The notes beneath the pieces are model-generated. The model ran no database searches, had not been told where the DNA came from, and saw only the letters and a list, made by a program, of their open reading frames with translations. The translations under genes and the position numbers were made by a program. A stretch of 64,000 nt of DNA from a virus, in the IMG/VR virus record IMGVR_UViG_3300013094_004547, positions 1 to 64,000 of that record, one strand, 5' to 3'. Below, piece after piece: positions 1 through 64,000 of the stretch (position 1 is the stretch's first letter; the number at the start of each line of letters is the position of its first letter).

Positions 1-38
1 GACTGGAGATCGTCCCGGTACCGGGTCCCGGCGTGCCG

Positions 39-1511
39 TTAAGGCATGATCGGCGGGTGGTAGGTCAGCGTGAAAGCGAGCGCCCAGAGCAGGAACAGAA
101 CCAGCGGCAGGTGCACGATCAGCTGCAGGAAGCTGAAACCGACGATGTCGCGCGCCTTCAGGCCGAGGATACCAACCAACGGCAGCATCCAGAACGGGTT
201 GATCAGGTTCGGCAGCGCCTCGGCGGCGTTGTAGATCATCACCGCCCAGCCGAGATGAACCTTCAGTTCGTTGGCGGCCTGCAGGACATAGGGCGCCTCC
301 AAGAGCCACTTGCCGCCGCCCGAGGGCACAAAGAAGCCGAGAATCGCCGAATAGACGCCCATCGTCAGCGGGAAGGTGCCGGTGGTGTTGAGGCTGACGA
401 AAGCGTGGGTGATGGCGTCGGACGCGGAGGCGCCGGCGGCGTTCTTCGGGCCGGTCAGCATGCCGCTGATCGCGGCGTAGAGCGGGTACTGGATCAGGAT
501 CCCGGCGGTGGCCGGCACGGACTTCGCGACCGCAACGAGGAAGCGCTTCGGCCGCCAGTGCAGCAGCAGGCCGAGGGTGAGGAACAGCAGGTTGTAAGTG
601 TTGAGGTTCGAGATCGCCACGATCCACGATTGGCGGGCGAATTCCTGCACGATCCAGCCGCCGGCGATGACCACGAGGAGGATCGTGAGGATCGGCGAGT
701 GCTCCAGCCACTCGCCGGGCTGGCGGGCAGGCGGAATGTCGTTCGTCTCCCGGGCGACGTCGACGCCGAGCGTGTCGGCGGTGACGGCCGTCTCGCGGCG
801 CGGCGCGGAGGCGTACGCGATGGCGATTGAGACGACGAACAGGATCGCGGCGACCAGCATCGATTGCCACAGGAAGATGGTCTCGCTGAACGGGATGACG
901 CCCGAGATGGCGAGGAGGTTCTTAGTCAGGCTCGCCGGGTTCGCCTGGAGCTGCGCCGCCGAGGAGCTGAGCCCCAACGCCCAGGTCGCGCCGAGCCCGA
1001 GATAGGCGGCCGCGCCTGCGGCCCGGTAATCCATGCGCAGGTCCGTGCGGCGGGCGAGCGCCCGCACCAGCAGGCCGCCGAAAATCAGGCTGAGGCCCCA
1101 GCTGATGAAGGAGGAGATCATCGTGGCGCCCGCTACGAACGCGACCGCGCCTCGTCCGGTCTTCGGGACCTGGGCGAGCCGCTCGATCAAAGCCTGGACG
1201 GGCGGCGACGTGGCCACGACGTAGCCGCCGATGGTGACAAAGGCCATCTGCATGGTGAAGGGGATCAGGCTCCAGAAGCCGTCCCCGAAGCTTTTCGCGA
1301 TTGCGGCCGGCTGAGCGCCGTTGGCGAGGGCACCCAGCGCGACGATCACCACCGCGATGGCGACGAAGATGAACGCGTCCGGAAACCAGCGCTCCGCCCA
1401 ATTCGTGAAGCGCACCCCGAGCCGTTCCAGGGAGCCCGCGGAGCCGTCGCTGCCGGGATCCGCCGCGGCAGCGCTGCCCTTGCGGATGGGGTTGGCCGGA
1501 ACGGTCGCCAT
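39..1511 (-). CDS. atoE: Short-chain fatty acid transporter, AtoE family
   Basis: Predicted inner-membrane permease for short-chain fatty acids such as butyrate or acetoacetate (known role of the AtoE family). The 490-residue product has a hydrophilic N-terminus followed by about ten to twelve hydrophobic segments. The recognisable family stretches are GVRFTNWAERWFPDAF near residue 32 and the VPSGGGKWLLEAPYV loop near residue 395. The ATG at 1511 is preferred because GGAGG ends six bases upstream; an in-frame TTG lies one codon earlier. It reads toward the left window edge and is separated from the next feature by a long non-coding stretch, so it is most likely host chromosome, not phage. Confidence 0.9.
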   Translation of the reverse strand: MATVPANPIRKGSAAAADPGSDGSAGSLERLGVRFTNWAERWFPDAFIFVAIAVVIVALGALANGAQPAAIAKSFGDGFWSLIPFTMQMAFVTIGGYVVATSPPVQALIERLAQVPKTGRGAVAFVAGATMISSFISWGLSLIFGGLLVRALARRTDLRMDYRAAGAAAYLGLGATWALGLSSSAAQLQANPASLTKNLLAISGVIPFSETIFLWQSMLVAAILFVVSIAIAYASAPRRETAVTADTLGVDVARETNDIPPARQPGEWLEHSPILTILLVVIAGGWIVQEFARQSWIVAISNLNTYNLLFLTLGLLLHWRPKRFLVAVAKSVPATAGILIQYPLYAAISGMLTGPKNAAGASASDAITHAFVSLNTTGTFPLTMGVYSAILGFFVPSGGGKWLLEAPYVLQAANELKVHLGWAVMIYNAAEALPNLINPFWMLPLVGILGLKARDIVGFSFLQLIVHLPLVLFLLWALAFTLTYHPPIMP

Positions 1512-1514
1512 CAA

Positions 1515-2340
1515 ATTCCTCCGAGACCGACTCTAGCGGTCGGTCGCGGGAGGCAGGATGGCGCTGGCCGGAACGAACTCAAGTCGAAAACTGACGCGGG
1601 AGCGTAACAGCTTGGTGGAACTGTGAGCCGCGATTTCGGAACAAGACTCAAAGTTCCACCCGCGCTCTGCGCGAGGAGCCGTTATATTGCTCATTGCCGC
1701 TTCAAGCCCGTCAATCGCCGCCGATCCGTGGCTGGGCCGAGCCTTGACGTATCGGCAGCGGCGTTCTGCAGACCGGCAATGTGTGCTGCGATGGTCGATG
1801 CGATGTGAGGGCGTCTGCACTCCTTTGAATGTCCAGGATCAACGCGACACCCTCCATGACCCGTCATGGACCCGTCTTTCGCGTCGTCAAACATCCGCGC
1901 GTCTCAATTGATGGCGCTCGCCATTCCTGACCGGTTGTTCACCCAAGGCTTCGCCGTATCTCAAGTCGCTATCGATTTCGGGAGCTTTTCACGCCTGCTA
2001 TGCGGGCAACCTCGGGCAGCTTCGTCTCAGACGGCGCCCGGTTCAGCGCGCGGGTCTGTCCGATCAGTGTCGGGAAAGTCGTGACATCCTTCGGCAGCGT
2101 CGAAGCCGCTGCCCAGACCCTGTCCGGCGTCCATGTGATCGGTCGGAGCGTGCCGTGACGCATGCCGGAGATCACGGGACGAACGTTGTCCCAGATGGTC
2201 GCGGATCTAGAGCCAAGCGAAAGCAAGTCAGTTCTTATGCCGAAGGTTTCCGTCTGCCGCTGCCAAACTGAGGTGCGGAAGCGACGGCCGCGGCGACATG
2301 GTCGGCTGAGTTAGCTATCGGTCGCGAAACGCTGGAAGGG
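1515..2340. other. Long stretch without a supported gene
   Basis: About 826 bases between the AtoE start and the tRNA-Gln gene. Open frames exist on both strands, but none has a convincing ribosome site, a recognisable domain or a protein-like composition. It may hold the atoE promoter at its left end and decayed sequence elsewhere. I see no complete IS element and no clear inverted-repeat ends. Confidence 0.5.
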
Positions 2341-2414
2341 TGGCTGGGGGACCTGGATTCGAACCAGGACTAGAGGAGTCAGAGTCCACCGTTCTACCGT
2401 TAAACTATCCCCCA
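2341..2414 (-). tRNA. tRNA-Gln (CUG anticodon)
   Basis: Reading the minus strand gives a complete cloverleaf. The acceptor arm TGGGGGA pairs with TCCCCCA, followed by discriminator G and an encoded CCA. The T arm contains GGTTCGAATCC. The anticodon loop is CTCTGAC with CTG at the anticodon. Length is 74 nt including CCA. Confidence 0.93.
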
Positions 2415-2590
2415 ATCGGCCAGAGGCCGGGTCCTACCGTCCCGTTGACGGCTTGGACCAGCTGCGCTGCTGTCAGCGGCGTCAGGCGTGGGCGGTGAGA
2501 TAGGCGGATTGATCTCTCAGGTCAACCGGTTGTTCGCCGGTTGACGCGGGATCGGCCGCGGCCGTAACCCTGGGGTCGCGGATGCCGTTG

Positions 2591-2680
2591 GGAAGGGTGG
2601 CCGAGTGGTTTAAGGCAGCGGTCTTGAAAACCGCCGTGGGGGCAACTCTACCGTGGGTTCGAATCCCACCCCTTCCGCCA
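2591..2680 (+). tRNA. tRNA-Ser (UGA anticodon)
   Basis: Class II tRNA of 90 nt with an extended variable arm. Acceptor GGAAGGG pairs with CCCTTCC and CCA is encoded. The anticodon stem GCGGT/ACCGC encloses loop CTTGAAA, giving UGA. The T arm contains GGGTTCGAATCCC. Phage-like genes begin directly downstream, so the 3' end of this gene is a candidate attachment site, although no second copy of it lies in the window. Confidence 0.95.
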
Positions 2681-2759
2681 GCATGCGTTGTTTTTGCTGG
2701 GAAATTTCGCGCCGAGCCCGTTCTGCCCCACCATCTGCCCCACCAGCTGACGGGAATCG

Positions 2760-3026
2760 ATGGCCAAAGAGATCCCCTCCGTCGCCGACCTGCGCCGCAA
2801 GTCCGAGGTGTCGGACGACGAGATCGAGGCTGCGACCGCGGCCTACCTCGCGGACGCATCAGCCAAGCCCTTCGCCTTCAAGTCCGGACACACCATCGAC
2901 GTCGCCAAGGCGATCGAGATGCACCCGCAGGCCAAGAAGCTCCTGGCCGACAAAGCGACCACGCCCGGCCTGCGCCGCACGATGGTGCGAACTGCTGTCA
3001 TCCTGGGCTTCCCGGTCCAGGGATGA
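2760..3026 (+). CDS. Small hypothetical protein
   Basis: 88 residues, lysine- and alanine-rich, beginning MAKEIPSVADLRRKSEVSDD. It is soluble, with no signal peptide or membrane segment, and I do not recognise a family. It is first in a short plus-strand run just after tRNA-Ser; its TGA overlaps the ATG of the next gene (ATGA), so the two are probably translationally coupled. Confidence 0.65.
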   Translation: MAKEIPSVADLRRKSEVSDDEIEAATAAYLADASAKPFAFKSGHTIDVAKAIEMHPQAKKLLADKATTPGLRRTMVRTAVILGFPVQG

Positions 3027-3310
3027 GCGCGCGCATCGCCCTGGATGCTGATCGGCGGCACTGGTTCTACGACAATAAAGGGTTGGTGGCGCTGTTCTGC
3101 CTGCTGTCGGTGATCGCGATCTTTTGGCAGGTCAGTGTCTTCGAGGGCTTCGAGCCGATCTTCAAGTGCGGCAGCCGCGAAGGAATCGATGAGGAGGTCT
3201 TCTCATCCGGGATGCGGGCGTGCATGGCCGAGGCGGGCTCGCAGGCGGCGCAGGCCCGCTGCATCCACGTCGTCTATGTCCTGGCGTGTACCGACGAGAA
3301 ATGGCGTTGA
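3023..3310 (+). CDS. Small single-pass membrane protein
   Basis: 95 residues with one hydrophobic helix at about residues 20-38, followed by a C-terminal part with four cysteines that would face the periplasm if oriented N-in. The start is fixed by the ATGA overlap with the preceding gene. Its last codons overlap the start of the next gene. Function unknown. Confidence 0.6.
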   Translation: MSARIALDADRRHWFYDNKGLVALFCLLSVIAIFWQVSVFEGFEPIFKCGSREGIDEEVFSSGMRACMAEAGSQAAQARCIHVVYVLACTDEKWR

Positions 3311-3510
3311 GCAGTCCTGAGACTGACGTGCATCGCGAGCAGCTGCGCGAGCGCCTAGTGGTGCGCATGGGCGGCTTCATCCAGGGCATAGGTCTGAGCG
3401 TCGAGGAAGCGCGGGAGATTGTCGAGCGCGCGGTCGCTGACGACCCCGCAGCGGCCCCCGCCGACATCGAGGCGAAGGCGCGCGCCTGGATGCTGATCGC
3501 GCTGGCTTAA
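3301..3510 (+). CDS. Small helical hypothetical protein
   Basis: 69 residues, mostly charged helix (REQLRERLVVRMGGF and EEAREIVERAVADDP), without cysteines or membrane segments. The ATG at 3301 lies inside the end of the preceding gene. It could be a small regulatory or nucleoid-type protein, but no motif supports a specific role. Confidence 0.55.
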   Translation: MALSSPETDVHREQLRERLVVRMGGFIQGIGLSVEEAREIVERAVADDPAAAPADIEAKARAWMLIALA

Positions 3511-3554
3511 AGGTCTTTCTGGTGGGCCAGGCAAAGAGATGACGGAGCAGCGCC

Positions 3555-4067
3555 ATGACGCCAGCCGAGTACGTCCAGGTGGTCGTGCTGCCGACGGTGC
3601 GAGAGTTCATGGCGAAGCCCGACGATCGACGGCTGGTGTACCTTTCAGCGATCGCTGCTTTCCACGTTTCTGACTACCTGCTGCGCGCCGCCCCGGCATC
3701 AACCAAGCCTGAAGTCGAGCTCAAGCGTATCCGCGATGTCCTGCGGTCGGATCTGACATTCTGGTACGATGCGATCGAGGGCATGGCGAACGGCGCCAAG
3801 CACTGCGGCAGAGATCGCAACCGCGGTGCGCCGTTCATGCCCGGCGATGAGGAATACGTGCCGCCGTTCGGTTTCGGTGAAGGATTTGGCGGGTTCGGTC
3901 AGGGGCGCTGGGACAGGCCCGGTCTCCTCGTGCCAGCTGGGGGCGGACAGATTTTCGTCGACAATGCCTTAAGCTATTTCCTGTTGGCCTGCGCGCGACA
4001 CTTCCCTGATCACATCCCGGATATCCAACCTTCGGATTGGGACCCAAAGTTCAGGCCGGTTGGCTAA
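3555..4067 (+). CDS. Hypothetical protein, 170 aa
   Basis: Soluble protein with a helical N-terminal two thirds and a Gly/Phe-rich segment (PPFGFGEGFGGFGQGRWD) at about residues 100-118. There is a good ATG after GGAGCAGCGCC. I do not recognise the family. Aromatic residues and conserved-looking HC and RDRN positions argue for a real folded protein. Confidence 0.65.
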   Translation: MTPAEYVQVVVLPTVREFMAKPDDRRLVYLSAIAAFHVSDYLLRAAPASTKPEVELKRIRDVLRSDLTFWYDAIEGMANGAKHCGRDRNRGAPFMPGDEEYVPPFGFGEGFGGFGQGRWDRPGLLVPAGGGQIFVDNALSYFLLACARHFPDHIPDIQPSDWDPKFRPVG

Positions 4068-4070
4068 TAC

Positions 4071-4247
4071 ATGATTGGCAACGGCATCGACCCCGTCCTA
4101 GACGCCGTCGCCGCGCTGCGGGCCGTCGGCGTTGTCGTGTTGCCGATCGGCGACGCGTTGGCGCGCTGGCCGATCGGCTGCTTCACCTTCTCCGACGCCG
4201 CGCTGCTGCGGCTGGCCGAGAGCCGTGGGCTCGTTCAGGCGTCGTAG
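4071..4247 (+). CDS. Very small hypothetical protein
   Basis: 58 residues (begins MIGNGIDPVLDAVAALRAVG), starting four bases after the previous stop. Amphipathic helices, no known motif. Supported mainly by tight gene spacing and a natural amino-acid composition. Confidence 0.5.
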   Translation: MIGNGIDPVLDAVAALRAVGVVVLPIGDALARWPIGCFTFSDAALLRLAESRGLVQAS

Positions 4248-4255
4248 CGAAGCCG

Positions 4256-4507
4256 ATGCCGGAGCAGCCTTCACCCCGGGGGGCGCGGCCGCGTCGGGAC
4301 ATCCGGCCGCGCGTGCTGGCGGCCCTCACGCCCGAACCGTCGACCGCTACCGAGATCGCCGAGCGTGCCGGGCTGCCGGGTCGAGAGCGGACACTGCATG
4401 CGAGCCGCGCGCTGGTGAGGCTCGCGGCGGATGGGCTCGCCGTCAGGAGCGGGACGCCGCAGGTGCCGCGCTGGAGTTCAGCTGCGGCCGCTCCCGCTTC
4501 TGGATGA
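4256..4507 (+). CDS. Small winged-helix-like protein
   Basis: 83 residues. After a basic N-terminus, residues about 20-70 read like a short helix-turn-helix with wing (VLAALTPEPSTATEIAERAG, then ALVRLAADGLAVR), so DNA binding is plausible. It lies 8 bases after the preceding stop, and its 3' end overlaps the end of the convergent gene at 4443. The winged-helix assignment is by eye only. Confidence 0.55.
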   Translation: MPEQPSPRGARPRRDIRPRVLAALTPEPSTATEIAERAGLPGRERTLHASRALVRLAADGLAVRSGTPQVPRWSSAAAAPASG

Positions 4508-4925
4508 TCCGCGCCCGGTCCCGAAGGGTAACCTCGTGCGCTGGCCATTCCAGGCAGGCCGCATCGAACGCGGCGATCGCCACACGCAGCGGGTAGATCG
4601 TGGCGAGATGCAGCTCGATGCATCCGCCGGTCGGCTTCCAAATTTCGATGGTGTAGGGGACGCCCGGCGGCACGGGCGGAACCTGCTTCACGGGCTGCGG
4701 CAGAGTGATCGCGGCAAGGCAGAGGTGCTCGTACTTCCGCGCGGGCGCCGCCCCGGGCGAACGCTGGTAGCGGCATGAGGCCGTCAGATGCCGCAGGAGG
4801 TCGGTCGTCGAAATGTCAGGCCCGAACCGCTCGATGAGGCTGGCGATGCTGTAGCGGCCCGAGCGCTTGCAGGATGCGCAATCGACCCATACTCGACCGG
4901 GTTGCACATCACCCAGGCGCCCCAT
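4443..4925 (-). CDS. Hypothetical protein with CxxC zinc-ribbon-like segment
   Basis: 160 residues from the ATG at 4925, chosen because GGGGAG sits seven to eight bases upstream; a longer frame reaches 4985. A VDCASCKRSGRYSIASLIE segment near residue 15 resembles half of a zinc ribbon, and isolated cysteines occur later. Convergent with the small plus-strand gene, sharing about 65 bases. Role unknown. Confidence 0.6.
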   Translation of the reverse strand: MGRLGDVQPGRVWVDCASCKRSGRYSIASLIERFGPDISTTDLLRHLTASCRYQRSPGAAPARKYEHLCLAAITLPQPVKQVPPVPPGVPYTIEIWKPTGGCIELHLATIYPLRVAIAAFDAACLEWPAHEVTLRDRARIIQKRERPQLNSSAAPAASRS

Positions 4926-5097
4926 TCTGGTGCTCCCCGCTTGCGAACAAGTGTGGAACAAACCTGATGCAGTAGGAGTGTTCAACCGGTGAGGGCGAGG
5001 GTGGCTGAAATCGCGGTGGAGCGGTGTGGATGACGCGGCAAACCGTGTGTGAGATCAGGCGCTTGCTCTGCCCCAACGCCCGTCATTCGAGGGTGTC

Positions 5098-5325
5098 ATG
5101 ACCGATGCGCAGAAGGCCTACCTTCAGGCGCTGGTCGATGTGCGATCATGGCATCGGTGGCAGATTGGCCAGAGCGTTGGTGATGCCCGGACCATGCAGG
5201 CGCACGAGATGGCGGTCGCATGGCTCGACCAGCTGATCGCCACGAAGAAGCAGCACGCGATCGAGGATGAGGAAGATCGGCGTGCCAGCCGTGCGAACAC
5301 CCAGCCAGGCACGCGGGGCACATGA
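5098..5325 (+). CDS. Small helical hypothetical protein
   Basis: 75 residues, acidic and helical, with motif DARTMQAHEMAVAWLDQL and a C-terminal charged tail. No membrane segment. It lies between two minus-strand genes. No family recognised. Confidence 0.5.
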   Translation: MTDAQKAYLQALVDVRSWHRWQIGQSVGDARTMQAHEMAVAWLDQLIATKKQHAIEDEEDRRASRANTQPGTRGT

Positions 5326-5338
5326 CCTTCAGATGACG

Positions 5339-5599
5339 TCAGCAGCCGATGCAGACGTGCGGATCCCACTTCGGCAGGGGCTTGAGCGGCGGCAGCGGCC
5401 TGACCACCGGAGCGCTGGCGGTCACAGTTTGCTCAGGCAGAGTGACCACAGCTGTCTCGCGACCCACCGCACTGATCGGTTCGGCCGCGAGGGACGTCGA
5501 CGTATCGATGCTACCCGTCTGCTCGGGGTCGGAAGCATGCGCGGCGCAGAAGCTCAGCGAGGCGGCGATAGCTGCGATGATCAGGCGGCGGGTGTTCAT
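5339..5599 (-). CDS. Small secreted protein
   Basis: 86 residues from the ATG at 5599. A signal peptide (basic MNTRR, hydrophobic core LIIAAIAASLSFCAAHA, AxA-type cleavage) precedes a Pro/Val-rich mature part ending in CIGC. Likely periplasmic or surface exposed. Possibly an accessory lysogenic gene; function unknown. Confidence 0.6.
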   Translation of the reverse strand: MNTRRLIIAAIAASLSFCAAHASDPEQTGSIDTSTSLAAEPISAVGRETAVVTLPEQTVTASAPVVRPLPPLKPLPKWDPHVCIGC

Positions 5600-5758
5600 G
5601 GCTCTGCTCCGCCGGCACAACGTGGCATCAGAGGTCGGGTTCGGGTGCGCGCGATGCAAAAACAGCGCACCCCCACGAGCTCGTAAATACGCCAGTATCG
5701 TCTTCGTCGAGCGGACCGATTAGGGCCCAAGCATGCGGCCGAGGGATTAGGGGCAGCA

Positions 5759-6022
5759 TCAGCGTGCCCGCCCAGCGAACTCCCAAATCGGTACGCCCGA
5801 CGCCTGACCCCTCAGCGGCCGGTAGCCCGACGTCTGTGCGAACGCCACGCGATCGGCATGGACCGCCTGGACCGAGCCCGAACCTAGCATCAGGACGCCG
5901 CAGGAATCCACGCGTAGCGTGCCGCTCGTCGGATGCACGCCGAACAGCTCGGGCGCGGTCCAGCAAAGCCGGTGCGCCTCGGCGCCGTGCTGGTCGAGGA
6001 AGGCCAGCGCGTTCCCTCGCAT
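5759..6022 (-). CDS. Hypothetical protein, 87 aa
   Basis: Soluble, histidine- and alanine-rich protein (LDQHGAEAHRLCWTAPELFG). ATG at 6022 with a GTG one codon upstream; GGAAGG lies immediately before. A very small frame (6048-6128) lies upstream in the same direction. No recognised domain. Confidence 0.6.
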   Translation of the reverse strand: MRGNALAFLDQHGAEAHRLCWTAPELFGVHPTSGTLRVDSCGVLMLGSGSVQAVHADRVAFAQTSGYRPLRGQASGVPIWEFAGRAR

Positions 6023-6047
6023 CACCTTCCACTTGGCCGGAGCGAGC

Positions 6048-6128
6048 CTACCGGCACGGCGAGGCGTGCTCGGACAGGCGCTCGATCTGGTCGCGCCAGG
6101 AGGCGGCGGTGGGCGGGAGGTCGGGCAT
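6048..6128 (-). CDS. Possible 26-residue peptide gene
   Basis: Begins MPDLPPTAASWRDQIERLSE and ends just before the next minus-strand gene. Composition is protein-like, but the length gives little statistical support and no good ribosome site is seen. Confidence 0.3.
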   Translation of the reverse strand: MPDLPPTAASWRDQIERLSEHASPCR

Positions 6129-6174
6129 GGCTACCTGTCTACCGTTCATCGGGCGGCGAGCGCAGACGCGCGCT

Positions 6175-7104
6175 TCAGGCCGCTTTGGTCCCGATCAAGA
6201 AGTTGCCGGAGGCCAGCTCGGAAATTGCGGCCTCATCCAAAGCATTCAGAAACCGCCACCACGTATCACCTTGACGATCAAGCGCGATGAGATCGCGTGC
6301 TGACATGCTCAAGAACTCTTGGCGCAATGCGCCGTCCGGCAGGCGCGCGGCTAACGCTCCGAGGATCCACTGGACTGTATAGGCCGGTGTTTGGTTGACC
6401 TCGGTCGTGCATGCTTCAACGACAAAGCCCGCATCTTCAAATACACTCGTGAGACCCTCACGCGTGGCGTTGAAAAAATGAGACGGGTACCCGTGGACAG
6501 GCTGCAGGAAAGGCCAATCGATAAAGACTTTTCCGCCTGGTTTCAGCATACGCCGCATTTCTGACACGACTTGCCAGGGCTTTCGGGTGTGTTCAAGAAC
6601 TGCAAAGCATCCGATGCCATCGAGGGCGCTGTCTCTGATAGGATACAAGCAGTTTGGTTCGACGATCAAATCCGCAGATCGGGACTTGTAAACTTCAACA
6701 TATAAGCAATTGTCGAACGTGCGCTTGCGATATCCGCACCCCAGGTCGAGATATAGTTTGCCCGGGTTCAGCGCCAATTCGTGTTCCCAGGAGCTATACG
6801 CATCATTTGCGCTTTCGCAGGCATAATCGCTTAATTCATGATAGCTCTCTGAAGTTACGATGGGAAATTTTGCGCTGGGGTGATTATCGTAGGGTGCAAT
6901 CAACAATGACCGAAACCGGTAGTATTTATTCTGACGGTCGGACGGATACCCCACATACTGCCGTCTATCTTCTGTTCGGCCGTGCAGTTCAAAATGCGCG
7001 CGAGCCGAAAAACCAGCTTCAGCGACATCCGGATTAGCGGCAAGATAACCTGCTGCGCTGAAATTTTCTTCCGTCGGAATTTCCGTTTCTTGCACTGTGG
7101 TCAT
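6175..7104 (-). CDS. SAM-dependent class I methyltransferase
   Basis: 309 residues from the ATG at 7104. The N-terminal ~50 residues carry a YLAANPDVAEAGFSARAHFE motif seen beside glycan-related domains. The methyltransferase fold follows: motif I LYLDLGCGYRKR, an acidic strand end LIVEPN, FAVLEHTRKPW as the post-II helix region and LKPGGKVFIDWP as motif III. Similar enzymes act on sugars, lipids or other small molecules; the substrate is not predictable here. The gene is visibly AT-richer than its neighbours, suggesting recent acquisition. Confidence 0.8.
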   Translation of the reverse strand: MTTVQETEIPTEENFSAAGYLAANPDVAEAGFSARAHFELHGRTEDRRQYVGYPSDRQNKYYRFRSLLIAPYDNHPSAKFPIVTSESYHELSDYACESANDAYSSWEHELALNPGKLYLDLGCGYRKRTFDNCLYVEVYKSRSADLIVEPNCLYPIRDSALDGIGCFAVLEHTRKPWQVVSEMRRMLKPGGKVFIDWPFLQPVHGYPSHFFNATREGLTSVFEDAGFVVEACTTEVNQTPAYTVQWILGALAARLPDGALRQEFLSMSARDLIALDRQGDTWWRFLNALDEAAISELASGNFLIGTKAA

Positions 7105-7518
7105 CGCCGGCAACCAAATGCGAAACTCGACCATGCTCATTTTGCAAAAGAGCACGGTATTGCTTCGTGATTACCCCCGACGCGAGCTTGTGCAATCAAG
7201 TAGTAAACAGGGTATTAAAATCAACCAAAAATTGTAGTGGGGCCTTCGTTGGGCAGATCCATCCCGTTGCAAGCCTGAGAAATTCCAGCTTGATCAGGGC
7301 TTTCGCGTGCAGCGCTACATGGGCGTTCGATGCGCTGGAGATCACTCTGGCCAGTCAGACGGTGCGCGACGCAGATCCGAATGTTTGGTAGCCAGCAGGA
7401 GCTCCACCCGCTCGGCCCCGCCCCGATCTGCTCACGGGGCGGGGGAGCGTCCGATCTCACCAGCGTGTGCGCCGAGCCGATACGCAACGCGGCTCGGGGC
7501 CAAGATGCAAGACGGATG
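7105..7518. other. Stretch without a supported gene
   Basis: About 410 bases between the methyltransferase start and the next minus-strand gene. The right of the methyltransferase start is AT-rich (around 7170-7250) and could hold its promoter. Overlapping open frames exist, but none looks like a protein. Confidence 0.4.
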
Positions 7519-7761
7519 TTACCGCACCGTCCCCGCGCGCAGATCGTCGCCGTTCCAGGCCGGGACCGGCGGTATCAGCGGAACCACCGGCATACTGGCG
7601 ACCAGCAACGCGATCATGGCAGCGCGTGAGCTCAGCATGATCGCGGGCGGTTCGCCGGTGATGGTTCGCCAAGCTGCGACGAAAGCTTCGGCGGGCATGG
7701 AGGCCAGCGTGTCGATCGAGTGAATGGGGTAATCCGCAGTGCCAGGCGCGGGCGTGTCCAT
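7519..7761 (-). CDS. Small hypothetical membrane-associated protein
   Basis: 80 residues with a hydrophobic stretch AAMIALLVASMPVVPLIPPVP in the second half and an acidic, serine-containing first half. GGAG lies eight bases before the ATG. It lies beyond the triple terminator of the late operon, so it is transcribed separately. Function unknown. Confidence 0.6.
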   Translation of the reverse strand: MDTPAPGTADYPIHSIDTLASMPAEAFVAAWRTITGEPPAIMLSSRAAMIALLVASMPVVPLIPPVPAWNGDDLRAGTVR

Positions 7762-7837
7762 GCATCTCCAACAGGCTCAGATTGCTTTGTGCCGTGACGC
7801 TTTCCCAAGAAGATGAATCAGGCGTTCCGGCTCGCGC

Positions 7838-7870
7838 AAAAAAGCCCGCCGCGGCGAACCGGGCGGGCTG
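7838..7870 (-). terminator. Intrinsic terminator 1 of 3
   Basis: On the minus strand an AGCCCGCC/GGCGGGCT stem with an 11-base loop is followed directly by a run of Ts. First or last of three consecutive hairpins downstream of the late operon. Confidence 0.8.
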
Positions 7871-7956
7871 AGTTTCCATCGGGGTTTCGAAGGTTGCACC
7901 GTAGCTGAGCCTAATACCGATTCGCGTCCCTCGTTTGGATGAGGCGAACGCGCACG

Positions 7957-7990
7957 AAAAGACCCGCCGCGGCAGTGAGCCGGACGGGCC
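7957..7990 (-). terminator. Intrinsic terminator 2 of 3
   Basis: GC-rich imperfect stem (GGCCCGTCCGG against CGGCGGGTC on minus) followed by TTTTCG. Weaker than its two neighbours. Confidence 0.6.
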
Positions 7991-8062
7991 TTCCCGGATA
8001 AAGCCTTCAGAGGGATCAGTCGGCCGAATCCAGACGACAAGGATACCTCGGATAGGACCGAT

Positions 8063-8094
8063 GAAAAGCCCCGGGCGGCTGAGCCGGCGGGGCT
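8063..8094 (-). terminator. Intrinsic terminator 3 of 3
   Basis: Stem AGCCCCG/CGGGGCT on minus followed by TTTTC. It is the hairpin nearest the last late gene (stop at 8164). Confidence 0.75.
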
Positions 8095-8163
8095 GAAACA
8101 ACGAATGGCGCCCCGGCCGTAGCCAGGGCGCCGAGAGTGGTGTGAGTAGGGTGTGAAGCAGCG

Positions 8164-8787
8164 CTACCGGCGCGCCGGCACCCGAGCATCTCGCTCCAGC
8201 TCGTCGATCCGGCGTTGCATGCCCTGGATTGTGTCCCGCGGGGTGTTGAGGTCGTACAGACCCTGCCGGTTCTGATCGGCCTGGCGCTGAAGATCCGCGT
8301 CGCGGGCGCGCTGGGCCGCCCACATCTGCTCGTGCTCCCCGCGCGGGACCACCTGCTTGGCGATCGCATCGATATCGCGCTCGACCCGCTCGACGCGGTT
8401 ATCGGTCAGGCGTTGGAGATCGTCCCGGCGCTGCGTGACGACGTTGAAGCGCGTGTCGAGGTCCTCGCGCGGGACGTAGCGCTGGGCCGACGACTCCACC
8501 TTCGCGATCGCCAGCTCCAGCCGGCCCTGGCCCTGGTTGATCCAGGTGAAACCCATCGTGCCGAGGGAGCCCATCACGCCCAGCAGGATCGCGATCGGCT
8601 GCCAGTTGATGGTCGATCGAGCCTTCACATCCGAGGTTAGCGCCGCGAACCCGCGTTCGACCGATCCCGTGAGGGAGGCGAGCCCAGCGGTGAGGCCGGC
8701 GACGTCTTTCTCGACCCGGACGAGCCGCTCGGCGTAATCGCCAGCCATATGCGGCTGCATCTGCTGTTGCTGGACGTTCTGGGTCAT
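8164..8787 (-). CDS. Phage protein with central membrane helix and coiled coil
   Basis: 207 residues from the ATG at 8787. Gln-rich start, helical segment, one hydrophobic helix (IAILLGVMGSLGTMGFTWI) near residues 85-105, then a long charged coiled coil to the C-terminus. Last gene of the leftward lysis end of the operon. It could be a holin-associated or spanin-like envelope protein, but no family signature is visible. Confidence 0.65.
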   Translation of the reverse strand: MTQNVQQQQMQPHMAGDYAERLVRVEKDVAGLTAGLASLTGSVERGFAALTSDVKARSTINWQPIAILLGVMGSLGTMGFTWINQGQGRLELAIAKVESSAQRYVPREDLDTRFNVVTQRRDDLQRLTDNRVERVERDIDAIAKQVVPRGEHEQMWAAQRARDADLQRQADQNRQGLYDLNTPRDTIQGMQRRIDELERDARVPARR

Positions 8788-8959
8788 CGTCTGGCCCCCA
8801 AGGCCGGAGAGCCGCGCGCCGGTGTTCCGGTCGCGCGTTGTGTTGCAGATCCGGCCTCTCGTGAGAGACAAGCTGGTTTGTGTTCGGTGGACGAGAGGCG
8901 ACCGAGCCCGCCTGAGGGACCGGGAAGCCCGTGAAACTTTCACGGGCTTGGCGGGCCGG

Positions 8960-9283
8960 TCAGGGCTTGGCGAAGCCGTGCTGGACGGCCGCGATCCAAG
9001 CGAGCGCCCGGCCGCTGCAGCGGCTTTTCTCGCGGTCGAGCACCTTGGCCCGGGCGATGATCCGGACGACGTCGCCCTGCGTCAGCGATCGATCCGGGAT
9101 GTCCGGGAAGCTGCCACGCAAGCAGGCCTCGATGCCCGCCGGCGGGGCCGGCAGCGTCACCCGGATGTCCAGGGGCGCGGCCGGATCGATCGCGGGCGGC
9201 TCGATCCTAGAGCTGGCGCAGCCGCCGGCTGAGAGGCTGAGGCACGCAGACATCACTCCGGCGCGAGTTCTTGGCGAGCACAT
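8960..9283 (-). CDS. Rz1-like outer-membrane spanin lipoprotein
   Basis: 107 residues with an arginine-containing N-terminus and a lipobox-like LSAGGC near residue 21, followed by a proline-rich mature part. It starts inside, and out of frame with, the upstream i-spanin-like gene (overlap 9207-9283), the arrangement of Rz/Rz1 pairs. Expected role: o-spanin that links to the inner-membrane partner and disrupts the outer membrane at lysis. The mature part is longer than lambda Rz1. Confidence 0.65.
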   Translation of the reverse strand: MCSPRTRAGVMSACLSLSAGGCASSRIEPPAIDPAAPLDIRVTLPAPPAGIEACLRGSFPDIPDRSLTQGDVVRIIARAKVLDREKSRCSGRALAWIAAVQHGFAKP

Positions 9284-9656
9284 CGTTGAGATCCTTCAGC
9301 TTGACGCGGTCGGCCTGCTCGGCCGCGAGGTCGCGGGTGGCCTGCTCGGCGAGATCGCGGTTGAGGGCCTCGGCGAGATCGGCCCGCTCGCGCTCGGCCC
9401 GGACCGCGACGGCGTGGTCGTGCGCGAGCATGCGCTGGGCGCCGTCGGTCGCGGCGACCTGCCAGCAGAAGGCGAAGGCGGCGACGCCGGCGGCCACCGT
9501 GCGGCTGACGAGGCGCAGGCGCGCGGGCAGGACGACCCGCCCGAGCACCAGGATGAAGAAGGCGGCGCCGAGGATCTTCAGCGTCACCGACGAGATCGCA
9601 GCCCACAGCAAGGGTGCGACCGCCATCAGGATGCCGGTCCACGAGAAATCGAACAT
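9207..9656 (-). CDS. Rz-like inner-membrane spanin
   Basis: 149 residues: hydrophobic segments in the first 70 residues, then a charged alpha-helical periplasmic stretch (LAEALNRDLAEQATRDLAAE) typical of i-spanins. Its ATG overlaps the endolysin stop (TGATG), and the lipoprotein gene is embedded at its 3' end. The position endolysin, Rz, Rz1 is the classical order. More than one N-terminal helix is possible, which is unusual for Rz. Confidence 0.65.
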   Translation of the reverse strand: MFDFSWTGILMAVAPLLWAAISSVTLKILGAAFFILVLGRVVLPARLRLVSRTVAAGVAAFAFCWQVAATDGAQRMLAHDHAVAVRAERERADLAEALNRDLAEQATRDLAAEQADRVKLKDLNDVLAKNSRRSDVCVPQPLSRRLRQL

Positions 9657-10720
9657 CAGGCGGTCGCTCCGGAAAGCTTAGGGAAGCGGCGGGCGACGAA
9701 GCCCGGCATGGGCCGGCCGGCATCGTCCCAGCGCGCGTAGAGGGCGTAGGCGGCGCCGGCGACGATCAGCGCGCCCATGACGAAGCCGAAGACGGTGCCT
9801 GCCGAGATCTGCGCCTGCGCGCTCTCGGCCTGGTCCTTCAGTTCACTGACGCTCTGGGCGACCTCGGCGAAGCCGAAGGACCCGGCCACGCCCGCGCCCT
9901 GGACCGTGCGGCTCTGGGCGAGGTTCGCGTCCTTGGCCGGGACCGCCAGCGGCTCGGCGGTGTCGAGGGCGGCGAGCGTGTCGTCGTCGAGCTCGCCCGT
10001 GACGGGCAGGCCGGACTTCTTCTGCAACAGCTGCACGGAGGCGGTGGTGCGATCGCCGTGGTCGCCGTCGATCTTGCCCACGGGGTAGCGCAGCGCCTTC
10101 AGCTTCGCCTGGGCTGGGATCACCCGCAGCGCCGCCTTCGCCTTGCCGAGGTAGGCGCGGCATTCGGCGAGCCCGACCGTGCCGCCGTTGACGCGTCGGC
10201 GCAGGGACCCGACGTCGTCGGCATCGGCCAGCGCGTTGCAGTCGTTGTCGGTCCAGAAGGTCAGCGCGGCCGCGATCGCGCCAGCGGGCGTGCGCAGGCG
10301 GTCCGGATCGGCCTCGAACCCGGCGGCGCGGTAGTTCGCCCGGCCGGTGTTCTGCAAGAGGCCGCCGCCGCGGTACCGCCAGCCGTCGCCCGGGCGCACG
10401 TTACCCATCCGGCCGCCGTAAACCTTCTCGGCCAGCGCCTTCGGGTTGTCGGCGTAAGGCTTGGCCGAGGCCAGCGTCGGGAAACGCTTCGGCCAGACCT
10501 CGTGCAGCCGCGCGGCCGTGTAGAACAGGCTCTCCTCGAGGCGCGTGAAGCCTCCGGACTCGGTCGCCATCTGGGCGACGAAATGGGCGATCCGATCCGG
10601 CGTGGTGATCTCGGCCGCCGCGATCCGGTCGTCGGCCGCGTTGAGCGCGGCCACGATGTCGGCGCGCGCGTGCGGCGCGACGGCGGGGAGTATCCGCTTC
10701 CAGTCGGTCATGGCAGCCAT
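9656..10720 (-). CDS. Endolysin, glycoside hydrolase 19-like, with peptidoglycan-binding domain and membrane anchor
   Basis: 354 residues. Residues ~1-200 resemble GH19 chitinase/endolysins: Glu54 in QMATESGGFTRLEES is the likely general acid, and GWRYRGGGLLQNTGRANY (113-130) is the family's substrate-cleft motif. Residues ~210-255 look like a PG_binding_1 domain (KIDGDHGDRTTASVQLLQKK). A C-terminal helix at ~306-329 would anchor it in the membrane, so it may use a signal-anchor-like export route instead of a simple holin. It cleaves cell-wall glycan strands at lysis. Coupled to the spanin gene by TGATG. Confidence 0.85.
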   Translation of the reverse strand: MAAMTDWKRILPAVAPHARADIVAALNAADDRIAAAEITTPDRIAHFVAQMATESGGFTRLEESLFYTAARLHEVWPKRFPTLASAKPYADNPKALAEKVYGGRMGNVRPGDGWRYRGGGLLQNTGRANYRAAGFEADPDRLRTPAGAIAAALTFWTDNDCNALADADDVGSLRRRVNGGTVGLAECRAYLGKAKAALRVIPAQAKLKALRYPVGKIDGDHGDRTTASVQLLQKKSGLPVTGELDDDTLAALDTAEPLAVPAKDANLAQSRTVQGAGVAGSFGFAEVAQSVSELKDQAESAQAQISAGTVFGFVMGALIVAGAAYALYARWDDAGRPMPGFVARRFPKLSGATA

Positions 10721-10726
10721 CGGGGT

Positions 10727-10960
10727 TCAGAAGGGGATGGAGAGGCGCAGGCGCAGCGGCGCGAGCTCGTCGAGCTCCAGGGTGCGCAGGCGCTCGCCGT
10801 CCCGGATGAGCGTGCCGTTCGGCGCGATCGGCGCGGCGGCGAGCAGGCTTGCCGTGCTCGGCCGGGGCGGCAGGTGCGGTCGGCCGCGCGCAACACAGGG
10901 CACGGTGCTGGTCGCGAGGTGGAGGACGGCGACGATCGCCGCCAGTAGCAAGCAGCGCAT
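10727..10960 (-). CDS. Small secreted protein in lysis module
   Basis: 77 residues with a signal peptide (MRCLLLAAIVAVLHLATSTVP) and a basic, Leu/Arg-rich mature part. ATG overlaps the stop of the RlpA-like gene (TGATG). Probably exported; no family recognised. Confidence 0.55.
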   Translation of the reverse strand: MRCLLLAAIVAVLHLATSTVPCVARGRPHLPPRPSTASLLAAAPIAPNGTLIRDGERLRTLELDELAPLRLRLSIPF

Positions 10961-11355
10961 CAGTGCGCGTCCGCCACGCGACGGTCGAAGCCGACGATCT
11001 CCACCCGCACCCGGGCGAGGCCACAGGCTCGAAGCGCCCGACACGAACCGGACGACAGGTCGATCAGCCGGCCCAAGCGACGGTGCGGCCCGCGATCGTT
11101 TACCCGGACGATGATGCTCCGGCCGGTGGCCAGGTGCGTCACCCGCAGCCGGGTGTTGAAGGGGACGTCCCAGATCGCCGCCGTCAGGCTCATCGGGCGG
11201 AAATGCTCGCCGTTCGCCGTCCGGCCGCTCTTGTTAATGCGGAAGATCTCCCGACCGTAGGTCGAGGCGATCCCCTCCCAGGCATGGGCGGACGCGGGGG
11301 CGAGCAGCAGCGCGCAAGCGACGGCCGCCCGCAGCGCGAGGCGCTGCAGGAGCAT
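10960..11355 (-). CDS. RlpA-like double-psi beta-barrel protein
   Basis: 131 residues: a signal peptide ending ASAHA, then a compact double-psi beta-barrel with family motifs GIASTYGREIF, TANGEHF, NTRLRVTHLATGRSIIVRVNDRGP and RLIDLSSG. RlpA proteins bind denuded glycan strands and some cleave them. It lacks the C-terminal SPOR domain. Its place among lysis genes suggests a wall-modifying role during release, or it may be a lysogen-expressed envelope factor. Confidence 0.85.
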   Translation of the reverse strand: MLLQRLALRAAVACALLLAPASAHAWEGIASTYGREIFRINKSGRTANGEHFRPMSLTAAIWDVPFNTRLRVTHLATGRSIIVRVNDRGPHRRLGRLIDLSSGSCRALRACGLARVRVEIVGFDRRVADAH

Positions 11356-11377
11356 GACGATCTCCGAGGTGCGGGGT

Positions 11378-11812
11378 TTAGGCGGCCTGGCCCTTGACCG
11401 TACCGCGGATCACGAGGGGCCCGAACGTCACGGGCGAGGCCGGCTTGCCGACCTCGGTAACCCAGATCTCGTGCTGGTAGAGACCGGTCGGCGGGAAGTC
11501 GGCCAGGTCCTGCGGGTCGATCGGCAGCACGACCATGAACCCGCCCTCGGGGTCGGGGACGACGGCGAGCACCTTTGTGAAGGCGCCCGGCGTGTCGGCG
11601 ATCCAGAACTGCGGGCCGAGCGGACGGCCGGCGGGCACCGGTCCGACCCACCACGCCGCGCTCGCGCCCGTGAGATCCGGGCGTGGAGAGGGTGGCGCGG
11701 GCGACGGCGGATCGGGATCGCGGATCGGCACCGTGTAGATCGCCGGCGCACCCTGAAACACCATGATCCGCTGGTCGAGCGCCGGTCCGTTCGTCGGGAC
11801 GGCGGTCGCCAT
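11378..11812 (-). CDS. Hypothetical phage structural-type protein
   Basis: 144 residues from the ATG at 11812. Beta-rich and proline-rich, with VFQGAPAIYTVPIRDPD, SAAWWVGP and QHEIWVTEVG; this pattern resembles small phage baseplate or fibre accessory proteins. It follows the next upstream gene by two bases. Function not established. Confidence 0.6.
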   Translation of the reverse strand: MATAVPTNGPALDQRIMVFQGAPAIYTVPIRDPDPPSPAPPSPRPDLTGASAAWWVGPVPAGRPLGPQFWIADTPGAFTKVLAVVPDPEGGFMVVLPIDPQDLADFPPTGLYQHEIWVTEVGKPASPVTFGPLVIRGTVKGQAA

Positions 11813-11814
11813 GG

Positions 11815-12102
11815 TCAGGCCGCCGCGGCGGGGGCGACAGGCGCGGCGTCGGCCGAAGCGTCCGTCACCAGCTCGGCGTAGCCCAACGCGATCAGCTTCG
11901 CCGCGCACTTGTCCGGCAGGCTCATCTCGGCGCCGTTCGGCACCTTCCAGACGGCGGAGAGGAGATCGGTGTCGGGGATCTCATGCGCGTCCGTCACCGG
12001 GCGGGACAGCGCCTTGGCCAGGTCGTTGAGCGGAACGGGCACGTCCGCCGCCTCGTAGACGAAGCGGTGCTCGATGCCCATCGTGACGCGGACAGACTTC
12101 AT
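11815..12102 (-). CDS. Small hypothetical phage protein
   Basis: 95 residues, MKSVRVTMGIEHRFVYEAAD at the start and an Ala-rich tail. The size and position between fibre genes suggest a minor structural or assembly protein. No recognisable domain. Confidence 0.6.
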   Translation of the reverse strand: MKSVRVTMGIEHRFVYEAADVPVPLNDLAKALSRPVTDAHEIPDTDLLSAVWKVPNGAEMSLPDKCAAKLIALGYAELVTDASADAAPVAPAAAA

Positions 12103-12170
12103 GAGTAATTCTCCGATGTCAGGATCAGCGCCGGAGGATCGGCGCCGAGTATTGCCGAATACGACTGCGA

Positions 12171-12752
12171 TCAGCCCGTGACCGCGGACAGGCTGACGGT
12201 GACGTTTAAGCTGTCCCCGCTCTGCATCGTGCGCGCGGCCGCGAAGTCCGCCGCGCCGATGATCGTGTCGGTGGTCGAGCCCCTGGCGTTGCTGGTCGCC
12301 ACGAAGGCGCCGGACACTGCGGTGTTGGCCGCATTGATCGCGAAGCTCGCCGGCGAGGCCGAGTTGTCGAGGGAGGCCGTGGTGGTGCCCGACACCGCGC
12401 CGAGCGTCAGCGTCGGCCGGTTGGCCGCCGCGTAGGCGGTGACCTCGGACCAGCCGGAGTGCGAGGCCGAGGTGTCGGCCTGGGCGATGGTGCCCGAGCC
12501 CTTCAGGCCGACGTAGAACGCGGCCGTGTAGGCGCTGCCCTTCCAGAACGTGGAGAGCATCAGCGCGAGGCCGGCGTTGGTGGTGAGGTTTTCGGCCTCG
12601 TCCTCCCAGAGCACCTTGCCGTCGCGGAAGCAGACGTACTTGTGCCGGACGATCGGGCGGAAACCGTGGGCAGCGAGCGCGCGCGCGACCATCTGGGCGC
12701 GCGACTCCACGTCGGCGACGCCCACGTCGCCGGTCAGCAGGTCCTGAAGCAT
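12171..12752 (-). CDS. Phage tail-tip/fibre-associated protein
   Basis: 193 residues. Central segment KVLWEDEAENLTTNAGLALMLSTFWKGS followed by a Ser/Thr/Ala-rich beta region (about residues 75-185), typical of phage receptor-binding or fibre-adjacent proteins. It lies directly downstream of the long fibre gene. Confidence 0.6.
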   Translation of the reverse strand: MLQDLLTGDVGVADVESRAQMVARALAAHGFRPIVRHKYVCFRDGKVLWEDEAENLTTNAGLALMLSTFWKGSAYTAAFYVGLKGSGTIAQADTSASHSGWSEVTAYAAANRPTLTLGAVSGTTTASLDNSASPASFAINAANTAVSGAFVATSNARGSTTDTIIGAADFAAARTMQSGDSLNVTVSLSAVTG

Positions 12753-12761
12753 GTCGGAGTC

Positions 12762-15353
12762 CTAGTGGCGCGTGGGGCCTTGCGGCATCAGCGTGAGCCG
12801 CATCGTGCCGGCGAGGGTGCGCTGTCCTAAGCGCCGGCCTTGGAGGGTGAGGGTGACGGTCCGGATGCCCCGGAGCTGCAGGGCTCCCGCGTAGGGATCC
12901 CCGGCCTGGAAGGCGGCGGTGAGCGCGGCCTGCGCGGCGAGTTGCGCCGCGGCCACGCCGCTGATGGTGGCCGCCGCGGTTTGGTCGAGCTGCGCCGTGA
13001 AGGCGAGGCTCGGCCCGGACACGCCGGTCGTCGCGGCAGCAAAGGTGGGGTCGACGGGCAGGTTCAGCGTGCCCGTGACGATCAGGCCGCCGCTCGCCAG
13101 CACCCGGGTCTGGGCCTGGAAGGTCGTCCCGGCCACGGCGTTCAGGACCGCGTCGGCGCTCTGGCTCGCCGCCCCGGCCAGCGCGATCGCCGCGTTCGCC
13201 CCGAGCGCGCCGGACGCCTGTTCGCCAACTGAGGCCGCGAGGGCCGCCAGGGCGGCCTGCCCGCTCTGCGCGGCGGCCGCCTGCAGCGCCGACGCCGCGA
13301 GCACGACCGCAGAGGCGAAGGATTGCCCACCAACGCTGGCGCCCGCGCCAAGGGCCTCGCCGAGCGCCGCGGCCGCGACCGCCACGGCCTGCACCTGCGC
13401 GCCCTGGCCTTCGGCTTGGCCCACCGCCACCGCGCCGGCGTAAAGGCCCGCCGCCGCACCCGAGAGACCGAGCGCCGCGGGCAGCGGAGCGGATGCGCTC
13501 GCCTGGCCCGTCCCGGCCGCGGCCGCGAGCACCTGGGCGGTCAGCGCGATCGCCGCCGCGTAGGCCTGCGCGCCACCGGTGCCGGCGCCGGTGCCCAGGG
13601 CCTCGCCGAGCGCCGTGGCGGCGATCATCAGGGCCTGCGACCGGGCGGCGAGCGCGTCGGCCTGCGCCAGACCCACGGCGCCAGCGTAGGAGCCGGTGGC
13701 CGCGCCGGACTGGCCCGCCACCGCCGGCAGGGCGAGCGCAGCCGCGGCCGCGGCCGTCCCAGATGCCGCGGCGAGCGCCTGGCCCGCGAGGATGACCGCC
13801 GCGGCATAGGCCTGCGTGCCGCCCGGGCTTGCGGACGACCCGACGGCCTTCGCCAGCGCCGCGGCGGCGGCTAGGATCGCGGAGCTGCCGGCCGACTGGG
13901 CCAGCGCGTGGGTGAGACCCATCGGCACCTGCGCGGCGGTCTGTGCGGCGCTTGATGCCGCGGGCACGGTGGCCAGGTTCGCGGCGCCAGTCGTCGCGGT
14001 CGTAGCGGAGCCCGACGCCGTAGTTACGGTGGCGAGGTTCGTCGCACCGGTCGTCACTGCCTGCCCGGCCGATGTCGCGACCGCCGAGGCGGCGAGCGCC
14101 ATGGCCGAGGCGTAGGCCGCCCCGCCCGTGCCGGACGCGGCGGCGAGCGCCATCATCAGCGCGGCGCCCTGCGCGGCCGTGAGCGCACCGGTGTCGGTCA
14201 GGCCGGCGCCCTGAGCCAGCGCGAGCGCCGAGGCCGCGGTCAGGCCGCCCGATGCCGCCTCACCTGCGAGCGCCGCGAGCGTGAGCGTGGTCGATGCCGC
14301 GACCTTCGCCGAGCCCGTCAGGCCCGCGATCTCGGCGAGCGCCGCCGTGGCCGCCACGCGGACGGAGGGGGAACTGGCGAGCACGGCCGCCGCAGCAAGC
14401 GGGATCTGTGCGCCCGCCACGGCTGCGCCCGACGCCGTCGCCGAGCCGATAGCTGCGAGGGAGGCCGCGCTCACCCCGGAGAGAAGCGCCGCGTTCAAAT
14501 GGGCCGGGGTGGCGGCGAGCGCGATGCTGGAGGCGTAGACCGCCCCGCCCGTCGAAACGGTCGGGGCGGCGGCCTTGTATGGGTTGTCCGAGCTGATTTT
14601 CGCTTGCGTGCCCTGCCGCCAGTGCAGGATGCTCTCAAGCTGAAATTTCTCATCGGCCGTCAGAACTCGGTCCACGACGCCGATGGCGCCGGCCGAACAC
14701 TTGGCCGCGTTGCAGTAGTTGTTGATCGTGTAGAAGACGCGGCCGCCCGTCGATCCGATCGAGGATTTCGTGCCGGTGCCGCTCGCCTCGACCACGCCGT
14801 TGACGCGCAGCTCGACCGCCACGCTGCCGGCCGTCGTATCGAGGGTCAGGATCGCGAGGCTCGGCCCCGCCGTGACGTCGCTCGTCCCGTGATAGCTGCC
14901 GGAGCCGCCCGCCCGGTCGGTGTACCACCAGTGCGGGCCGTCGTTGTTCCAACCGAACAGGTTCTCGACGCCGTCGCCGCCCTGGCCCCAGGACAGCAGG
15001 ACCGAGTTGCCGCCGCTGTCGGGGGCGGCCTGGATGAGCGCGAAGATCGTCACGTCGCTCTGGCCGGTGGGCAGGCCTGAGACGTTCGAGAGATCGAGAA
15101 ACTGCCCGCCATTCGTGACGACCGCGGGATTGCCGTTGAGGCCGGCCGTCGAATAGCTCGGCTGGTTTCCGGCGACCGGCATCGAGGCGACGACGGGCGC
15201 GCCGCCGGGGCGCGCACCGCCGGCGACGGACTCGTCGCTCCACTGCGAGATCGAGCCGGCCGATTGCGTGATGGTGGATGCGTCGAACGGATCGTAGAAC
15301 GCCGACAGGTCCGCCCCGAGGAGATCGCAGACCGTCTTGAGCCGCGCGCCCAT
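12762..15353 (-). CDS. Giant tail-fibre protein with N-terminal lectin-like domain and Ala-rich repeats
   Basis: 863 residues. Residues ~1-245 look like a LamG/concanavalin-type carbohydrate-binding domain (FYDPFDASTITQ, QFLDLSNVSGLP, and the terminal DRVLTADEKFQLESILHWRQG typical of such domains). From ~250 onward the protein is almost entirely Ala/Gly/Ser/Thr, with an 82-residue tandem unit (see repeat entry), ending in a beta-rich tail. It probably forms an extended fibre that positions a host-binding head. Several long antisense frames here are composition artefacts of the Ala-rich code. Confidence 0.8.
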   Translation of the reverse strand: MGARLKTVCDLLGADLSAFYDPFDASTITQSAGSISQWSDESVAGGARPGGAPVVASMPVAGNQPSYSTAGLNGNPAVVTNGGQFLDLSNVSGLPTGQSDVTIFALIQAAPDSGGNSVLLSWGQGGDGVENLFGWNNDGPHWWYTDRAGGSGSYHGTSDVTAGPSLAILTLDTTAGSVAVELRVNGVVEASGTGTKSSIGSTGGRVFYTINNYCNAAKCSAGAIGVVDRVLTADEKFQLESILHWRQGTQAKISSDNPYKAAAPTVSTGGAVYASSIALAATPAHLNAALLSGVSAASLAAIGSATASGAAVAGAQIPLAAAAVLASSPSVRVAATAALAEIAGLTGSAKVAASTTLTLAALAGEAASGGLTAASALALAQGAGLTDTGALTAAQGAALMMALAAASGTGGAAYASAMALAASAVATSAGQAVTTGATNLATVTTASGSATTATTGAANLATVPAASSAAQTAAQVPMGLTHALAQSAGSSAILAAAAALAKAVGSSASPGGTQAYAAAVILAGQALAAASGTAAAAAALALPAVAGQSGAATGSYAGAVGLAQADALAARSQALMIAATALGEALGTGAGTGGAQAYAAAIALTAQVLAAAAGTGQASASAPLPAALGLSGAAAGLYAGAVAVGQAEGQGAQVQAVAVAAAALGEALGAGASVGGQSFASAVVLAASALQAAAAQSGQAALAALAASVGEQASGALGANAAIALAGAASQSADAVLNAVAGTTFQAQTRVLASGGLIVTGTLNLPVDPTFAAATTGVSGPSLAFTAQLDQTAAATISGVAAAQLAAQAALTAAFQAGDPYAGALQLRGIRTVTLTLQGRRLGQRTLAGTMRLTLMPQGPTRH
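13070..13814 (-). repeat. Tandem 246-bp (82-codon) repeats in the fibre gene
   Basis: Two well-matched units run from AYAAAVILAGQALAAASG to GGAQ and from AYAAAIALTAQVLAAAAG to GGQS, exactly 82 codons apart (for example TAGGCCTGCG at 13807 and at 13561). Each contains SYAGAVGLAQA or LYAGAVAVGQA and then ALGEALG. A third, more diverged unit follows. Confidence 0.75.
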
Positions 15354-15354
15354 C

Positions 15355-15744
15355 TTACACCTTGGCGATCAGGGTCGGAGGCGCCGGCCACCAAGAGGCG
15401 TCGGCCACTTCGACGGTCACGGTCGCGGGGATGCCCTGGGCCACGAAGGCGGCCACGGTGAGCGGCGGGATGGCGGTCGGCTGCAGCACGAACGTCGCGC
15501 CCGGCACAGCCTCACAGTGCCGCACGACCCACTTGCCGTCGCTGCGCTGCCTCGGCACGTCCCAGGTGAGCGTGCGGGCGGCGTCGGGCATCGCCGCGCC
15601 GTCGCTCGCCCTCTTGCCGATGATGGCGCCCTGATCGTCTACGCCGTAGCCTTGCGCGGCGTAGACCGTACGCGCCCGGGTATCGATCCCGTCGACGCAA
15701 GCCTGCGCGCTCGCCTGATTGGGGAATACGTAGTAGCGAGGCAT
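15355..15744 (-). CDS. Small tail-associated hypothetical protein
   Basis: 129 residues, beginning MPRYYVFPNQASAQACVDGI, with a DVPRQRSDGKWVVRHCEAV segment. Such small proteins occur in fibre loci of phages, but I cannot name the family. One base separates it from the giant fibre gene. Confidence 0.6.
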   Translation of the reverse strand: MPRYYVFPNQASAQACVDGIDTRARTVYAAQGYGVDDQGAIIGKRASDGAAMPDAARTLTWDVPRQRSDGKWVVRHCEAVPGATFVLQPTAIPPLTVAAFVAQGIPATVTVEVADASWWPAPPTLIAKV

Positions 15745-15805
15745 GCGTCGGGCTCCCGGCGAGCAGGGTCAGGGGCCAATCAAGGCGCGGTCGGAACGGA
15801 GGGCG

Positions 15806-17377
15806 TCAGATCTCGCTGTCGAGCGTGACGAAGATGTTGCCCTGGGTGTTGATGCCGGTCACCGTCATAGACAGGGTGACGTTGGTGGCATCGACCGAGA
15901 CGACCAACGCGCTCGCCGAGGCGACCGACGCGCCGCCGGTCCCGACGGTCGAGACGCCGACCCGGAACTTCGTTGGCGGCATCGCCAGACCGTGTGGGAT
16001 CTGGAGATAGCCGCCGCCGTTCGCAGTGGCGTAGGTGCCGACCTTGGTCGAGCGCACCGAGCCGGCTTGCGCGCCGCCGCTGACCCGTAGCAGGCCCGTG
16101 CCCGGGGCTTGGTTGGCCGAGCCGACATCCACTGTGGCGAGCAGGCTCGAATTCGAGAACTCGATGGCGTGATCGGCACCGAAGCCATGCATGGTGTTGG
16201 CCGAGAACGTCGCCGTGATGCCCGGCACGAACTGCGCGGCCATGGATCCGAACGCGATCTCGTTGCCGATGATCTGCACGCCCAGGGCCTGAGCCCCGCC
16301 GACGCCGGCTATGTTCTGGATCGCCGGAGCGTTCGCGTTGACCGCGGAGATGTAATTCCCCTGGATCAGGACGCCCTGCACCCCGGAATTGTTATAGCCA
16401 GCCGGCTCGAACCGGATCGCGCCCTTGGCCGACCCCTGATCGGCCATGTTGCCGATGACGCGCATCGACAGCCCCGAGGAGAGCGTCAGGAACGGACCGC
16501 CGGTGAGCACGCTCTCGTTGAGCGCGACGAGCGTCCCCTCCGGCCGAGCGGCAGACCCGTTGTCGCCGATCCAACCGCCCTGCCCCGTGCCGCCCATGTA
16601 GTTCCGGACGACTTGGCAATTGATGCTGATCAGGTTCGGGTCGGTTCGGATCTGTTGCCAAGTCAGCGCGTTGGGGCGCAGATTGGTGATGGAATTGTCG
16701 AAGACGTGATTGTTGGACCCAGTAAACCGGATCATCGGCGAAGCGTTGGTCGAATGGATCGCCGTCAGCGTGTTGCCGAAGACGTCGTTCGCTTGGCTGT
16801 TGAAATTGAATAACGAGCCCGATGGGCCGGTATGCGCGATCTTGAGGCCGTGGATCTTGGCGTTGTAGGTCGTGCCGACGAAGGTATCGACCGCAGCCGT
16901 CGTCGAGATCGAACCGCCGGTGCCGACGATTTCGACCTGGTCGACGTTGACCGACGTGTTGATCACGTAGCTCACGCCGCCGGGCGCGGCCGGCACGACG
17001 AGGGGGCGGTTGGCAGCGCGGGCTGCCGCGACGGCCTGGGTAAAGGCGGCCGACACGTCATTGCCAGCAGCTAGATCTGCGGCCGCCACAAAGCCGAGGA
17101 CGCTGATGCCGTTGGCGACGGCGATGTCTGGAAGCTTCGGCGCGATCGGGGCGCCGGGCAGCGGAACGGTCAGGCCGCTGGCGTCGCCGTTCTTCGGCAG
17201 TAGGCCCGACAAGTCCTGGGTCGCGCCCGGGGCCCCCTTCTGCGCCGCGACGTAATCGGCGAGCGACCCGGTGTTGCCGAGCGCGAGCCACGCCTGATAG
17301 GCGCTCTGTCCGGTTTGCCCGGCCGGGCCGGCGACGAGGAGGATCGCGCCGGCGAGCGACGCGGTGCGGATTGCCAT
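15806..17377 (-). CDS. Tailspike with right-handed beta-helix
   Basis: 523 residues. A collagen-like GPAGQTGQSAYQAWLALGNTGS neck occurs at ~17-40. From ~145 to ~425 there are successive beta-helix rungs with I/V-x-x-N patterns (IHGLKIAHTG, HVFDNSITNL, MRVIGNMADQ, VLIQGNYISA, VQIIGNEIAF), as in pectate-lyase-like folds. The C-terminus (IPHGLAMPPTKFRVGV) matches a common trimerisation or receptor-type tail. Likely binds or degrades a surface polysaccharide of the host. Confidence 0.8.
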   Translation of the reverse strand: MAIRTASLAGAILLVAGPAGQTGQSAYQAWLALGNTGSLADYVAAQKGAPGATQDLSGLLPKNGDASGLTVPLPGAPIAPKLPDIAVANGISVLGFVAAADLAAGNDVSAAFTQAVAAARAANRPLVVPAAPGGVSYVINTSVNVDQVEIVGTGGSISTTAAVDTFVGTTYNAKIHGLKIAHTGPSGSLFNFNSQANDVFGNTLTAIHSTNASPMIRFTGSNNHVFDNSITNLRPNALTWQQIRTDPNLISINCQVVRNYMGGTGQGGWIGDNGSAARPEGTLVALNESVLTGGPFLTLSSGLSMRVIGNMADQGSAKGAIRFEPAGYNNSGVQGVLIQGNYISAVNANAPAIQNIAGVGGAQALGVQIIGNEIAFGSMAAQFVPGITATFSANTMHGFGADHAIEFSNSSLLATVDVGSANQAPGTGLLRVSGGAQAGSVRSTKVGTYATANGGGYLQIPHGLAMPPTKFRVGVSTVGTGGASVASASALVVSVDATNVTLSMTVTGINTQGNIFVTLDSEI

Positions 17378-17378
17378 C

Positions 17379-18047
17379 TCAAGCCTGCTCGATCTGCGCG
17401 GCGTTCGCGGTGTGGTGGATCAGGCCGTAGAAGGCCAGGACCGTCAGGCCCGTGGCGGGGTCGTTAGCCGTGATCGCGTAGGGATAACCCTCGGGCTTGA
17501 CCGGCACCCGGGCCATGGTCGCGCGCGGCACAATCATAGCGAGCGTGCCAGCAGCGCCGCCATTGGCGATGGTCGGGTTCTGCCCGGCGCTCGTGGCCGC
17601 CACGGCGATCGACGCGGCACTCACCGACGCCCGCGCGTCCAGGTTGAAGACCAAGCCCGTGATGTCGAGCGGGGCGGGCATCACCGTGATCGCGAAGCTG
17701 TCACCGACGACGAACGGCGTCGCGCCCTGGGTCAGGGTGAAGGTGATCCCGGCAGCGTAGAGCGGCAGCCCGACCACGCCCGAGGCCGTGACCGTCCCAT
17801 CCGGCGCGGTGACGCTGATCCGGGGTAGCCCGAGGGCCACCGCCGTCACCGCGACCACGTGGGCGCCGTAGGGCGACCCGGCGGCGACCGATGCCACCGC
17901 GAGACCGCCGTTGCCGACGTTGTCGTCCCCGGCGCGCACGCCGCCAGTCGACGGCGTGCCGATCACCGGCAAGCCATCGAGCCAGTCGAAGATCTGCGTC
18001 GTGTCGAAATCGACCCGCTGCGGCTGGATCAGGGCGAGGTTCGACAT
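17379..18047 (-). CDS. Beta-rich virion protein
   Basis: 222 residues from the ATG at 18047 (an upstream TTG is less likely). It contains GVRAGDDNVGNGGLAVASVA and a GDSFAITV pattern that recurs in phage decoration and adhesin beta modules. Adjacent to the spike gene with a one-base gap. Probably a fibre or decoration component; exact role unknown. Confidence 0.6.
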   Translation of the reverse strand: MSNLALIQPQRVDFDTTQIFDWLDGLPVIGTPSTGGVRAGDDNVGNGGLAVASVAAGSPYGAHVVAVTAVALGLPRISVTAPDGTVTASGVVGLPLYAAGITFTLTQGATPFVVGDSFAITVMPAPLDITGLVFNLDARASVSAASIAVAATSAGQNPTIANGGAAGTLAMIVPRATMARVPVKPEGYPYAITANDPATGLTVLAFYGLIHHTANAAQIEQA

Positions 18048-18071
18048 CGGTGCCAAGCCTCATACGGCATG

Positions 18072-18092
18072 AAAAAACAGCCCGGAGGGGGC
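18072..18092 (-). terminator. Possible intrinsic terminator
   Basis: On minus a short GCCC/GGGC stem is followed by TG and six Ts, between the tail-fibre-assembly-like gene and the next virion gene. The stem is only four pairs, so it is weak. Confidence 0.45.
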
Positions 18093-18124
18093 GCGGTCGA
18101 CCCGTGCGGGAGCCCGCAGTCGGA

Positions 18125-18664
18125 TCAGGCGGAGGGCGCCAGACCGGCGAACGCGGCATCGATGTCCGCGAAGGTCGTGATCGTCGGCGGCCCGGCGTGA
18201 ATGCCGGCATCGCACGCGTCCTCGGCGACGAAGCAGGCCTGGACGTGGGCGAAAACGGCGAGCGCCACCGCTTTGAGCTGGTCTGCCGAGAGATCGATCC
18301 AGCCGGAGGTCGCCTTGAACTTGACCGAGGCGACCCCGGACGCCTGCATCCCGGCGAATGCGTTGGCCACCATGGACTGGCTGTCCCGGTCGGTCGCCAC
18401 GCGCACGCCTTTCACGTCGACGCCGCCGGTCTCGACGGCGTAGCGACGCGCGGCGGCGTACGCCACGAGGTCTGCCGCCGTGGCTACTGGCAGGACCGGA
18501 GCGGCGAAGGCGCCGCCGTCCCAGGTCCAGCCGAGCTTGGCCGCGCCCGCCGGATGGAAGCTCGCCGCGAGATCGGCCGAGAAACAGTCGATCGGCGCCA
18601 GGCCTTCAGGGGATGCCCATGCCTCGACGGCCACGCCATCCATCACGCGAAGGTAATCGGTCAT
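18125..18664 (-). CDS. DUF4376-type tail fibre accessory protein
   Basis: 179 residues. The C-terminal half (about 65-165) matches the pattern of DUF4376 proteins: AARRYAVETGGVDVKGVRVAT, then DRDSQSMVANAF and a helix with VALAVFAHVQACF. Such proteins sit next to tail fibres and may act as assembly factors. It overlaps or abuts the Gly-rich adhesin gene. Confidence 0.7.
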   Translation of the reverse strand: MTDYLRVMDGVAVEAWASPEGLAPIDCFSADLAASFHPAGAAKLGWTWDGGAFAAPVLPVATAADLVAYAAARRYAVETGGVDVKGVRVATDRDSQSMVANAFAGMQASGVASVKFKATSGWIDLSADQLKAVALAVFAHVQACFVAEDACDAGIHAGPPTITTFADIDAAFAGLAPSA

Positions 18665-18665
18665 T

Positions 18666-19559
18666 TCAGGCGTACTCCTCTACGATGACCATGCCCGGCG
18701 CGCCCGCCCCGCCGAGGTAGCCACCGCCGCTCGCCTGAGAGGATGCGCCGCTACCGCCGGAGCCAGCCGTGGCGGCGTCGGTTCCGTTGGCGCTGCTGGT
18801 GTAGACGCCGCCCGCAGCCGCCCCGACGTAGCTCTGGCCGCCGTTGCCGCTGGAGATGTTGGCCGAGCTGAAGGCGACTCCGTTGGCACCGGCGCCGCCG
18901 TTGCCGTTGTAGACGTTGCCGCCGACCCCCTGGCCGCCGACGCCGGCCGCATTGGAATAGGGCGAGTTGGCAGCCCCCGTGACGGTACCGCCCATCCCGC
19001 CGGTCGCCGATAGAAGGGACCCGAAAGAGGACGTGCCTCCGTTGTTGCCCGCCCCGCTGGCGGGCCCCTTCGGGCCGCCCGCGCCGACGGTGACCGCCAC
19101 CCCGGCGAAGCCGCTGGCGATGTCGGAGATGGCCACGCCCCCGGCGCCGCCGCCGGCGCCGACTGCGAACTGCCCCGAATTCGTCGCCGGGACGCCCGTT
19201 CCCGACCCGCCGCCGCCCACCGTGGTGATCCGCACTTTGTTGGTGCCGGCGGTCGGCGTGTAGGTCATGGTGCCGGGCGTCGAGAACACCCGGCGGGCGA
19301 TCAGCGAGCCCTTGGCGTAGTTGTTCGTGACGTAGGTGGCTGCAGCGTTGCTCGCGAGCTTCGGGATCGCCTGGGACAGCTGCGTCAGATCGGTGTTCGT
19401 CGGGGTCAGCCCGGCGGCCACGATCGTGGCGACGATCTCGCGCTGAGGGTATTCGAGCCCCTCCGCGCACGGGATCGATCCGGCGGTGTTGGTCGCCGGA
19501 TTGCCGTTGATGTAGCCAGCCGCCGGGTTCGTCTGATCGAAGGGCTTGTTGTAGATCAC
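18666..19559 (-). CDS. Tail protein with glycine-rich C-terminal adhesin-like region
   Basis: 297 residues. An N-terminal ~85-residue phage tail segment (YINGNPATNTAGSIPCAEGL, YPQREIVATIVAAG) is followed by VRITTVGGGGSGTG and more than 150 residues of Gly/Ala/Ser/Asn repeats ending GAPGMVIVEEY. This composition resembles glycine-rich receptor-binding tips. Probably surface-exposed at the tail end. Confidence 0.7.
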   Translation of the reverse strand: MIYNKPFDQTNPAAGYINGNPATNTAGSIPCAEGLEYPQREIVATIVAAGLTPTNTDLTQLSQAIPKLASNAAATYVTNNYAKGSLIARRVFSTPGTMTYTPTAGTNKVRITTVGGGGSGTGVPATNSGQFAVGAGGGAGGVAISDIASGFAGVAVTVGAGGPKGPASGAGNNGGTSSFGSLLSATGGMGGTVTGAANSPYSNAAGVGGQGVGGNVYNGNGGAGANGVAFSSANISSGNGGQSYVGAAAGGVYTSSANGTDAATAGSGGSGASSQASGGGYLGGAGAPGMVIVEEYA

Positions 19560-19642
19560 GGGCGGACGCTCCGGACGCGCGCGGCCGCGCCCGAGCCGCG
19601 GACGCGGTCAGGTCAGGCCGTGCGATCGGTTGAGGGGCGGGG

Positions 19643-20437
19643 CTAGTAGAGCGGCACGCTTTCGGCCGGCAGCGGATCGCCGCCATGGTCGATGATGGTC
19701 AGCAGCGGGTCGGTGCCGCAGTGGTTCACGCCGGCCCGGAAGGGCACGTATTCCTGGTACTTCGGCGTGACGTTGGCGTAGTCGAACAGGATCTCGGTGT
19801 GCGCCGGCTTGTAGCGCCGGAACAGGCATTCGAGGTCCATGGCTTGGCTGAAGCGAACCATCGGATCGATGCCACACTGGCCGGCCCCGGCCCGAAACCA
19901 TGAGATCCGGGATCCGAAGACCCGCACGGTCCAGTAGAACCGGATCTCGGGCGGGCCGACTTGCCAGCGGTATTGCTCGCCGTTGGTGCCAGTCGCCCGC
20001 GTGTCTCCACAGCGGGAGATCCCGGCCATGAACGGCGAGTACTCGACGATCCGGATGACGTAGCCCAGCCGTGAGGCGACGTTGTAGAAGTAGGCCCGGC
20101 TCTGGCCACCCTCCGCGGTGATCCGTTCGATCAGCGCCAGGCGGCGCTCCTCAAGGGTGTACTGCTCCTGGACGCACGGGTCGGGCAGGCCAAAGGCACG
20201 CTCCCAGTCCGGCAGAAGCTCGGTGGTGAAGCGCGGGTCGAGCTCCAACTCCAGGAGGTCAGCCGCGCGCGGATCGACAACTGCGCCCCAGATCTCGGCC
20301 TGCCCGCGCACGAGCCGCATCAGGTCGCCGTCGGGATCGCGCGACCACGCCTCGCCAGTGGGCAGCAAGCGCGCGAAGGCCTGCGCGTAATCATCGCCGT
20401 CGCGGCGGATGAAGCCGTCGCCTGATCCGCCGCTCAT
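19643..20437 (-). CDS. Mu gp48-like baseplate protein (DUF2313/YmfQ family)
   Basis: 264 residues from the ATG at 20437, which overlaps the gp47 stop (ATGA). Family hallmarks: DYAQAFARLLPTGEAWSRDP at the N-terminus, then a sheet-rich core and Cys-containing repeats (ISRCGDTRATG, AGAGQCGIDPM, GVNHCGTDPLL). Acts at the baseplate rim of contractile tails and connects fibres. Order gp47 then gp48 is as in Mu. Confidence 0.85.
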   Translation of the reverse strand: MSGGSGDGFIRRDGDDYAQAFARLLPTGEAWSRDPDGDLMRLVRGQAEIWGAVVDPRAADLLELELDPRFTTELLPDWERAFGLPDPCVQEQYTLEERRLALIERITAEGGQSRAYFYNVASRLGYVIRIVEYSPFMAGISRCGDTRATGTNGEQYRWQVGPPEIRFYWTVRVFGSRISWFRAGAGQCGIDPMVRFSQAMDLECLFRRYKPAHTEILFDYANVTPKYQEYVPFRAGVNHCGTDPLLTIIDHGGDPLPAESVPLY

Positions 20438-21507
20438 GGATACGAGATCCCGCCGCCGGCGGCTTGCGCTAGGCTCGCCATATGCCCGGGCGAGGCCATG
20501 ACAGCGTCGGCGAAGTCGAGGTCGAAGTAGCCGTCGCCGACCACCTCGGAGATCGCCGCCGACACCCAGGCGGCGTAGATCGTCTGGCCGGGGGCGGCGC
20601 GCTCCAGAAGCAGCAGCTGCAGCGCCGTCTCGATGGCGAGGCGCATCGACGGCGTGTCGTCGGATAGGTTGCGGATCGTGATCCCGAGCCCCTGCGGGAT
20701 CGGGGCGACCACGAAGAAGTCCTTCACGCAGACCGGCCGGACCGTGTCGAGGTAGGCCCGCACGTTCGCGACGTCGTCGTCGGTCGGGAGGCTGCCGTTG
20801 CCGGCGCGCAGCGCGTCGCACAGGAAGCGCACCACCACGGTGCCGATCCCCATGCCATTGGGGCTCGACCAGGCGCGGGTGACGCCCGGGACGGCGAGTG
20901 TCCACTGGATGTAGTCGTCGGCATCGCCGCCCATGGGCGGCCGGCGCAGGCGCAGCAGCACCCGGGTGCGGAGATCGTCGTCGCTCTCGGTGTCGGCCCC
21001 ACCGTCGATCAGGACGACGGTCGCCTGCGCGTTGACGTTGGAGACCGCCACCGTCAGCGACAGCGGAGCGCCGGCGTCCCGGTTGCCGATCGCGCCGGCG
21101 GTCAGGCAGGTCACCGCAACCTCGGTCGCGGTCGCCGAGAGGTAGACGTCGGCCGCGGTCTGGTACTGGACGCCGTCCGAGGTCGCTAGGATTGACCCGG
21201 CCGACAGGAGCGTGCCCTTGACGCCAGTGAGCGCGATCGTGCCGGAGGCGAAGGTCGCCGCCTTGGGCCCGCCGAACAGAATGTAGGCCCAGCGCAGCAG
21301 CCAGTCGCCCTCGGATTGATCCGGTAGCGCGTTCTTGGCGATGTAGGCGAGGTACTTCAGGTTCAGGAACGCGCCGCCGGCGTTCTGATCGGAGAGCACG
21401 CGCAGCGCGTTGTTCGGGACCGAGGCGTCGGCGCCCGGCAGGAACGCGGCCAAGTTATCGCGGTTCTGCCGGCGCACGCTCGGCAGGTCCGGCAGGTTGA
21501 ACGGCAT
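20434..21507 (-). CDS. Baseplate J-like protein (Mu gp47)
   Basis: 357 residues. Baseplate_J pattern: PSVRRQNRDNLAAFLPGADA at the start, FGGPKAATFASGTIALTG and GADTESDDDLRTRVLLRLRRPPMGG in the middle, and a C-terminal AAISEVVGDGYFDLDF. Forms the wedge of the contractile baseplate. Length and gene position match the family. Confidence 0.92.
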   Translation of the reverse strand: MPFNLPDLPSVRRQNRDNLAAFLPGADASVPNNALRVLSDQNAGGAFLNLKYLAYIAKNALPDQSEGDWLLRWAYILFGGPKAATFASGTIALTGVKGTLLSAGSILATSDGVQYQTAADVYLSATATEVAVTCLTAGAIGNRDAGAPLSLTVAVSNVNAQATVVLIDGGADTESDDDLRTRVLLRLRRPPMGGDADDYIQWTLAVPGVTRAWSSPNGMGIGTVVVRFLCDALRAGNGSLPTDDDVANVRAYLDTVRPVCVKDFFVVAPIPQGLGITIRNLSDDTPSMRLAIETALQLLLLERAAPGQTIYAAWVSAAISEVVGDGYFDLDFADAVMASPGHMASLAQAAGGGISYP

Positions 21508-21580
21508 GGATCAGCCTCAGGCGCGCCGCGGGTGCGGCTTTCGGCGGGACGGCTTGGGCGATGGCGGGGGAAGGCGGGCG

Positions 21581-22105
21581 TCAGCCGATCGGCGCTGAGA
21601 CGACGATCCCCTGCCATAGATCACTGAAGCGGAGATCGAGCAGCAGCTCGTCGCCCCGGTACATCACGATCGACGCCGCGATCCGCTCGATGCCGGCGCG
21701 CACCACGGTGACGTCCAGCCGGGTCGCGATCTTCCGGTCCAGGAACGGCTGCAGCGCCTCACGGATATCGTCCTCGATCTGGACGGTGGTCGAGCCCTTG
21801 CGGGCGGCCACCCCGGTAATCGTGGTCCGGGAGCGCAGCCACAGCTTCGAGCCGATCGGCCAGCCGTCCCAAATCTCCTCCGCGTCGAGGTCGCCCCACC
21901 AGCCGCGGCGGTCGGCGTCTCTGCTGTCCGGGAGTTCGTCGTCTGGACCGGCGAGCGCGTCGGTCATCAGCGCGATCGTCACCGCGGTGGCGAGCTCGTC
22001 CGAGGTGTCGAGCTGGCCCGCCGGCGTGAGCAGCAGGTTGAGGTCGACGGCCTGAAAGGGCTGGCCCGGGGCCGTACCCTTCGGTGCAATCCGCACATCC
22101 GTCAT
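21581..22105 (-). CDS. Mu gp46-like baseplate wedge protein
   Basis: 174 residues. GP46 pattern: LTPAGQLDTSDELATAVTIALMTDA followed by the highly typical RGWWGDLDAEEIWDGWPIGSKLWL and a C-terminal IERIAASIVMYRGDELLLDL. Baseplate component between gp45 and gp47. Confidence 0.9.
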   Translation of the reverse strand: MTDVRIAPKGTAPGQPFQAVDLNLLLTPAGQLDTSDELATAVTIALMTDALAGPDDELPDSRDADRRGWWGDLDAEEIWDGWPIGSKLWLRSRTTITGVAARKGSTTVQIEDDIREALQPFLDRKIATRLDVTVVRAGIERIAASIVMYRGDELLLDLRFSDLWQGIVVSAPIG

Positions 22106-22115
22106 GTTGCGCTCC

Positions 22116-23165
22116 TCAGCCTGGGCCGCCGAAGCGCATCGACTTCGTCTGGCCCTGCACGAGCCGCTTCTGCGGCTCCAGGAAGTTCAGCGCCGGCCCG
22201 GCTTGGTCGGCCAGCCGCTGGAGCGTGCCCCGCAGGTTCGCGATCTGGCCGATCACCGGGTTCGCACCCGTGAGATGCGCGATCTGGTCCGTCAGCTCGG
22301 CAGCCTTCGCGGCGATCGCCGCCTCCGGACCGCCGCTGGCGTTCAGCGACGCCAGTTCGTCGACCAGGTCGTCGACCGCCGCGATAATTGGGTTGTTGGC
22401 GATCAGGCCGGCGATCTGCGCCTCGAGACCGGCGATCAAGCCCTCCAGGTTGCCCGAGAGAAGGCTGGCGAGCCCCGCGAGGTTCGGGTTCAGGAACCGC
22501 TGAAGCGCCTGCTCAACCTGCTCCTGCAAGTAGGCCTTCGCCTTGGCCTCAATCGCGGCCTCCATGGCCTTGAGGCCCGACGGATCCTGATTGAGGATCG
22601 GCGCCAGCGCGGAAAGGCCGGGGATCTGCGTCTGCGCGATCTCCCGCAGCTTCGATGTCACGTCGAACAAGCCGTGGAGGTTCTTCTCCGCCTGCGCGAC
22701 GCGGGCCGCGAGGCCCTTGAGCTGCTCGTTGAGCTCGAAATCTTTCGTGGCCGGTTTCGGGCCCGCCGTCACGGTGACCTTCTTGCCGGTGGTGTTGATG
22801 CCGTCCCGAGTGAGGTGGACGTGCTGCTTCTGGTCGTCGTGGTGGGCGCTCTCGCCCGGCTTCATGTTCTTCGGGCGGTGGCGCCGATCCGCGACGCTGA
22901 TCACCACCGGATGATCCGGGCTGCCGCCGAGATACGTGACCAAGGCCTCGGCCTGGTTCTGCTCCTGGTCGGTGGGCACCAACGGCACGCTGGTGAACCC
23001 GTAGGGATGCCAGTGCTCGACGTTGGTCAGCATCCGGCCGAAGCGGGCCCGGACCGTGACCTCCTGCATCTTCGTCTGGTCGCTCGCCTGGACCAGCGTG
23101 CCGCGCGAGATGCCGAGGTAAACGCGCCGCGCGGCATCGTCGGTGTCCGAGCGCAGCGTGCTCAT
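22116..23165 (-). CDS. Baseplate assembly/spike protein, Mu gp45-like, with C-terminal helical extension
   Basis: 349 residues. Residues ~1-130 match the gp45/gpV pattern (VRARFGRMLTNVEHWHPYGF, HHDDQKQHVHLTRDGI). The remaining ~200 residues are predicted helix with hydrophobic heptads (LNQDPSGLKAMEAAIEAKA, LEGLIAGLEAQIAGLIA), longer than usual for this family. Acts at the central spike. It overlaps the gp44 gene by four bases. Confidence 0.85.
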   Translation of the reverse strand: MSTLRSDTDDAARRVYLGISRGTLVQASDQTKMQEVTVRARFGRMLTNVEHWHPYGFTSVPLVPTDQEQNQAEALVTYLGGSPDHPVVISVADRRHRPKNMKPGESAHHDDQKQHVHLTRDGINTTGKKVTVTAGPKPATKDFELNEQLKGLAARVAQAEKNLHGLFDVTSKLREIAQTQIPGLSALAPILNQDPSGLKAMEAAIEAKAKAYLQEQVEQALQRFLNPNLAGLASLLSGNLEGLIAGLEAQIAGLIANNPIIAAVDDLVDELASLNASGGPEAAIAAKAAELTDQIAHLTGANPVIGQIANLRGTLQRLADQAGPALNFLEPQKRLVQGQTKSMRFGGPG

Positions 23166-24274
23166 GTCGAGGACTCGGGCTGGGCGGGCGTCGGGTTGGT
23201 GCCGAAGAAGCCGTCCGACGTAGTCGCGTCCGGATGCTGGACGTTCCAGGCGGCTTGGTTGCGCAGGTCGATCGAGGCGGTGGTCTGCCCTTCCGGTGAC
23301 TGCGCGTAGGTGTAGCCCCAGACCTTCAGGTCGAGCTGGCCCGAGTCCGTCGGGAACAGCATCGGCGATTTGACCGTCACGAACTCGGACAGGTCCCAGA
23401 GATTACCGGCCGGGTTGAGCCAGCCCTGGTAGGCAAGGCTCACCTGCAGGCGGGACGCCTCGATCGCCTGCGCCTCCATGTTGGTGCGCAGCTGCAGTTC
23501 CTTCTGCGAGAGCGGCATCTCGGCGAGCACGTTGCGGGTCAAACCCGGGACGCCGTCTAAAAGCTTCGATTGTGCGGAGATCTCCGAGGCCTTACGGCCG
23601 AACAGGCTGTCTGAGCCGGGCTGCTGGGCGTTGCCCTTGATGGCCGTGGCGAGCGGCATCTCTAAGCTGCAATTGCCCGAGAGGATGTTGACGCCTTCGG
23701 TGAAGACTAGGCTGCCACCAGTGGCCGACTTCGAGCCGGCCACGAGGTCACCGTTCGGCTCGGCCCAGAGCCAAAGGCCGCGCTGACGGCAGAGCCGCGA
23801 GATCGCGTCGAACGGCGTCTCCCCGTCGTGGATCACCACGTTCGGGAACGGCATGTTCCAGCCGTCCGGCCCGTTCTGGACCTTGAACTTGAGCCCGTGC
23901 GGCTTCAGCAGTCGGTTGGCAATCGCGTCGATCGGGTAGCCGCGGAACTGACCGGTGCCGGCGTCGGCCGAGACCTTCGTCAGCGGGCCGGCCGCGCTGT
24001 AGCCAGAGATCTGCACCCCGTGGCGGTTGGCATCATAGGCCGCCTGTCGCCTCTCGATGAAACCGCCCTCGATGACGACTTGGCCGGCCATCGCGATGTC
24101 GATGCGCGTACCGGGAAACAGGCGCTGCTGGAATTTACCGCTCACCTCCGTGCAGGTGAGCGCGAACCGACGCATCCACCGCGTCTCGATATCTTGAGTG
24201 ACCTGCACAGTCAGCCAGTCGCGGAAGGTGCCGCCGGTGGTGCGGACCTCGCAGATCAGATCAGAGCTGGGCAT
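23162..24274 (-). CDS. Baseplate hub protein, Mu gp44/GpD-like
   Basis: 370 residues. Hub-type features: WMRRFALTCTEVS, FPGTRIDIAMAGQVVIEGGFIERRQ, RLCRQRGLWLWAEPNGDLV and a C-terminal WDLSEFVTVKSPMLF region. Builds the central hub beneath the tube. The start follows the gene at 24278 by three bases. Confidence 0.88.
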   Translation of the reverse strand: MPSSDLICEVRTTGGTFRDWLTVQVTQDIETRWMRRFALTCTEVSGKFQQRLFPGTRIDIAMAGQVVIEGGFIERRQAAYDANRHGVQISGYSAAGPLTKVSADAGTGQFRGYPIDAIANRLLKPHGLKFKVQNGPDGWNMPFPNVVIHDGETPFDAISRLCRQRGLWLWAEPNGDLVAGSKSATGGSLVFTEGVNILSGNCSLEMPLATAIKGNAQQPGSDSLFGRKASEISAQSKLLDGVPGLTRNVLAEMPLSQKELQLRTNMEAQAIEASRLQVSLAYQGWLNPAGNLWDLSEFVTVKSPMLFPTDSGQLDLKVWGYTYAQSPEGQTTASIDLRNQAAWNVQHPDATTSDGFFGTNPTPAQPESST

Positions 24275-24277
24275 GGT

Positions 24278-24952
24278 TCAGGCGGATAGTGCCCGGCCCG
24301 AAGCCGGCATGAACAGCGGGTGGACCGTGTCGCGGTTCTCCGCGAGCAGCTCGTCCGCTCGCCCTGCGTCGCCGAACAAGCGGTTGGACAGCGTCAGCAG
24401 CGGCATGCGGGTCGCGAAGGTGTAGGGCACGATCCGCGGCAGCGGGCGCGCCCGGGTGTTGAGGTCGCGAACCGCGGCCCCGTGCATCGCCAGGATCGAG
24501 CGCCACACGGCGGTGTTGAACCGCCCGGCCGCGAAATCCTCGGCCGGAATGAAGGCGGCGTTCACGCGCGCCAGTGCCGCGTCGATATCCTGGCGGCTCG
24601 TGAAGGCGGCGGCCGCGAGAATGCGGGTCATCTGGGCCAGAGCGAACACGGCCGCAGTCTGCGCGACACGCTGCACCGGCAGGTCAATTGCCGTGACGGC
24701 TTGCGCCTCTTGCCGAACCCGATCCATGCCGGCGAAGGTGGCGCCGGCCGTGGTCGCCGCCCGATAGCAGGCCAGCAGCGGCGGACCGAAGGTGCCGGCC
24801 TGAACCTGATCGACCGCATCGGCCGAGAGGGCGCCGCAGAGCTGACGGAGAGTCGCCCCATCCTGGCTCGATGCGTCGACGCCCGAGGCCAATAGAGCGT
24901 CGAGGACGGCCTGCAGAGCCGCGACGGCGATACGGCGCTGCGCGAAGGTCAT
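24278..24952 (-). CDS. C-terminal half of Mu gp43-like (N) protein as a separate gene
   Basis: 224 residues, helical. The end (FATRMPLLTLSNRLFGDAGR, then ENRDTVHPLFMPAS) matches the C-terminal pattern of DNA-circularisation/N proteins that carry a LysM-like baseplate interaction region. A GGAG lies upstream of the ATG and the gap to the previous stop is six bases, so this looks like two deliberate genes, not a simple frameshift. Tail-tip or baseplate role inferred from position. Confidence 0.7.
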   Translation of the reverse strand: MTFAQRRIAVAALQAVLDALLASGVDASSQDGATLRQLCGALSADAVDQVQAGTFGPPLLACYRAATTAGATFAGMDRVRQEAQAVTAIDLPVQRVAQTAAVFALAQMTRILAAAAFTSRQDIDAALARVNAAFIPAEDFAAGRFNTAVWRSILAMHGAAVRDLNTRARPLPRIVPYTFATRMPLLTLSNRLFGDAGRADELLAENRDTVHPLFMPASGRALSA

Positions 24953-24958
24953 GCAGCT

Positions 24959-25432
24959 CTAGCTCCAATCGTCGGCGGTGCCGGCAGACAGCGCGGCGGC
25001 GTTCTCCGCATCAAGCGCCGCGGCCAACGCATTGGCCTGCGTGTTGTCGGTCGAAGCGGCTGCAATCCCGCCACTGGCATCGACGAACGCCATCTCGAAG
25101 TAGGCGATGCCGCCCTCTTCCTTGCGTTCAGCTCGCGGACCGAACTCGCAGCGCATGAACATGCGCCCGAGGATCGGGAGGATGAGGCTGCCCCCGCCTT
25201 CGCGGTTGAGGGCGCGCTCCAGCGCGTCGGCCTGATTGTTGTAATCATCGCCAATCACGTAGCCCGAGACGGTGACCCGGGTGACACGCTTGCCCAGGTC
25301 CTCGTCGAGGGAGCGGTCGCCCTTCGCGAACTCATAGGTGAAGCCGCGCCGCCCGTTGGTCCGGGAGTTGGCCGCGAGCTTGAACGGCACGCCCCGGTAC
25401 GAGGCGGGGCGGAGATCGTCACGCCAGGACAT
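24959..25432 (-). CDS. DNA circularisation N-terminal-domain protein (Mu gp43-like, N half)
   Basis: 157 residues. The domain begins MSWRDDLRPASYRGVPFKLA and includes GRRGFTYEFAKGD and RVTVSGYVIGDDYNNQAD, the signature of DNA_circ_N. In Mu this domain is fused to a longer protein; here the frame stops after ~157 residues and the remainder is the next gene. Confidence 0.82.
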   Translation of the reverse strand: MSWRDDLRPASYRGVPFKLAANSRTNGRRGFTYEFAKGDRSLDEDLGKRVTRVTVSGYVIGDDYNNQADALERALNREGGGSLILPILGRMFMRCEFGPRAERKEEGGIAYFEMAFVDASGGIAAASTDNTQANALAAALDAENAAALSAGTADDWS

Positions 25433-25475
25433 CCAGTGACCTCGACAAGCCCCAGGCGGGGGGTAGGTTGCGCGG

Positions 25476-25886
25476 ATGCGACACGCCTCGATCGCCCTCG
25501 CCGTTGGTTCGGCCCTGTCGATGACGGGACCTGCAGCAGCACAGATGCCTCAGTCCGACGCGCTCCGGTTGGTGGGCGATATCCGTTGGGTCGGCGGTAA
25601 CTGCCCGGCCTTACGGGTGGATTATGCGGCGACGCAGCGCTTCATGGACCGGACCGGGCTGATCAACGCTTTCAGCCCTGACAGCCCCACGCAGCCCTAC
25701 CTGGCCCAGCACGATCGACAGCTCGACGAGGGGCTGAAGGCTGTCGGCACGGAAACGATGTGCCAGTCCCTGCTGGACAAGTATCGGCCCACCGGCCTGC
25801 TCATCATCCGATCCGCCCCCGAAATCGAAGACCTCAACAGAATGAGGTCGACGAACGGGGGTGGGCCGGTAACGCCTCTGAAATGA
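25476..25886 (+). CDS. Secreted protein gene on the opposite strand inside the tail operon
   Basis: 136 residues with a signal peptide (MRHASIALAVGSALSMTGPAAAQ). The mature part has two cysteines (GNCPALRVDY, ETMCQSLLDK) and is acidic. It is the only plus-strand gene in the structural block, fitted between the tape-measure stop (three bases away) and the gp43-like start. This is the typical position of an accessory gene expressed in the lysogen. No family recognised. Confidence 0.75.
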   Translation: MRHASIALAVGSALSMTGPAAAQMPQSDALRLVGDIRWVGGNCPALRVDYAATQRFMDRTGLINAFSPDSPTQPYLAQHDRQLDEGLKAVGTETMCQSLLDKYRPTGLLIIRSAPEIEDLNRMRSTNGGGPVTPLK

Positions 25887-25889
25887 CCC

Positions 25890-28385
25890 TCAGGCCTGCG
25901 CCATGCTCATCTGCGACTTGCCGTGGGAGACCGTGGTGTCGCCGAACAGATCGCTCATGTCCGCCTTCACCTGGGTCCCAGGCGGGCCGTCTACCTTGAT
26001 GTGCAGGGTTCCGTTCTTGCTGCCCCCGGGCCCCGTCGGCTTGCCCACGGGGCTGTCGTCAGCCCGAGCCTTGCCCGCCGGCGGATCGCCCGCGTAGGCG
26101 TTCGGCCCAGCCCGATACCCCTTCGGGAACTGGAAGTGCGGGACGTCCTTGAACTTCTTCCAGTCGCCGCCCCACTCCACCGGGATCCCGGCTTCCTCGG
26201 AGGCCTGCCGCATCGCGCGGTTGATCTCCTCGTACTTCTTGCGGTCGAGGTCGCCCACCGCCGGATCGCCGTCCGCCCGCACATCGACCGCGCGGCCCTT
26301 CAGGTGCTCGCTGTCCATCGTCTTGGACCAGCCGCGGCGGACCATCTCGCGCTGGCGCTCCAACGTGCGCAGGCCCTCGTGGATGTGGAACTTGACCTTG
26401 CTGAGCTGCTGGGCCCGCTTCAGCACCTTGATCAGGTCAGCGTTCACACCCCGGCCGTCGGTCGGATCCGGGGCACCCTCGGCCTCTGGGGCCTCAGGTT
26501 CCGACGAAAGCGGGCCCGAAGATCCGGCCAGTGGGCCCACACTGGCGACGGCCCCGGCCCCTTTACCGAAACCCTGGATCTCAGCGAGGCGCTTTCTGAT
26601 CGTCCCGAAGTATCGCGTGCCGGCGGTGCCGAACCCGTCGCGCCCCACCCGCCCGGACTCCAGATAGCCGAGCGCACCGACGATGCGCCCCTGTCCTCGA
26701 CCGGCGCCCTGATTGTGGGCGTAGCCGAGGATCTCCAGCTTCTTCTCGGGCGACATCCCCCGGTAGGCGGCGCTATTGCTCTCCAGGAACTTGTGGTGCT
26801 CCAGCGTGTAGCGCTCCATGAAGCGCTCCTGCATGGCCTTGTCGCCGAGGAACTGCGCGCGCGTGGGCGGCGCTTCACCGAGCTGCCGCGCGGTCTGCGC
26901 GATCTCCCTGGGTCCGAACTGGTAGCGCCCGGAGAACCGACCGCCGGACCCGCCAACCTGCTCGTAGCGCTTGCCCTCGATGTCGGTCAGGCCCTCGCGG
27001 TAGGCACTCCACTGCGCATCGTTGATGCCCACCGCCCCCTTCAGGTCGTTGGCCTCGTAGGGGATGCCGACCGGACCCTTCTTGCCACCGCCGCGACTGT
27101 CGATCGCCCCCCTGCTACCGAACGGCCGACCGCGGATACCCTCGCCGAGATCCGGAGCGGCAGGTACGTCACGTGCCCCGCCGCCTGAACCGCCGCTGAC
27201 GCCACCGCCCGAACCGCCGCCGGACCCACCGGTCGGGCTGCCATAAGCCGGGATCGCAGAGCCGGCACCCGTGGAACCGAAGCCGCCCCAGGCCGCCTTC
27301 TGGATCAGCGACCCGCCGCCACCCGTGGAACCGCCGAAGCTCGACGGGCTGACGCTCGCGCCGCCCGGCTGCTCGCGCAGCTTACGGATCTCGTCCGTCA
27401 ACCGCTGCATCTCGGCAGCCAGCGCATCGCGCTTCTTTTGCGTTTCCGCCGCGCCGGCCTCGTCACCGTTCATGCGCTTTCGCGCGATGCTCTCGTCGAG
27501 GACGTCGAGCTGGCGCCGGATCTGATCCTGACGCTCGCGGGCCGGTGCGGCCTTCCGCTCCTGTTCCGCTCCTTCGAGAACCTTGTCGGCGCCCTCCAGC
27601 AGCGGACCCAGGGTCTTAAGCTTCAGGTTCTCCCACCGGTTGTGCATCCGGTTGAGGTTTTGCTCGAAGCGCTCGGCCGCCTCCAGAATTGACTTATCGA
27701 GCGTGCCGAGTTCGGCCTGCAGCTTCGCCACTGCCTCGCGGATCGGACCGTTCAGGCTGCTGGCCACGATCCCGATATCAGGCGTGCCGAACAACAGCAT
27801 CGACACACGGGCGCGCTTCTGGGGGTCCGGAACGCCACGCAGGCCTTCCATGGCCCGCTCGATTGCGGCCTCCATGTTCGGGGCGTTCACGAGGTCCTCG
27901 GCGAGCTTGCCGAGGTTCATGTTCTTCAACTCGCCGTAGGCCTGCCCCCAGCGCTGGCGCAGATCGACCATGTTGCCGGCGAACTGGTTGATCGCGCCCT
28001 TCATCGTCTCAGCCGAGACGCCGGCCTTGCCGCCAAGCTCCGATAAGGTTCTCAGTTCGTTGGCCGTCAGCCCGATCTGGCGGGCCATCTGGCTCAGATC
28101 GCGGGTCGAGCCCGAGAAGCCCTTCAGAGCCGTGACGACGCCGGCGACGGACAGAGCGGCCCCAAACCCGCCGAAGCCGATCTTCGATAGGATCGGCTCA
28201 AAGCCACCCAGGACTCCGCGAACCTTCGAGATCTCCTCGCGCGCGACGCCCCAGTCCTTTTTCCAGGTCGCCCCGTGCTTGGCGGTTTCATCACCGACCT
28301 GCTTCAGGCTCTTCTGGAGCTTGGACAGAGGCCCGGTGAACTGGTCCTCGACGGTGGCGACGATTTTGAGCTTGTCGTCAGCCAT
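25890..28385 (-). CDS. Tape measure protein with lysozyme-like and M15 peptidase-like domains
   Basis: 831 residues. N-terminal ~110 residues are a Mu-type tape-measure start (VEDQFTGPLSKLQKSLKQVG), followed by helical and Gly-rich regions. Near residue 480, GGRFSGRYQFGPREIAQTARQ resembles a transglycosylase/lysozyme fold. Around 655-760, FHIHEGLRTLERQREM, then SEHLKGRAVDV (SxHxxGxAxD) and PHFQF form the metal-binding motifs of M15 peptidases (zinc ligands His/Asp/His). The protein sets tail length, and the enzymatic domains would assist passage through peptidoglycan during DNA entry. Confidence 0.85.
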   Translation of the reverse strand: MADDKLKIVATVEDQFTGPLSKLQKSLKQVGDETAKHGATWKKDWGVAREEISKVRGVLGGFEPILSKIGFGGFGAALSVAGVVTALKGFSGSTRDLSQMARQIGLTANELRTLSELGGKAGVSAETMKGAINQFAGNMVDLRQRWGQAYGELKNMNLGKLAEDLVNAPNMEAAIERAMEGLRGVPDPQKRARVSMLLFGTPDIGIVASSLNGPIREAVAKLQAELGTLDKSILEAAERFEQNLNRMHNRWENLKLKTLGPLLEGADKVLEGAEQERKAAPARERQDQIRRQLDVLDESIARKRMNGDEAGAAETQKKRDALAAEMQRLTDEIRKLREQPGGASVSPSSFGGSTGGGGSLIQKAAWGGFGSTGAGSAIPAYGSPTGGSGGGSGGGVSGGSGGGARDVPAAPDLGEGIRGRPFGSRGAIDSRGGGKKGPVGIPYEANDLKGAVGINDAQWSAYREGLTDIEGKRYEQVGGSGGRFSGRYQFGPREIAQTARQLGEAPPTRAQFLGDKAMQERFMERYTLEHHKFLESNSAAYRGMSPEKKLEILGYAHNQGAGRGQGRIVGALGYLESGRVGRDGFGTAGTRYFGTIRKRLAEIQGFGKGAGAVASVGPLAGSSGPLSSEPEAPEAEGAPDPTDGRGVNADLIKVLKRAQQLSKVKFHIHEGLRTLERQREMVRRGWSKTMDSEHLKGRAVDVRADGDPAVGDLDRKKYEEINRAMRQASEEAGIPVEWGGDWKKFKDVPHFQFPKGYRAGPNAYAGDPPAGKARADDSPVGKPTGPGGSKNGTLHIKVDGPPGTQVKADMSDLFGDTTVSHGKSQMSMAQA

Positions 28386-28850
28386 CCTCGTCCTCGCGTG
28401 GAGCGGGGCGCGGCATCAGCGCCAGGGTGCGGGCCATCAGGTGGGTCACGGTCGCCGCCGGCATCGCGGCCGGCGGATCGCGGAACGGCCACGCGTGGAA
28501 CGCGAGGCCTAGGCGGAGGCAGTCGTCGACGGCATCGGCGGCAGGGCCGCCCACACGAAAAAACGGCTGAGGATGGTCCCCAGCTGCAGGATGTCACGGG
28601 CGCCGATCTTCATCAGCACCGGCGGCGGCGTTGCGGACAGGCTGGCGACAAGCGGGAAGAACTGGTCTGCCGACAGCCCTTCCAGGAGGCCGAATTTGAG
28701 GACCTCCTCGCCGGTGGGCTCGCGCAGGATCAGCACCTGCAGCGTGTCCTGGCCGACGACGATGGGCTTGGCGAGCGGATGCTCCAACGGCCAGGAGATC
28801 TCGCGCGGGTCGCGGGCGGGGGGCACGGTATCCGTCATCGTAGCGCTCAC
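28378..28850 (-). CDS. Frameshift product: long tail assembly chaperone (G-T type)
   Basis: Predicted 157-residue fusion made by a -1 slip at the T TTT TTC heptamer. The first 98 residues are shared with the short chaperone; then 59 residues in the -1 frame (RVGGPAADAVDDCLRLGLAF onward) end at TGA 28380-28378, eight bases past the tape-measure start. The extension has no start codon of its own near the beginning. Contractile and non-contractile tail phages commonly use this arrangement before the tape measure; the long form recruits tape measure and tube subunits. Confidence 0.75.
28509..28850 (-). CDS. Short tail assembly chaperone (phage E/TAC family)
   Basis: 113 residues. LEHPLAKPIVVGQDTLQVLI followed by REPTGEEVLKFGLLEGL is the pattern of the tail assembly chaperone family found between tube and tape-measure genes. 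Its ATG/TTG region overlaps the tube gene end by four bases. It carries the slippery site near codon 97. Confidence 0.85.
   Translation of the reverse strand: MSATMTDTVPPARDPREISWPLEHPLAKPIVVGQDTLQVLILREPTGEEVLKFGLLEGLSADQFFPLVASLSATPPPVLMKIGARDILQLGTILSRFFVWAALPPMPSTTASA
28557..28563 (-). promoter_or_regulatory. Slippery heptamer for programmed -1 frameshift
   Basis: Minus strand reads CGT TTT TTC in frame, giving the X XXY YYZ heptamer T TTT TTC over codons 96-98. A -1 slip joins the frame that runs to the tape-measure start. Confidence 0.75.
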
Positions 28851-29206
28851 AGCTCGTCACAGGAGAGGCCGCGCCACTCGACGGCGACCTTGCCGTCGGC
28901 GGTGCCGATCTCGTGCGCGCCAGCCGACCACGCGCTGGACAGGACGTAGTTCTTGCCGTTGGCGAGCTGGGCGGTGACCGTGATGTCCGTCATCGCGTCG
29001 AGTTCCGCGACGGAGAGGCCATCGGTCGTCGACAGGTCGGCCTTGATGAAGGGCACGAGCTGGGTCTCGATGAAGCCGTGGGGGCCGTCCTGGCCAGCCA
29101 CGGACTCGCGCTTGATCCGCGAGGGCGAGACGATCAGGCCGCCGCGCAGATCGTACATCTTGCCGGCCGCTGTCAGGTAGGCGGTACCGGCGAACCTCTG
29201 ACCCAT
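28847..29206 (-). CDS. Tail tube protein
   Basis: 119 residues, Mu-type tube family: GTAYLTAAGKMYDLRGGLIV at the start and DGLSVAELDAMTDITVTAQL in the middle. Directly downstream of the sheath gene across an intrinsic terminator and upstream of the chaperones, the usual order. Confidence 0.88.
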   Translation of the reverse strand: MGQRFAGTAYLTAAGKMYDLRGGLIVSPSRIKRESVAGQDGPHGFIETQLVPFIKADLSTTDGLSVAELDAMTDITVTAQLANGKNYVLSSAWSAGAHEIGTADGKVAVEWRGLSCDEL

Positions 29207-29217
29207 GATCAGGCCTC

Positions 29218-29246
29218 CAAAGAAAAACCCGCCACGAGGGGCGGGT
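29218..29246 (-). terminator. Intrinsic terminator between sheath and tube genes
   Basis: On minus, ACCCGCC/GGCGGGT stem followed by TTTTTCTTT. It sits inside the structural operon, so it probably attenuates transcription after the sheath gene or is read through under late antitermination. Confidence 0.8.
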
Positions 29247-29273
29247 CATGTTGCGGACGGGGTGGAGGACCGA

Positions 29274-30800
29274 TCAGGTGCCGGAGGCGCTGAGCGGGAA
29301 TTGGAGGCGGAACTGTGCCTTGATGTTCAGTCTCCGCAGCTGGTTCACCACGTCCGGCGGATCCAGGATCTCGACCGTATTCGGCTCGGTGTTCGAGCGG
29401 GTGACCGACAGGTTGGCAATGTAGAGATCAGCGTTCTCGACGAGCCCGTCCGTCTCCATATCCCGATACTCGGAGACCATCTCGGCCTTGATCATCAGTG
29501 GCGTGACGATCGGCTTGCCGGCGCCGAACTTCGTCCCGTCGTTGGCGAGCGCACACCGCGGATACTTGCTCGTCAGTGCCTGCCGAACGCGGGTGTAGCG
29601 CTCATCGAGTGTGGCGAGCGTCGTCACCAACTCGTAGGCGTTGTCGGCCTGGCCGTAGCTGTTCTTCTGGTAGTTCGTCTGCTCGCGCAGGATGATCGGT
29701 TGGTTGGTCGAGCCGCCGTAGACGTCGGTCCCCTGGATCGCGATGCCGACCTGCGCGAGCGAATTCAGCTGCGCCTTGTTCCAGCGGTAGTCCGCCGGCG
29801 CCGGCAGCACGCCGATCAGCGGCAGCGTCTGGAGGGGCTGCGCCGCGTAGGCGTTGATCGAGAAGGCCGCGGCAGCGGTGTAGGCGGCGGTCCACTCCCA
29901 GCTTGGGGACGGCGACTGCTGCTCGAAGCCCATCGTGGAGATCAGCGCCGAGTTGTTCGACTGACCCCACAAGAAGGTTTCGGCGTAGAGGCCGCGGCGC
30001 GCCGAGAAGATCTGACCGTAGCTCTGGCGGTACGGGCCCCAGCGCCCGGAGTCGGTGAAGCCGTATTCCTGGTCCCACACCGCGTATGAGCCGCTGTCGT
30101 GGAAGCCGAGGCCGACGAACTTGAACGGCCGGTCGAGGAGCGCCGCGATCGCGTTGGTGAAGTCCGGCGTCCCGGTCCCGCCAGCGAGCAGATTATTGAT
30201 CGGGTATGTCAGCGCGAGACCGGCCGGCAGGGCTTCCCCGCCGTAGGTGCCGAGGTAGCTGTCGAGTACCGTCACGCTGTTGCCGGTCAGCCCCTTCCAC
30301 TTGGCCGTGAGCGTCACGACGGCGCCAGCGGCCGATGCGGTAACCGGCAGGTCCGGGGTCGCGGCGATCGCCGCGGCGATCTTAGCGGCCACCGTGGCGG
30401 TGGTGTCGGCCGAGACGATCGCGACCTGCAGCTTCTGGCCGGCGATGTAGAGCGGGAGGGTGCCCGCCACTGACGGCGCAGCGGTGACCGTGATCGTGCC
30501 GGTGGCTGCGACGCCGGCGGCCGGCTCTGAGATCGGCAGGCAGATGATCGGCACGCTGGTGACGCCCTTGAAGGCCGTCTTGAACATGCGCGCGAGCATG
30601 GAGCCGGCGCCGAACTGCGCGTCGGCGTCGTTGTTCGTGCCGCAGGCCACCGCGACGTTCGGCTTGGCGGCAGCTCCGGTGAGGAGATGCCCGACGAGCA
30701 GGATCCACTTTGGCGAGACCGGGGTACCGGCCTGCGAGGGATCCATCTGAACGTTGGGGCCCGGGAGCTTGTAGTTGTCCGGGATCGTGGTGATGCCCAT
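29274..30800 (-). CDS. Contractile tail sheath protein (Mu gpL-like)
   Basis: 508 residues. Recognisable sheath features: the N-terminal LPGPNVQMDPSQAG, a beta insertion (~residues 90-220), then FVGLGFHDSGSYAVWDQEYG and a C-terminal sheet (VENADLYIANLSVTRSNTEP followed by VEILDPPDVVNQLRRLN). Polymerises around the tube and contracts on infection; its presence shows a myovirus-type tail. Confidence 0.92.
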   Translation of the reverse strand: MGITTIPDNYKLPGPNVQMDPSQAGTPVSPKWILLVGHLLTGAAAKPNVAVACGTNNDADAQFGAGSMLARMFKTAFKGVTSVPIICLPISEPAAGVAATGTITVTAAPSVAGTLPLYIAGQKLQVAIVSADTTATVAAKIAAAIAATPDLPVTASAAGAVVTLTAKWKGLTGNSVTVLDSYLGTYGGEALPAGLALTYPINNLLAGGTGTPDFTNAIAALLDRPFKFVGLGFHDSGSYAVWDQEYGFTDSGRWGPYRQSYGQIFSARRGLYAETFLWGQSNNSALISTMGFEQQSPSPSWEWTAAYTAAAAFSINAYAAQPLQTLPLIGVLPAPADYRWNKAQLNSLAQVGIAIQGTDVYGGSTNQPIILREQTNYQKNSYGQADNAYELVTTLATLDERYTRVRQALTSKYPRCALANDGTKFGAGKPIVTPLMIKAEMVSEYRDMETDGLVENADLYIANLSVTRSNTEPNTVEILDPPDVVNQLRRLNIKAQFRLQFPLSASGT

Positions 30801-30806
30801 CGCGGC

Positions 30807-31052
30807 TTAGCCCTGATGCTCGGTGGCGGCGGGAGCGCCGGCGGGCGCGGCGGAGGCGGCGGCGGACGCGCCGCTGTCGTGCAGGTCCTCCAGGAGGCGG
30901 ATCGTGCCGTCCCGGGCGAGCGCGAACGTGAACTGGTCGGCCGGCCACCGGGCGGTACCGTCGCCCTCGAAGCCGGTCCCCGACGGGAAGTGCTTGAGCG
31001 CGCGGAAGCGCGCCTCGGTCGCCTCGACGGCGACCGTGGTTTCACCGGCCAT
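30807..31052 (-). CDS. Small tail-associated protein (gp38/DUF2635-like position)
   Basis: 81 residues, begins MAGETTVAVEATEARFRALK, with an Ala-rich C-terminus. Located immediately upstream of the sheath gene, where Mu has the small gp38. The family match is weak by eye, so this is mostly positional. Confidence 0.6.
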   Translation of the reverse strand: MAGETTVAVEATEARFRALKHFPSGTGFEGDGTARWPADQFTFALARDGTIRLLEDLHDSGASAAASAAPAGAPAATEHQG

Positions 31053-31089
31053 GGCTGTGTCCTCGGAGGTAGGAGCGGCGCAGGCCGGC

Positions 31090-31680
31090 TCAGGTCGTGG
31101 GGATGTCGATCGTCAGAGCGATCGGCGGCGTGCCCGGGCCGGCGCCGGCGGGGCGGGCGGTGATCCGCACGTGCTCCAGCACGTCGTCGAGGTCCGGATC
31201 GTATGCGGTGCGGAACACGAAGGTCATCTCGACCCGCCCCTCGGCGAAGTAGCTGGCGCCCTCCTGCGGGAAGAGGCGGCCGCGGCGGACCTTGGTCACC
31301 GCTTCGAAGAGCGGGTAGCGCTCTGGGTCGTCGAACGCCTTCGACGGGTCGATGCCCCGCACGAAGGTCGGATCCTGCAGGAGCCGCTTGCGGATGCCGT
31401 TCGTGGCCGTGTCGAGCTGCTCGTCGAGCTCCTCGGGCGGCGCGTATCCGACGCAGTACGAGATCCCGATCGTGACCTCGTTCATGAACCGGGGCTGGCC
31501 CTGGTTGGCCTCGTCCTCGGGACTCTCCAGCTCGTCGGCGATGACGACCAAGAGGGCGGGGAGCTCTTCCTCCTGGAGCTGCGGCCGGACCTGGCGGCGG
31601 AAGCCGTTGACCGGCAGCCAGTCTTGGCCCGAGAGGCGTTCGATGATCGCCTCACGGATCTTGGTGGCCTCGGACGACAT
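31090..31680 (-). CDS. Tail terminator-like protein (Mu gp37 position)
   Basis: 196 residues. The fold pattern IREAIIERLSGQDWLPVNGF, LPALLVVIADELESP, VTIGISYCVGYA is that of tail terminator/minor tail U proteins that cap the tube and join it to the head. It shares its first base with the end of the following joining gene. Confidence 0.75.
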   Translation of the reverse strand: MSSEATKIREAIIERLSGQDWLPVNGFRRQVRPQLQEEELPALLVVIADELESPEDEANQGQPRFMNEVTIGISYCVGYAPPEELDEQLDTATNGIRKRLLQDPTFVRGIDPSKAFDDPERYPLFEAVTKVRRGRLFPQEGASYFAEGRVEMTFVFRTAYDPDLDDVLEHVRITARPAGAGPGTPPIALTIDIPTT

Positions 31681-32033
31681 CAGGCCCCCTTGGGCTTTCT
31701 CTTGAGGGTGATCGTCGCCCCGCCCTGGCCGTCTGGGTCAACGTCGTCGATCCAGAGCGTGCCCTCGTCCGGATAGAAGCCGGCGGCGGGCACCTGGATC
31801 TGCATCTGCGGAACTGGCCGGACGGGCCAATCGGCCAGACGGATGCCCAGGGTGATCGCGGTCGAGTTCAGACTCCCGCCGCTTTCGACCGCCACATCGA
31901 CGTTGCGCACCGACCAGACGCCCGTGGCTTGGAACGGCGGCCTGGTCGGCCGCGAGGCCAGCGGCGTCACCGTCACCGGGCGTCCGAACGCGGTGATGCC
32001 GGGCCCGAGCGCCAGGGCGGCGAAGTCGATCAC
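31680..32033 (-). CDS. Head-tail joining protein
   Basis: 117 residues; compact beta protein with VTVTPLASRPTRPPFQATGV and DWPVRPVPQMQIQVPA. Pattern and location match the small joining proteins (FII type) between head and tail modules. Overlaps its neighbours by one to four bases. Confidence 0.7.
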   Translation of the reverse strand: MIDFAALALGPGITAFGRPVTVTPLASRPTRPPFQATGVWSVRNVDVAVESGGSLNSTAITLGIRLADWPVRPVPQMQIQVPAAGFYPDEGTLWIDDVDPDGQGGATITLKRKPKGA

Positions 32034-32308
32034 GCGGCGACCGGCTTCGCGGGGGCCTTGCCGGCGGGCTTGGCGTCTGCCGCTGGCTCCTCGTCCGGGA
32101 TCTCCTCCAGGACCTCGCCGCCAAAGCGCGCGATGATCCGGTCGGCCTCGTCCGCGTCGAGGGTCACTTCCTCGCCGGCCTTCCTATGCGCGATCCCGCG
32201 CGAGGCGGGCACAAGCACGGTGCCGGCCGCGTCGCGCACCTCGGCGACGTCGTGATCCGGATCCTCGACGCCGAGGGCGATCTTGGTGACGATGGTCTTC
32301 TTCGGCAT
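32030..32308 (-). CDS. Small head-tail module protein
   Basis: 92 residues with a basic start (MPKKTIVTKIALGVED), an acidic middle and an Ala/Lys/Pro-rich tail. Position between joining protein and capsid genes suggests a completion or adaptor protein. No firm family. Confidence 0.6.
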   Translation of the reverse strand: MPKKTIVTKIALGVEDPDHDVAEVRDAAGTVLVPASRGIAHRKAGEEVTLDADEADRIIARFGGEVLEEIPDEEPAADAKPAGKAPAKPVAA

Positions 32309-32320
32309 GGCGGTCTCTCG

Positions 32321-33280
32321 CTATTCGGCCGCCATCGCCTTGGCAGCCCGGCGCCGTTCCATGGCGGCCTGGAAGGAGACGCGTCGGCGCTCGACGGCCT
32401 CTGGTGTCTGTTTGCGACCCATCATCGCGAGGCGCTGCTTTTCGCGCTGCTCGAGCGATTTGGGCTTGCCCTTGTGTGCCTGCGAAGAGGCGATCTTTGC
32501 CGCGTCTGAGCAGGGCTTCCCCTTCCGCGCAAGAGACATCGCCTCACATTGTTCAGCGGTCCGCTTCTTCCCTGTGTTTGCGGCCGCGGCTTTTGCGACC
32601 CATTCAGGGAGAGATTTGCGTCCGGCCTGCCTCGCGCGAAGTCTTTCTCGCATCTCCGGCGTGCATATGCGCCCAAGACTGTTCTTGTTGCCACGCTGTG
32701 CTTCGGAGAACCGGGCGCGCTGCTCTGTAGTGCGCTTCTTCCCGCGGTTGGCTTCCGCAGCCCTAGCGACAACCCCTGGAGATCGAGGCCTACCGAGATT
32801 GAGGTCCCGCAGCTTAGCCCTGGTCTCCTCGCTCACGGGATGGCCCATGAGAGACCGGCTAACTGCGGCCGAAATCTTAGCTTGGAGTTCTGGGTCGCGG
32901 CCGCTGGCTCCCTCGCCACCGTCCGTGCCGTTGACGAGCGAACCCGCAGGTCGCCGGCCGTACAACGCGATCAGTTCGCGCTCGACAGAGAAGGCTTCAG
33001 CGTCGGTCAGTCCCTCCTGGACCTTCCGAACCGTTATTCGGCCTGTCCCTTCCCGTCGATCCTTCTGGATCATCCGATAAAGGATCTTGTTATGTCCGGT
33101 TGCGGATGCGTGTCGGAGCCAGCGCTTGCCGCAACCCTTCCCGATGTACACCGGGATCTCGTCGCGGCTGTACTGGTAGACGTAAAAATTTCGCCTGCCA
33201 CTTTCAGCGTCGATCACGCGGGCGGTCCTCTCGCCAGTATGATTAGGGGCCGAGGTCGTTTGCGGCGACTTCGGCCCCAC
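32321..33280 (-). CDS. GIY-YIG homing endonuclease with NUMOD3 repeats
   Basis: 319 residues. GIY-YIG domain ~32-125: FYVYQYSRDEIPVYIGKG with a YVY/YIG core, GKRWLRH, catalytic-type Glu100 in AFSVERELIALYGR, and LVNGTDGGEG. C-terminal NUMOD3-like repeats (SEETRAKLRDLNLGRP, TTEQRARFSEAQRG, TAEQCEAMSLARKG) provide DNA contacts. Free-standing insertion between tail-joining and capsid genes; it would promote its own spread by cutting phage DNA lacking it. The start is uncertain (GTG at 33280). Confidence 0.88.
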   Translation of the reverse strand: MGPKSPQTTSAPNHTGERTARVIDAESGRRNFYVYQYSRDEIPVYIGKGCGKRWLRHASATGHNKILYRMIQKDRREGTGRITVRKVQEGLTDAEAFSVERELIALYGRRPAGSLVNGTDGGEGASGRDPELQAKISAAVSRSLMGHPVSEETRAKLRDLNLGRPRSPGVVARAAEANRGKKRTTEQRARFSEAQRGNKNSLGRICTPEMRERLRARQAGRKSLPEWVAKAAAANTGKKRTAEQCEAMSLARKGKPCSDAAKIASSQAHKGKPKSLEQREKQRLAMMGRKQTPEAVERRRVSFQAAMERRRAAKAMAAE

Positions 33281-33328
33281 ATCAAACTAACGCGAACCCT
33301 TCGACGATCCACCTAGTGTTAAGACGTC

Positions 33329-34378
33329 CTATCGGACCGTCGCGCAGAACGTTGCGTCAACCCAGCCCAATACGGGAAGTGGCGCAGACTGTGTCATCAA
33401 ATATTCAGCCGACGGATCCTCGCTGATCCAGTTCTTCGGGAAGCGCGGCATGGCGCGCAGCGCGCGCACGTCCTGGATGGCGCCGTAGAGGCGGGTGCCC
33501 TGCGCGCCGACCGGATCCAGCATCATGCAGGTGTAGTCCGGCATGAACTGCGTGACGTTGCCGGCATCGTCGGTGAAGTACTGCTGGTAGACCCAGAACT
33601 CGAACTCACCGGTGTCGCCGAGGTACTTCGCCTCGCGACCGACGCCGCCGACCACGACGCCGCCGAGATCGACGTTGCCCTTGGTCTGGCGGAACGAGTT
33701 CATGATCTGCTGAATGCCGGGCGACTTGACCAGCAGGTTGCCGGCCAGCGGATCCAGCACCACCACGCTCGGGTGGAAGCCCGAATTCTTCTGCACCGTC
33801 GCGGCGGACGTGCGCAGGAAGTCGAGCGCGTCGACGCCGGTCTCACCCCAGCGCGCGCCACCGGTCAGCGCCACGGTGTGGTTCGGGTTGCGCTGCAGGT
33901 CGACCGCGGTGCGCTGCGGATAGTTCGGGCCGGAAAGCACGAGGCCGCCGGTCTGCACCAGCTGGCAGGCCATCAGCTCCTCGTGGCGGGTGATCTGGTC
34001 GTCCTGGATCTTGAGCGTGTCCATGACGATCATGGCGCGGCGCTCCTCGGGGGAGAATTCGCCGAGCAGGCGCTCGCCGGGCCGGCGCCGCAGCATGCGG
34101 TTGGGCTCGATAACGTGCTTGGGCTTCACGTAGCCGGGCACGAGGCTCGCGGCGTTGAAGCCGCGCAGGCGCTCGGGCTGGCCGACGTCGCCGGGATGGA
34201 CCAGAGGAGCGAGGCGGCGGGCGCGCTCGACCTTGTCGAAGTAGACCTCCTCCGTCTCGAACTGCTGCTCCATGCCGAACGCAAGGTTCCACAGGAACGG
34301 GTTCGGGCGGTCGATTACGCCGTACGCGCCGAGCAGGAACGCGGTGGAGTAGACGGAGGCGTCGGTTTGGTTGGCCAC
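33329..34378 (-). CDS. Major capsid protein, lambda gpE family
   Basis: 349 residues. Family pattern: FLLGAYGVIDRPNPFLWNLAFG, VYFDKVERARRLAPLVHPGD, and the late YLMTQSAPLPVLGW. Forms the icosahedral shell. It follows decoration protein D across an intrinsic terminator, as in lambda D-E order. Confidence 0.92.
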   Translation of the reverse strand: MANQTDASVYSTAFLLGAYGVIDRPNPFLWNLAFGMEQQFETEEVYFDKVERARRLAPLVHPGDVGQPERLRGFNAASLVPGYVKPKHVIEPNRMLRRRPGERLLGEFSPEERRAMIVMDTLKIQDDQITRHEELMACQLVQTGGLVLSGPNYPQRTAVDLQRNPNHTVALTGGARWGETGVDALDFLRTSAATVQKNSGFHPSVVVLDPLAGNLLVKSPGIQQIMNSFRQTKGNVDLGGVVVGGVGREAKYLGDTGEFEFWVYQQYFTDDAGNVTQFMPDYTCMMLDPVGAQGTRLYGAIQDVRALRAMPRFPKNWISEDPSAEYLMTQSAPLPVLGWVDATFCATVR

Positions 34379-34390
34379 GGGCGGTTCTCC

Positions 34391-34417
34391 AAAAGAGAAG
34401 GGCGCCCGAGGCGCCCT
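34391..34417 (-). terminator. Intrinsic terminator between decoration and capsid genes
   Basis: On minus, perfect AGGGCGCC/GGCGCCCT stem with a three-base loop followed by TCTCTTTT. Lies within the head operon, upstream of the capsid gene, so read-through or antitermination must feed the capsid gene unless it has its own promoter. Confidence 0.75.
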
Positions 34418-34452
34418 GTGTCAGTCCGGATTGTTGCGGGGGCGGCGTGCGG

Positions 34453-34836
34453 TCAGGCGACCGCGCCGACGGAGCGAATGAAGATGTCCCGGCCGGCGAT
34501 GCGGAAGGCGTCGTCCAGCGTCTGGATCGTCCAGGAGGCGTCGATCGGCATGACCTCGCCTGCGAACTCGCCGGTCTCGTAGCCCTTCACCCGGACGTCG
34601 GCGGCGCTGGCGTCGACCTCGAAGGTCAGGATGTGCGTGGGGACCTGGGAGCCGTCCGAGGCGGTCTTGACGCTCGGGATGTACTTGTCGGTGGCGGTCA
34701 CGCGCCCGAGCGGGGTGCCTCGCTTAAGAGGCACGCCGGGGGCATTGGCGCCCGAGGCGATCACGAGCGAGCGCGTGGCGCGCGGGAAGTCGCCGGCGTA
34801 GAGCGCAGTCGGGTGGAAGTTCGAGAAGACGGTCAT
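34453..34836 (-). CDS. Head decoration protein (lambda gpD family)
   Basis: 127 residues. gpD-type pattern FSNFHPTALYAGDFPRATRS, PLKRGTPLGRVTATDKY and a C-terminal sheet. Trimers stabilise the expanded capsid at three-fold sites. Immediately upstream of the capsid gene. Confidence 0.88.
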   Translation of the reverse strand: MTVFSNFHPTALYAGDFPRATRSLVIASGANAPGVPLKRGTPLGRVTATDKYIPSVKTASDGSQVPTHILTFEVDASAADVRVKGYETGEFAGEVMPIDASWTIQTLDDAFRIAGRDIFIRSVGAVA

Positions 34837-34917
34837 TCGGGCGGGTCCTCTGGATGGCCGCCTTCAGGCCGGCCGCGTCGGATGGGCGGCACGCGGTTGC
34901 CCGCGCGCCCGGCAGGA

Positions 34918-35601
34918 TCAGTTCTTCTTCGGATCGGGCTTGCCGCCGAGGCGACGGAAGAAGGCCGCGCCCTCCTCGACCTCGCGCTGGAAGGCGGCCT
35001 TCGAGCCGGAACGGGCGACATCGCGGCCGATTTCCTCGGTGCCGTTGCCGGCGAGGGTCTCATTGCCGCGGGCCTCCTGCTTCTTCAGCATCCGCTCGAG
35101 CAGGATCTCGCCGAAGCGCTTGGACGAGGTGCCCTGATTGATGTGCTTGCGCCCGAGCTTGGGCAGGCCGGCGCGCTCGGCCATCTCGGTGATCCGGGCG
35201 GAGCGGACGCGCTCGGCCTTCACCGCAGCTTCGGCAGCGCGACGGGCGGCCTTGGCGCCGTTGGCGGCGCGCTCGGCTTCTTCCTCGTCGGCATCCTCGT
35301 CGTCGCCGTCGCCACGATCCTCGTCGTCGCCAGCGTCGTCGTCGGCATCCCGCTCGTCGTCACCATCGGCATCGCCGTCCTTCTTGCCCTCGTCGCCGGT
35401 GCTCACCTCGTCCTCGTCCTCGTCGCGGTCGGCCTCGTCCTCATCTTCGGACTCCTCCGCATCGCGCTTGGCGCGCTCGGCGGCGGCGCGGCGGGCTTCC
35501 GCCTGGCGCTTCTTCTCGGCCTCGATCTCGGCCGCGGACTTGCTGCTGCGGTTGCCCTTCGGGGCGGACTTGGCGGGGGACTTACCGGTGCGGTTGGCCA
35601 T
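34918..35601 (-). CDS. Nested in-frame scaffold protein (Nu3-like internal start)
   Basis: 227 residues starting at MANRTGKSPAKSAPKGNRSS, in frame with the protease C-terminal region. AGGAGA lies five bases upstream of the ATG, a stronger ribosome site than any seen for the long form. By analogy with lambda C/Nu3, this would supply free scaffold from the same mRNA. Highly acidic centre and basic ends fit an assembly scaffold. Confidence 0.65.
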   Translation of the reverse strand: MANRTGKSPAKSAPKGNRSSKSAAEIEAEKKRQAEARRAAAERAKRDAEESEDEDEADRDEDEDEVSTGDEGKKDGDADGDDERDADDDAGDDEDRGDGDDEDADEEEAERAANGAKAARRAAEAAVKAERVRSARITEMAERAGLPKLGRKHINQGTSSKRFGEILLERMLKKQEARGNETLAGNGTEEIGRDVARSGSKAAFQREVEEGAAFFRRLGGKPDPKKN

Positions 35602-36360
35602 GGTGGTCTCCTGGGCGGCCGTGGACTTCGTCCTGGAGGCCGTGCTGCGGGTCACGATCAGGCAGGAGGAGCGGGCCAGCGCCTCGCCCTCGTCGCCCTC
35701 TGCGGATCGGATCTGTGAGCCGGCATCGGCCGGCACGGGGACGGCGCTGATCTCCAGCGGCTCCCAGTCGACGACGTCGTGGCGGGCGACACTGCCGTCG
35801 TCGGCCTCGGTCTTGACCACCTTGTGCAGCCAGTACCCGACCGAGATGTTGCGGATCACGCCCTCGCGGATCTTCTGCACGGTGTCGGCGACGCCGGGGG
35901 CGGCCGAGAGCAGGATCGTCGCGATGCCGCGCCCGTCCTCGATCTTGGCGGTGCCGGGCACCACCGCGCCGATGACGTTGTCGAGGCAGTGGGTCGCGTG
36001 GGTGTCGACGAAGGCCGCGCCCGCGTTCAGGCGATCGAGCCGGACCGCGCCCGGCTCCATCGAGAGGACCTCGTCGTACTCCTCACCGTCCCACCACGAG
36101 AAGCGGCGAACGCTCGCCCCCGTGCTCCAGACGATCTCGACCGTGTTGGCTTTGGCGTCGAAGCTTTCCGGGCGCACGCTGGCGTCCCGGTGCACGGGCG
36201 GCAGCCGCACCACGTTGTCGTCGCTCGAGCCGGACGAGCGCTGCCCGGTTCGGGCGGGAGAGCTCCGGCTCGTCCCCGGGGCTGATCTCCCGGTCCGGTT
36301 GCTGGAGGCCGGCGACGTTCGTGACGCGCGGGTCGGAGTCGAGGACAATGCCGAGGTCAT
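34918..36360 (-). CDS. HK97-type prohead protease fused to a scaffold region
   Basis: Frame of 480 residues; the first ~52 overlap the portal 3' end and look out-of-frame, so a GTG near 36205 may be the true start. Protease core: AFVDTHATHCLDNVIGAVV (catalytic-type His), IRNISVGYWLHK (catalytic-type Ser) and EISAVPVPADAGS. A very acidic Asp/Glu-rich region and a basic helical C-terminus act as scaffold. In lambda this slot holds an S49-type gpC; here a herpesvirus/HK97-fold protease has replaced it. Confidence 0.82.
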   Translation of the reverse strand: MTSALSSTPTRASRTSPASSNRTGRSAPGTSRSSPARTGQRSSGSSDDNVVRLPPVHRDASVRPESFDAKANTVEIVWSTGASVRRFSWWDGEEYDEVLSMEPGAVRLDRLNAGAAFVDTHATHCLDNVIGAVVPGTAKIEDGRGIATILLSAAPGVADTVQKIREGVIRNISVGYWLHKVVKTEADDGSVARHDVVDWEPLEISAVPVPADAGSQIRSAEGDEGEALARSSCLIVTRSTASRTKSTAAQETTMANRTGKSPAKSAPKGNRSSKSAAEIEAEKKRQAEARRAAAERAKRDAEESEDEDEADRDEDEDEVSTGDEGKKDGDADGDDERDADDDAGDDEDRGDGDDEDADEEEAERAANGAKAARRAAEAAVKAERVRSARITEMAERAGLPKLGRKHINQGTSSKRFGEILLERMLKKQEARGNETLAGNGTEEIGRDVARSGSKAAFQREVEEGAAFFRRLGGKPDPKKN

Positions 36361-37738
36361 CGCACTTGGTGTTCCAGTCGTTGATCTCGTCGAGCACGTC
36401 GTCCGGGTTGCGCCCGGTCTCCGACACCACGTCCTGGTAGGAGCGGATGCCGGTACGCATCGCGAGCTGGGCTGCCTGGGCGTCCGCCATCGGGTCGACC
36501 CACTCGAATTTCGGGGGCGCCCACTGCACGGGGATCACGGGCTCGTCGATCACGCCCGCGAGGAACGCGATCTCGCACCACCATTCCCAGATCGGCTGGA
36601 GGGCCAGCTGGATCAGGATGTGCCACTGGATGGTGCGCAGCAGGCGGCGGAACTCGACGAGGCCGCCGCGCATGGAGCTGAAGTTGACTTTGGAGAGGTC
36701 GTTGGAGACCAGCTCGTAGGGCACGCGGTAGCCGGCCGCGATCGTCTGCAGCTGGCTGACTTTGTATTCGCCGTAGCCACCGACCGCATTCGGGGCGTTG
36801 AATTTGATGTCCTTGCCGCCGCGCAGGCGGGCGATCATGCCTGGCTCGAACTTCTCGTAGACCGAGCCGTCGGCCGCCAGGACCTGGGGCGCGATCGACT
36901 CGTCCTCGGCGTCCTCGGCGTCGACGACGAAGCCGGCGATGCACGCCTCGGTGCGCTTGCGGGTGATCTCCGCGAGCTCGTAGTCGGCGAGCAGCTGCAG
37001 GTTCTCGATCGCAGGCGTGCCCCAGGGGACGCCGCGCGTCTGGGTCCGCTGCAGCTCGTAGACGTGCAGCACCTCGTCGGCCGGCACTGGTGCCGAGACG
37101 GTCGGCTCGCCGGTGTTGATCCAGAGGTTGCCCGGGTGCTGCGGGTAGAGCCAGTAGGCCGACCGCTTGCGGGTCTTGATGTCGACCTCGACGCCCTGGA
37201 TCGCGATCGTCCCGGGTGTCAGCATCCCGTTGCGGGCCGGGTCGCCGAAGTCGGCTTCGAGGAGCTGCAGCTCCAGCGGCACGTCGCCGGTACCGATCTT
37301 CTTGCGCAGGCGCTTGCGGACCAGGACCTCGCCGCCCTCGATCATCTCGCGGCAGAGCAGCGTCTGCAGGCCGTAGAAGTCGAGCTGGCCAGCCGCGTCG
37401 CACCGGAACGACCAGCGCTCGAAGGCCTCGCGGATCCGCTTGTCCTTCGCCTTGTTGCCGGTCACCGGGCGGGGGACGATGCCCTCGCCGACGATGTTCG
37501 AGACGAGCGACGCGACCGCCTTGGCCGCGTACGGGTTGTTCCGGACGAGGTAGCGGGACCGGTCGCGCAGCGTGCGCGCGCTCCCGAAGATCTCGGTGTC
37601 CGCCGACGCGAACCGCGTCAGCCACGGCTCGCGCAGGCGCGTCGAAGCGGCGGCATCGTAGCTGCGGGCCATCTTGCCCGGGATGCCGCGCTCGGGGCGC
37701 GGCGCTGGCCCGGGGGCCGCCTTCCTGAGGGCGGCCAT
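36083..37738 (-). CDS. Portal protein, lambda gpB family
   Basis: 551 residues. Family pattern: YLVRNNPYAAKAVASLVSNI, QLDFYGLQTLLCREMIEGGE, VLHVYELQRTQTRGVPWGTP and YELVSNDLSKVNFSSMRGGL. Dodecameric ring through which DNA is packaged. The convincing portal sequence ends near NVAGLQQPDREISPGDEPEL; the last ~55 residues overlap the protease in another frame. Confidence 0.9.
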   Translation of the reverse strand: MAALRKAAPGPAPRPERGIPGKMARSYDAAASTRLREPWLTRFASADTEIFGSARTLRDRSRYLVRNNPYAAKAVASLVSNIVGEGIVPRPVTGNKAKDKRIREAFERWSFRCDAAGQLDFYGLQTLLCREMIEGGEVLVRKRLRKKIGTGDVPLELQLLEADFGDPARNGMLTPGTIAIQGVEVDIKTRKRSAYWLYPQHPGNLWINTGEPTVSAPVPADEVLHVYELQRTQTRGVPWGTPAIENLQLLADYELAEITRKRTEACIAGFVVDAEDAEDESIAPQVLAADGSVYEKFEPGMIARLRGGKDIKFNAPNAVGGYGEYKVSQLQTIAAGYRVPYELVSNDLSKVNFSSMRGGLVEFRRLLRTIQWHILIQLALQPIWEWWCEIAFLAGVIDEPVIPVQWAPPKFEWVDPMADAQAAQLAMRTGIRSYQDVVSETGRNPDDVLDEINDWNTKCDDLGIVLDSDPRVTNVAGLQQPDREISPGDEPELSRPNRAALVRLERRQRGAAAARAPGRQRAPGKLRRQSQHGRDRLEHGGERSPLLVVGR

Positions 37739-37739
37739 G

Positions 37740-37979
37740 CTAGTACCCGCCGTAGCCCGACCCGCGGGTCCGGTAGCCGTTCGAGAAGCCCGCCACGCCG
37801 GCGACCGCGCGGCTCTGGCCGTTGGCCTTGGCCTGCTGCCGCTTCAGGTAGGCGATGACCTGGATCATCTCCTTGAAGGAGCGATACGAAGCACTCTTGC
37901 CTTCGTAGGCCACCGACAGGACGCCCTGCGCGAGCGCGGCCTCCATCGCCGCGATCTGCGCCGTGTGGTCTACAGCCAT
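37740..37979 (-). CDS. gpW-like head-tail joining protein
   Basis: 79 residues from the ATG at 37979: HTAQIAAMEAALAQGVLSVA, then a YRSFKEMIQVIAYLKRQ helix, the small gpW pattern. Positioned between TerL and portal exactly as lambda W. It overlaps the TerL 3' end by about ten bases and is followed by the portal after one base. Confidence 0.8.
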   Translation of the reverse strand: MAVDHTAQIAAMEAALAQGVLSVAYEGKSASYRSFKEMIQVIAYLKRQQAKANGQSRAVAGVAGFSNGYRTRGSGYGGY

Positions 37980-40012
37980 GACGAGCGCCTGATCCGGGGT
38001 GCAGCCGCGGCGGGTGCCGGCGGCGGTGGTGGCGGTGCGGGCCGCGGCGCCGGAGCTGGAGCTGCGGGTGCAGCCGGGGCGGCGTCGGCGATCGGAAGAG
38101 CCTCGTCGGGCTCCTCGGCGGCTGCGCCCGTGTTGGAGCGTTCGGGCGCGTCGGGCATCTTGCCCAGCGCCACGTACCGGCGTGACTGGCTCTGGAGCCC
38201 GCAGACGGCCGCGTAGGCGTAGACGAAGCACACGCCGGCCTCGTGAGCGGCCTTCGGCTTCGCCCACTCGGTGTAGCCGAGCCGCTGATGCACCACGAGC
38301 TTCTCGCGGGTGAGCTGCTCGAAGTACTCGGCGTCGATCGGGCGCGAGCCGGCGGCCGGGACCAGCGGGAAGTGGACGTGCCGCGGTCCCGGCTCGATCA
38401 CGGTCAGCGAGCCGTAGGCGAAGTCGCGGGCGGCGTTGCCGCCGATCATGTACCAGGACGAGCCGAGCTTCGTGGACGCGAGCCGCGGCCAGACCTTGGT
38501 GCGGCTGCCGCGCGCCTCGTTCTTGCCCTTGATCGCCCACACCCGGCGCTTCCGGCGCTCGGTGCAGAACGCGTAGACCTCGGACGTATGGTGGCCGCCG
38601 GAGTCGATGGCGGCCGCCTTCACGCGCAGCTCGGTCCCGTCCCCCTTGCGGAAGGTCCGCTTCAGGAGCGCGTCGAGCGCCTTCCAGACACCGGGCTCGG
38701 CCGGGTCGCCCATGAGCACGAAGTGGCCGATCAGGGCGCATTCCAGCCCCGGGCCCCAGCCCCAGACCGCCGCCTCGACACGCCCGTTGGCGCCGGACTG
38801 AACGTCGCCGCCCAGCGTCAGGAAACTCACGAAGTCCGGGACCTCGGCACCGTACTCGCCCCGCCGGTCGAGGAAGGCGGACGGCTCGATCTCCTGACCG
38901 AAGGTCTGCCGATGGACGCGGCCGAGGACGTTGTTGTTGAACGTCTGGACCTTGCCGGCCGGGTCGGTCAGCGCCTCCAGCCATTCTTGGACGATCATCG
39001 TCCAGGCGGCGTTCGCGTTGAGCGACATGCCGGTCCAGAGGTGGAAGCCGGCGTGAGGCGTCTTCGGAGTGGCGGTCGGCTGCCAGACGCCGCGGGCGTC
39101 CATCCAGGCCTTGCGGGCCTCGTCTATGATGCAGCCGCAGGTGCCCTGGTACCAGACGGACTTGAGCGAACCGTCGGGGCCGAGGTCGTACTTGATCCCG
39201 TGGGTCGTGCCCTTGCCGCCCCAGTCGAGGTACTGCAGCTCCTTGCACTGCGGGCATGGCACGAAGTAGCGCCGCTGGTCGGAGGCGAGCCAGCGCTGCC
39301 AGATCCGGCTGGTCGACTCTAACAGCGGCGTCGAGCCGACGATCTGCTTGCGGTTGTAGAAGGTCTCGCCGCGGGTCCAGAACAGCTTGAGCTTGTCGCC
39401 CTGGCTGCCCGCGCCCGGCGTCCAGCCGTCGGCGTCGAGCTCGTCACCGATCTGGAAACGGGCGGAGTAGCGCCGGAACGCGTCGTCGGCCGCCGCGCCC
39501 ACGATGCGCACGAGCGCGCCGTTCGAGAGCTGGAAGAACCGATTGCTATCCTGTTTCTCGCCGCGCCGGACCGGGCGGATCATCCGCGCCAGCACCGGGG
39601 TTTCGCGCAGCATTGGCGCGATCTCGGTGGCGCCAAACTCCTCCGCGTCGCCCATCACCGGCTGCGCCAGTGCGCACAGCGTCGGATCCTGGTGGAGGTG
39701 GTACCCGATCGCGAGGGTCGCGCAGCGCGAGTAGCCGACGCGCGCCGCCTTCAGGACGGAGACGAGCGGGATCTCCGGATCGCAGAACGCGTCCATGAGG
39801 CCGCGCTGGTAGCCGTAGAGGGTGACCGGACCGCTCTCGGCCCCGGTCGACTTCGGGATCCGCCCGTATCGCTCGGCCCACTCCGAGCCGCTCATGCGCG
39901 GCTTGAAGGCAAGGGCGTCGTCGAACAGGGCGTCGAGGGACCGGCGCGCGGCCTCGTGCCCGGCGGGGTACTCACCCCTCCGGTGCTGGCTGATCCTCTC
40001 CGCTGGTGTCAT
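37970..40012 (-). CDS. Terminase large subunit, GpA family
   Basis: 680 residues. ATPase: KAARVGYSRC (88-97) is the deviant Walker A of lambda-type GpA and ARFQIGDELDAD (185-194) the Walker B region. Nuclease half: FLTLGGDVQSG, then AAIDSGGHHTSEVYAFC, and KGKNEARG. A CPQC...CGC zinc knuckle lies near 255-295. Packages DNA from concatemers with cos cutting expected for this family. The Pro/Ala-rich last 50 residues are a disordered tail. Confidence 0.92.
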   Translation of the reverse strand: MTPAERISQHRRGEYPAGHEAARRSLDALFDDALAFKPRMSGSEWAERYGRIPKSTGAESGPVTLYGYQRGLMDAFCDPEIPLVSVLKAARVGYSRCATLAIGYHLHQDPTLCALAQPVMGDAEEFGATEIAPMLRETPVLARMIRPVRRGEKQDSNRFFQLSNGALVRIVGAAADDAFRRYSARFQIGDELDADGWTPGAGSQGDKLKLFWTRGETFYNRKQIVGSTPLLESTSRIWQRWLASDQRRYFVPCPQCKELQYLDWGGKGTTHGIKYDLGPDGSLKSVWYQGTCGCIIDEARKAWMDARGVWQPTATPKTPHAGFHLWTGMSLNANAAWTMIVQEWLEALTDPAGKVQTFNNNVLGRVHRQTFGQEIEPSAFLDRRGEYGAEVPDFVSFLTLGGDVQSGANGRVEAAVWGWGPGLECALIGHFVLMGDPAEPGVWKALDALLKRTFRKGDGTELRVKAAAIDSGGHHTSEVYAFCTERRKRRVWAIKGKNEARGSRTKVWPRLASTKLGSSWYMIGGNAARDFAYGSLTVIEPGPRHVHFPLVPAAGSRPIDAEYFEQLTREKLVVHQRLGYTEWAKPKAAHEAGVCFVYAYAAVCGLQSQSRRYVALGKMPDAPERSNTGAAAEEPDEALPIADAAPAAPAAPAPAPRPAPPPPPPAPAAAAPRIRRSSWL

Positions 40013-40571
40013 CGACGGTGACGCGCTCCCCGAACCACCGCGCCGCGATCTCCTCGCGTGCGGCCTTGAAGGCGCGGTTCGTCTCCGCGCGCACCATCCC
40101 CTCGATCTCGGGGGCGCTGGTGATCGTCGTGGCCCGGGCCGCGATCTTGGCGGCCATGTTCGACAGGCCGGTCTTCAGGACCTGGCAGAAGGTCGAAAGG
40201 TCGTTGACCGCGTCGTGGCGCGAGACGACCGTCTTCAGCGCCTCGTCTGCGTCGATCTCCGCGCGGATGGCGTTGGCCACCGCGCGTCGGCGGTCAGCCT
40301 CTTCCTTGGTGATCTGCCCAGCCTCGCCCTGGCAGCTCGCCACCGCGTTCTGCACGGCGCGGGACATGCGCCACTCGACCACTTCGGAGAGCGACAGCTC
40401 CCACTCGATGCCACGGTCCCGGTCGGCCCGTTGGATGACCGGGCACCCGTCGTCGATCCACTTCGAGACGGTGTTGCGATGGACGTCGAGCAGCGCCGCG
40501 ATCCGCATCAGGCTGAAGGGCCCGCGCAGGTTTTCGACGCTGCCCGGCGAGGGGGGTGCTGATGCTGCCAT
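39972..40571 (-). CDS. Terminase small subunit, Nu1/DUF1441 family
   Basis: 199 residues from the ATG at 40571 (TTG nine bases upstream is less likely). Residues ~18-45 hold a MerR-like helix-turn-helix (FSLMRIAALLDVHRNTVSKW) for cos recognition; the remainder is helical and would bind the large subunit. Overlaps TerL by 41 bases. Confidence 0.88.
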   Translation of the reverse strand: MAASAPPSPGSVENLRGPFSLMRIAALLDVHRNTVSKWIDDGCPVIQRADRDRGIEWELSLSEVVEWRMSRAVQNAVASCQGEAGQITKEEADRRRAVANAIRAEIDADEALKTVVSRHDAVNDLSTFCQVLKTGLSNMAAKIAARATTITSAPEIEGMVRAETNRAFKAAREEIAARWFGERVTVDDTSGEDQPAPEG

Positions 40572-40580
40572 CGATTTCAA

Positions 40581-40738
40581 AAATTCTCAGAGGGTGAACC
40601 AGTGGGGTCCGAATTCCCCTCACCGCCACCCCCCTCCCGGAAGGACCCTGGATTTGGCCAGGGTGGGGGCAGGGGTCGGCCCATGGGGCCGGATGGTCCT
40701 CTCGTCGCCTGCGCGGGCCGCCGGCGGCCCCGAGCGGA
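40581..40738. other. Non-coding region that may hold cos
   Basis: Short GC-rich stretch upstream of the small terminase gene, where lambda-type phages place cos. It contains a CCCTGG/CCAGGG hairpin at about 40647-40664. No cos consensus can be asserted by eye. Confidence 0.35.
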
Positions 40739-41467
40739 TCAACCCTTCCGGCGCACGTCGTTGACGACGAACCGCTCCCAGCCCGCCCGGAAGTGCTTCC
40801 GGTAGGCGACGGGCACCACGGCGCCCGCCTTCTCGTAGTAGGGGAACCGCTTCGAGTAGCTGACGCCCTTCACGAACAGGAAGATCGGGACCGCAAACTT
40901 GTCCTTCTGCAGGTAGATGCCGTTCGGCGCCTTCCCGTGGTCGCGGAAGACGACGTACTCGACGTTCCGCCCGGCGTTCCGGCGCTTTGAGCGCGCGGTG
41001 GTGTTCTGATGCCGGTCGGACTGGGCGCCGACCGCCGAGAGCATGCGGGTAATGAAGGCGCCCGACACGTTCCCGTTGCCGTCGCGCGGGCAGCGCGTGC
41101 TGGGCACGGCGAACTCGCCCGCGAGCATCAGACCCTTGCGGATCAGCAGGACCTCGAACCGCTTGTGGCGGCGTGTGCCGCCGGCGACCTGCGGGCCCAG
41201 ATACTTCCAGGCCGGGATCGAGCCGTTGCCTTCCTTAAAGCCGAGCTCCGCCTGGAGGCGTCGCTTCGTGGCTGGCCGGACCATAAGGCTGTTGAGCGTG
41301 AAGTTCGACGGCTGGTCGAACACAGACCGCATGGTCTCGCGCTCGGCCTCGCGGGCATCCTTCATCGCGTTGGTCAGCGCGAAGGCAGCGACGAAGGGGA
41401 CTTGCTTGGCGGCGCGCCCGACGGCCTCGGCCTTCAGACCGAACTCGCTGGCATCGAGCTTGAGCAC
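40739..41467 (-). CDS. Hypothetical phage morphogenesis-type protein
   Basis: 242 residues from a GTG at 41467 (a TTG at 41482 is an alternative). Basic protein with AFALTNAMKDAREAERETMR near the start and a C-terminal VPIFLFVKGVSYSKRFPYYE region, patterns seen in minor virion proteins. It lies just upstream of the packaging genes. Function not established. Confidence 0.65.
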   Translation of the reverse strand: MLKLDASEFGLKAEAVGRAAKQVPFVAAFALTNAMKDAREAERETMRSVFDQPSNFTLNSLMVRPATKRRLQAELGFKEGNGSIPAWKYLGPQVAGGTRRHKRFEVLLIRKGLMLAGEFAVPSTRCPRDGNGNVSGAFITRMLSAVGAQSDRHQNTTARSKRRNAGRNVEYVVFRDHGKAPNGIYLQKDKFAVPIFLFVKGVSYSKRFPYYEKAGAVVPVAYRKHFRAGWERFVVNDVRRKG

Positions 41468-41471
41468 CGGC

Positions 41472-41543
41472 TCACCGTCCAACGGTGATGGTCTTCACCT
41501 TGCCCGAGACAGGGTCGAGGATCGTCAGCGTCTGGGCGGCCAT
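41472..41543 (-). CDS. Possible 23-residue peptide gene
   Basis: Encodes MAAQTLTILDPVSGKVKTIT plus three residues, lying two bases after the preceding stop and overlapping the next gene region. The protein-like content and tight spacing support it, but length is marginal. Confidence 0.4.
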   Translation of the reverse strand: MAAQTLTILDPVSGKVKTITVGR

Positions 41544-41545
41544 GG

Positions 41546-41815
41546 TCAGCAGGCCTGCATCGGTTGCGGAACGTTGCGGGCCTGCTGCACCAGGCGCGTG
41601 GCCGGGCGCTCGACCGTGAGCTCGGCGGCGTTGTCGAGGACCAGGACGGTCACGTCCTGGACGCCGGCGGCCGCACACATGCGGATCAGATCGTCCTGCC
41701 AGCGCGCGGCCGTGGCCGGCTGCAGCTTCTGGGACGTGCGCAGCACCAGGATATCGCCGTGACGGACCTCAAGGCGATCCAGCTGGCGATCGAGATCTTC
41801 GGACAAAAGGTTCAC
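41546..41815 (-). CDS. Small protein coupled to the serine recombinase
   Basis: 89 residues starting at a GTG that overlaps the recombinase stop (GTGA). Sequence is soluble, with RLEVRHGDILVLRTSQKLQ and VQDVTVLVLDNAAELTVER, a ferredoxin-like alternation. It lacks the cysteines expected of a detached recombinase zinc ribbon. Function unknown. Confidence 0.55.
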   Translation of the reverse strand: MNLLSEDLDRQLDRLEVRHGDILVLRTSQKLQPATAARWQDDLIRMCAAAGVQDVTVLVLDNAAELTVERPATRLVQQARNVPQPMQAC

Positions 41816-42708
41816 CGGACTATGCGGGCGTGGCTGCCCGGGCGGTTGACGTGGGTCACGGCGCCGTCCGTCACGAAGACGTACTCGACCTTGCCCGAAT
41901 ATACTTGGTTGTTGAGCAGGTAGCTCACGTTCGAAGGCCACCAGCGCTTGCCCTTCGGCGACGGCACGCCGTCGGCGTTCAGGCCGTCGGCGATCGCCTT
42001 GAGGGTCCGGCCGGCACCGTTCTCGTCGAAGATCCGGCGCACGATCGGCGCACGCTCGACGTCGATCAGCAGGCCGCCCTTCCCATCCGACAGGTAGCCG
42101 TACGGGATGACACCGCCGGCGAACCCGCCGCGGCCGGCCTTCTGCATCCGGCCACCTTTGGTGCGCTCAATGATGACCGAACGCTCCTGCTCGGCCATTG
42201 CCGAGAGGACGCCGAAGATGAGCTTGCCCGAGGGCGAGCCCGTGTCGATCGCCTCGGTGACCGAGCGGATTGTCACGCCGTGCATCGTGTCGAGCTCAGC
42301 CGACGTGGTGACCGCCAGGGCGATGTTGCGCGCCAGGCGGTCGAAGCGTTTCACCAGCAGCACGCTGAAGCGCCGATCGGCGGCGAGCTGCAGGACTTGG
42401 CTGAAGCCTGGCCGCTCGGCCGGCTTCACCGTTCCGGAGACCCCGGGGTCGGCCAGGACCTGGACGAGGTCGAGGCCGACGGCCGTGGCGTAGGCGCGGA
42501 TCGCCTGCTCCTGCTCGGGCAGGCTGTTGCCGCGCTGGGCCTGCTCGTCTGTCGACACCCGAAGGTAGCCGACGGCGAGCGCACGGACCTCCTCGCGCTC
42601 GGCCGCCTGGACAGCATTCCTACGGAGCGCGCGCCGGGCGCGGGCGCTACTTGCAGCCACCCGCAAACCCCTGTTTTTGCTAGCGTTTTTCTGACGCCCG
42701 AGCGCCAA
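41812..42708 (-). CDS. Serine recombinase (resolvase/invertase-type catalytic domain plus Recombinase domain), short form
   Basis: 298 residues, TTG start assumed. Catalytic domain ~44-185: VGYLRVSTDEQAQRGNSLPE (Ser of YLRVS is the nucleophile position), LLVKRFDRLARN and GKLIFGVLSAMAEQERSVI. The Recombinase domain starts around 200 (GVIPYGYLSDGKGG) and the protein ends at VNRPGSHARIVR, just where larger integrases continue into a zinc ribbon and coil. It could be the element's integrase in truncated form or an inversion enzyme. Confidence 0.85.
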   Translation of the reverse strand: MALGRQKNASKNRGLRVAASSARARRALRRNAVQAAEREEVRALAVGYLRVSTDEQAQRGNSLPEQEQAIRAYATAVGLDLVQVLADPGVSGTVKPAERPGFSQVLQLAADRRFSVLLVKRFDRLARNIALAVTTSAELDTMHGVTIRSVTEAIDTGSPSGKLIFGVLSAMAEQERSVIIERTKGGRMQKAGRGGFAGGVIPYGYLSDGKGGLLIDVERAPIVRRIFDENGAGRTLKAIADGLNADGVPSPKGKRWWPSNVSYLLNNQVYSGKVEYVFVTDGAVTHVNRPGSHARIVR

Positions 42709-42715
42709 TTACTAC

Positions 42716-42954
42716 ATCTCAAGAGGTCTAGAAATTGGCCGGTTTGGCGCGCGGTTTGGACGGGCTTGGGCTCGATCCAATAAGTTGACGGAACCACGTC
42801 CGACGACCACCGCGAGCCGCCGGTTCGCGGTCCCGGAGTAGCGCGATTTATTAACAACCAGGGACGGCCCAGCGCGAAGCGTAAAAATTTATAGGTCTGC
42901 TTCGCGGCGACTTATCGGCGGTAGGGCACTATCGCGCTGCTCTAGGAGTAGCCG
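42716..42954. promoter_or_regulatory. Divergent intergenic region with dyad
   Basis: About 240 bases between the recombinase and a plus-strand gene, noticeably AT-rich around 42845-42895. A perfect 7-bp dyad ACCGCGA/TCGCGGT lies at 42809-42831. It probably contains divergent promoters and, being next to a serine recombinase, may contain its attachment or resolution site. Confidence 0.4.
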
Positions 42955-43356
42955 ATGTTCCCTTTTCGCAAAGCCCTCGTCGCAGCCGCTTTCACCGCGC
43001 TGATCCCATCGCCGGTCCTATTCGCCCAAGCTGATCAGGGTCGGCCCGCTTCGACCTCTGATGTGGCGACGCCTAGTCGGGCGTATCCGCTGCGCGTGGA
43101 AAGCACGATGGCCATCAACATTCCCGTAACGGCCGGCGCGGGTACCGAGGAGCAGGTTAAACAGATCGCCGTCGCTCGCGCCTACCTGTATCAGGCAGCG
43201 GCTCAAGATTGCGAAAACCTGAAGCAAGCCTTCAAAGCGGAGTGCCGGTTGCTGAATGTGCGGGTGAACAGCAACGTTCAGTCGAGGGGATCGTCAGGCG
43301 AGACGATGTTCATCAACGTCCAGTCCTCGTACGAGGTGATGATCCGTCCGAACTGA
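42955..43356 (+). CDS. Secreted protein on the opposite strand
   Basis: 133 residues. Signal peptide (MFPFRKALVAAAFTALIPSP, cleavage near AQA), two cysteines in the mature part, and a beta-rich C-terminus ending in SSYEVMIRPN. AGGAG lies seven bases before the ATG. Plus-strand and isolated in a leftward phage region, it resembles a lysogen-expressed accessory gene. Confidence 0.7.
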   Translation: MFPFRKALVAAAFTALIPSPVLFAQADQGRPASTSDVATPSRAYPLRVESTMAINIPVTAGAGTEEQVKQIAVARAYLYQAAAQDCENLKQAFKAECRLLNVRVNSNVQSRGSSGETMFINVQSSYEVMIRPN

Positions 43357-43451
43357 TGGGCAGCGCTATACAGGCTTGAGAGCGTTCGCACCTTAAGCGG
43401 CAAATGCTCGGGCAAAGCCCAATGCGAACCGGCGGTACCAGGCGCGGAGCA

Positions 43452-43598
43452 TCATTCGTCCCGCAGGATCCGGCCCCACTCGGCGAGCAGGGCCATCGGC
43501 AGCTGGTAGTTCGCCTCGATGATAAGGGTCGCTGCGGCCGCGTAGATGCCGATCAGGGACCAGAGATCGAGGTGAGCCGGCGGGTCAGAGCGCGTCAT
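43452..43598 (-). CDS. Small hypothetical protein, 48 aa
   Basis: Encodes MTRSDPPAHLDLWSLIGIYA and an amphipathic helix ending GRILRDE. Its start lies inside the end of the upstream gene (14-base overlap). Confidence 0.5.
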   Translation of the reverse strand: MTRSDPPAHLDLWSLIGIYAAAATLIIEANYQLPMALLAEWGRILRDE

Positions 43599-43989
43599 CG
43601 CCAATCAGGTCCTCGACGATCGCATCGCGCTCCGCGTCCGACTCCGCGAGCTGGAAGAGGTGCAGCTCCGTAGCGCGGTCGGACCGGGCCCAGTCGAGCG
43701 CCTCCCACATGGCGCCGCGATGGCCTGCTCCGACGATGCGGGCAAGGCCGCCATCACCGCGACGAACCGCCAGGAATACGGCGCCCGGCGCATCGACTGC
43801 GACAGCCTGCACGAGCGTGAAGACGGCAACGAGGTAGCGACGGCCCGACACCCCACGCCATGCGGACAGGGCGACTGTCGACGATCGCGTCGAGGTAAGC
43901 CGTTCCTCACGGACTTCCGGGCGGGCCTTTCGATCACTCCCGATGCGGGAGAGTTCGTTCGACCAAGCGAGGCGTCTGCGCGAACTCAT
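43585..43989 (-). CDS. Hypothetical protein, 134 aa
   Basis: From the ATG at 43989. Basic N-terminus (MSSRRRLAWSNELSRIG), then a hydrophobic beta strand YLVAVFTLVQAVAVDAPGAV and an acidic helical C-terminus with DAERDAIVEDLIGDD. Start overlaps the stop of the upstream gene. No family recognised. Confidence 0.55.
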   Translation of the reverse strand: MSSRRRLAWSNELSRIGSDRKARPEVREERLTSTRSSTVALSAWRGVSGRRYLVAVFTLVQAVAVDAPGAVFLAVRRGDGGLARIVGAGHRGAMWEALDWARSDRATELHLFQLAESDAERDAIVEDLIGDDAL

Positions 43990-44189
43990 GACCGCGACCC
44001 GCACACAACCTTGGTGTAGCGGCCGTCGCCAAGGAGACGATCCCGGGCAACGCTCGTCTGGCCGGCCATCATGCAAGCGAAGACGGAGGGCGTCTTCACA
44101 GTGATGACGTCGAGGGCAGTGTCGCGCTGGCAATCGGGCTGCGCGATCGAAGCGGCACACACCAGGATCAGGGCGAAGACCGTGTTCAT
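43986..44189 (-). CDS. Small secreted Cys-containing protein
   Basis: 67 residues: a signal peptide (MNTVFALILVCAASIA) and a mature part with three cysteines. Overlaps both neighbours by four bases. Possibly periplasmic; function unknown. Confidence 0.6.
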   Translation of the reverse strand: MNTVFALILVCAASIAQPDCQRDTALDVITVKTPSVFACMMAGQTSVARDRLLGDGRYTKVVCGSRS

Positions 44190-44392
44190 GCGGTATTCCC
44201 CAGGGTGAGAGCGGCGACTAGGACGCAGGCGGCAAGCGCAAAGTGAAGGGCGGCGATCAGCAGGACGTCGCGGAACGACGTCTCGGCCGAGCGGCGCGGG
44301 TGGTGGGCATCGAGGCCGGCGATCGCGATCAGCAGCACCAGCGCCACCGCGATGAACGGGATGGGCGCGAGGCTCATGATCGGGTCGTCCAT
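44186..44392 (-). CDS. Small two-helix membrane protein
   Basis: 68 residues with hydrophobic helices at ~9-26 (FIAVALVLLIAIAGL) and ~42-63 (VLLIAALHFALAACVLVAAL). Overlaps its neighbour by four bases. Size and topology are compatible with a holin, but the location far from the lysis genes argues against assigning that. Confidence 0.6.
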   Translation of the reverse strand: MDDPIMSLAPIPFIAVALVLLIAIAGLDAHHPRRSAETSFRDVLLIAALHFALAACVLVAALTLGNTA

Positions 44393-44393
44393 C

Positions 44394-44549
44394 TCAGCGG
44401 CGCGCGTCCTTGGTCGGAAACAGCGCCGCGCACAGCGCCACGACCAGGGCGATCGCCAGGACCTGCGCTGTCAGCGGCGACAGGCAGACCGGCGGCACGA
44501 ACGGCGCGATGCTCTCGGGCGTGGCGACGTCGAGGATGAGGCCATCCAT
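44394..44549 (-). CDS. Small single-pass membrane protein, 51 aa
   Basis: Encodes MDGLILDVATPESIAPFVPP followed by a hydrophobic helix (LTAQVLAIALVVALCAALF) and a basic end. Fits tightly between neighbouring small genes. Confidence 0.55.
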   Translation of the reverse strand: MDGLILDVATPESIAPFVPPVCLSPLTAQVLAIALVVALCAALFPTKDARR

Positions 44550-44550
44550 G

Positions 44551-44751
44551 TCAGGATCCTTGCGTCACGCCGAAACAGCGCAGCGCCTCGTCGGCCGAGA
44601 GCTTGGCGATCGGTCCTGAGACGACGCCGAGTTTGGCCGGGCCGGCGAACAGTTCGCGCTCGCCGCGGTAGACCGTCGGCTCGGCCACCGAGGCTGGCGC
44701 GATCCGCAGGCCGAGCAGAATGCCCAGTCGGGCGGCGAAGCGGGCGATCAC
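44551..44751 (-). CDS. Small hypothetical protein, 66 aa
   Basis: GTG start overlapping the upstream stop (GTGA). N-terminal hydrophobic segment (IARFAARLGILLGLRIAPAS) could be a signal or anchor; the remainder contains RGERELFAGPAKLG. Unknown function. Confidence 0.5.
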   Translation of the reverse strand: MIARFAARLGILLGLRIAPASVAEPTVYRGERELFAGPAKLGVVSGPIAKLSADEALRCFGVTQGS

Positions 44752-45128
44752 AACCGCCACGCCTGCATCACGGCGCGTGCATGCTCGCGCTGCTCGTCGA
44801 CGAAGTGATCGCGGAACACGGGCAGGCTGAGGCCACGCACCATGGCGCGCTCGTCGGCCATGCTCGGGGCAGCGACGACGCGTGTGGCGTCGGCTATCTC
44901 GCTCCCGCGCAGGTCGCGGATCAGATCCCGGAAGACGCCGATCATGGTGGGCGAATGGACGACGACCACCGCACCGCCCTTCGGCAGGCTCATAATCATG
45001 CGATGGGTCCGACCGGACCGGCGCTTCTCGCCCGCGGACGGCTTGCCGGCGTCCAGGCGCTCGGACGCAGAGTAGCCCCGCGCATCCGCGGCGACGCCGA
45101 CGCGCAGAGGTGTGTCCTGAAAAAGCAC
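44748..45128 (-). CDS. Hypothetical protein, 126 aa
   Basis: GTG start immediately follows the upstream stop. Strand-helix pattern (GGAVVVVHSPTMIGVFRDLI, VVAAPSMADERAMVRGL) resembles a small Rossmann-like fold. It may begin further inside at MIMSLPKG. No family recognised. Confidence 0.55.
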   Translation of the reverse strand: MLFQDTPLRVGVAADARGYSASERLDAGKPSAGEKRRSGRTHRMIMSLPKGGAVVVVHSPTMIGVFRDLIRDLRGSEIADATRVVAAPSMADERAMVRGLSLPVFRDHFVDEQREHARAVMQAWRL

Positions 45129-45293
45129 TCAGATCACCACGATGACGAGGGTGCCGAAGCTCACCCGGGAATAGTCTCCGGAGACGCGGGCGCGCAGGCT
45201 CTCGGCCCGACGCCGGAGCTCCGGTGTGCAGGCCGTGCAGGCGAGGGCCGCGTCGCACATCGCGACGGTGGCGAGGCGCTGGCGAAGCGACAT
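45129..45293 (-). CDS. Small hypothetical protein, 54 aa
   Basis: Encodes MSLRQRLATVAMCDAALACT then a basic helix and a short hydrophobic C-terminus. Stop and next start are adjacent (TGAGTG). Confidence 0.45.
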   Translation of the reverse strand: MSLRQRLATVAMCDAALACTACTPELRRRAESLRARVSGDYSRVSFGTLVIVVI

Positions 45294-45302
45294 GGTCGGT
45301 CC

Positions 45303-45330
45303 AAATGAAAAACCCCGCGCGATGGCGGGG
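45303..45330 (-). terminator. Intrinsic terminator
   Basis: On minus, CCCCGC/GCGGGG stem followed by TTTTTCATTT, just after the 45357 gene and before the next small-gene cluster. Confidence 0.75.
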
Positions 45331-45356
45331 CGTAGGTCGGAGTATCGGGCCGGGTG

Positions 45357-45623
45357 TCAGACGCGGATGACGCGTGCGGTCCTGGTGCGCTCACGGTGGC
45401 GCAGGACGGCGGTAGGATCGGGAGGTCGCGCACGGCGGGCCGGACCGGGTTCGTGGCCCGGCCAGCTGCCGGTCAGATCCCGATAGAGGCGCCGGGCATG
45501 GTCGCGGATCTCGTCGCGGTCGGCGACGTAATCTTCCTGGGTGTGACGGTGACTCGGGGCGCGCAACCGGTCCGCCAGGAGGCAGAGGCCGTGCAGGCGC
45601 TCGACGATGTCGCGTTCGGTCAC
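45357..45623 (-). CDS. Small charged hypothetical protein
   Basis: 88 residues from a GTG. Helical and basic with RDEIRDHARRLYRDLTG and a C-terminal Arg-rich stretch, which could bind nucleic acid. Tentative. Confidence 0.5.
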   Translation of the reverse strand: MTERDIVERLHGLCLLADRLRAPSHRHTQEDYVADRDEIRDHARRLYRDLTGSWPGHEPGPARRARPPDPTAVLRHRERTRTARVIRV

Positions 45624-45836
45624 GGCCGCGGATCCGTCATGGGAGCGAGCCTACCAAGAATTGGACCGCTTTGGGAGCGGATGGAACAGGTGCGGGCCGG
45701 GGCTACAGCTTCAACCACTGCCACGGAGGCAGTTGCGGGTCTTTCAGGCATCCTGGCTGGCCGGCTTACTGAGATGCCTTGTTCACGGGACGAGGCCCGC
45801 CGCACCATCTCGCATGGGCCGCAGCCCGAAACGACG

Positions 45837-45866
45837 AAGGCCCCGGCGGGTGTCCGCCGAGGCCTT
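45837..45866 (-). terminator. Hairpin downstream of the methyltransferase
   Basis: AAGGCC and the matching GGCCTT arms flank a GGCGG/CCGCC stem, forming a long, nearly perfect hairpin. On minus it is followed by only a weak T stretch (CGTCGTTTC). It lies 45 bases after the methyltransferase stop. The rest of 45624-45910 has no supported gene. Confidence 0.6.
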
Positions 45867-45910
45867 CTAGAATTTCGCAGGGTCCGAACTACCGCAAGCC
45901 GTTCTCCCGG

Positions 45911-46693
45911 TCAAGCTCCATTCCCGCCGGATTGCGTCGCGGGAGTCCGCATGGCCACGAGCATGGTGCGCCCTTGCTGTTGGTAGTAACCATTCTCCAT
46001 TGAGGTGCGGATGTCGTTGCCGAGCATGTCATATTGCTCGTAGATCATGTCGAAGCCGCACTCTTTGAGCGTCTGGATCAGCGCAGGCTTCGTGGGCCAG
46101 AACGACCGCTTATTGCTCCACGACGTCCACTTGTGCTCTTCGAGCTTCGAGGTGTCGTCAAGATCGTGTTCGTGCAGCCAGCGACCGGGTAGACCTTCAT
46201 TCTCCGTCAGTGGAGAGAGATTGAACATGGTCTCGTCTTGATCCGTCGCGAAGTGCGTGTGCAGGATGATTACGTCCCTGACGCACCGGGACATTAGCCT
46301 AATGAATTCAGCTGGCTTATCGAGATGGTAGAGCAGCCCGCAGCAAAACGCGGCATCGAAGGTGCCATGTGCGGATAAACTCCAAACGTCGTCATTAATG
46401 AAGCCGACGTCGCTCGTGCCTGTGCCCTCCTTGACGTGCAGGCAGTTCTCGAAATTGGATTGGCGCACCTCGATCCCGGTCGCCCGCATCCCGGCGCGGG
46501 CAAACTCGATCGTGTAGCCACCTTCGAGGCAGCCGAGATCAACGATGGTGCGGCCCACCAAGTCGTGTCCGTAGAACAGGCGGAGTGATCGGAGTGCCGC
46601 CTGGGTCCACGGACTATCCGCAATGAGCCAGCCCGCTTCAGGCAACGTCTCCGAACCGTCCGCCAGCCGGATGTTGTGCGCGGTGAAGCTCAT
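45911..46693 (-). CDS. SAM-dependent methyltransferase
   Basis: 260 residues from the ATG at 46693 (GGGAGG five bases upstream). Motif I TIVDLGCLEGGYTIEFAR, motif II ATGIEVRQ, then DDVWSL and AAFCCGLLYHLDKPAEFIRL. The C-terminal half with GMLGNDIRT-like and HKWTSWSNKRSFWP segments is unusual. Substrate unknown; such enzymes in phages modify glycans, proteins or nucleic acids. Own terminator downstream implies an independent unit. Confidence 0.82.
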   Translation of the reverse strand: MSFTAHNIRLADGSETLPEAGWLIADSPWTQAALRSLRLFYGHDLVGRTIVDLGCLEGGYTIEFARAGMRATGIEVRQSNFENCLHVKEGTGTSDVGFINDDVWSLSAHGTFDAAFCCGLLYHLDKPAEFIRLMSRCVRDVIILHTHFATDQDETMFNLSPLTENEGLPGRWLHEHDLDDTSKLEEHKWTSWSNKRSFWPTKPALIQTLKECGFDMIYEQYDMLGNDIRTSMENGYYQQQGRTMLVAMRTPATQSGGNGA

Positions 46694-46775
46694 AGATCCT
46701 CCCGAATGCCCGCCGATGTATCTGCGTCGCGGGCTTCGGGGCCACCGTACCCGTCTCAGAGCATGACGGAAATGT

Positions 46776-47711
46776 TCATGCGGTCCGTTCGCTCGGCGGT
46801 GTCCAATCCCGTGGGTCGATCTTCCGAACCGGTGAGGCGCGGAGCGGAGCGGCGCGGCGCCCAGCGACCCGGTGGTTCCTCTCGATGTGCCGGCGGGGGC
46901 GAAGGTTTGGCAACGGCACACGCTCCTCTTCCACCCGCTCCACCCAGGGTGCGATCGACGCCTTTGGCGGCAGGACTTCGATGCTGGTGAGGAACTGAAG
47001 TGCCGGCACGAGGTAGACGAGCGCGGCGTGCCAGTAGGCGTAGCGCAGTTGCTCCTCGACCACTTCTGTCCCGGTACGGGTGTAGTTCAGCTTACAGAAC
47101 AGGCCGGTGTCGCGGCTGTCGCCCTTCGAGGTCGCGATCTCGTCGTGGCTGGTGAACCACGGCTTGCCGTCCGGGCCCTCACCGCAGGGCGTGTGTACGG
47201 TCCGCCAGAGCGTGATCTTGCCGTTGTCCGACATCGCCGGCTCGACTTCGATGCCGCTCCCGACCCCGGGAGGCCTGCGGATCGCGGCCGTCACGAGCCA
47301 GGATGGCGTCGCATACATCGCGGCCGAGGTCATCACCCCGAGGTCGGCCTTGCCGCGCAGGTTGAACTGGATGGGATAAGGCGTGAGGTCGAGCGGGCAG
47401 GTGGCCGAGCCGGCGGCCGCCTTTTGCAACGTCTCGCTCAAGACCTGAAGGTGTGCCTCGATCGTGATGGCGTCCGGATGGGGATCGCCCATCGCCGGCG
47501 GCATGCCAGGCTCACGGCTCCAGTTGTCGACCGGTCCACCCATCGCGACCATGCGCCAGACCGGGTCAGACGCGCACCGAGGGCCGCGGATCGGGCTGTC
47601 CGCCCGGCGCTTCGGCAGTTCGTCGCGGATCGCCCAGCGCAGCGCCTCCTCGATCGTCATTTTTCGGCGCTTGCCTGCGCCTAGGGTGGTGCTCTGCTTC
47701 GTTGCCGGCAC
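46776..47711 (-). CDS. Hypothetical phage protein, 311 aa
   Basis: N-terminal EEALRWAIRDELPKRRAD, central mixed alpha/beta sequence with LGVMTSAAMYATPSWLVTAA and a helical YAYWHAALVYLVPALQF, and a strongly basic tail. No domain recognised. It follows the DUF-like gene at 47787 after ~75 bases. Confidence 0.65.
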   Translation of the reverse strand: MPATKQSTTLGAGKRRKMTIEEALRWAIRDELPKRRADSPIRGPRCASDPVWRMVAMGGPVDNWSREPGMPPAMGDPHPDAITIEAHLQVLSETLQKAAAGSATCPLDLTPYPIQFNLRGKADLGVMTSAAMYATPSWLVTAAIRRPPGVGSGIEVEPAMSDNGKITLWRTVHTPCGEGPDGKPWFTSHDEIATSKGDSRDTGLFCKLNYTRTGTEVVEEQLRYAYWHAALVYLVPALQFLTSIEVLPPKASIAPWVERVEEERVPLPNLRPRRHIERNHRVAGRRAAPLRASPVRKIDPRDWTPPSERTA

Positions 47712-47786
47712 GGTGGGTCCCCAATGCTGTGCCGGTTCGAAGTAAAGCGGCAGCCTGGACTTGGTCCAATCCCGTCGCTGACACTG

Positions 47787-48200
47787 TCAAGATGCTGAGT
47801 TGCCCCTCGTAGAACTTTCACGATCGACGCGTGTCTTGGCCGCGGCGATGCGCTCACATCCCCGCTTCCTACGGCGATGAAAGGTCCGCTCAGACCAGCC
47901 GCAAGTGAGGCACCACTCGGCGATCGACGCCTCGATATCCCCGCCATCCGCTCGAATGCGCGACCACGTAATCACGGCCGTCAGCTCGTCGGTGCCCTTA
48001 CCGAGAACGGTGCGGGCGAAGGCAAGGATGTCGAAGGTGGCGCTCGGGCGGTTCACATCCACCGGCGACAACGCGTTGCCGGGCTTGGCCAGGATGGCGA
48101 GGCCCTGCCGCAGCTCGCGCATCGGGGTGAGGAGCCAGCGCTCCACGTCTTTGATCGTCCAGGGCTCTGGCGGATCGGGACCTTCCGGGCGAAACGACAT
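47787..48200 (-). CDS. DNA-binding-like phage protein (DUF6362-like pattern)
   Basis: 137 residues. The C-terminal half has IAEWCLTCGWSERTFHRRRK, a W-rich helix-turn-helix with an Arg cluster, resembling small phage regulators or late activators. N-terminal part is helical. A transcription-control role (possibly late switch) is inference only. Confidence 0.65.
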   Translation of the reverse strand: MSFRPEGPDPPEPWTIKDVERWLLTPMRELRQGLAILAKPGNALSPVDVNRPSATFDILAFARTVLGKGTDELTAVITWSRIRADGGDIEASIAEWCLTCGWSERTFHRRRKRGCERIAAAKTRVDRESSTRGNSAS

Positions 48201-48322
48201 CGGGCCTGAGAACGCGGCCCAAACTGCCGCTTCCCGTTCCTACCATGTTCCGGATCACGAAAGCGTGGCCGCTGCGACATCGTGGGTGGCTCGCGTGCGT
48301 CGGGCTCCTGCCCCCCTCTGCC

Positions 48323-48722
48323 CTAGTAGCCGTGAGGGCCAGGCCGCACGGGACGCCAGTGTGTCGGCAGTTCATCCATGCTGAAATCCGTTCCGGAGTT
48401 GGGGCCGCCATAGGTACAAAATGACCACGCGCCCGGATCGTCGGCTGCGGCGTGTGGGTCCTGATACGCCCGCGCCAGCTCGGACATTCCGTTGCCGCGC
48501 TCGCCCCGCTCGAAATAGAATTCGACGTATTCCCCACTGCGGATAGGTGGCGAACGGCTCCCAAGAGTTTGCGATTGCTTCGAGTATATCCTCGGCCGCG
48601 TCGTTTGCTCCGATCAGGCCGCCGCTCGCGCCTTCGGAACAGTTGAGCTTGATCGCTGCAATGATCGCGGTTTTCAGGTCCCTTGTCCGTTCCCTTATGA
48701 TGCTGGCGGAGTTCCCGTCCGC
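48323..48722 (-). pseudogene. Frameshifted small gene
   Basis: One frame reads coherently from after 48722 (NSASIIRERTRDLKTAIIAA ... NSWEPFATYPQWG) and the next frame continues naturally (EYVEFYFERGERGNG ... HWRPVRPGPHGY) to TAG at 48323. The switch is at a GGGG run (48532-48535). No good start codon is seen at the upstream end. Either a decayed gene or a one-base assembly error; a 54-residue internal frame from 48487 remains open. Confidence 0.5.
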
Positions 48723-48968
48723 CTACGTAGCGCCCTCGTCCAGGTCGTTTCCGTTGTGCTCGGCGATCCGCTGATGCTCGTCACCGGTAGCGAAGATGAC
48801 GATGTCGCCCGGACCGATGTCCCGGCGGGCCCGACGGTCCCACCGGCGGTGGATGAACCGAGGGCCGCCAAAGATCCGGAAGGCGTTCCAGTAGCGGTCG
48901 TCGCGGAAGCCGACGTAATGAACGCAGCGGGGCGGAGGTCCGGATTTAATCTGCGTTTCAAAAAACAT
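48723..48968 (-). CDS. Small hypothetical protein, 81 aa
   Basis: Basic, aromatic-rich protein (RCVHYVGFRDDRYWNAFRIF, then FIHRRWDRRARRDIGPGDIV). No family recognised. The downstream frame continues the same reading frame after its TAG, so a longer ancestral gene is possible. Confidence 0.55.
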   Translation of the reverse strand: MFFETQIKSGPPPRCVHYVGFRDDRYWNAFRIFGGPRFIHRRWDRRARRDIGPGDIVIFATGDEHQRIAEHNGNDLDEGAT

Positions 48969-48982
48969 TCCAGGGCATCAGC

Positions 48983-49672
48983 CTATCGCTGACCCAACTG
49001 CGTATCAATTGCCGCGAGAAGTTTATGAATATCATCACTTCTCGAAACGGCCTGCGCTATACTGAGCAATTCGTACGAGACTGGATCATGTGATTTTAGA
49101 GATCCACCGTTGCCTCCGATTTTGACGAAGGTCATCAGGTCGTCTAATGCCATGTAGGCTTCGTCGTCTTTTTTCCTTTTTCGATCAAGGTGTGCGCCAC
49201 CTTTTTTGTGTGCCACGAATGATATTATTTGGTGTCGTTTGATTGATTTGCCTTTTACAATTGCGGAAGTTGAGTCTTTATACTCGTGCAGGGGAAATTC
49301 TTTCATGGGCGGCCCGGCCTTGGCTTGGCGAGCTATCTCGTCTGGCGTCATGGCGCGCGGCAGATGTCGGAATGCGGCTATCCGCATCCCTCCGTATTCG
49401 CCACCCCCGGCAAATATGAAATCATCTGGGTCGGCATTCACGACATCGAGTCGAATGGATTTTATGATAGGAGCACCCTTAAGCACGCCTACGTTTTTCC
49501 AAGCCTTTATGAGCAAGTCGTCGTTGATAAGTAGCCGCATCTGAACGCTCAGGCGTCGCAGGGCATCAAAATCAGGATCACCTCTGGTTACCTCATTAAT
49601 AAATCGAAGATCCGAGGCTACCGTCGTCAGCAGCTCGACATCAATCGACGCTTCGGTGCCGAGCTTAGTCAT
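48983..49672 (-). CDS. AT-rich orphan protein with conserved-looking HQIISFVAHKKGGAHLD motif
   Basis: 229 residues from the ATG at 49672 (upstream in-frame starts exist to 49741). Contains RLLINDDLLIKAWKNVGVLK, SIKRHQIISFVAHKKGGAHL and a basic KRKKDDEAYMALDDL segment; ends in a helix. No signal peptide or membrane segment. Base composition is clearly lower in GC than its neighbours. Not assignable; candidates include a lysogen-expressed defence gene or a DNA-binding protein. Confidence 0.65.
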   Translation of the reverse strand: MTKLGTEASIDVELLTTVASDLRFINEVTRGDPDFDALRRLSVQMRLLINDDLLIKAWKNVGVLKGAPIIKSIRLDVVNADPDDFIFAGGGEYGGMRIAAFRHLPRAMTPDEIARQAKAGPPMKEFPLHEYKDSTSAIVKGKSIKRHQIISFVAHKKGGAHLDRKRKKDDEAYMALDDLMTFVKIGGNGGSLKSHDPVSYELLSIAQAVSRSDDIHKLLAAIDTQLGQR

Positions 49673-49864
49673 GCGAACCCTACAAGGAAGATACTTCGTA
49701 AAAACGGGGTGAAGTTGATTGCCGCTTCGCAGAAGCCCCAAGCTGGGTCATTCCGCCAAGTGCCGTTTAACAAACGAGATGATCGTCCGGGTCGGCAAAA
49801 GCGGGATCAGGAAGCCGCGGATGCTCATACTAATTGCTGACGGGCTTACGCCCATCACCGCCTT

Positions 49865-51316
49865 CTACTGAACTCGCACAACCCTCGCGGCCTCGTCCAG
49901 GGCGTAGCGCGGCGGCCGCGCGTCATTTGGGATCACCCGCGCCATGCTGAACCCCTCTCGCGCAGCTACTTCCTGGATCGCGTAGGCGTGGTTCAACCCG
50001 CGGTTCTGCTGCACCACTGCGTCGATGGCCTGAAAAAAGTCGGCAGAGACGAGCCCGGAGGGCGTGTCTCCGGCGGCGAGATCCCGGCGGAAGGCGTTCC
50101 CCTTGGCCTGCTCGACGATGCCGACCAGCATGGCGCCGTTGACGATGTCGGACAGGCGGACGAAGGCCGGACCCTGATCGGTGGCGAGCTGGGCGACGAT
50201 CTGCTCGGGGGCGAAGACGGCGTTGGCGGCGAGCATGGCGAACTCCCCCCGGGCCCATTCGACCGGCGTCGGCCGGTAGGGCTCGCCGGTCACGCTCATC
50301 TCACCCACCGACGGCTCGCCGAAGCTGGCTATCGTCGGGGTCGCCAGCGGCACATCAATGAGCGCGCGTTCCATGATCATGGCCGCGGCCACTCGCGTCG
50401 GCCGCTCGACCCGGATCTTCCGGTCGATCCGACCATCGCGCAGGATCGCAGCGTCGATCGCTTCTGGACGGTTGGTCGCCAGGATCACTAGCGCGCCCGA
50501 GTCCTCGATTCCGTCCATCTCGGTCAGGAAGGTCGCGACGTTCGACGCCTGGAACCAGGTTGCGCGGCCCTCACGGCTGGGCAGGATCGCGTCGGCCTCG
50601 TCGATAAACACCACGAGCGGATGGCCGTGCAGCGCCTTATAGGCCCGCGCATACGCGAAGATGTCCCGGATCATCCGCTCGGTCTCGCCGACCCAGCCGC
50701 TCTGAAGCTCGGGCGCCTTGATCGACATGAACGAGGCCGCCTTCGCCCCGTGCAGCTGGGCGAGCACGGAAGCGGCCGCCTTGCCGAACATGGTCTTGCC
50801 GCAGCCTGGCGGTCCGTAGAGGAGCACGCCCTTCGTCGGCTTCTTGCCGTAGTGTCGGTAGAGATCGGCGTGGCGGACCGGATGCTCGATCGCCTCGACC
50901 AGGTGGGCGCGGGCGGTATCGTTGCCGATCACGTCGTCCCATGCCACGCCCGGTGTGGCCGTCAGCAGGTACTTGGCGACGGGTCCGCGCAGGCGCTGCT
51001 CGTCCTCGTCCGCCTTTGAACGCGCCCTTCCCGGCATCTCGACCCTGCCGATGCCAGCGTACTGGTCCTTGCCGATGTGGACCGTGAACTCCCCGCTGAA
51101 CGGATTTCCAACCATCTCGCGCACCGCCTTCTCCATGTCGACCATGATCTCTTCGCTGGTCTTGTTCGGCCATTTGCTGCGCGCGGGATCGACGGCGTTC
51201 GTGGCGGCCTCCCCCTCGAAGGTGAAGTCGACGATGTCCCGTTCGCGCTTCCCGGTGCTGCGGCCGATGTCCTCGAACGGGCTGCGGGAGCCCGGCGGTC
51301 TGCGATCGCGCGTCAT
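49865..51316 (-). CDS. Classical AAA+ ATPase
   Basis: 483 residues from the ATG at 51316. Walker A GPPGCGKT (168-175), SGWVGETERMIRDIFAYA pore-loop/second-region features, Walker B VVFIDEAD (235-241), sensor-1 ATNRPE (280-285) and arginine-finger-type RDGRIDR (293-299): the classical AAA clade (ARC/Mpa/Cdc48-like). N-terminal ~120 residues include a small beta stretch FTVHIGKDQYAGIGRVEM. Likely hexameric protein remodeller. Coupled by TGATG to a 46-residue gene in a replication-type neighbourhood. Confidence 0.85.
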   Translation of the reverse strand: MTRDRRPPGSRSPFEDIGRSTGKRERDIVDFTFEGEAATNAVDPARSKWPNKTSEEIMVDMEKAVREMVGNPFSGEFTVHIGKDQYAGIGRVEMPGRARSKADEDEQRLRGPVAKYLLTATPGVAWDDVIGNDTARAHLVEAIEHPVRHADLYRHYGKKPTKGVLLYGPPGCGKTMFGKAAASVLAQLHGAKAASFMSIKAPELQSGWVGETERMIRDIFAYARAYKALHGHPLVVFIDEADAILPSREGRATWFQASNVATFLTEMDGIEDSGALVILATNRPEAIDAAILRDGRIDRKIRVERPTRVAAAMIMERALIDVPLATPTIASFGEPSVGEMSVTGEPYRPTPVEWARGEFAMLAANAVFAPEQIVAQLATDQGPAFVRLSDIVNGAMLVGIVEQAKGNAFRRDLAAGDTPSGLVSADFFQAIDAVVQQNRGLNHAYAIQEVAAREGFSMARVIPNDARPPRYALDEAARVVRVQ

Positions 51317-51456
51317 CAGTGCACTTCCTCCTCGTGGCTCTTTGGCACCGGCACGCGCAGCCCGATCCGGCGGGCGAGCTCGTCGCTGATCAGCAGGCGG
51401 CCCCACATGGCCTGGCCGCGTCCCTGGGCTTCGGTCCGCGCGGAGAGATCAGACAT
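51316..51456 (-). CDS. 46-residue protein coupled to the AAA+ ATPase
   Basis: MSDLSARTEAQGRGQAMWGR followed by an amphipathic helix and an acidic end. Its TGA overlaps the ATPase ATG, and its own ATG overlaps the upstream gene by eight bases, so it is embedded in the operon. Could be an adaptor. Confidence 0.55.
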   Translation of the reverse strand: MSDLSARTEAQGRGQAMWGRLLISDELARRIGLRVPVPKSHEEEVH

Positions 51457-52273
51457 CATCGATCATCTCTCCGTACCGCTCTGTTCTGAATTCCCGTTCG
51501 GCGAGATCGAGTTCGATGCGCGGCGCTCGGTTCGCCGACAGAGGGGGACGGGCCAACTTCCCGGCGCGTTCAAGCGCGCCGCTGCAGGTCGCGCAAAGCA
51601 GGTTCACAACCTCATTCCCGCCCAACAAGTCGAACTGGCTATGGACGTAAGATAATCCTTCGCGCTCTGGACAAACTTCGCACGTCAGCTTTCCTCGGGC
51701 TTCCAGCATCAGCGACTCTGCATAGCTGCGCTGCCCCCTCCATTCTGGCGTGGCGAGATATTCTGTGTAGGTCATCCGCGCGAGAACTTGCCGACGCTCT
51801 TCCTTCTCACGGTCGCGCAGGTTCCACTCCACTTTGCGCTGTTCGGACACAGCGTCTTCGCAAGCCGGGCAGATGAAACGGTAGCCTTCAGCCCATCGCT
51901 GTTCGTTGTTTGCGGCCCGCTTCAACACATCGCTCATCATCGAACGGCTAGTAATTGGTAGATTTTCACTGCATCGGTCACAGGAGATGCCGATAGAAAC
52001 GCCTTTTGAATGCCGAAGCATTAACGATGAAGATGGCTTTCCTACTGTAAGCAGAGCTAACTGGTTCGCGCTCGCCTCGGGTGCGTACCAGTAGGCGTAG
52101 ACGGCCGCTCTCAGCCGGTCGGAAGGATCGGTGACCTCGGCTAGCGCATCGACCTTGAGCGCTAGCCGCTGCCTCGCTTCAGCCAGCTCCGCGGCGACTC
52201 GCGCCTCCAGCAGGCGCAGATCGTCTGCTGCGTCCATAATCGCATCGAGTTCGGGGCTGGTCGGACGATCCAC
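51449..52273 (-). CDS. Zinc-finger protein with degenerate HNH-like domain
   Basis: 274 residues. N-terminal helical region, then a CDRC...CPAC zinc pair (about 97-137) and, near 168-235, the HNH-style pattern YTEYLATPEWRGQRSYAESL, CEVCPEREGLSYVHS and LLCATCSGA. The usual catalytic histidine pair and final CH are replaced (VHSQF, TCS), so nuclease activity is doubtful. Possibly a DNA-binding accessory. Confidence 0.65.
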   Translation of the reverse strand: MDRPTSPELDAIMDAADDLRLLEARVAAELAEARQRLALKVDALAEVTDPSDRLRAAVYAYWYAPEASANQLALLTVGKPSSSLMLRHSKGVSIGISCDRCSENLPITSRSMMSDVLKRAANNEQRWAEGYRFICPACEDAVSEQRKVEWNLRDREKEERRQVLARMTYTEYLATPEWRGQRSYAESLMLEARGKLTCEVCPEREGLSYVHSQFDLLGGNEVVNLLCATCSGALERAGKLARPPLSANRAPRIELDLAEREFRTERYGEMIDDV

Positions 52274-52340
52274 GGCGCTCTCCTGAACGAAGCTTCTGTC
52301 AGCGGTCAGACTATGCCGCCCGCACTACGAGGTCTGGGCG

Positions 52341-53522
52341 TCACGCCGCCTCGGTCGCCGGCGGGAACGGGGCCGGCATGTAGGCACCGAGCCCGCTCGC
52401 CAGCGACATCCACCGGGGCTTCACGTCGAGCTCGGCGAAGTAGGCCTCCCACGCGGCGCCCTCGTCCGAATCGGCGAGCACGAAGTGGGTGCAGCCGCTC
52501 GGCCACTGGCCGCGGCGGACCTGGTCCATGCCGGCGGCGTTGCGGGCGGCGAACAGGTCCGTCGCGGGCGCGCTGGGAGGTCCGGCTGCCGCTGCCGGTC
52601 CAGCTCCGCCGGACGAGGGAGCGCCGTTGCGCCAGAGCCCGCGCTCGAACCATCGGTGCAGCGCCCGGGCTTGGCTGCGATGCTGGGCACGGGTCCGCGC
52701 CTCGACGGCCGCGGCGTGAATCGCCCGCTCCTGGTCGGCGGGGTCGAGCGCCGCGAACAGCGCCACCGCCCGGGGGCGGTCCGCCGCGAGTCGCCCGCTC
52801 TCGGGGTAGGCCGCCCAGAGGCGCTCGAATCGCGCTGCGGTTTCAGGCGGCACCGCGGGCGGCGCTGCCCCCCGGCAGCCCTGCGACGGTCGGGGCCGGC
52901 GTTCGGCTCCTCGTTCGGGCCGATTCCCGATCCAGGCCTCCCGTTCGGAGATCCGTTCCTCCTCCAGCGAGCGCGTCCCCCCGCTGGCGGGGGGATAAAG
53001 GGGGGAGAATCCCTTGGTAGAATCTAGTTCTAAGTAGGCGGTCGGGTTTACCGACTCCGGTTCACCCGACTCCGGTTCACCCGTCGACGGCTCACCCGGA
53101 GTCGGTAAACCCGACTCCGGTGGAAGTCCTACCGCGGTCGGAAAACCCGACTGCGGTAGAGATGCAACAGTGGGTGTTTCGCCCTCCGACGGCGATGCCT
53201 TATCTGGCTCGTCCAGGACGATGTACTCGACGCCGCCGAATGACCCGCGCCCGGTCCGCGCCTCCTCGCGCTGGACCCATCCGCTGGCGATCAACTCCCG
53301 CATGATCCGCTGCATCTGCTCGCGGCCCATGGGCTTGCGCGCGTCGCCGCTGCCGGTGCCGAACCGGCGGCGCAGGTGCTCCTGGGAGATATTCCAGTCG
53401 TCGGGACGCGAGCGCAGGTAGCAGAGCAACCCGAGGGCATCGAGCGCCAGGTCCTCGTCGCGGAACACGTCGTTCCGGATCGTCGTGAAATCTCGATTGT
53501 GGCGTCGGCGTATGATCGTCAT
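52341..53522 (-). CDS. Replication initiator-like protein with internal Pro/Gly repeats
   Basis: 393 residues from the ATG at 53522. Residues ~1-100 form a winged-helix domain (FRDEDLALDALGLLCYLRSR, HLRRRFGTG, MRELIASGWVQREEA), the layout of phage O-type or initiator proteins. Residues ~125-175 are low-complexity GEP/ESGEP/TGEP repeats whose DNA contains an 18-bp inverted repeat. C-terminal half is helical. Probably binds the origin inside its own gene, as lambda O does. Confidence 0.7.
   Translation of the reverse strand: MTIIRRRHNRDFTTIRNDVFRDEDLALDALGLLCYLRSRPDDWNISQEHLRRRFGTGSGDARKPMGREQMQRIMRELIASGWVQREEARTGRGSFGGVEYIVLDEPDKASPSEGETPTVASLPQSGFPTAVGLPPESGLPTPGEPSTGEPESGEPESVNPTAYLELDSTKGFSPLYPPASGGTRSLEEERISEREAWIGNRPERGAERRPRPSQGCRGAAPPAVPPETAARFERLWAAYPESGRLAADRPRAVALFAALDPADQERAIHAAAVEARTRAQHRSQARALHRWFERGLWRNGAPSSGGAGPAAAAGPPSAPATDLFAARNAAGMDQVRRGQWPSGCTHFVLADSDEGAAWEAYFAELDVKPRWMSLASGLGAYMPAPFPPATEAA
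53041..53153. repeat. Iteron-like repeats and palindrome inside the initiator gene
   Basis: A perfect 18-bp inverted repeat pairs 53041-53058 with 53098-53115. Between them GACTCCGGTTCACCC occurs twice in tandem, then a diverged third copy. A related GTCGGAAAACCCGACT copy lies at 53138-53153. An AT-richer patch is adjacent at 53010-53035. Candidate origin. Confidence 0.6.
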
Positions 53523-53670
53523 GGCGGGCGCCTTCTTCAGGCAAGGCTGGAGCGCTTGGCCGCGAAGCCGGTCAGGGCTCGGGCACAATGAGATCCGGCG
53601 TCAGAATCGCTGGGTCAGCGCGACGTCGGGTCGGCGGAATAGTCGGGATCTCGCGGCGCAGACCGAGCCG
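53523..53670. other. Leader region upstream of the initiator gene
   Basis: GC-rich stretch between the initiator start and the next small gene; no supported gene on either strand and no clear terminator seen. Confidence 0.35.
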
Positions 53671-53853
53671 TCAGCCTCCGCCGAAAAGGACGGCGTCTGG
53701 AGACGGCAGCTCAGGACCTGCGGAGGGCCGGATCTCGTCCGGACCGGGCGGCATCAGTCGGGCACGAGGCGGGGACCTGACGCAGGGCGCGCGAGGATCA
53801 ATGGGGCCTCGCGCGGGGGGGCCGCGGGGCAGGGGCCAGAGCTGCTGGATCAT
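53671..53853 (-). CDS. Possible 60-residue proline-rich protein
   Basis: MIQQLWPLPRGPPARGPIDP then a Pro/Arg-rich sequence. GGAG is present upstream at a slightly long distance. Low-complexity composition makes it uncertain. Confidence 0.35.
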   Translation of the reverse strand: MIQQLWPLPRGPPARGPIDPRAPCVRSPPRARLMPPGPDEIRPSAGPELPSPDAVLFGGG

Positions 53854-53871
53854 GGCGTCAGCGCTCCGGGA

Positions 53872-54330
53872 TCAGGCGGCGATCGTGGAGCCAGCGACAG
53901 GCGCATCGGGCTGCTGTGCGGCCGTCGGGGCGGGCGCTGCGCCGGTCGCGCCAATCCCAGTCGCGGGATCGGGCAGCAGCGCAGCGGCGGTAGCGCTGGA
54001 GCTGGAGGTGTCCGCCGCTGCCCCCGTGGCCGTGCCGTCCGCGCTCGCCGGCGCGAGCTTGGCGAGGATCGCGTCCGTGCTGGCGATCGACGCGTCGAGC
54101 TCGGTCGTGTCGATCGCCGCCGGCGCGGCCGTGGCCAGGGTCTTCAGCATGTCGCTGTGCGCCTTCTGGGTCTCGAAGACGCCGACCAGGACCTCGGCGA
54201 TGACGGCGTTCTGCGCCTCGATCCGGGCGACCGATGCTTCGATGCTCATGAGCTTGCCTGTGAGGTCGCCGAGGAAGGCCCGGATGGACGGGCGACCGCG
54301 TCCGAACGGGGAGAGGGAGAGGAGGCCCAC
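53872..54330 (-). CDS. Helical phage protein with Ala/Pro-rich tail
   Basis: 152 residues: basic start, helical middle with IEASVARIEAQNAVIAEVL, Ala/Thr/Ser/Pro-rich tail containing PATGIGATG. It resembles its upstream neighbour at the tail (PATGI), suggesting related genes. Unknown role in the early region. Confidence 0.55.
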   Translation of the reverse strand: MGLLSLSPFGRGRPSIRAFLGDLTGKLMSIEASVARIEAQNAVIAEVLVGVFETQKAHSDMLKTLATAAPAAIDTTELDASIASTDAILAKLAPASADGTATGAAADTSSSSATAAALLPDPATGIGATGAAPAPTAAQQPDAPVAGSTIAA

Positions 54331-54333
54331 CGC

Positions 54334-54708
54334 TTAAGCCTGCGGGGACGGGATGGCCGGGGCGGCAACCGCGAGGGCGGGATCGATGCCGGTGGCGGGC
54401 TCGGGAATCGCAGGTGCGGGCACGGCGGCCGCGCTCGCGCCGATACGCGGCGTCCCGCCCGGACCCTGGTCCGGGCCAAGGAGATCGAGTCGCCGCAGCG
54501 TGTCGGCTTGGCGGGCACCGGCCAGCGCCAGGCAGTCGATGATGCCGAGGTTGTTGAGCCGAATGGCAGCGGAGGTCGCCGAGGTGTTGAGCTCCAGCGC
54601 GTCGTTCTTGATGCGCAGGTCCTGGATGATGTCGGCCAGCAGCTCCTCGAGCTTTCGACCCGTCGGGTTGCCGGCCGACATCAGCACCTTGGTGGTGGGC
54701 GTGCTCAT
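54334..54708 (-). CDS. Helical phage protein related in tail to its neighbour
   Basis: 124 residues, KLEELLADIIQDLRIKNDAL in the helical half and PEPATGIDPALAVAAP at the end, sharing the PATGI motif with the next gene. Three bases separate the two. No family recognised. Confidence 0.55.
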   Translation of the reverse strand: MSTPTTKVLMSAGNPTGRKLEELLADIIQDLRIKNDALELNTSATSAAIRLNNLGIIDCLALAGARQADTLRRLDLLGPDQGPGGTPRIGASAAAVPAPAIPEPATGIDPALAVAAPAIPSPQA

Positions 54709-54831
54709 CGATGACCTCGGGAGGGTTGCCGCGCGCAGGCGGAGGGGCGGCCGGGAGAGGCCGTGAATCGAGTCGCAGCTGGAGTCTGGCGGGAGTCGGG
54801 GCCGCTCTGCGGCCTGCTCCCGGGCGCCACG

Positions 54832-55365
54832 TTAGGCGTCCGGTCCGGGTGACGCCGGCAGCGTCGGGGGTTCAGTCGTGTTACCGAGCTGATCACGAAG
54901 CGGGCATTCGAAGTCACACCACTCCGACCCCGCGTTTATGCAGGTGCCGTTGCCGGTCTGGCCGCAGTCGTCGGCCGGGTCATAGTCGTCCGGCTCGTCG
55001 TTCCAGTCGTCGGGTTCGGGATAGTCGAGGTCGTGCTCGTCCATCTCGGCTTGGAGGCGCTGGGTCTGACGCCCCTTGCACGCCCCGCACACGCGGTAGG
55101 TTAGCCCGCTCAGCCCTTCGTCGTAGCAGCGTGTCCAGACGAGGTCGGTCACGTTGGCTTTGCACCAGTCACAGGTGCCGCTGTGCGCTTCCTCGGTCGC
55201 CTCGTAGGCACGATCCGCCTCCAGGCACTCCTGGCACATGAGGATCGTCTCGCAGCCGAAGCTGTCCGTCTCGCCCTGGATGTTGGCGATGGCCGAGCGC
55301 TCGGGGTGCTCGTCGCACCTCGCGCCATCGGGTAGCGGGTGGCGGCGTCCGGGTAAGCCGCTCAT
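54832..55365 (-). CDS. Cys-rich zinc-binding protein
   Basis: 177 residues with several CxxC pairs: MCQECLEAD, CDWCKANVTD, CGACKGRQTQ, then two later cysteines in WCDFECPL. Acidic C-terminal region. Multiple zinc knuckles imply nucleic-acid or protein binding. It lies just after the MT-A70 gene, sharing four bases. Confidence 0.6.
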   Translation of the reverse strand: MSGLPGRRHPLPDGARCDEHPERSAIANIQGETDSFGCETILMCQECLEADRAYEATEEAHSGTCDWCKANVTDLVWTRCYDEGLSGLTYRVCGACKGRQTQRLQAEMDEHDLDYPEPDDWNDEPDDYDPADDCGQTGNGTCINAGSEWCDFECPLRDQLGNTTEPPTLPASPGPDA

Positions 55366-56224
55366 TCGGCCGCCTCGCTCATCGCGGGCGGAGCGGCGTA
55401 CAGATTCGTGAAGTCCGGCCGGGCGAGCCGCTGAAAGGCCTCGCCGTAGGGGGGGTACGAGCAGGCACGCACCAGGTCATAGAAGCCCTCCGGCTTCTCG
55501 CTGTTGGCGCCCACCGGCCAATCGTGATCGGTCCGGGTCGAGCGGGCGGCTGACCGCGTCTTCAGCTCGCCCCGCACGGCGAAGATCACCTGCTCGGTCG
55601 TGTTCCGGAAGTAGCGGCCGAGGCCGAGATCCCTCTTCGTCCAGGTGTGGAGCGTCTTGTGCTGGAAGCCCCAGGCCGGGAGCAGGTTGAGGGCGAGCCC
55701 GATCGTGTTGTTGGTCGCCCAGAGGTAGAGGTGGCAATTGTCCTCGGCCCAGGATTCGACGGGCATCGCCGCGATGTCGGCGATCGACATGGTCGCGTAA
55801 TCGTGCCCGCTGGATTCGGAGATGTTGTCCTCCTGCCAGGGCGGATCGAACACGAGGGTGCGAAAACGGCCTTCGACCGGAGCGAGGTCCAGAATCCGGA
55901 TCTCGTCGCGCATGCGCAGGAGCTTGGTGTGCGGGCCGTCGACGCGGCCCTTGGCGTCCATCTCGGCGAGCAGCGGCCGAACCGGTCCGGATCGGCCGCG
56001 GCCGCCTCGCACACGTCCATGATCTTCCGGAGCTGCCGGCCGGAGATGTCAAACCGGCGCCCGATTGCGTCCAGCGTCAGGGAAGGGCGTGAAACTTTCA
56101 CGACCTTGAGGCCGCCCTTGCCGCCCGCCGCCATGCGATCGCGCGCCGCCTCCTGCTCCTTGTCCAGGAGGGAGCGGGCCATCGTGTCGATCTCGCTGGG
56201 GACGAAACGCAAAGCGCCCGGCAT
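55362..56224 (-). pseudogene. MT-A70 adenine methyltransferase gene with an apparent one-base frameshift
   Basis: The start (MPGALRFVPSEIDTMARSLL) leads into a helix-turn-helix (IGRRFDISGRQLRKIMDVCE), then AAADPDRFG. The frame must slip by -1 there (near 55976) to continue PLLAEMDAKGRVDGPHTKLL and the MT-A70 domain: the DPPW active-site motif, EDNCHLYLWATNNTIGLALN, WGFQHKTLHTWTKRD and PPYGEAFQRLARPDF. MT-A70 enzymes make N6-methyladenine. A GTG at 56012 could still make the catalytic half alone (55362-56012). Confidence 0.75.
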
Positions 56225-56327
56225 CAGGCTTCCCTGGAGGGGTGACGGAGTACGAGTGGAGGCGCGCGAGTGAGCGCGCCGGGACGTCATGCCGACGTGA
56301 AACCAGGCATGAGCGACTGGGCCGCCA

Positions 56328-56528
56328 TCAGACGAACCCCCGCCGCAGCGGTACGCGCAGGGCCTTCTCGGCCGCCCGACCCTCGCGTCGCGCCTGCCAC
56401 CGCAGAGCGATGAGCAGCCCGAGCTGGACCGGCGCCGTGAGCAGCGCGGCGAAGCTCGGATGCACCATGATCGCGGTTACGACGACGACCGCGATCAGGA
56501 GCCAGAGGGAGAGAGAGCGGGCGGCCAT
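56328..56528 (-). CDS. Small membrane protein
   Basis: 66 residues with one or two hydrophobic helices (LSLWLLIAVVVVTAIMVHPS and LTAPVQLGLLIALRW) and an Arg-rich end. One base separates it from the next small gene. Confidence 0.55.
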   Translation of the reverse strand: MAARSLSLWLLIAVVVVTAIMVHPSFAALLTAPVQLGLLIALRWQARREGRAAEKALRVPLRRGFV

Positions 56529-56529
56529 G

Positions 56530-56733
56530 TCAGCGCTCTCCCGCCGCGCTGAAGCCGCGGATGCAGTGCGAATCCCCGTTCGCCCCGCTCACGACGATCA
56601 CGGTGCCACCGCCGCGGATGCAGGCCTCGCGCAGGGCCGTCTCCTGCAACGAGCAGGAGTTCGCGGCCCAGGCGATGATGCCGACGATCGCGACGGCCGC
56701 GGCCCCGACGGAGAGGGTGTGGAGGACGTCCAT
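56530..56733 (-). CDS. Small secreted or membrane protein
   Basis: 67 residues: a hydrophobic helix (VGAAAVAIVGIIAWAANSC) and three cysteines in the C-terminal half. A signal or anchor is likely. Located right after the periplasmic binding protein gene. Confidence 0.5.
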   Translation of the reverse strand: MDVLHTLSVGAAAVAIVGIIAWAANSCSLQETALREACIRGGGTVIVVSGANGDSHCIRGFSAAGER

Positions 56734-56740
56734 CACAGCC

Positions 56741-57628
56741 TCAGTTCTGAGGCTGGGCGATCGCCTGGATCTGCGGCTTGGCGGCCGTGAAGGCGCGCAG
56801 CAGCTGATCGTAGGCGCGCTCGTTGGCGTTCACCCAGGGCAGCGCGGTGACGAACAAGGCGTCGACCGCGATGGTGTCGAGGGTCTTGGTGCCGAACACG
56901 AGGCCGCCTGGCTGGATTCGCGGGTACGTGCCGGCCGGGATCTCGCCGTAGCCGTAGACCGGCTGGCCGCGGGCATCCTTGGCCGAGCCCACCATCTCGC
57001 GGTCGTCGGAGCGGACGAGCACCACGCGGTCCCCTTGAGCCTGGGCGTCGTTCTTGATGAACGACGCGTTGAGCGCGCCGACCCACAGGGCGCACTGCAC
57101 CTGGCTGCCGTCGGCGACGGCCGAGAGCGCCCGCACGCCCGAGCGGGTGTCGACGTTCACCGGCCCGAAGCGCTTCTTGTCGGCAAGCGCGAACGCGTCC
57201 CACGTGGTGCGGCCGCCCGAGCCGTCGGGGCCCACCGCCACCGTGGTGGCCTTGCCGAGGTCCGTGATCCGCGAGACCCCAGCGGCCCGGTTGCACAGCA
57301 GGTGGACCTGCTCCTGGTAGAGCACGCCGGCCCGCTCGATCGTGGAGAGCGCGGCCGCGTTCTTCGAACTGTAGACCAGCAGCGCGTCGGACTGGACGAA
57401 GGCGCCGTCACACTGCCCGGCGGTGATCTTGTCCAGGTTGTCGAGCGAGCCCTGGGTCGGGACCACCTCGAGCTTCAAGCTTCCGGCCTTGCTCTTCAGG
57501 ATGTGGCCGGCCCGGAAGTAGTTGCCGGATTCGGAGCCGGTGCAGAGGCGGAAAGCCGGCGGCTCGGCCGCGAGGGCGGCAGAGGAACCGGCGAGGACGA
57601 AGGCGAGGGCAGCGAGCGAAGCGCGCAT
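56741..57628 (-). CDS. TAXI-type periplasmic substrate-binding protein
   Basis: 295 residues with a signal peptide (MRASLAALAFVLAGSSAALA). Binding-protein signatures: LCTGSESGNYFRAG, VVPTQGSLDNLDKITAGQCD, GAFVQSDALLVY and VAVGPDGSGGRTTWDAF, as in TAXI family receptors of TRAP transporters. Such a protein normally works with two membrane subunits, and none is encoded nearby. Within the phage region it is probably cargo affecting host envelope physiology. Confidence 0.8.
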   Translation of the reverse strand: MRASLAALAFVLAGSSAALAAEPPAFRLCTGSESGNYFRAGHILKSKAGSLKLEVVPTQGSLDNLDKITAGQCDGAFVQSDALLVYSSKNAAALSTIERAGVLYQEQVHLLCNRAAGVSRITDLGKATTVAVGPDGSGGRTTWDAFALADKKRFGPVNVDTRSGVRALSAVADGSQVQCALWVGALNASFIKNDAQAQGDRVVLVRSDDREMVGSAKDARGQPVYGYGEIPAGTYPRIQPGGLVFGTKTLDTIAVDALFVTALPWVNANERAYDQLLRAFTAAKPQIQAIAQPQN

Positions 57629-57637
57629 GGACGTGAC

Positions 57638-57835
57638 TCAGGCTCCGGGTGGTGGGTGGAGGTCGGTGTGCTGGCCGCGCGACCAGAGGCGCGGGTCCCA
57701 TTCCCGGGCTCGCGTCTGCAGGCGGCGGGAGCAGGCCAGGATCGGCGTCGCGATCCAGCCGATCGCCAGGAACGGCACGGCCAAAGCCTGAAGGCACGCG
57801 GCGAGCCCGCGTAGGACGAAGGCGGCTGCGATCAT
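57638..57835 (-). CDS. Small membrane protein
   Basis: 65 residues with one hydrophobic helix region (LAACLQALAVPFLAIGWIAT) and a basic C-terminus. Overlaps the next gene by four bases. Confidence 0.5.
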   Translation of the reverse strand: MIAAAFVLRGLAACLQALAVPFLAIGWIATPILACSRRLQTRAREWDPRLWSRGQHTDLHPPPGA

Positions 57836-58260
57836 CGCCCGCCCCAGACTTCAGCGAGCTGCTGCCGGATCGTGGCTGCCTGACGCTCCAAGCGCGCCTG
57901 CCGGCAGACGCGCGCCGCCTCCTGCAGGGAGGCCGGCGACGCGTCCGGATTCACGAACACGAACAGCTCGGGCCCGTAGACCTCGATCAGCCGGTGGTAC
58001 GTGTTGCCCGACGGCGATGACGTACCGGACAGCCACTTCTCGACCGTCTTGGCCGAGATCTGTGTGTCTGCCTCGATGCAGGCGGCGGTCTTCTGCGGGT
58101 GGATCGTCCGCAGGAACTCGGCGATGCGCGCGCCGAAAATCTGGGGTTCGAGTACCCCAAGGTTTCGGAAGACTCCCTCAGATCTTCGCACGGGATTCCT
58201 CGATGCTGTGGGCATCGAGGAGCGGCCAATCGGGCCGGTCGGAAAAAGCGAGGCGGTCAT
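57832..58260 (-). CDS. Helix-turn-helix regulatory-like protein
   Basis: 142 residues. Residues ~50-85 (KTAACIEADTQISAKTVEKW) resemble an HTH; the remainder is helical. Located among early leftward genes, so an early regulator is plausible. Target unknown. Confidence 0.6.
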   Translation of the reverse strand: MTASLFPTGPIGRSSMPTASRNPVRRSEGVFRNLGVLEPQIFGARIAEFLRTIHPQKTAACIEADTQISAKTVEKWLSGTSSPSGNTYHRLIEVYGPELFVFVNPDASPASLQEAARVCRQARLERQAATIRQQLAEVWGGR

Positions 58261-58571
58261 TGATCGTCCCTCGCGAGGAGGTCGACGGAACGATGATCGA
58301 GGTCACGCGCCAGCGCTTGGAGGCTGATGGGCGCGTGAGACACGGCAGGGGCGGTCCGCGTGATGCGGGCCGCCTCGACGTTTGGGAGCTGGGCTGCGGA
58401 TGCCCAGTGCAGCAGGAAGAAGCCGGTCCCCGCCACCAGCAGCCATGCGGCTATGCGGGCGCACGGCTGGCCGACAGCGCGATCCGCACGGTTGATATGG
58501 CCAAGCTGCGCGAACAGCGCGGCCCAGACGGCAGCCTCGACGCACAGGATCGGCGAGAGCCAACCGGGCAT
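58257..58571 (-). CDS. Small two-helix membrane protein
   Basis: 104 residues with hydrophobic helices at ~8-25 (LCVEAAVWAALFAQ) and ~40-58 (AAWLLVAGTGFFLLHWASAA). Start overlaps the upstream stop (TGATG). Confidence 0.6.
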   Translation of the reverse strand: MPGWLSPILCVEAAVWAALFAQLGHINRADRAVGQPCARIAAWLLVAGTGFFLLHWASAAQLPNVEAARITRTAPAVSHAPISLQALARDLDHRSVDLLARDDQ

Positions 58572-59026
58572 CAGGCGCCTCCCGCGGTTGGCACCGCTGG
58601 GAGGAGACGAGCCCCCGGAGCTTGGTTTTGGAGACCGGCCCGCGCCCACACGCTCAGCAATTGGGTGCTGTCTCTCCAGCTGTCACCGCTCATAGGTTGC
58701 TTCGGCTGCGGTTCCCGGCAGTGGGCCGTACTCCCACTCTCAGACGCCCCATCGGGCGAATTACTGCCCGGCACGAAGCCGGGACCGGAGGCCGAGGTCA
58801 GGCCGTCGCCATCACCCGTCGCTTCCGGCACGACCTTCTCAACGGACTGGCTCGGAAGGGCCGTCGCCCAGTCCCCACCGTCGCCCTGGTCGCCTCGGGC
58901 CGCTCTTGCCGCGCCATCGCGCGTATCTGGTTCTTCGTCCTCCAAAGGCGGCCGGAGCCCGAAGGCCCCGGCCAAGTCCAGGGAGGAAACGCCCACCATG
59001 GGGCATCTCCGGTCGGCGGACGCCAT
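58571..59026 (-). CDS. Hypothetical protein, 151 aa
   Basis: From MASADRRCPMVGVSSLDLAG; a second start lies nine codons in. The sequence is Asp/Gly/Ala-rich, likely partly disordered, with a short C-terminal helical part. No domain recognised. Confidence 0.5.
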   Translation of the reverse strand: MASADRRCPMVGVSSLDLAGAFGLRPPLEDEEPDTRDGAARAARGDQGDGGDWATALPSQSVEKVVPEATGDGDGLTSASGPGFVPGSNSPDGASESGSTAHCREPQPKQPMSGDSWRDSTQLLSVWARAGLQNQAPGARLLPAVPTAGGA

Positions 59027-59149
59027 ACCGACGGCCGGAGCTGGGGCGACGCGCTTGCCGGAGGCTCGCGATGCGTCGAAGCTGTGAGGATGGAGAGTCG
59101 GGTTGGGGCCCGACTCTCCTCGCGACCACCCATGCAGTTGGAGGCGACC

Positions 59150-59395
59150 ATGAGCGACCGCGATCTGCGGGCGAGGATCGACGACTTGGAGGCCGAGATG
59201 ATCGCACAGCGGTTCGCCGTGCACGCGATCATCGACAGCCTCAGGGCCATGCCGGACGATCAGCAGTTCAAGGACATCCACTACCACGCGATGGGCAATC
59301 TGGCCGTCTCGCTGGCAGACAAGCCGATCTGGCCGGCGGCCAAGAAGGCCTTGGAGCTGATCTTCAGAGAAGCGATCCCCGACGAAAACCATTAG
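59150..59395 (+). CDS. Small helical protein on the opposite strand
   Basis: 81 residues, MSDRDLRARIDDLEAEMIAQ and a coiled helical body. GGAG six bases before the ATG. Tail-to-tail with the next minus gene (four-base overlap). Confidence 0.6.
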   Translation: MSDRDLRARIDDLEAEMIAQRFAVHAIIDSLRAMPDDQQFKDIHYHAMGNLAVSLADKPIWPAAKKALELIFREAIPDENH

Positions 59396-59697
59396 GCCGC
59401 CCCCGCCTTTGCTTCGGCCAAGAGCTGGCAGAGGCGGTTATTCAGCGCCTGTGCCTCGTCGAGTGTGAGGGAGAGGCGGCGCCACGAGTTCTCCACGGGA
59501 GCGTGGCCCGTGCGGAAGGCCGTCAGCTCGTGCTCCATCACCGTGATGCGACGGGCATAGGGGTCGTAGGTCGCCTCGATCCACGACTCGCAATCGGTCA
59601 CGCTGGTGGTGCGGAAGCGTCGGCGAAAGCCGGTGGCCGTGGCCTCGTGGTCAAGGCATTCGACGCGCTCGTCGCGGATGAGGTCGGAGCCGGACAT
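59392..59697 (-). CDS. Hypothetical early protein
   Basis: 101 residues, soluble, with FRTTSVTDCESWIEATYDPY and a helical C-terminus. It follows directly on the Cro-like gene (one-base overlap), so is first-stage early. Confidence 0.55.
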   Translation of the reverse strand: MSGSDLIRDERVECLDHEATATGFRRRFRTTSVTDCESWIEATYDPYARRITVMEHELTAFRTGHAPVENSWRRLSLTLDEAQALNNRLCQLLAEAKAGAA

Positions 59698-59915
59698 CAG
59701 GCAGCAGCCCCCTCGGTGGGGGCGGCGTCGCGAACCCAGTCACGAAGGCCAACCGAGCCCTGGGTGACTTCTTCGATGCGGATGGCGACTTCGATCGAGG
59801 GGCCACGCTCTCCGTACTTCAGCTTCCGAATGCCATGCGCAGTGATCCTGCCGACGCGCTTCGCCATGGCGAAGTCGTCGAGGTTCTCGGAGCGCATGTA
59901 GTCGATGAGCCTCAT
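59697..59915 (-). CDS. Cro-like repressor
   Basis: 72 residues from the ATG at 59915: MRLIDYMRSENLDDFAMAKR, then RITAHGIRKLKYGERGPSIE, a compact HTH. Divergent from the CI-like gene with shared operators. A start further upstream (59936) would lie within an operator and is unlikely; the ATG is close to the predicted transcription start, so the mRNA may be nearly leaderless. Confidence 0.75.
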   Translation of the reverse strand: MRLIDYMRSENLDDFAMAKRVGRITAHGIRKLKYGERGPSIEVAIRIEEVTQGSVGLRDWVRDAAPTEGAAA

Positions 59916-59922
59916 ACCCCAC

Positions 59923-60009
59923 AGAATTGCCCTCAAAGGGAAAGAACGTCAACCCCTACAAGGGGAAGGACGCGCGGCGCTTAGATGCTCCATCAATCCC
60001 CTTATGGGG
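59923..60009. promoter_or_regulatory. Lysogeny control region: operators and divergent promoter
   Basis: Palindromes CCCTCAAAGGG (59930-59940), CCCCTACAAGGGG (59953-59965) and CCCCTTATGGGG (59998-60009) share the CCCCT...AGGGG form. On minus, TTGACG (59952-59947) lies directly between the first two, six bases from the former, with a 17-base gap to a CAATTC-type -10. The third overlaps the CI start codon. Confidence 0.7.
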
Positions 60010-60702
60010 AACAGCTTACGAGCGCTGCGAACAAAGCGAGGCTGGACGCACGATCAGGCGGCGTCCGAGATGGGTGTTTCGCGCGGCCAGTTCATTAAGC
60101 TTGAGCGCGGGGAGCGGGGGCTGACCGAGCGAACAATTGCGCTCGCGGCCAAGGCGTTTGGCGTGCCTAGGGCCGAAGTCATCGAAGACGGCATAGCAGG
60201 GGACGTTCGGACGGTAACGCCTGCGGCGCCGCCGACATCCAACGTGCGTATATCGGACAGCGATGTTGGCTTGAGTCTCGCCAAACTAAAGGGGCCACGC
60301 GACGTACCGGTCCTCGGTACCGGTGTCTGCGGGGATGATGGCGACTTCCGCTTCAACGGCGAGACGATCGATTACGCGCCGCGGCCGCCCGGCATCGAGG
60401 GCAAGAAGGATGTGTTCGTCGTTTACGTCGTCGGCGACAGCATGGCCGAGCGCTACGAGGACGGCGATCCGCTCTACGTCGACCCTCACCGCCGCCCGAA
60501 GCCGCGGGACATCGTCATCGTCGAGCTGAAGGCGCCGAGCGATGGCGAGCCAGGCAGCGCATTCGTGAAGCGTCTCGTGCGCCGGGCCGGCGGCAAGATC
60601 GTCGTTGAGCAGTTCAACCCGCCCAAGGAGCTCGTCTTCGATGAGGATGAGGTGGCGCGGCTGCACCGTGTCATACCATGGATCGAGCTGATCGGGATGT
60701 GA
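60004..60702 (+). CDS. CI-like repressor, S24 self-cleaving family
   Basis: 232 residues. HTH ~4-55 (MGNSLRALRTKRGWTHDQAA, then GVSRGQFIKLERGERG). Peptidase S24/LexA-type C-terminus with Ser146 in VVGDSM and Lys189 in AFVKRL; Cys109-Gly110 in GTGVCGDDGDF fits the cleavage site. Binds the adjacent operators to hold lysogeny and would self-cleave on RecA activation. The ATG at 60004 lies inside a palindrome, with no Shine-Dalgarno, so a leaderless transcript is likely. Confidence 0.88.
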   Translation: MGNSLRALRTKRGWTHDQAASEMGVSRGQFIKLERGERGLTERTIALAAKAFGVPRAEVIEDGIAGDVRTVTPAAPPTSNVRISDSDVGLSLAKLKGPRDVPVLGTGVCGDDGDFRFNGETIDYAPRPPGIEGKKDVFVVYVVGDSMAERYEDGDPLYVDPHRRPKPRDIVIVELKAPSDGEPGSAFVKRLVRRAGGKIVVEQFNPPKELVFDEDEVARLHRVIPWIELIGM

Positions 60703-61235
60703 TGGTCATGCCCCAGTCCTTGGTCGTCGCCGCCTCTGCTGCTGTTCTCATCTGTGCCGTTTGTGGGACCGCGGACGCTAAGGACGGGCACGGCCTGAAC
60801 CTCGACAAGCCGGGCCTGATAGATGCCGTCGCCAGTGCTCTCTACCCATACCAGGCACAGGAGAGCTTCACGCGAGTCGACGACGAAACTGTCCTCGTTG
60901 AGATAATGAGCGGCTTCATTTTGCAACTGCAGAAACTGCCGAGCCGCGATTGTGCGTTCCAGTCTCGTAAGTTGAATGAGAGCAATCCAGTCATCCAGCA
61001 ATACAATTTCGACCAGCTGACCGGGGCGTATCGCACCACGAGCGCTGGTGGAACCACCAACATCTTGTTCGAGGGCGAAGGTGCCTGGTGCGACAAGGGC
61101 AAGAATGGCCCGCAGTGCTGGAACTCGATCCACGTCCCCGTCTACGGCCTGAATGATAGCCGCAAGGTCATGCGGGCCATGGCCTTCATCCAACAGAACT
61201 TCTGTCCTCAGGCGAAACCGGGGAGGCCGTTCTAA
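60702..61235 (+). CDS. Secreted protein coupled to the repressor
   Basis: 177 residues; signal peptide (MPQSLVVAASAAVLICAVCG) and mature part with several cysteines (DCAFQSRKLNESN, AWCDKGKNGPQCW, FCPQAKPG). Its ATG overlaps the CI stop (TGATG), so it should be expressed in the lysogen. Candidate lysogenic-conversion protein; no family recognised. Confidence 0.7.
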   Translation: MVMPQSLVVAASAAVLICAVCGTADAKDGHGLNLDKPGLIDAVASALYPYQAQESFTRVDDETVLVEIMSGFILQLQKLPSRDCAFQSRKLNESNPVIQQYNFDQLTGAYRTTSAGGTTNILFEGEGAWCDKGKNGPQCWNSIHVPVYGLNDSRKVMRAMAFIQQNFCPQAKPGRPF

Positions 61236-61495
61236 TGACCGAGCTCCAGCCCTTCCGCCCCGACAAGGCCGCCGACCTCCAGCTCGGCGAACTCCACACA
61301 GATTTCATCCTGCCGATCTGCCTGCCGGATCCCGAGCTGCAGGTCGGGGATGCCCTGGCCGTCCTGGTGGTGACCACCGTGGAAGGGCACCGGGTGGGGT
61401 TGCCGATCGGGGTGAATGCGCTGGAGCACCTGCGGGTGGTCGTGGAGGCGGGACTTCTGTTGCGGCAGGCGCCGGAAGAGGGTGTGGCCCAGTGA
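61235..61495 (+). CDS. Small hypothetical protein, 86 aa
   Basis: Acidic, beta-rich (LGELHTDFILPICLPDPELQ, VVTTVEGHRVGLPIGVNALE). The start overlaps the preceding stop (TAATG). Probably part of the repressor operon. Confidence 0.6.
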   Translation: MTELQPFRPDKAADLQLGELHTDFILPICLPDPELQVGDALAVLVVTTVEGHRVGLPIGVNALEHLRVVVEAGLLLRQAPEEGVAQ

Positions 61496-61513
61496 AACCC
61501 AAGCGTTCACGCC

Positions 61514-62377
61514 ATGGCCACGCCCATGCTTGAGAGGCTTCGGAACTCTTACAAGCGCACCAAGGATGCAAACAGCCATTACTCGGTTCTCAACAACGCG
61601 TATCAGGTGTTAGTATGGGGTTTAAGCCTTGCTGGCGTTTCAGGATCCCTTGCAGGTTTTGTGTTTTCTCACATCAGTAATTTCTGGAGCGAGTACGGCT
61701 TGGCGGGCTCAATCGCCGTCGGGCTTGTCTTTTTCTTCGCAGCAGGACTGATTGGGTCGTTTCTAGCCCTTGTCGCAGCCATCGGCGAGGCTCGGAGCTC
61801 AAGCCACCAAGACACGCAACGTAGATCCGAAGTCACGCAGGTGCCTCTGGTAAGCTCGCCGGCGCGCGCTCCGAGATTTACAGACACCATGATGATAGCT
61901 GCTGGAATTGGCGCCGATGCTCCCGAGTTCAGAGCATCTTTCGGCAGGAATGGTAGAAATTCTACTATTTATCTACGATATAGTTACTTCATAAGCGGAT
62001 TTGGAGGGGCGGAATGGTCAGCTCCTGCAACTCTGACACTCTCGACCATTGATAGGTACATAAAAGGCGAGATCATAAGCGTGCCAATCGCTGCCTCAGT
62101 TGAAACTCCGGAGGGCCTTAGGTGGTTTTTTGGTACTGACCCTGAGCTCCAGAACGGCTTCCCGCGACGCATGATTGGCCCGAATATGTACTATCGAGGC
62201 TGCGTTATGATCGTCTCGGCCGACGACCAAACTGAGCAGTGTTTTTTCATTGGCGAAAGTACTTCGATGGACGTGAAACCGAAGATAATTGGCGAACATA
62301 TGTGGGAATTTGCTCGCGATCACAGTAGAGATGATACCGAGAACGGTAGCGTCGAAGCATTGTTTGTTGATCGCTAA
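61514..62377 (+). CDS. Two-helix membrane protein with large cytoplasmic domain, AT-rich
   Basis: 287 residues. Two hydrophobic helices at ~30-50 (NAYQVLVWGLSLAGVSGSLA) and ~62-88 (GLAGSIAVGLVFFFAAGLIG), then a ~190-residue soluble domain with several tyrosines and Trp. Topology recalls SLATT-like or similar effectors with paired helices near the N-terminus, but I cannot place it. AT-richer than its neighbours; third gene of the repressor-side plus-strand run, so it is a candidate superinfection-immunity or defence gene. Confidence 0.7.
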   Translation: MATPMLERLRNSYKRTKDANSHYSVLNNAYQVLVWGLSLAGVSGSLAGFVFSHISNFWSEYGLAGSIAVGLVFFFAAGLIGSFLALVAAIGEARSSSHQDTQRRSEVTQVPLVSSPARAPRFTDTMMIAAGIGADAPEFRASFGRNGRNSTIYLRYSYFISGFGGAEWSAPATLTLSTIDRYIKGEIISVPIAASVETPEGLRWFFGTDPELQNGFPRRMIGPNMYYRGCVMIVSADDQTEQCFFIGESTSMDVKPKIIGEHMWEFARDHSRDDTENGSVEALFVDR

Positions 62378-62385
62378 CGCTTACC

Positions 62386-62445
62386 TCAGAACGGCAGCTG
62401 ATCCGCCAGCCCCGGCGGCACCTCTCCGAAGATCGCCGACGCCAT
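62386..62445 (-). repeat. Partial duplicate of the downstream small gene
   Basis: Encodes MASAIFGEVPPGLADQLPF then stop. This closely matches the end of the 62723-62989 protein (LAIFGKVPPGLADQLPF), with about 40 of 45 bases alike. It is a remnant or a short paralogue. Confidence 0.6.
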
Positions 62446-62501
62446 GGCGCGTCCATTGCCTCTATTGTGGCCTCCCGCGGCAAATCCGTTAGCCGGCTCA
62501 C

Positions 62502-62717
62502 GTGATCAAGCCGAAGCTCAGAGCCTTCCTCGTGGCCGTCACCCAGCGGCGCGAAGCCGCGCGTGTCTATGCTGTGTTGGCGGCGACGCCGGACGAGGCG
62601 CTGGGGGCAGTTGCGCTGGTGGCGGTACCGCGGGCGACGCTGGAGATCGTCGGCGGCCTGTCACGTGACACCGCGCGGCGCCTCCACCTGAAGCCAGGCG
62701 AACTGCGCATCGTGTAA
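62502..62717 (+). CDS. Small hypothetical protein, 71 aa
   Basis: Basic start (MIKPKLRAFLVAVTQRREAA) and a Val/Ala-rich middle. Plus-strand gene between the two related minus-strand segments. No family recognised. Confidence 0.5.
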   Translation: MIKPKLRAFLVAVTQRREAARVYAVLAATPDEALGAVALVAVPRATLEIVGGLSRDTARRLHLKPGELRIV

Positions 62718-62722
62718 TAGCC

Positions 62723-62989
62723 TCAGAACGGCAACTGATCCGCCAGGCCCGGCGGCACCTTCCCGAAGATGGCCAGCGTGATCGGCTCTCCACCGTCGTC
62801 GTAATCCGGGTCCACGACCGTGCGGGTGAAGGCGGCCGCGCCGATGGCTCGGCCGAGGCGGACCTTCTCTTCGGCAATCCTGCAGGCCTCCGCGGCCCCT
62901 TTGCAGTACAGGAAGCTGCCTTGCGCCAGCCGGCCTTTCACCAAGACGAACAGCTGGACACTATGGGCTACGATCGGCTGTAGGGACAT
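62723..62989 (-). CDS. Small hypothetical protein, 88 aa
   Basis: ATG at 62989 with AGGAGG eight bases upstream. HSVQLFVLVKGRLAQGSFLY then a helix with KGAAEACRIAEEKVRLGRA; C-terminal ITLAIFGKVPPGLADQLPF is duplicated at 62386. Unknown function. Confidence 0.65.
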   Translation of the reverse strand: MSLQPIVAHSVQLFVLVKGRLAQGSFLYCKGAAEACRIAEEKVRLGRAIGAAAFTRTVVDPDYDDGGEPITLAIFGKVPPGLADQLPF

Positions 62990-63011
62990 CGAACCGCCTC
63001 CTGTCGCTGAA

Positions 63012-63251
63012 TTAGATTTGGCCTCGTTCAACTAGACGCAGCGTAACGTTGCGACCCCCGCCGCCTTGTGCCTCACAGACATGGCATCGAAATCGACTGC
63101 CGAGCGCCTGTACGGTGCGAAATCCCTGCCGCTCCGCGGCTCTTACTTTGAAACTTGGCCAGTATGACTTACGGCCGCAATCCTCACAGTGGATGTAGAT
63201 CCCAATCACGTCCGCAAGCTCGGACGTGAAGTCTCGCGGCAGGGCTCCCAT
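63012..63251 (-). CDS. Zinc-ribbon protein
   Basis: 79 residues. CEDCGR and CHVCEAQGGGG pairs enclose a helix-strand region, forming a small zinc ribbon. Likely nucleic-acid binding. The ATG is convincing; it points left, away from the right promoter. Confidence 0.65.
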   Translation of the reverse strand: MGALPRDFTSELADVIGIYIHCEDCGRKSYWPSFKVRAAERQGFRTVQALGSRFRCHVCEAQGGGGRNVTLRLVERGQI

Positions 63252-63331
63252 CCGGGCCTCATATTTGTTCCTGTTGTGTTCTCATGCTGCGACCAGAACG
63301 CGACGCGAGTCGAGCCGGTTTCCTCGGCATC

Positions 63332-63350
63332 TGTGGACAAATGTGGATAA
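63332..63350 (+). promoter_or_regulatory. Two adjacent DnaA-box-like sequences
   Basis: TGTGGACAA at 63332-63340 (one mismatch from the reverse of TTATCCACA) and TGTGGATAA at 63342-63350 (exact reverse complement). They are ten bases apart and 30 bases upstream of the right promoter. Either a DnaA-responsive site or part of an origin. Confidence 0.6.
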
Positions 63351-63378
63351 GCGCTACGCTACTTGGGGAAGTGCATTA

Positions 63379-63420
63379 CCCTAATAGGGGTTGACATAAG
63401 TGCCCCTCAGAGGGGAATAT
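63379..63420 (+). promoter_or_regulatory. Rightward early promoter with two operators
   Basis: CCCTAATAGGGG (63379-63390), TTGACA (63391-63396), six bases, then the perfect palindrome CCCCTCAGAGGGG (63403-63415) and an AATAT-type -10. The arrangement matches the Cro promoter at 59.93 kb. Confidence 0.7.
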
Positions 63421-63453
63421 CAGCTCTACGCTTCTCGCGATGGAGCTGCCCCG

Positions 63454-63603
63454 GTGCTCACAGCCTATCTCGTCCACCTCCAGCACGCTCCGGCGGCCAT
63501 CCAGGTCGCCAGCTGCCTGCTCGGCTCCCTCAGCATATTCGCCGCGTGCTTCGCCCCGTGCATGATCGCCGATCACGTCTCCGCCTACCGCGCGAGCCGC
63601 TGA
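63454..63603 (+). CDS. Small membrane protein, first gene of the rightward operon
   Basis: 49 residues from a GTG at 63454 with GGAG seven bases upstream. An earlier frame start lies in the operator and is not used. A hydrophobic helix (AIQVASCLLGSLSIFAACFA) is followed by a short polar end. Confidence 0.5.
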   Translation: MLTAYLVHLQHAPAAIQVASCLLGSLSIFAACFAPCMIADHVSAYRASR

Positions 63604-63604
63604 C

Positions 63605-63883
63605 ATGGCCGCCCTGCTTCCCCGCGGCACTCGTATCGGCCACCCTCGTGCTGACGGCTCCCTAATCCCCGGCACCATCCTCGGTCCCGCCTTCGGCAAG
63701 GGCTTCTATCGCGCCGAGCTGAGGGGCGAGGGCGGTCCTCGGATCGTCTGCCTCCACGTCGACGAGGTCGTGGTCGAGCCGGTCTTCGCGAACCTGCGCA
63801 CTGCGGCGGTGGCCCTGCGCGATCTCGACCGGCGTGCCGCCCCGGCGGTTCAGCCGCGCCGCATGGGCGTGAGGGCGTTCTGA
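63605..63883 (+). CDS. Hypothetical early protein, 92 aa
   Basis: MAALLPRGTRIGHPRADGSL followed by beta-rich sequence and a basic end. One base separates it from the previous gene and its stop overlaps the next ATG (TGATG). No family recognised. Confidence 0.55.
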   Translation: MAALLPRGTRIGHPRADGSLIPGTILGPAFGKGFYRAELRGEGGPRIVCLHVDEVVVEPVFANLRTAAVALRDLDRRAAPAVQPRRMGVRAF

Positions 63884-64000
63884 TGCGCGCCCTCCGGATG
63901 AACTTCCCCAGTCGGATCCGCGAGGCTGCGCTCGATCGGGCCGAAGGCCGCTGCGAGCACGTCGACCCCGAGGGCAACCGCTGCCCCTGCGCACTCCATC
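63883..64000 (+). CDS. Partial gene, HNH-like start
   Basis: Truncated by the window edge after 39 codons. MRALRMNFPSRIREAALDRA leads into ERCEHVDPEGNRC-like CPC residues, a pattern at the start of HNH nucleases and similar zinc-containing proteins. Assignment is tentative because the catalytic region is missing. Confidence 0.5.
   Translation, partial: MRALRMNFPSRIREAALDRAEGRCEHVDPEGNRCPCALH

Follow-up and report, generated by a model that had tools for sequence, protein, structure and literature searches.

Organization of the tail gene locus

The window, by which we mean the whole stretch of 64,000 nucleotides analysed here, is a portion of a 74,780-base virus record (GC 67%). Its relatives include IMG/VR contigs and a prophage of Methylobacterium sp. 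UNC378MF. Positions 12762–40012 of the minus strand hold a mosaic virion module, in which a lambda-type terminase, portal and capsid E protein are joined to a Mu-type contractile tail represented by gp48, sheath, baseplate J and hub genes. In Acetobacter phage phiAP1, too, a Mu-related sheath occurs together with a capsid E protein.

All elements of the locus described below lie on the minus strand, where the gene order is sheath, tube, chaperone and tape measure. The contractile tail sheath (508 aa, 29274–30800) matched phrog_165 with E=2.6e-136 and is 32–39% identical to its Mu and SfV relatives. The tail tube protein (119 aa, 28847–29206) matched the tail tube family phrog_185 (E=1.4e-25), and the tape-measure protein (831 aa, 25890–28385, ATG at 28385) matched phrog_8462 and further tape-measure families. 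The C-terminus of the latter (residues about 646–758) is a peptidase M15/endolysin-like domain (Peptidase_M15_4, E=7e-12 at residues 688–752), and hence a cell-wall enzyme is fused to the tape measure. A conserved terminator-like sequence, GGCGGGTTTTTCTTT, is found near position 2600 in L001–L005 and L007–L013 between the sheath and tube genes, directly upstream of the tube gene, and could reduce or separate expression within the tail operon.

The Mu N-like DNA circularisation/baseplate hub protein (phrog_184, 411 positions) is encoded at 24278–25432 by two open reading frames of 157 and 224 aa, between which about 44 positions of the profile are absent. A single in-frame TAG divides them in the window and in ten relatives of the set L014, L016–L018, L020, L021 and L023–L027. 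Readthrough of this stop codon was considered and rejected, as the second reading frame of L023 lies in another frame and has its own ATG; the arrangement is a stable gene split.

The frame-0 tail assembly chaperone (gpG-like, 109 aa) is located at 28509–28838 with its TAG stop at 28511–28509, between the tube and tape-measure genes as expected for a G/GT-type pair. It matched Pfam PF10109 Phage_TAC_7 (E/gp41/gp14) over nearly its full length (E=2e-5, 24.9 bits against a cut-off of 25), the near-identical copy in L014 scored 25.3 bits and thus above the cut-off, and phrog_166 was matched with E=6e-9. We therefore assigned the protein to the Phage_TAC_7 family. Two start codons come into question. 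GTG 28850 is not conserved, since seven relatives (L007, L009–L011, L013, L023 and L031) have only an ATG, right behind the stop of the tube gene, whereas ATG 28838 aligns with the start codon in the relatives. Judged by this conservation, translation most likely starts at ATG 28838.

A slippery heptamer followed by an open −1 frame

Direct reading of the chaperone gene confirmed an in-frame T TTT TTC heptamer in the X_XXY_YYZ register at 28563–28557, where frame 0 is divided as CGT TTT TTC, 15 codons upstream of the frame-0 stop. With the start at ATG 28838 the heptamer occupies codons 92–94, and each product would be four residues shorter than with GTG 28850, at 109 in place of 113 and at 153 in place of 157. 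The original prediction had placed the heptamer at codons 96–98, which holds for the GTG 28850 start it assumed but not for the conserved ATG, and its fusion of 157 residues has to be shortened to 153 for the same reason. The predicted peptide spanning the fusion junction is SRFFRVGGPAADAVDDCLR.

From position 28557 the −1 frame is open for 59 codons up to the TGA at 28380–28378 (28378–28557, the gpT-like part) and overlaps the tape-measure start by eight bases, exactly as had been proposed. TTTTTTC occurs six times on both strands of the window compared with 1.5 times in shuffled sequences, and none of 100 shuffles reached six. Given this over-representation, the heptamer by itself counts for little; its register, its position, the extension and the conservation are what make the case strong. 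The further copies are located at 6472 (−), 18071 (−), 49169 (+), 50032 (−) and 62242 (+), and the one at 18071 resembles the T run of a terminator.

A candidate stimulatory hairpin, GGCGGC-CCT-GCCGCC, was found by folding at 28537–28551 and begins 5 nt 3′ of the heptamer, a usual distance of a stimulator from its slip site. The 22-nt window covering it has a folding energy of −12.0 kcal/mol and ranks among the lowest 0.7% of windows on the same strand. Larger folds downstream of the heptamer were not significantly more stable than those of shuffled sequences (63 bases, z −0.15; 117 bases, z −1.67). Among close relatives (alignment A2) the stem letters are invariant and the loop varies, so that covariation cannot test the stem. 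In distant homologues an equally simple hairpin was not evident. The GC hairpin may increase the slip rate.

Conservation and selection in Methylobacterium-related loci

The comparison included 14 close relatives (L001–L007, L009–L011, L013, L014, L023 and L031; L008 and L012 duplicate L007 and L010, respectively). The slippery heptamer is kept in each of them, within the sequence CGTTTTTTCG. A near-invariant stretch reaches from the end of the codon before the heptamer through the first arm of the hairpin, whereas the gene upstream varies freely. All 12 relatives that are complete to the gene end carry the extension, with 59 codons and about two more in L023.

In the stretch read in both frames, close relatives gave an omega of 0.25 for the −1 frame (95% interval 0.07–0.61) and of 1.3 for frame 0, indicating that the −1 frame is the one under selection there. 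Past the frame-0 stop, omega was 0.69 (0.39–1.18) for the −1 frame, against 1.1 to 1.3 for the remaining frames; with an interval reaching 1.18, this value alone would not be conclusive. Overall, frames other than −1 ranged from 1.06 to 1.8. The shifted-frame extension is thus conserved as protein, as in a G/GT-type pair. For a −2 shift of the Mu type the extension would lie in the −2/+1 frame, but omega in the +1 frame was about 1 or higher.

The in-register T TTT TTC recurs in the distant Methylobacterium homologues L028, L032, L035 and L036 (31–57% identity), and the weak matches L033 and L034 have it as well. The homologue on a Methylobacterium radiotolerans plasmid (L028) is 49% identical over 90% of the fusion. 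Its heptamer is identical and its −1 extension clearly similar and alignable, while its frame-0 tail, NAAAA*, is shorter than the 15-codon tail of the window and unrelated to it. Loci of two further genomes (G094 and G163) show the same picture of identical heptamer, similar extension and differing, shorter frame-0 tail. Across the extension alignment (A3), identity to the window was 31–83%. Loss of the extension in relatives had been named beforehand as an outcome that would speak against frameshifting; instead, it was conserved in the 12 complete close relatives and in the distant homologues.

Phage_TAC_7 loci across the class

We searched PF10109 in 289 genomes of the class, centred on the Methylobacterium genome behind L014 (G001). 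Of 27 complete loci, 26 had an X_XXY_YYZ heptamer that sits in the slip register no more than 60 bases ahead of the frame-0 stop. This number includes the L014 locus itself (as L061) and some near-duplicates, so that slightly fewer of the loci are independent. Upstream parts of the same genes gave an expectation of 0.057 in-register heptamers per locus, and in the other two registers the last 60 bases contained heptamers in 6 and 2 of the 27 loci. A T6 run is present in 15 of the 26 heptamer-bearing loci; other heptamers, namely GGGTTTT, GGGAAAG and CCCTTTG, permit a tandem slip without a long run. The sole exception, L070, has GTTTTTA and GTTTTTATG near the gene end and no in-register X_XXY_YYZ heptamer; it may rely on a weaker or different slip.

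Extensions in the class measure about 47–62 codons, with one longer case, and several of them match PF06528 Phage_P2_GpE. The window extension gave no match to PHROGs and Pfam models. PF06528 matched neither this extension nor others of the window type, and a profile comparison of window-type with GpE-like extensions (hhalign) returned a probability of 0.4%, which leaves homology unsupported. The window extension may be GpE-like but highly diverged, or it may have taken the place of a GpE-like domain without being related to it. It is conceivable, if rather doubtful, that the Methylobacterium phages swapped the usual GpE-like extension for an unrelated small domain while keeping the chaperone and the slip site, the latter serving as a stable junction where one tube-recruiting domain can be exchanged for another.

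Comparison with named phages

A tblastn search with the fusion against the phages collection gave no match; named relatives were found via the sheath. Enterobacteria phage SfV, whose tail is contractile, and Pseudomonas phage DVM-2008 have tails of the Mu type and share with the window the order sheath, tube, chaperone (orf13 in both), gap and tape measure. In both, the heptamer is likewise an in-register T TTT TTC and leads into a −1 extension of 53–54 codons that has no evident similarity to the extension of the window. The distance from the heptamer to the frame-0 stop is 3 codons in SfV, 10 in DVM-2008 and 15 in the window. The corresponding sequences are TTTTTTG in Bordetella phage PY223 and TTTTTTT in phiAP1. 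In the SfV, DVM-2008 and PY223 records only the frame-0 gene is annotated, leaving a gap of approximately 120–140 bases before the tape measure.

Among the known systems, E/E+E′ of P2 uses the same chaperone family and the same −1 direction as the window, with a PF06528 extension in place of the one found here. G/GT of lambda differs from the window both in its protein family and in its heptamer, G GGA AAG. For Mu a −2 shift has been reported; consistent with this, no in-register −1 heptamer was found over the final 100 bases of its gp41 gene, unlike in the window gene. For PaMx73, a Mu-like Pseudomonas phage of the D3112 group, T TTT TTC with a −1 shift has been reported (PMC4378225). No frameshift site was reported for KS10 (PMC2628397), and the G/GT design is therefore not universal.

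Proposed mechanism and alternative explanations

We consider it very probable (roughly 0.94, judged from sequence) that the locus encodes a G/GT-type tail assembly chaperone pair produced by programmed −1 frameshifting. The G-T design originally proposed is supported by the gene order, the Phage_TAC_7 match, the in-register heptamer, an extension of near-constant length on which selection acts in the −1 frame, and the lack of a conserved start for the extension. For the slip, for how often it would occur and for what each of the two parts would bind, lambda and P2 serve as models; the lambda G/GT mechanism is reviewed in PMC5009743. By analogy, the majority of ribosomes would read frame 0 and yield the 109-residue chaperone. 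In a minority, the tRNA-Phe molecules paired with TTT (P site) and TTC (A site) would slip back by one base on T TTT TTC and re-pair, and these ribosomes would proceed in the −1 frame to give the fusion of 153 residues. The N-terminal part, common to both products, would coat the tape-measure protein, with many copies of the short product bound, and the extension of the long product would recruit the tail tube protein; neither product would be expected in the finished virion. The slip rate at the heptamer would set a fixed ratio of short to long product. This rate could be low in the window, because U-run heptamers (U_UUU_UUA and U_UUU_UUU) shift much less than A_AAA_AAG according to E. coli work cited in PMC5009743.

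A different explanation is that a small gene of its own occupies the −1 frame, translationally coupled to the upstream gene and begun at its own start codon without any frameshift. Candidate starts do exist, namely GTG 28554, one codon past the heptamer, and ATG codons at 28464, 28437 and 28416. However, no Shine-Dalgarno sequence was found before GTG 28554 (CAGCCGTTTTTTCGT), and this codon is missing from L028, L031, L035 and L036. ATG 28464 is missing from L010, L013 and L023, and the later starts lose the conserved first half of the extension. This agrees with the earlier remark that the second frame has no good start of its own. Moreover, a separate gene gives no reason for the invariant heptamer, and we regard this explanation as very unlikely.

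Slippage of the RNA polymerase on the T6 run would yield a mixture of mRNAs for ordinary translation and lead to the same −1 frame after addition of one base, and a homopolymer run is indeed present. Runs that cause transcriptional slippage in bacteria are usually longer than T6, though, and the class relatives with GGGTTTT, GGGAAAG or CCCTTTG have no long run at all. What is conserved is the codon register and not merely a run, so that transcriptional slippage seems even less likely than a separate gene. Finally, the T run and the open −1 frame might be functionless products of chance, given that TTTTTTC is over-represented in the window and that GC-rich DNA often has long open frames. The invariance of the heptamer in relatives, the selection on the −1 frame and the recurrence throughout the class oppose this, the count of 26 in 27 loci already contradicting it, and chance is the least credible of these explanations. 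Programmed −1 frameshifting remains the preferred reading of the locus.

Significance

Frameshifted tail chaperones are a standard arrangement in tailed phages, and the case in the window is clear and strongly conserved. Nearly all Phage_TAC_7 loci sampled in the class retain an in-register −1 heptamer. An annotation that ends at the frame-0 stop misses the long product, as in SfV, DVM-2008, PY223 and the gene table of plasmid pNYY1_7. For Methylobacterium phages, the locus described here adds a well-supported case of tail-chaperone frameshifting, apparently unannotated so far.
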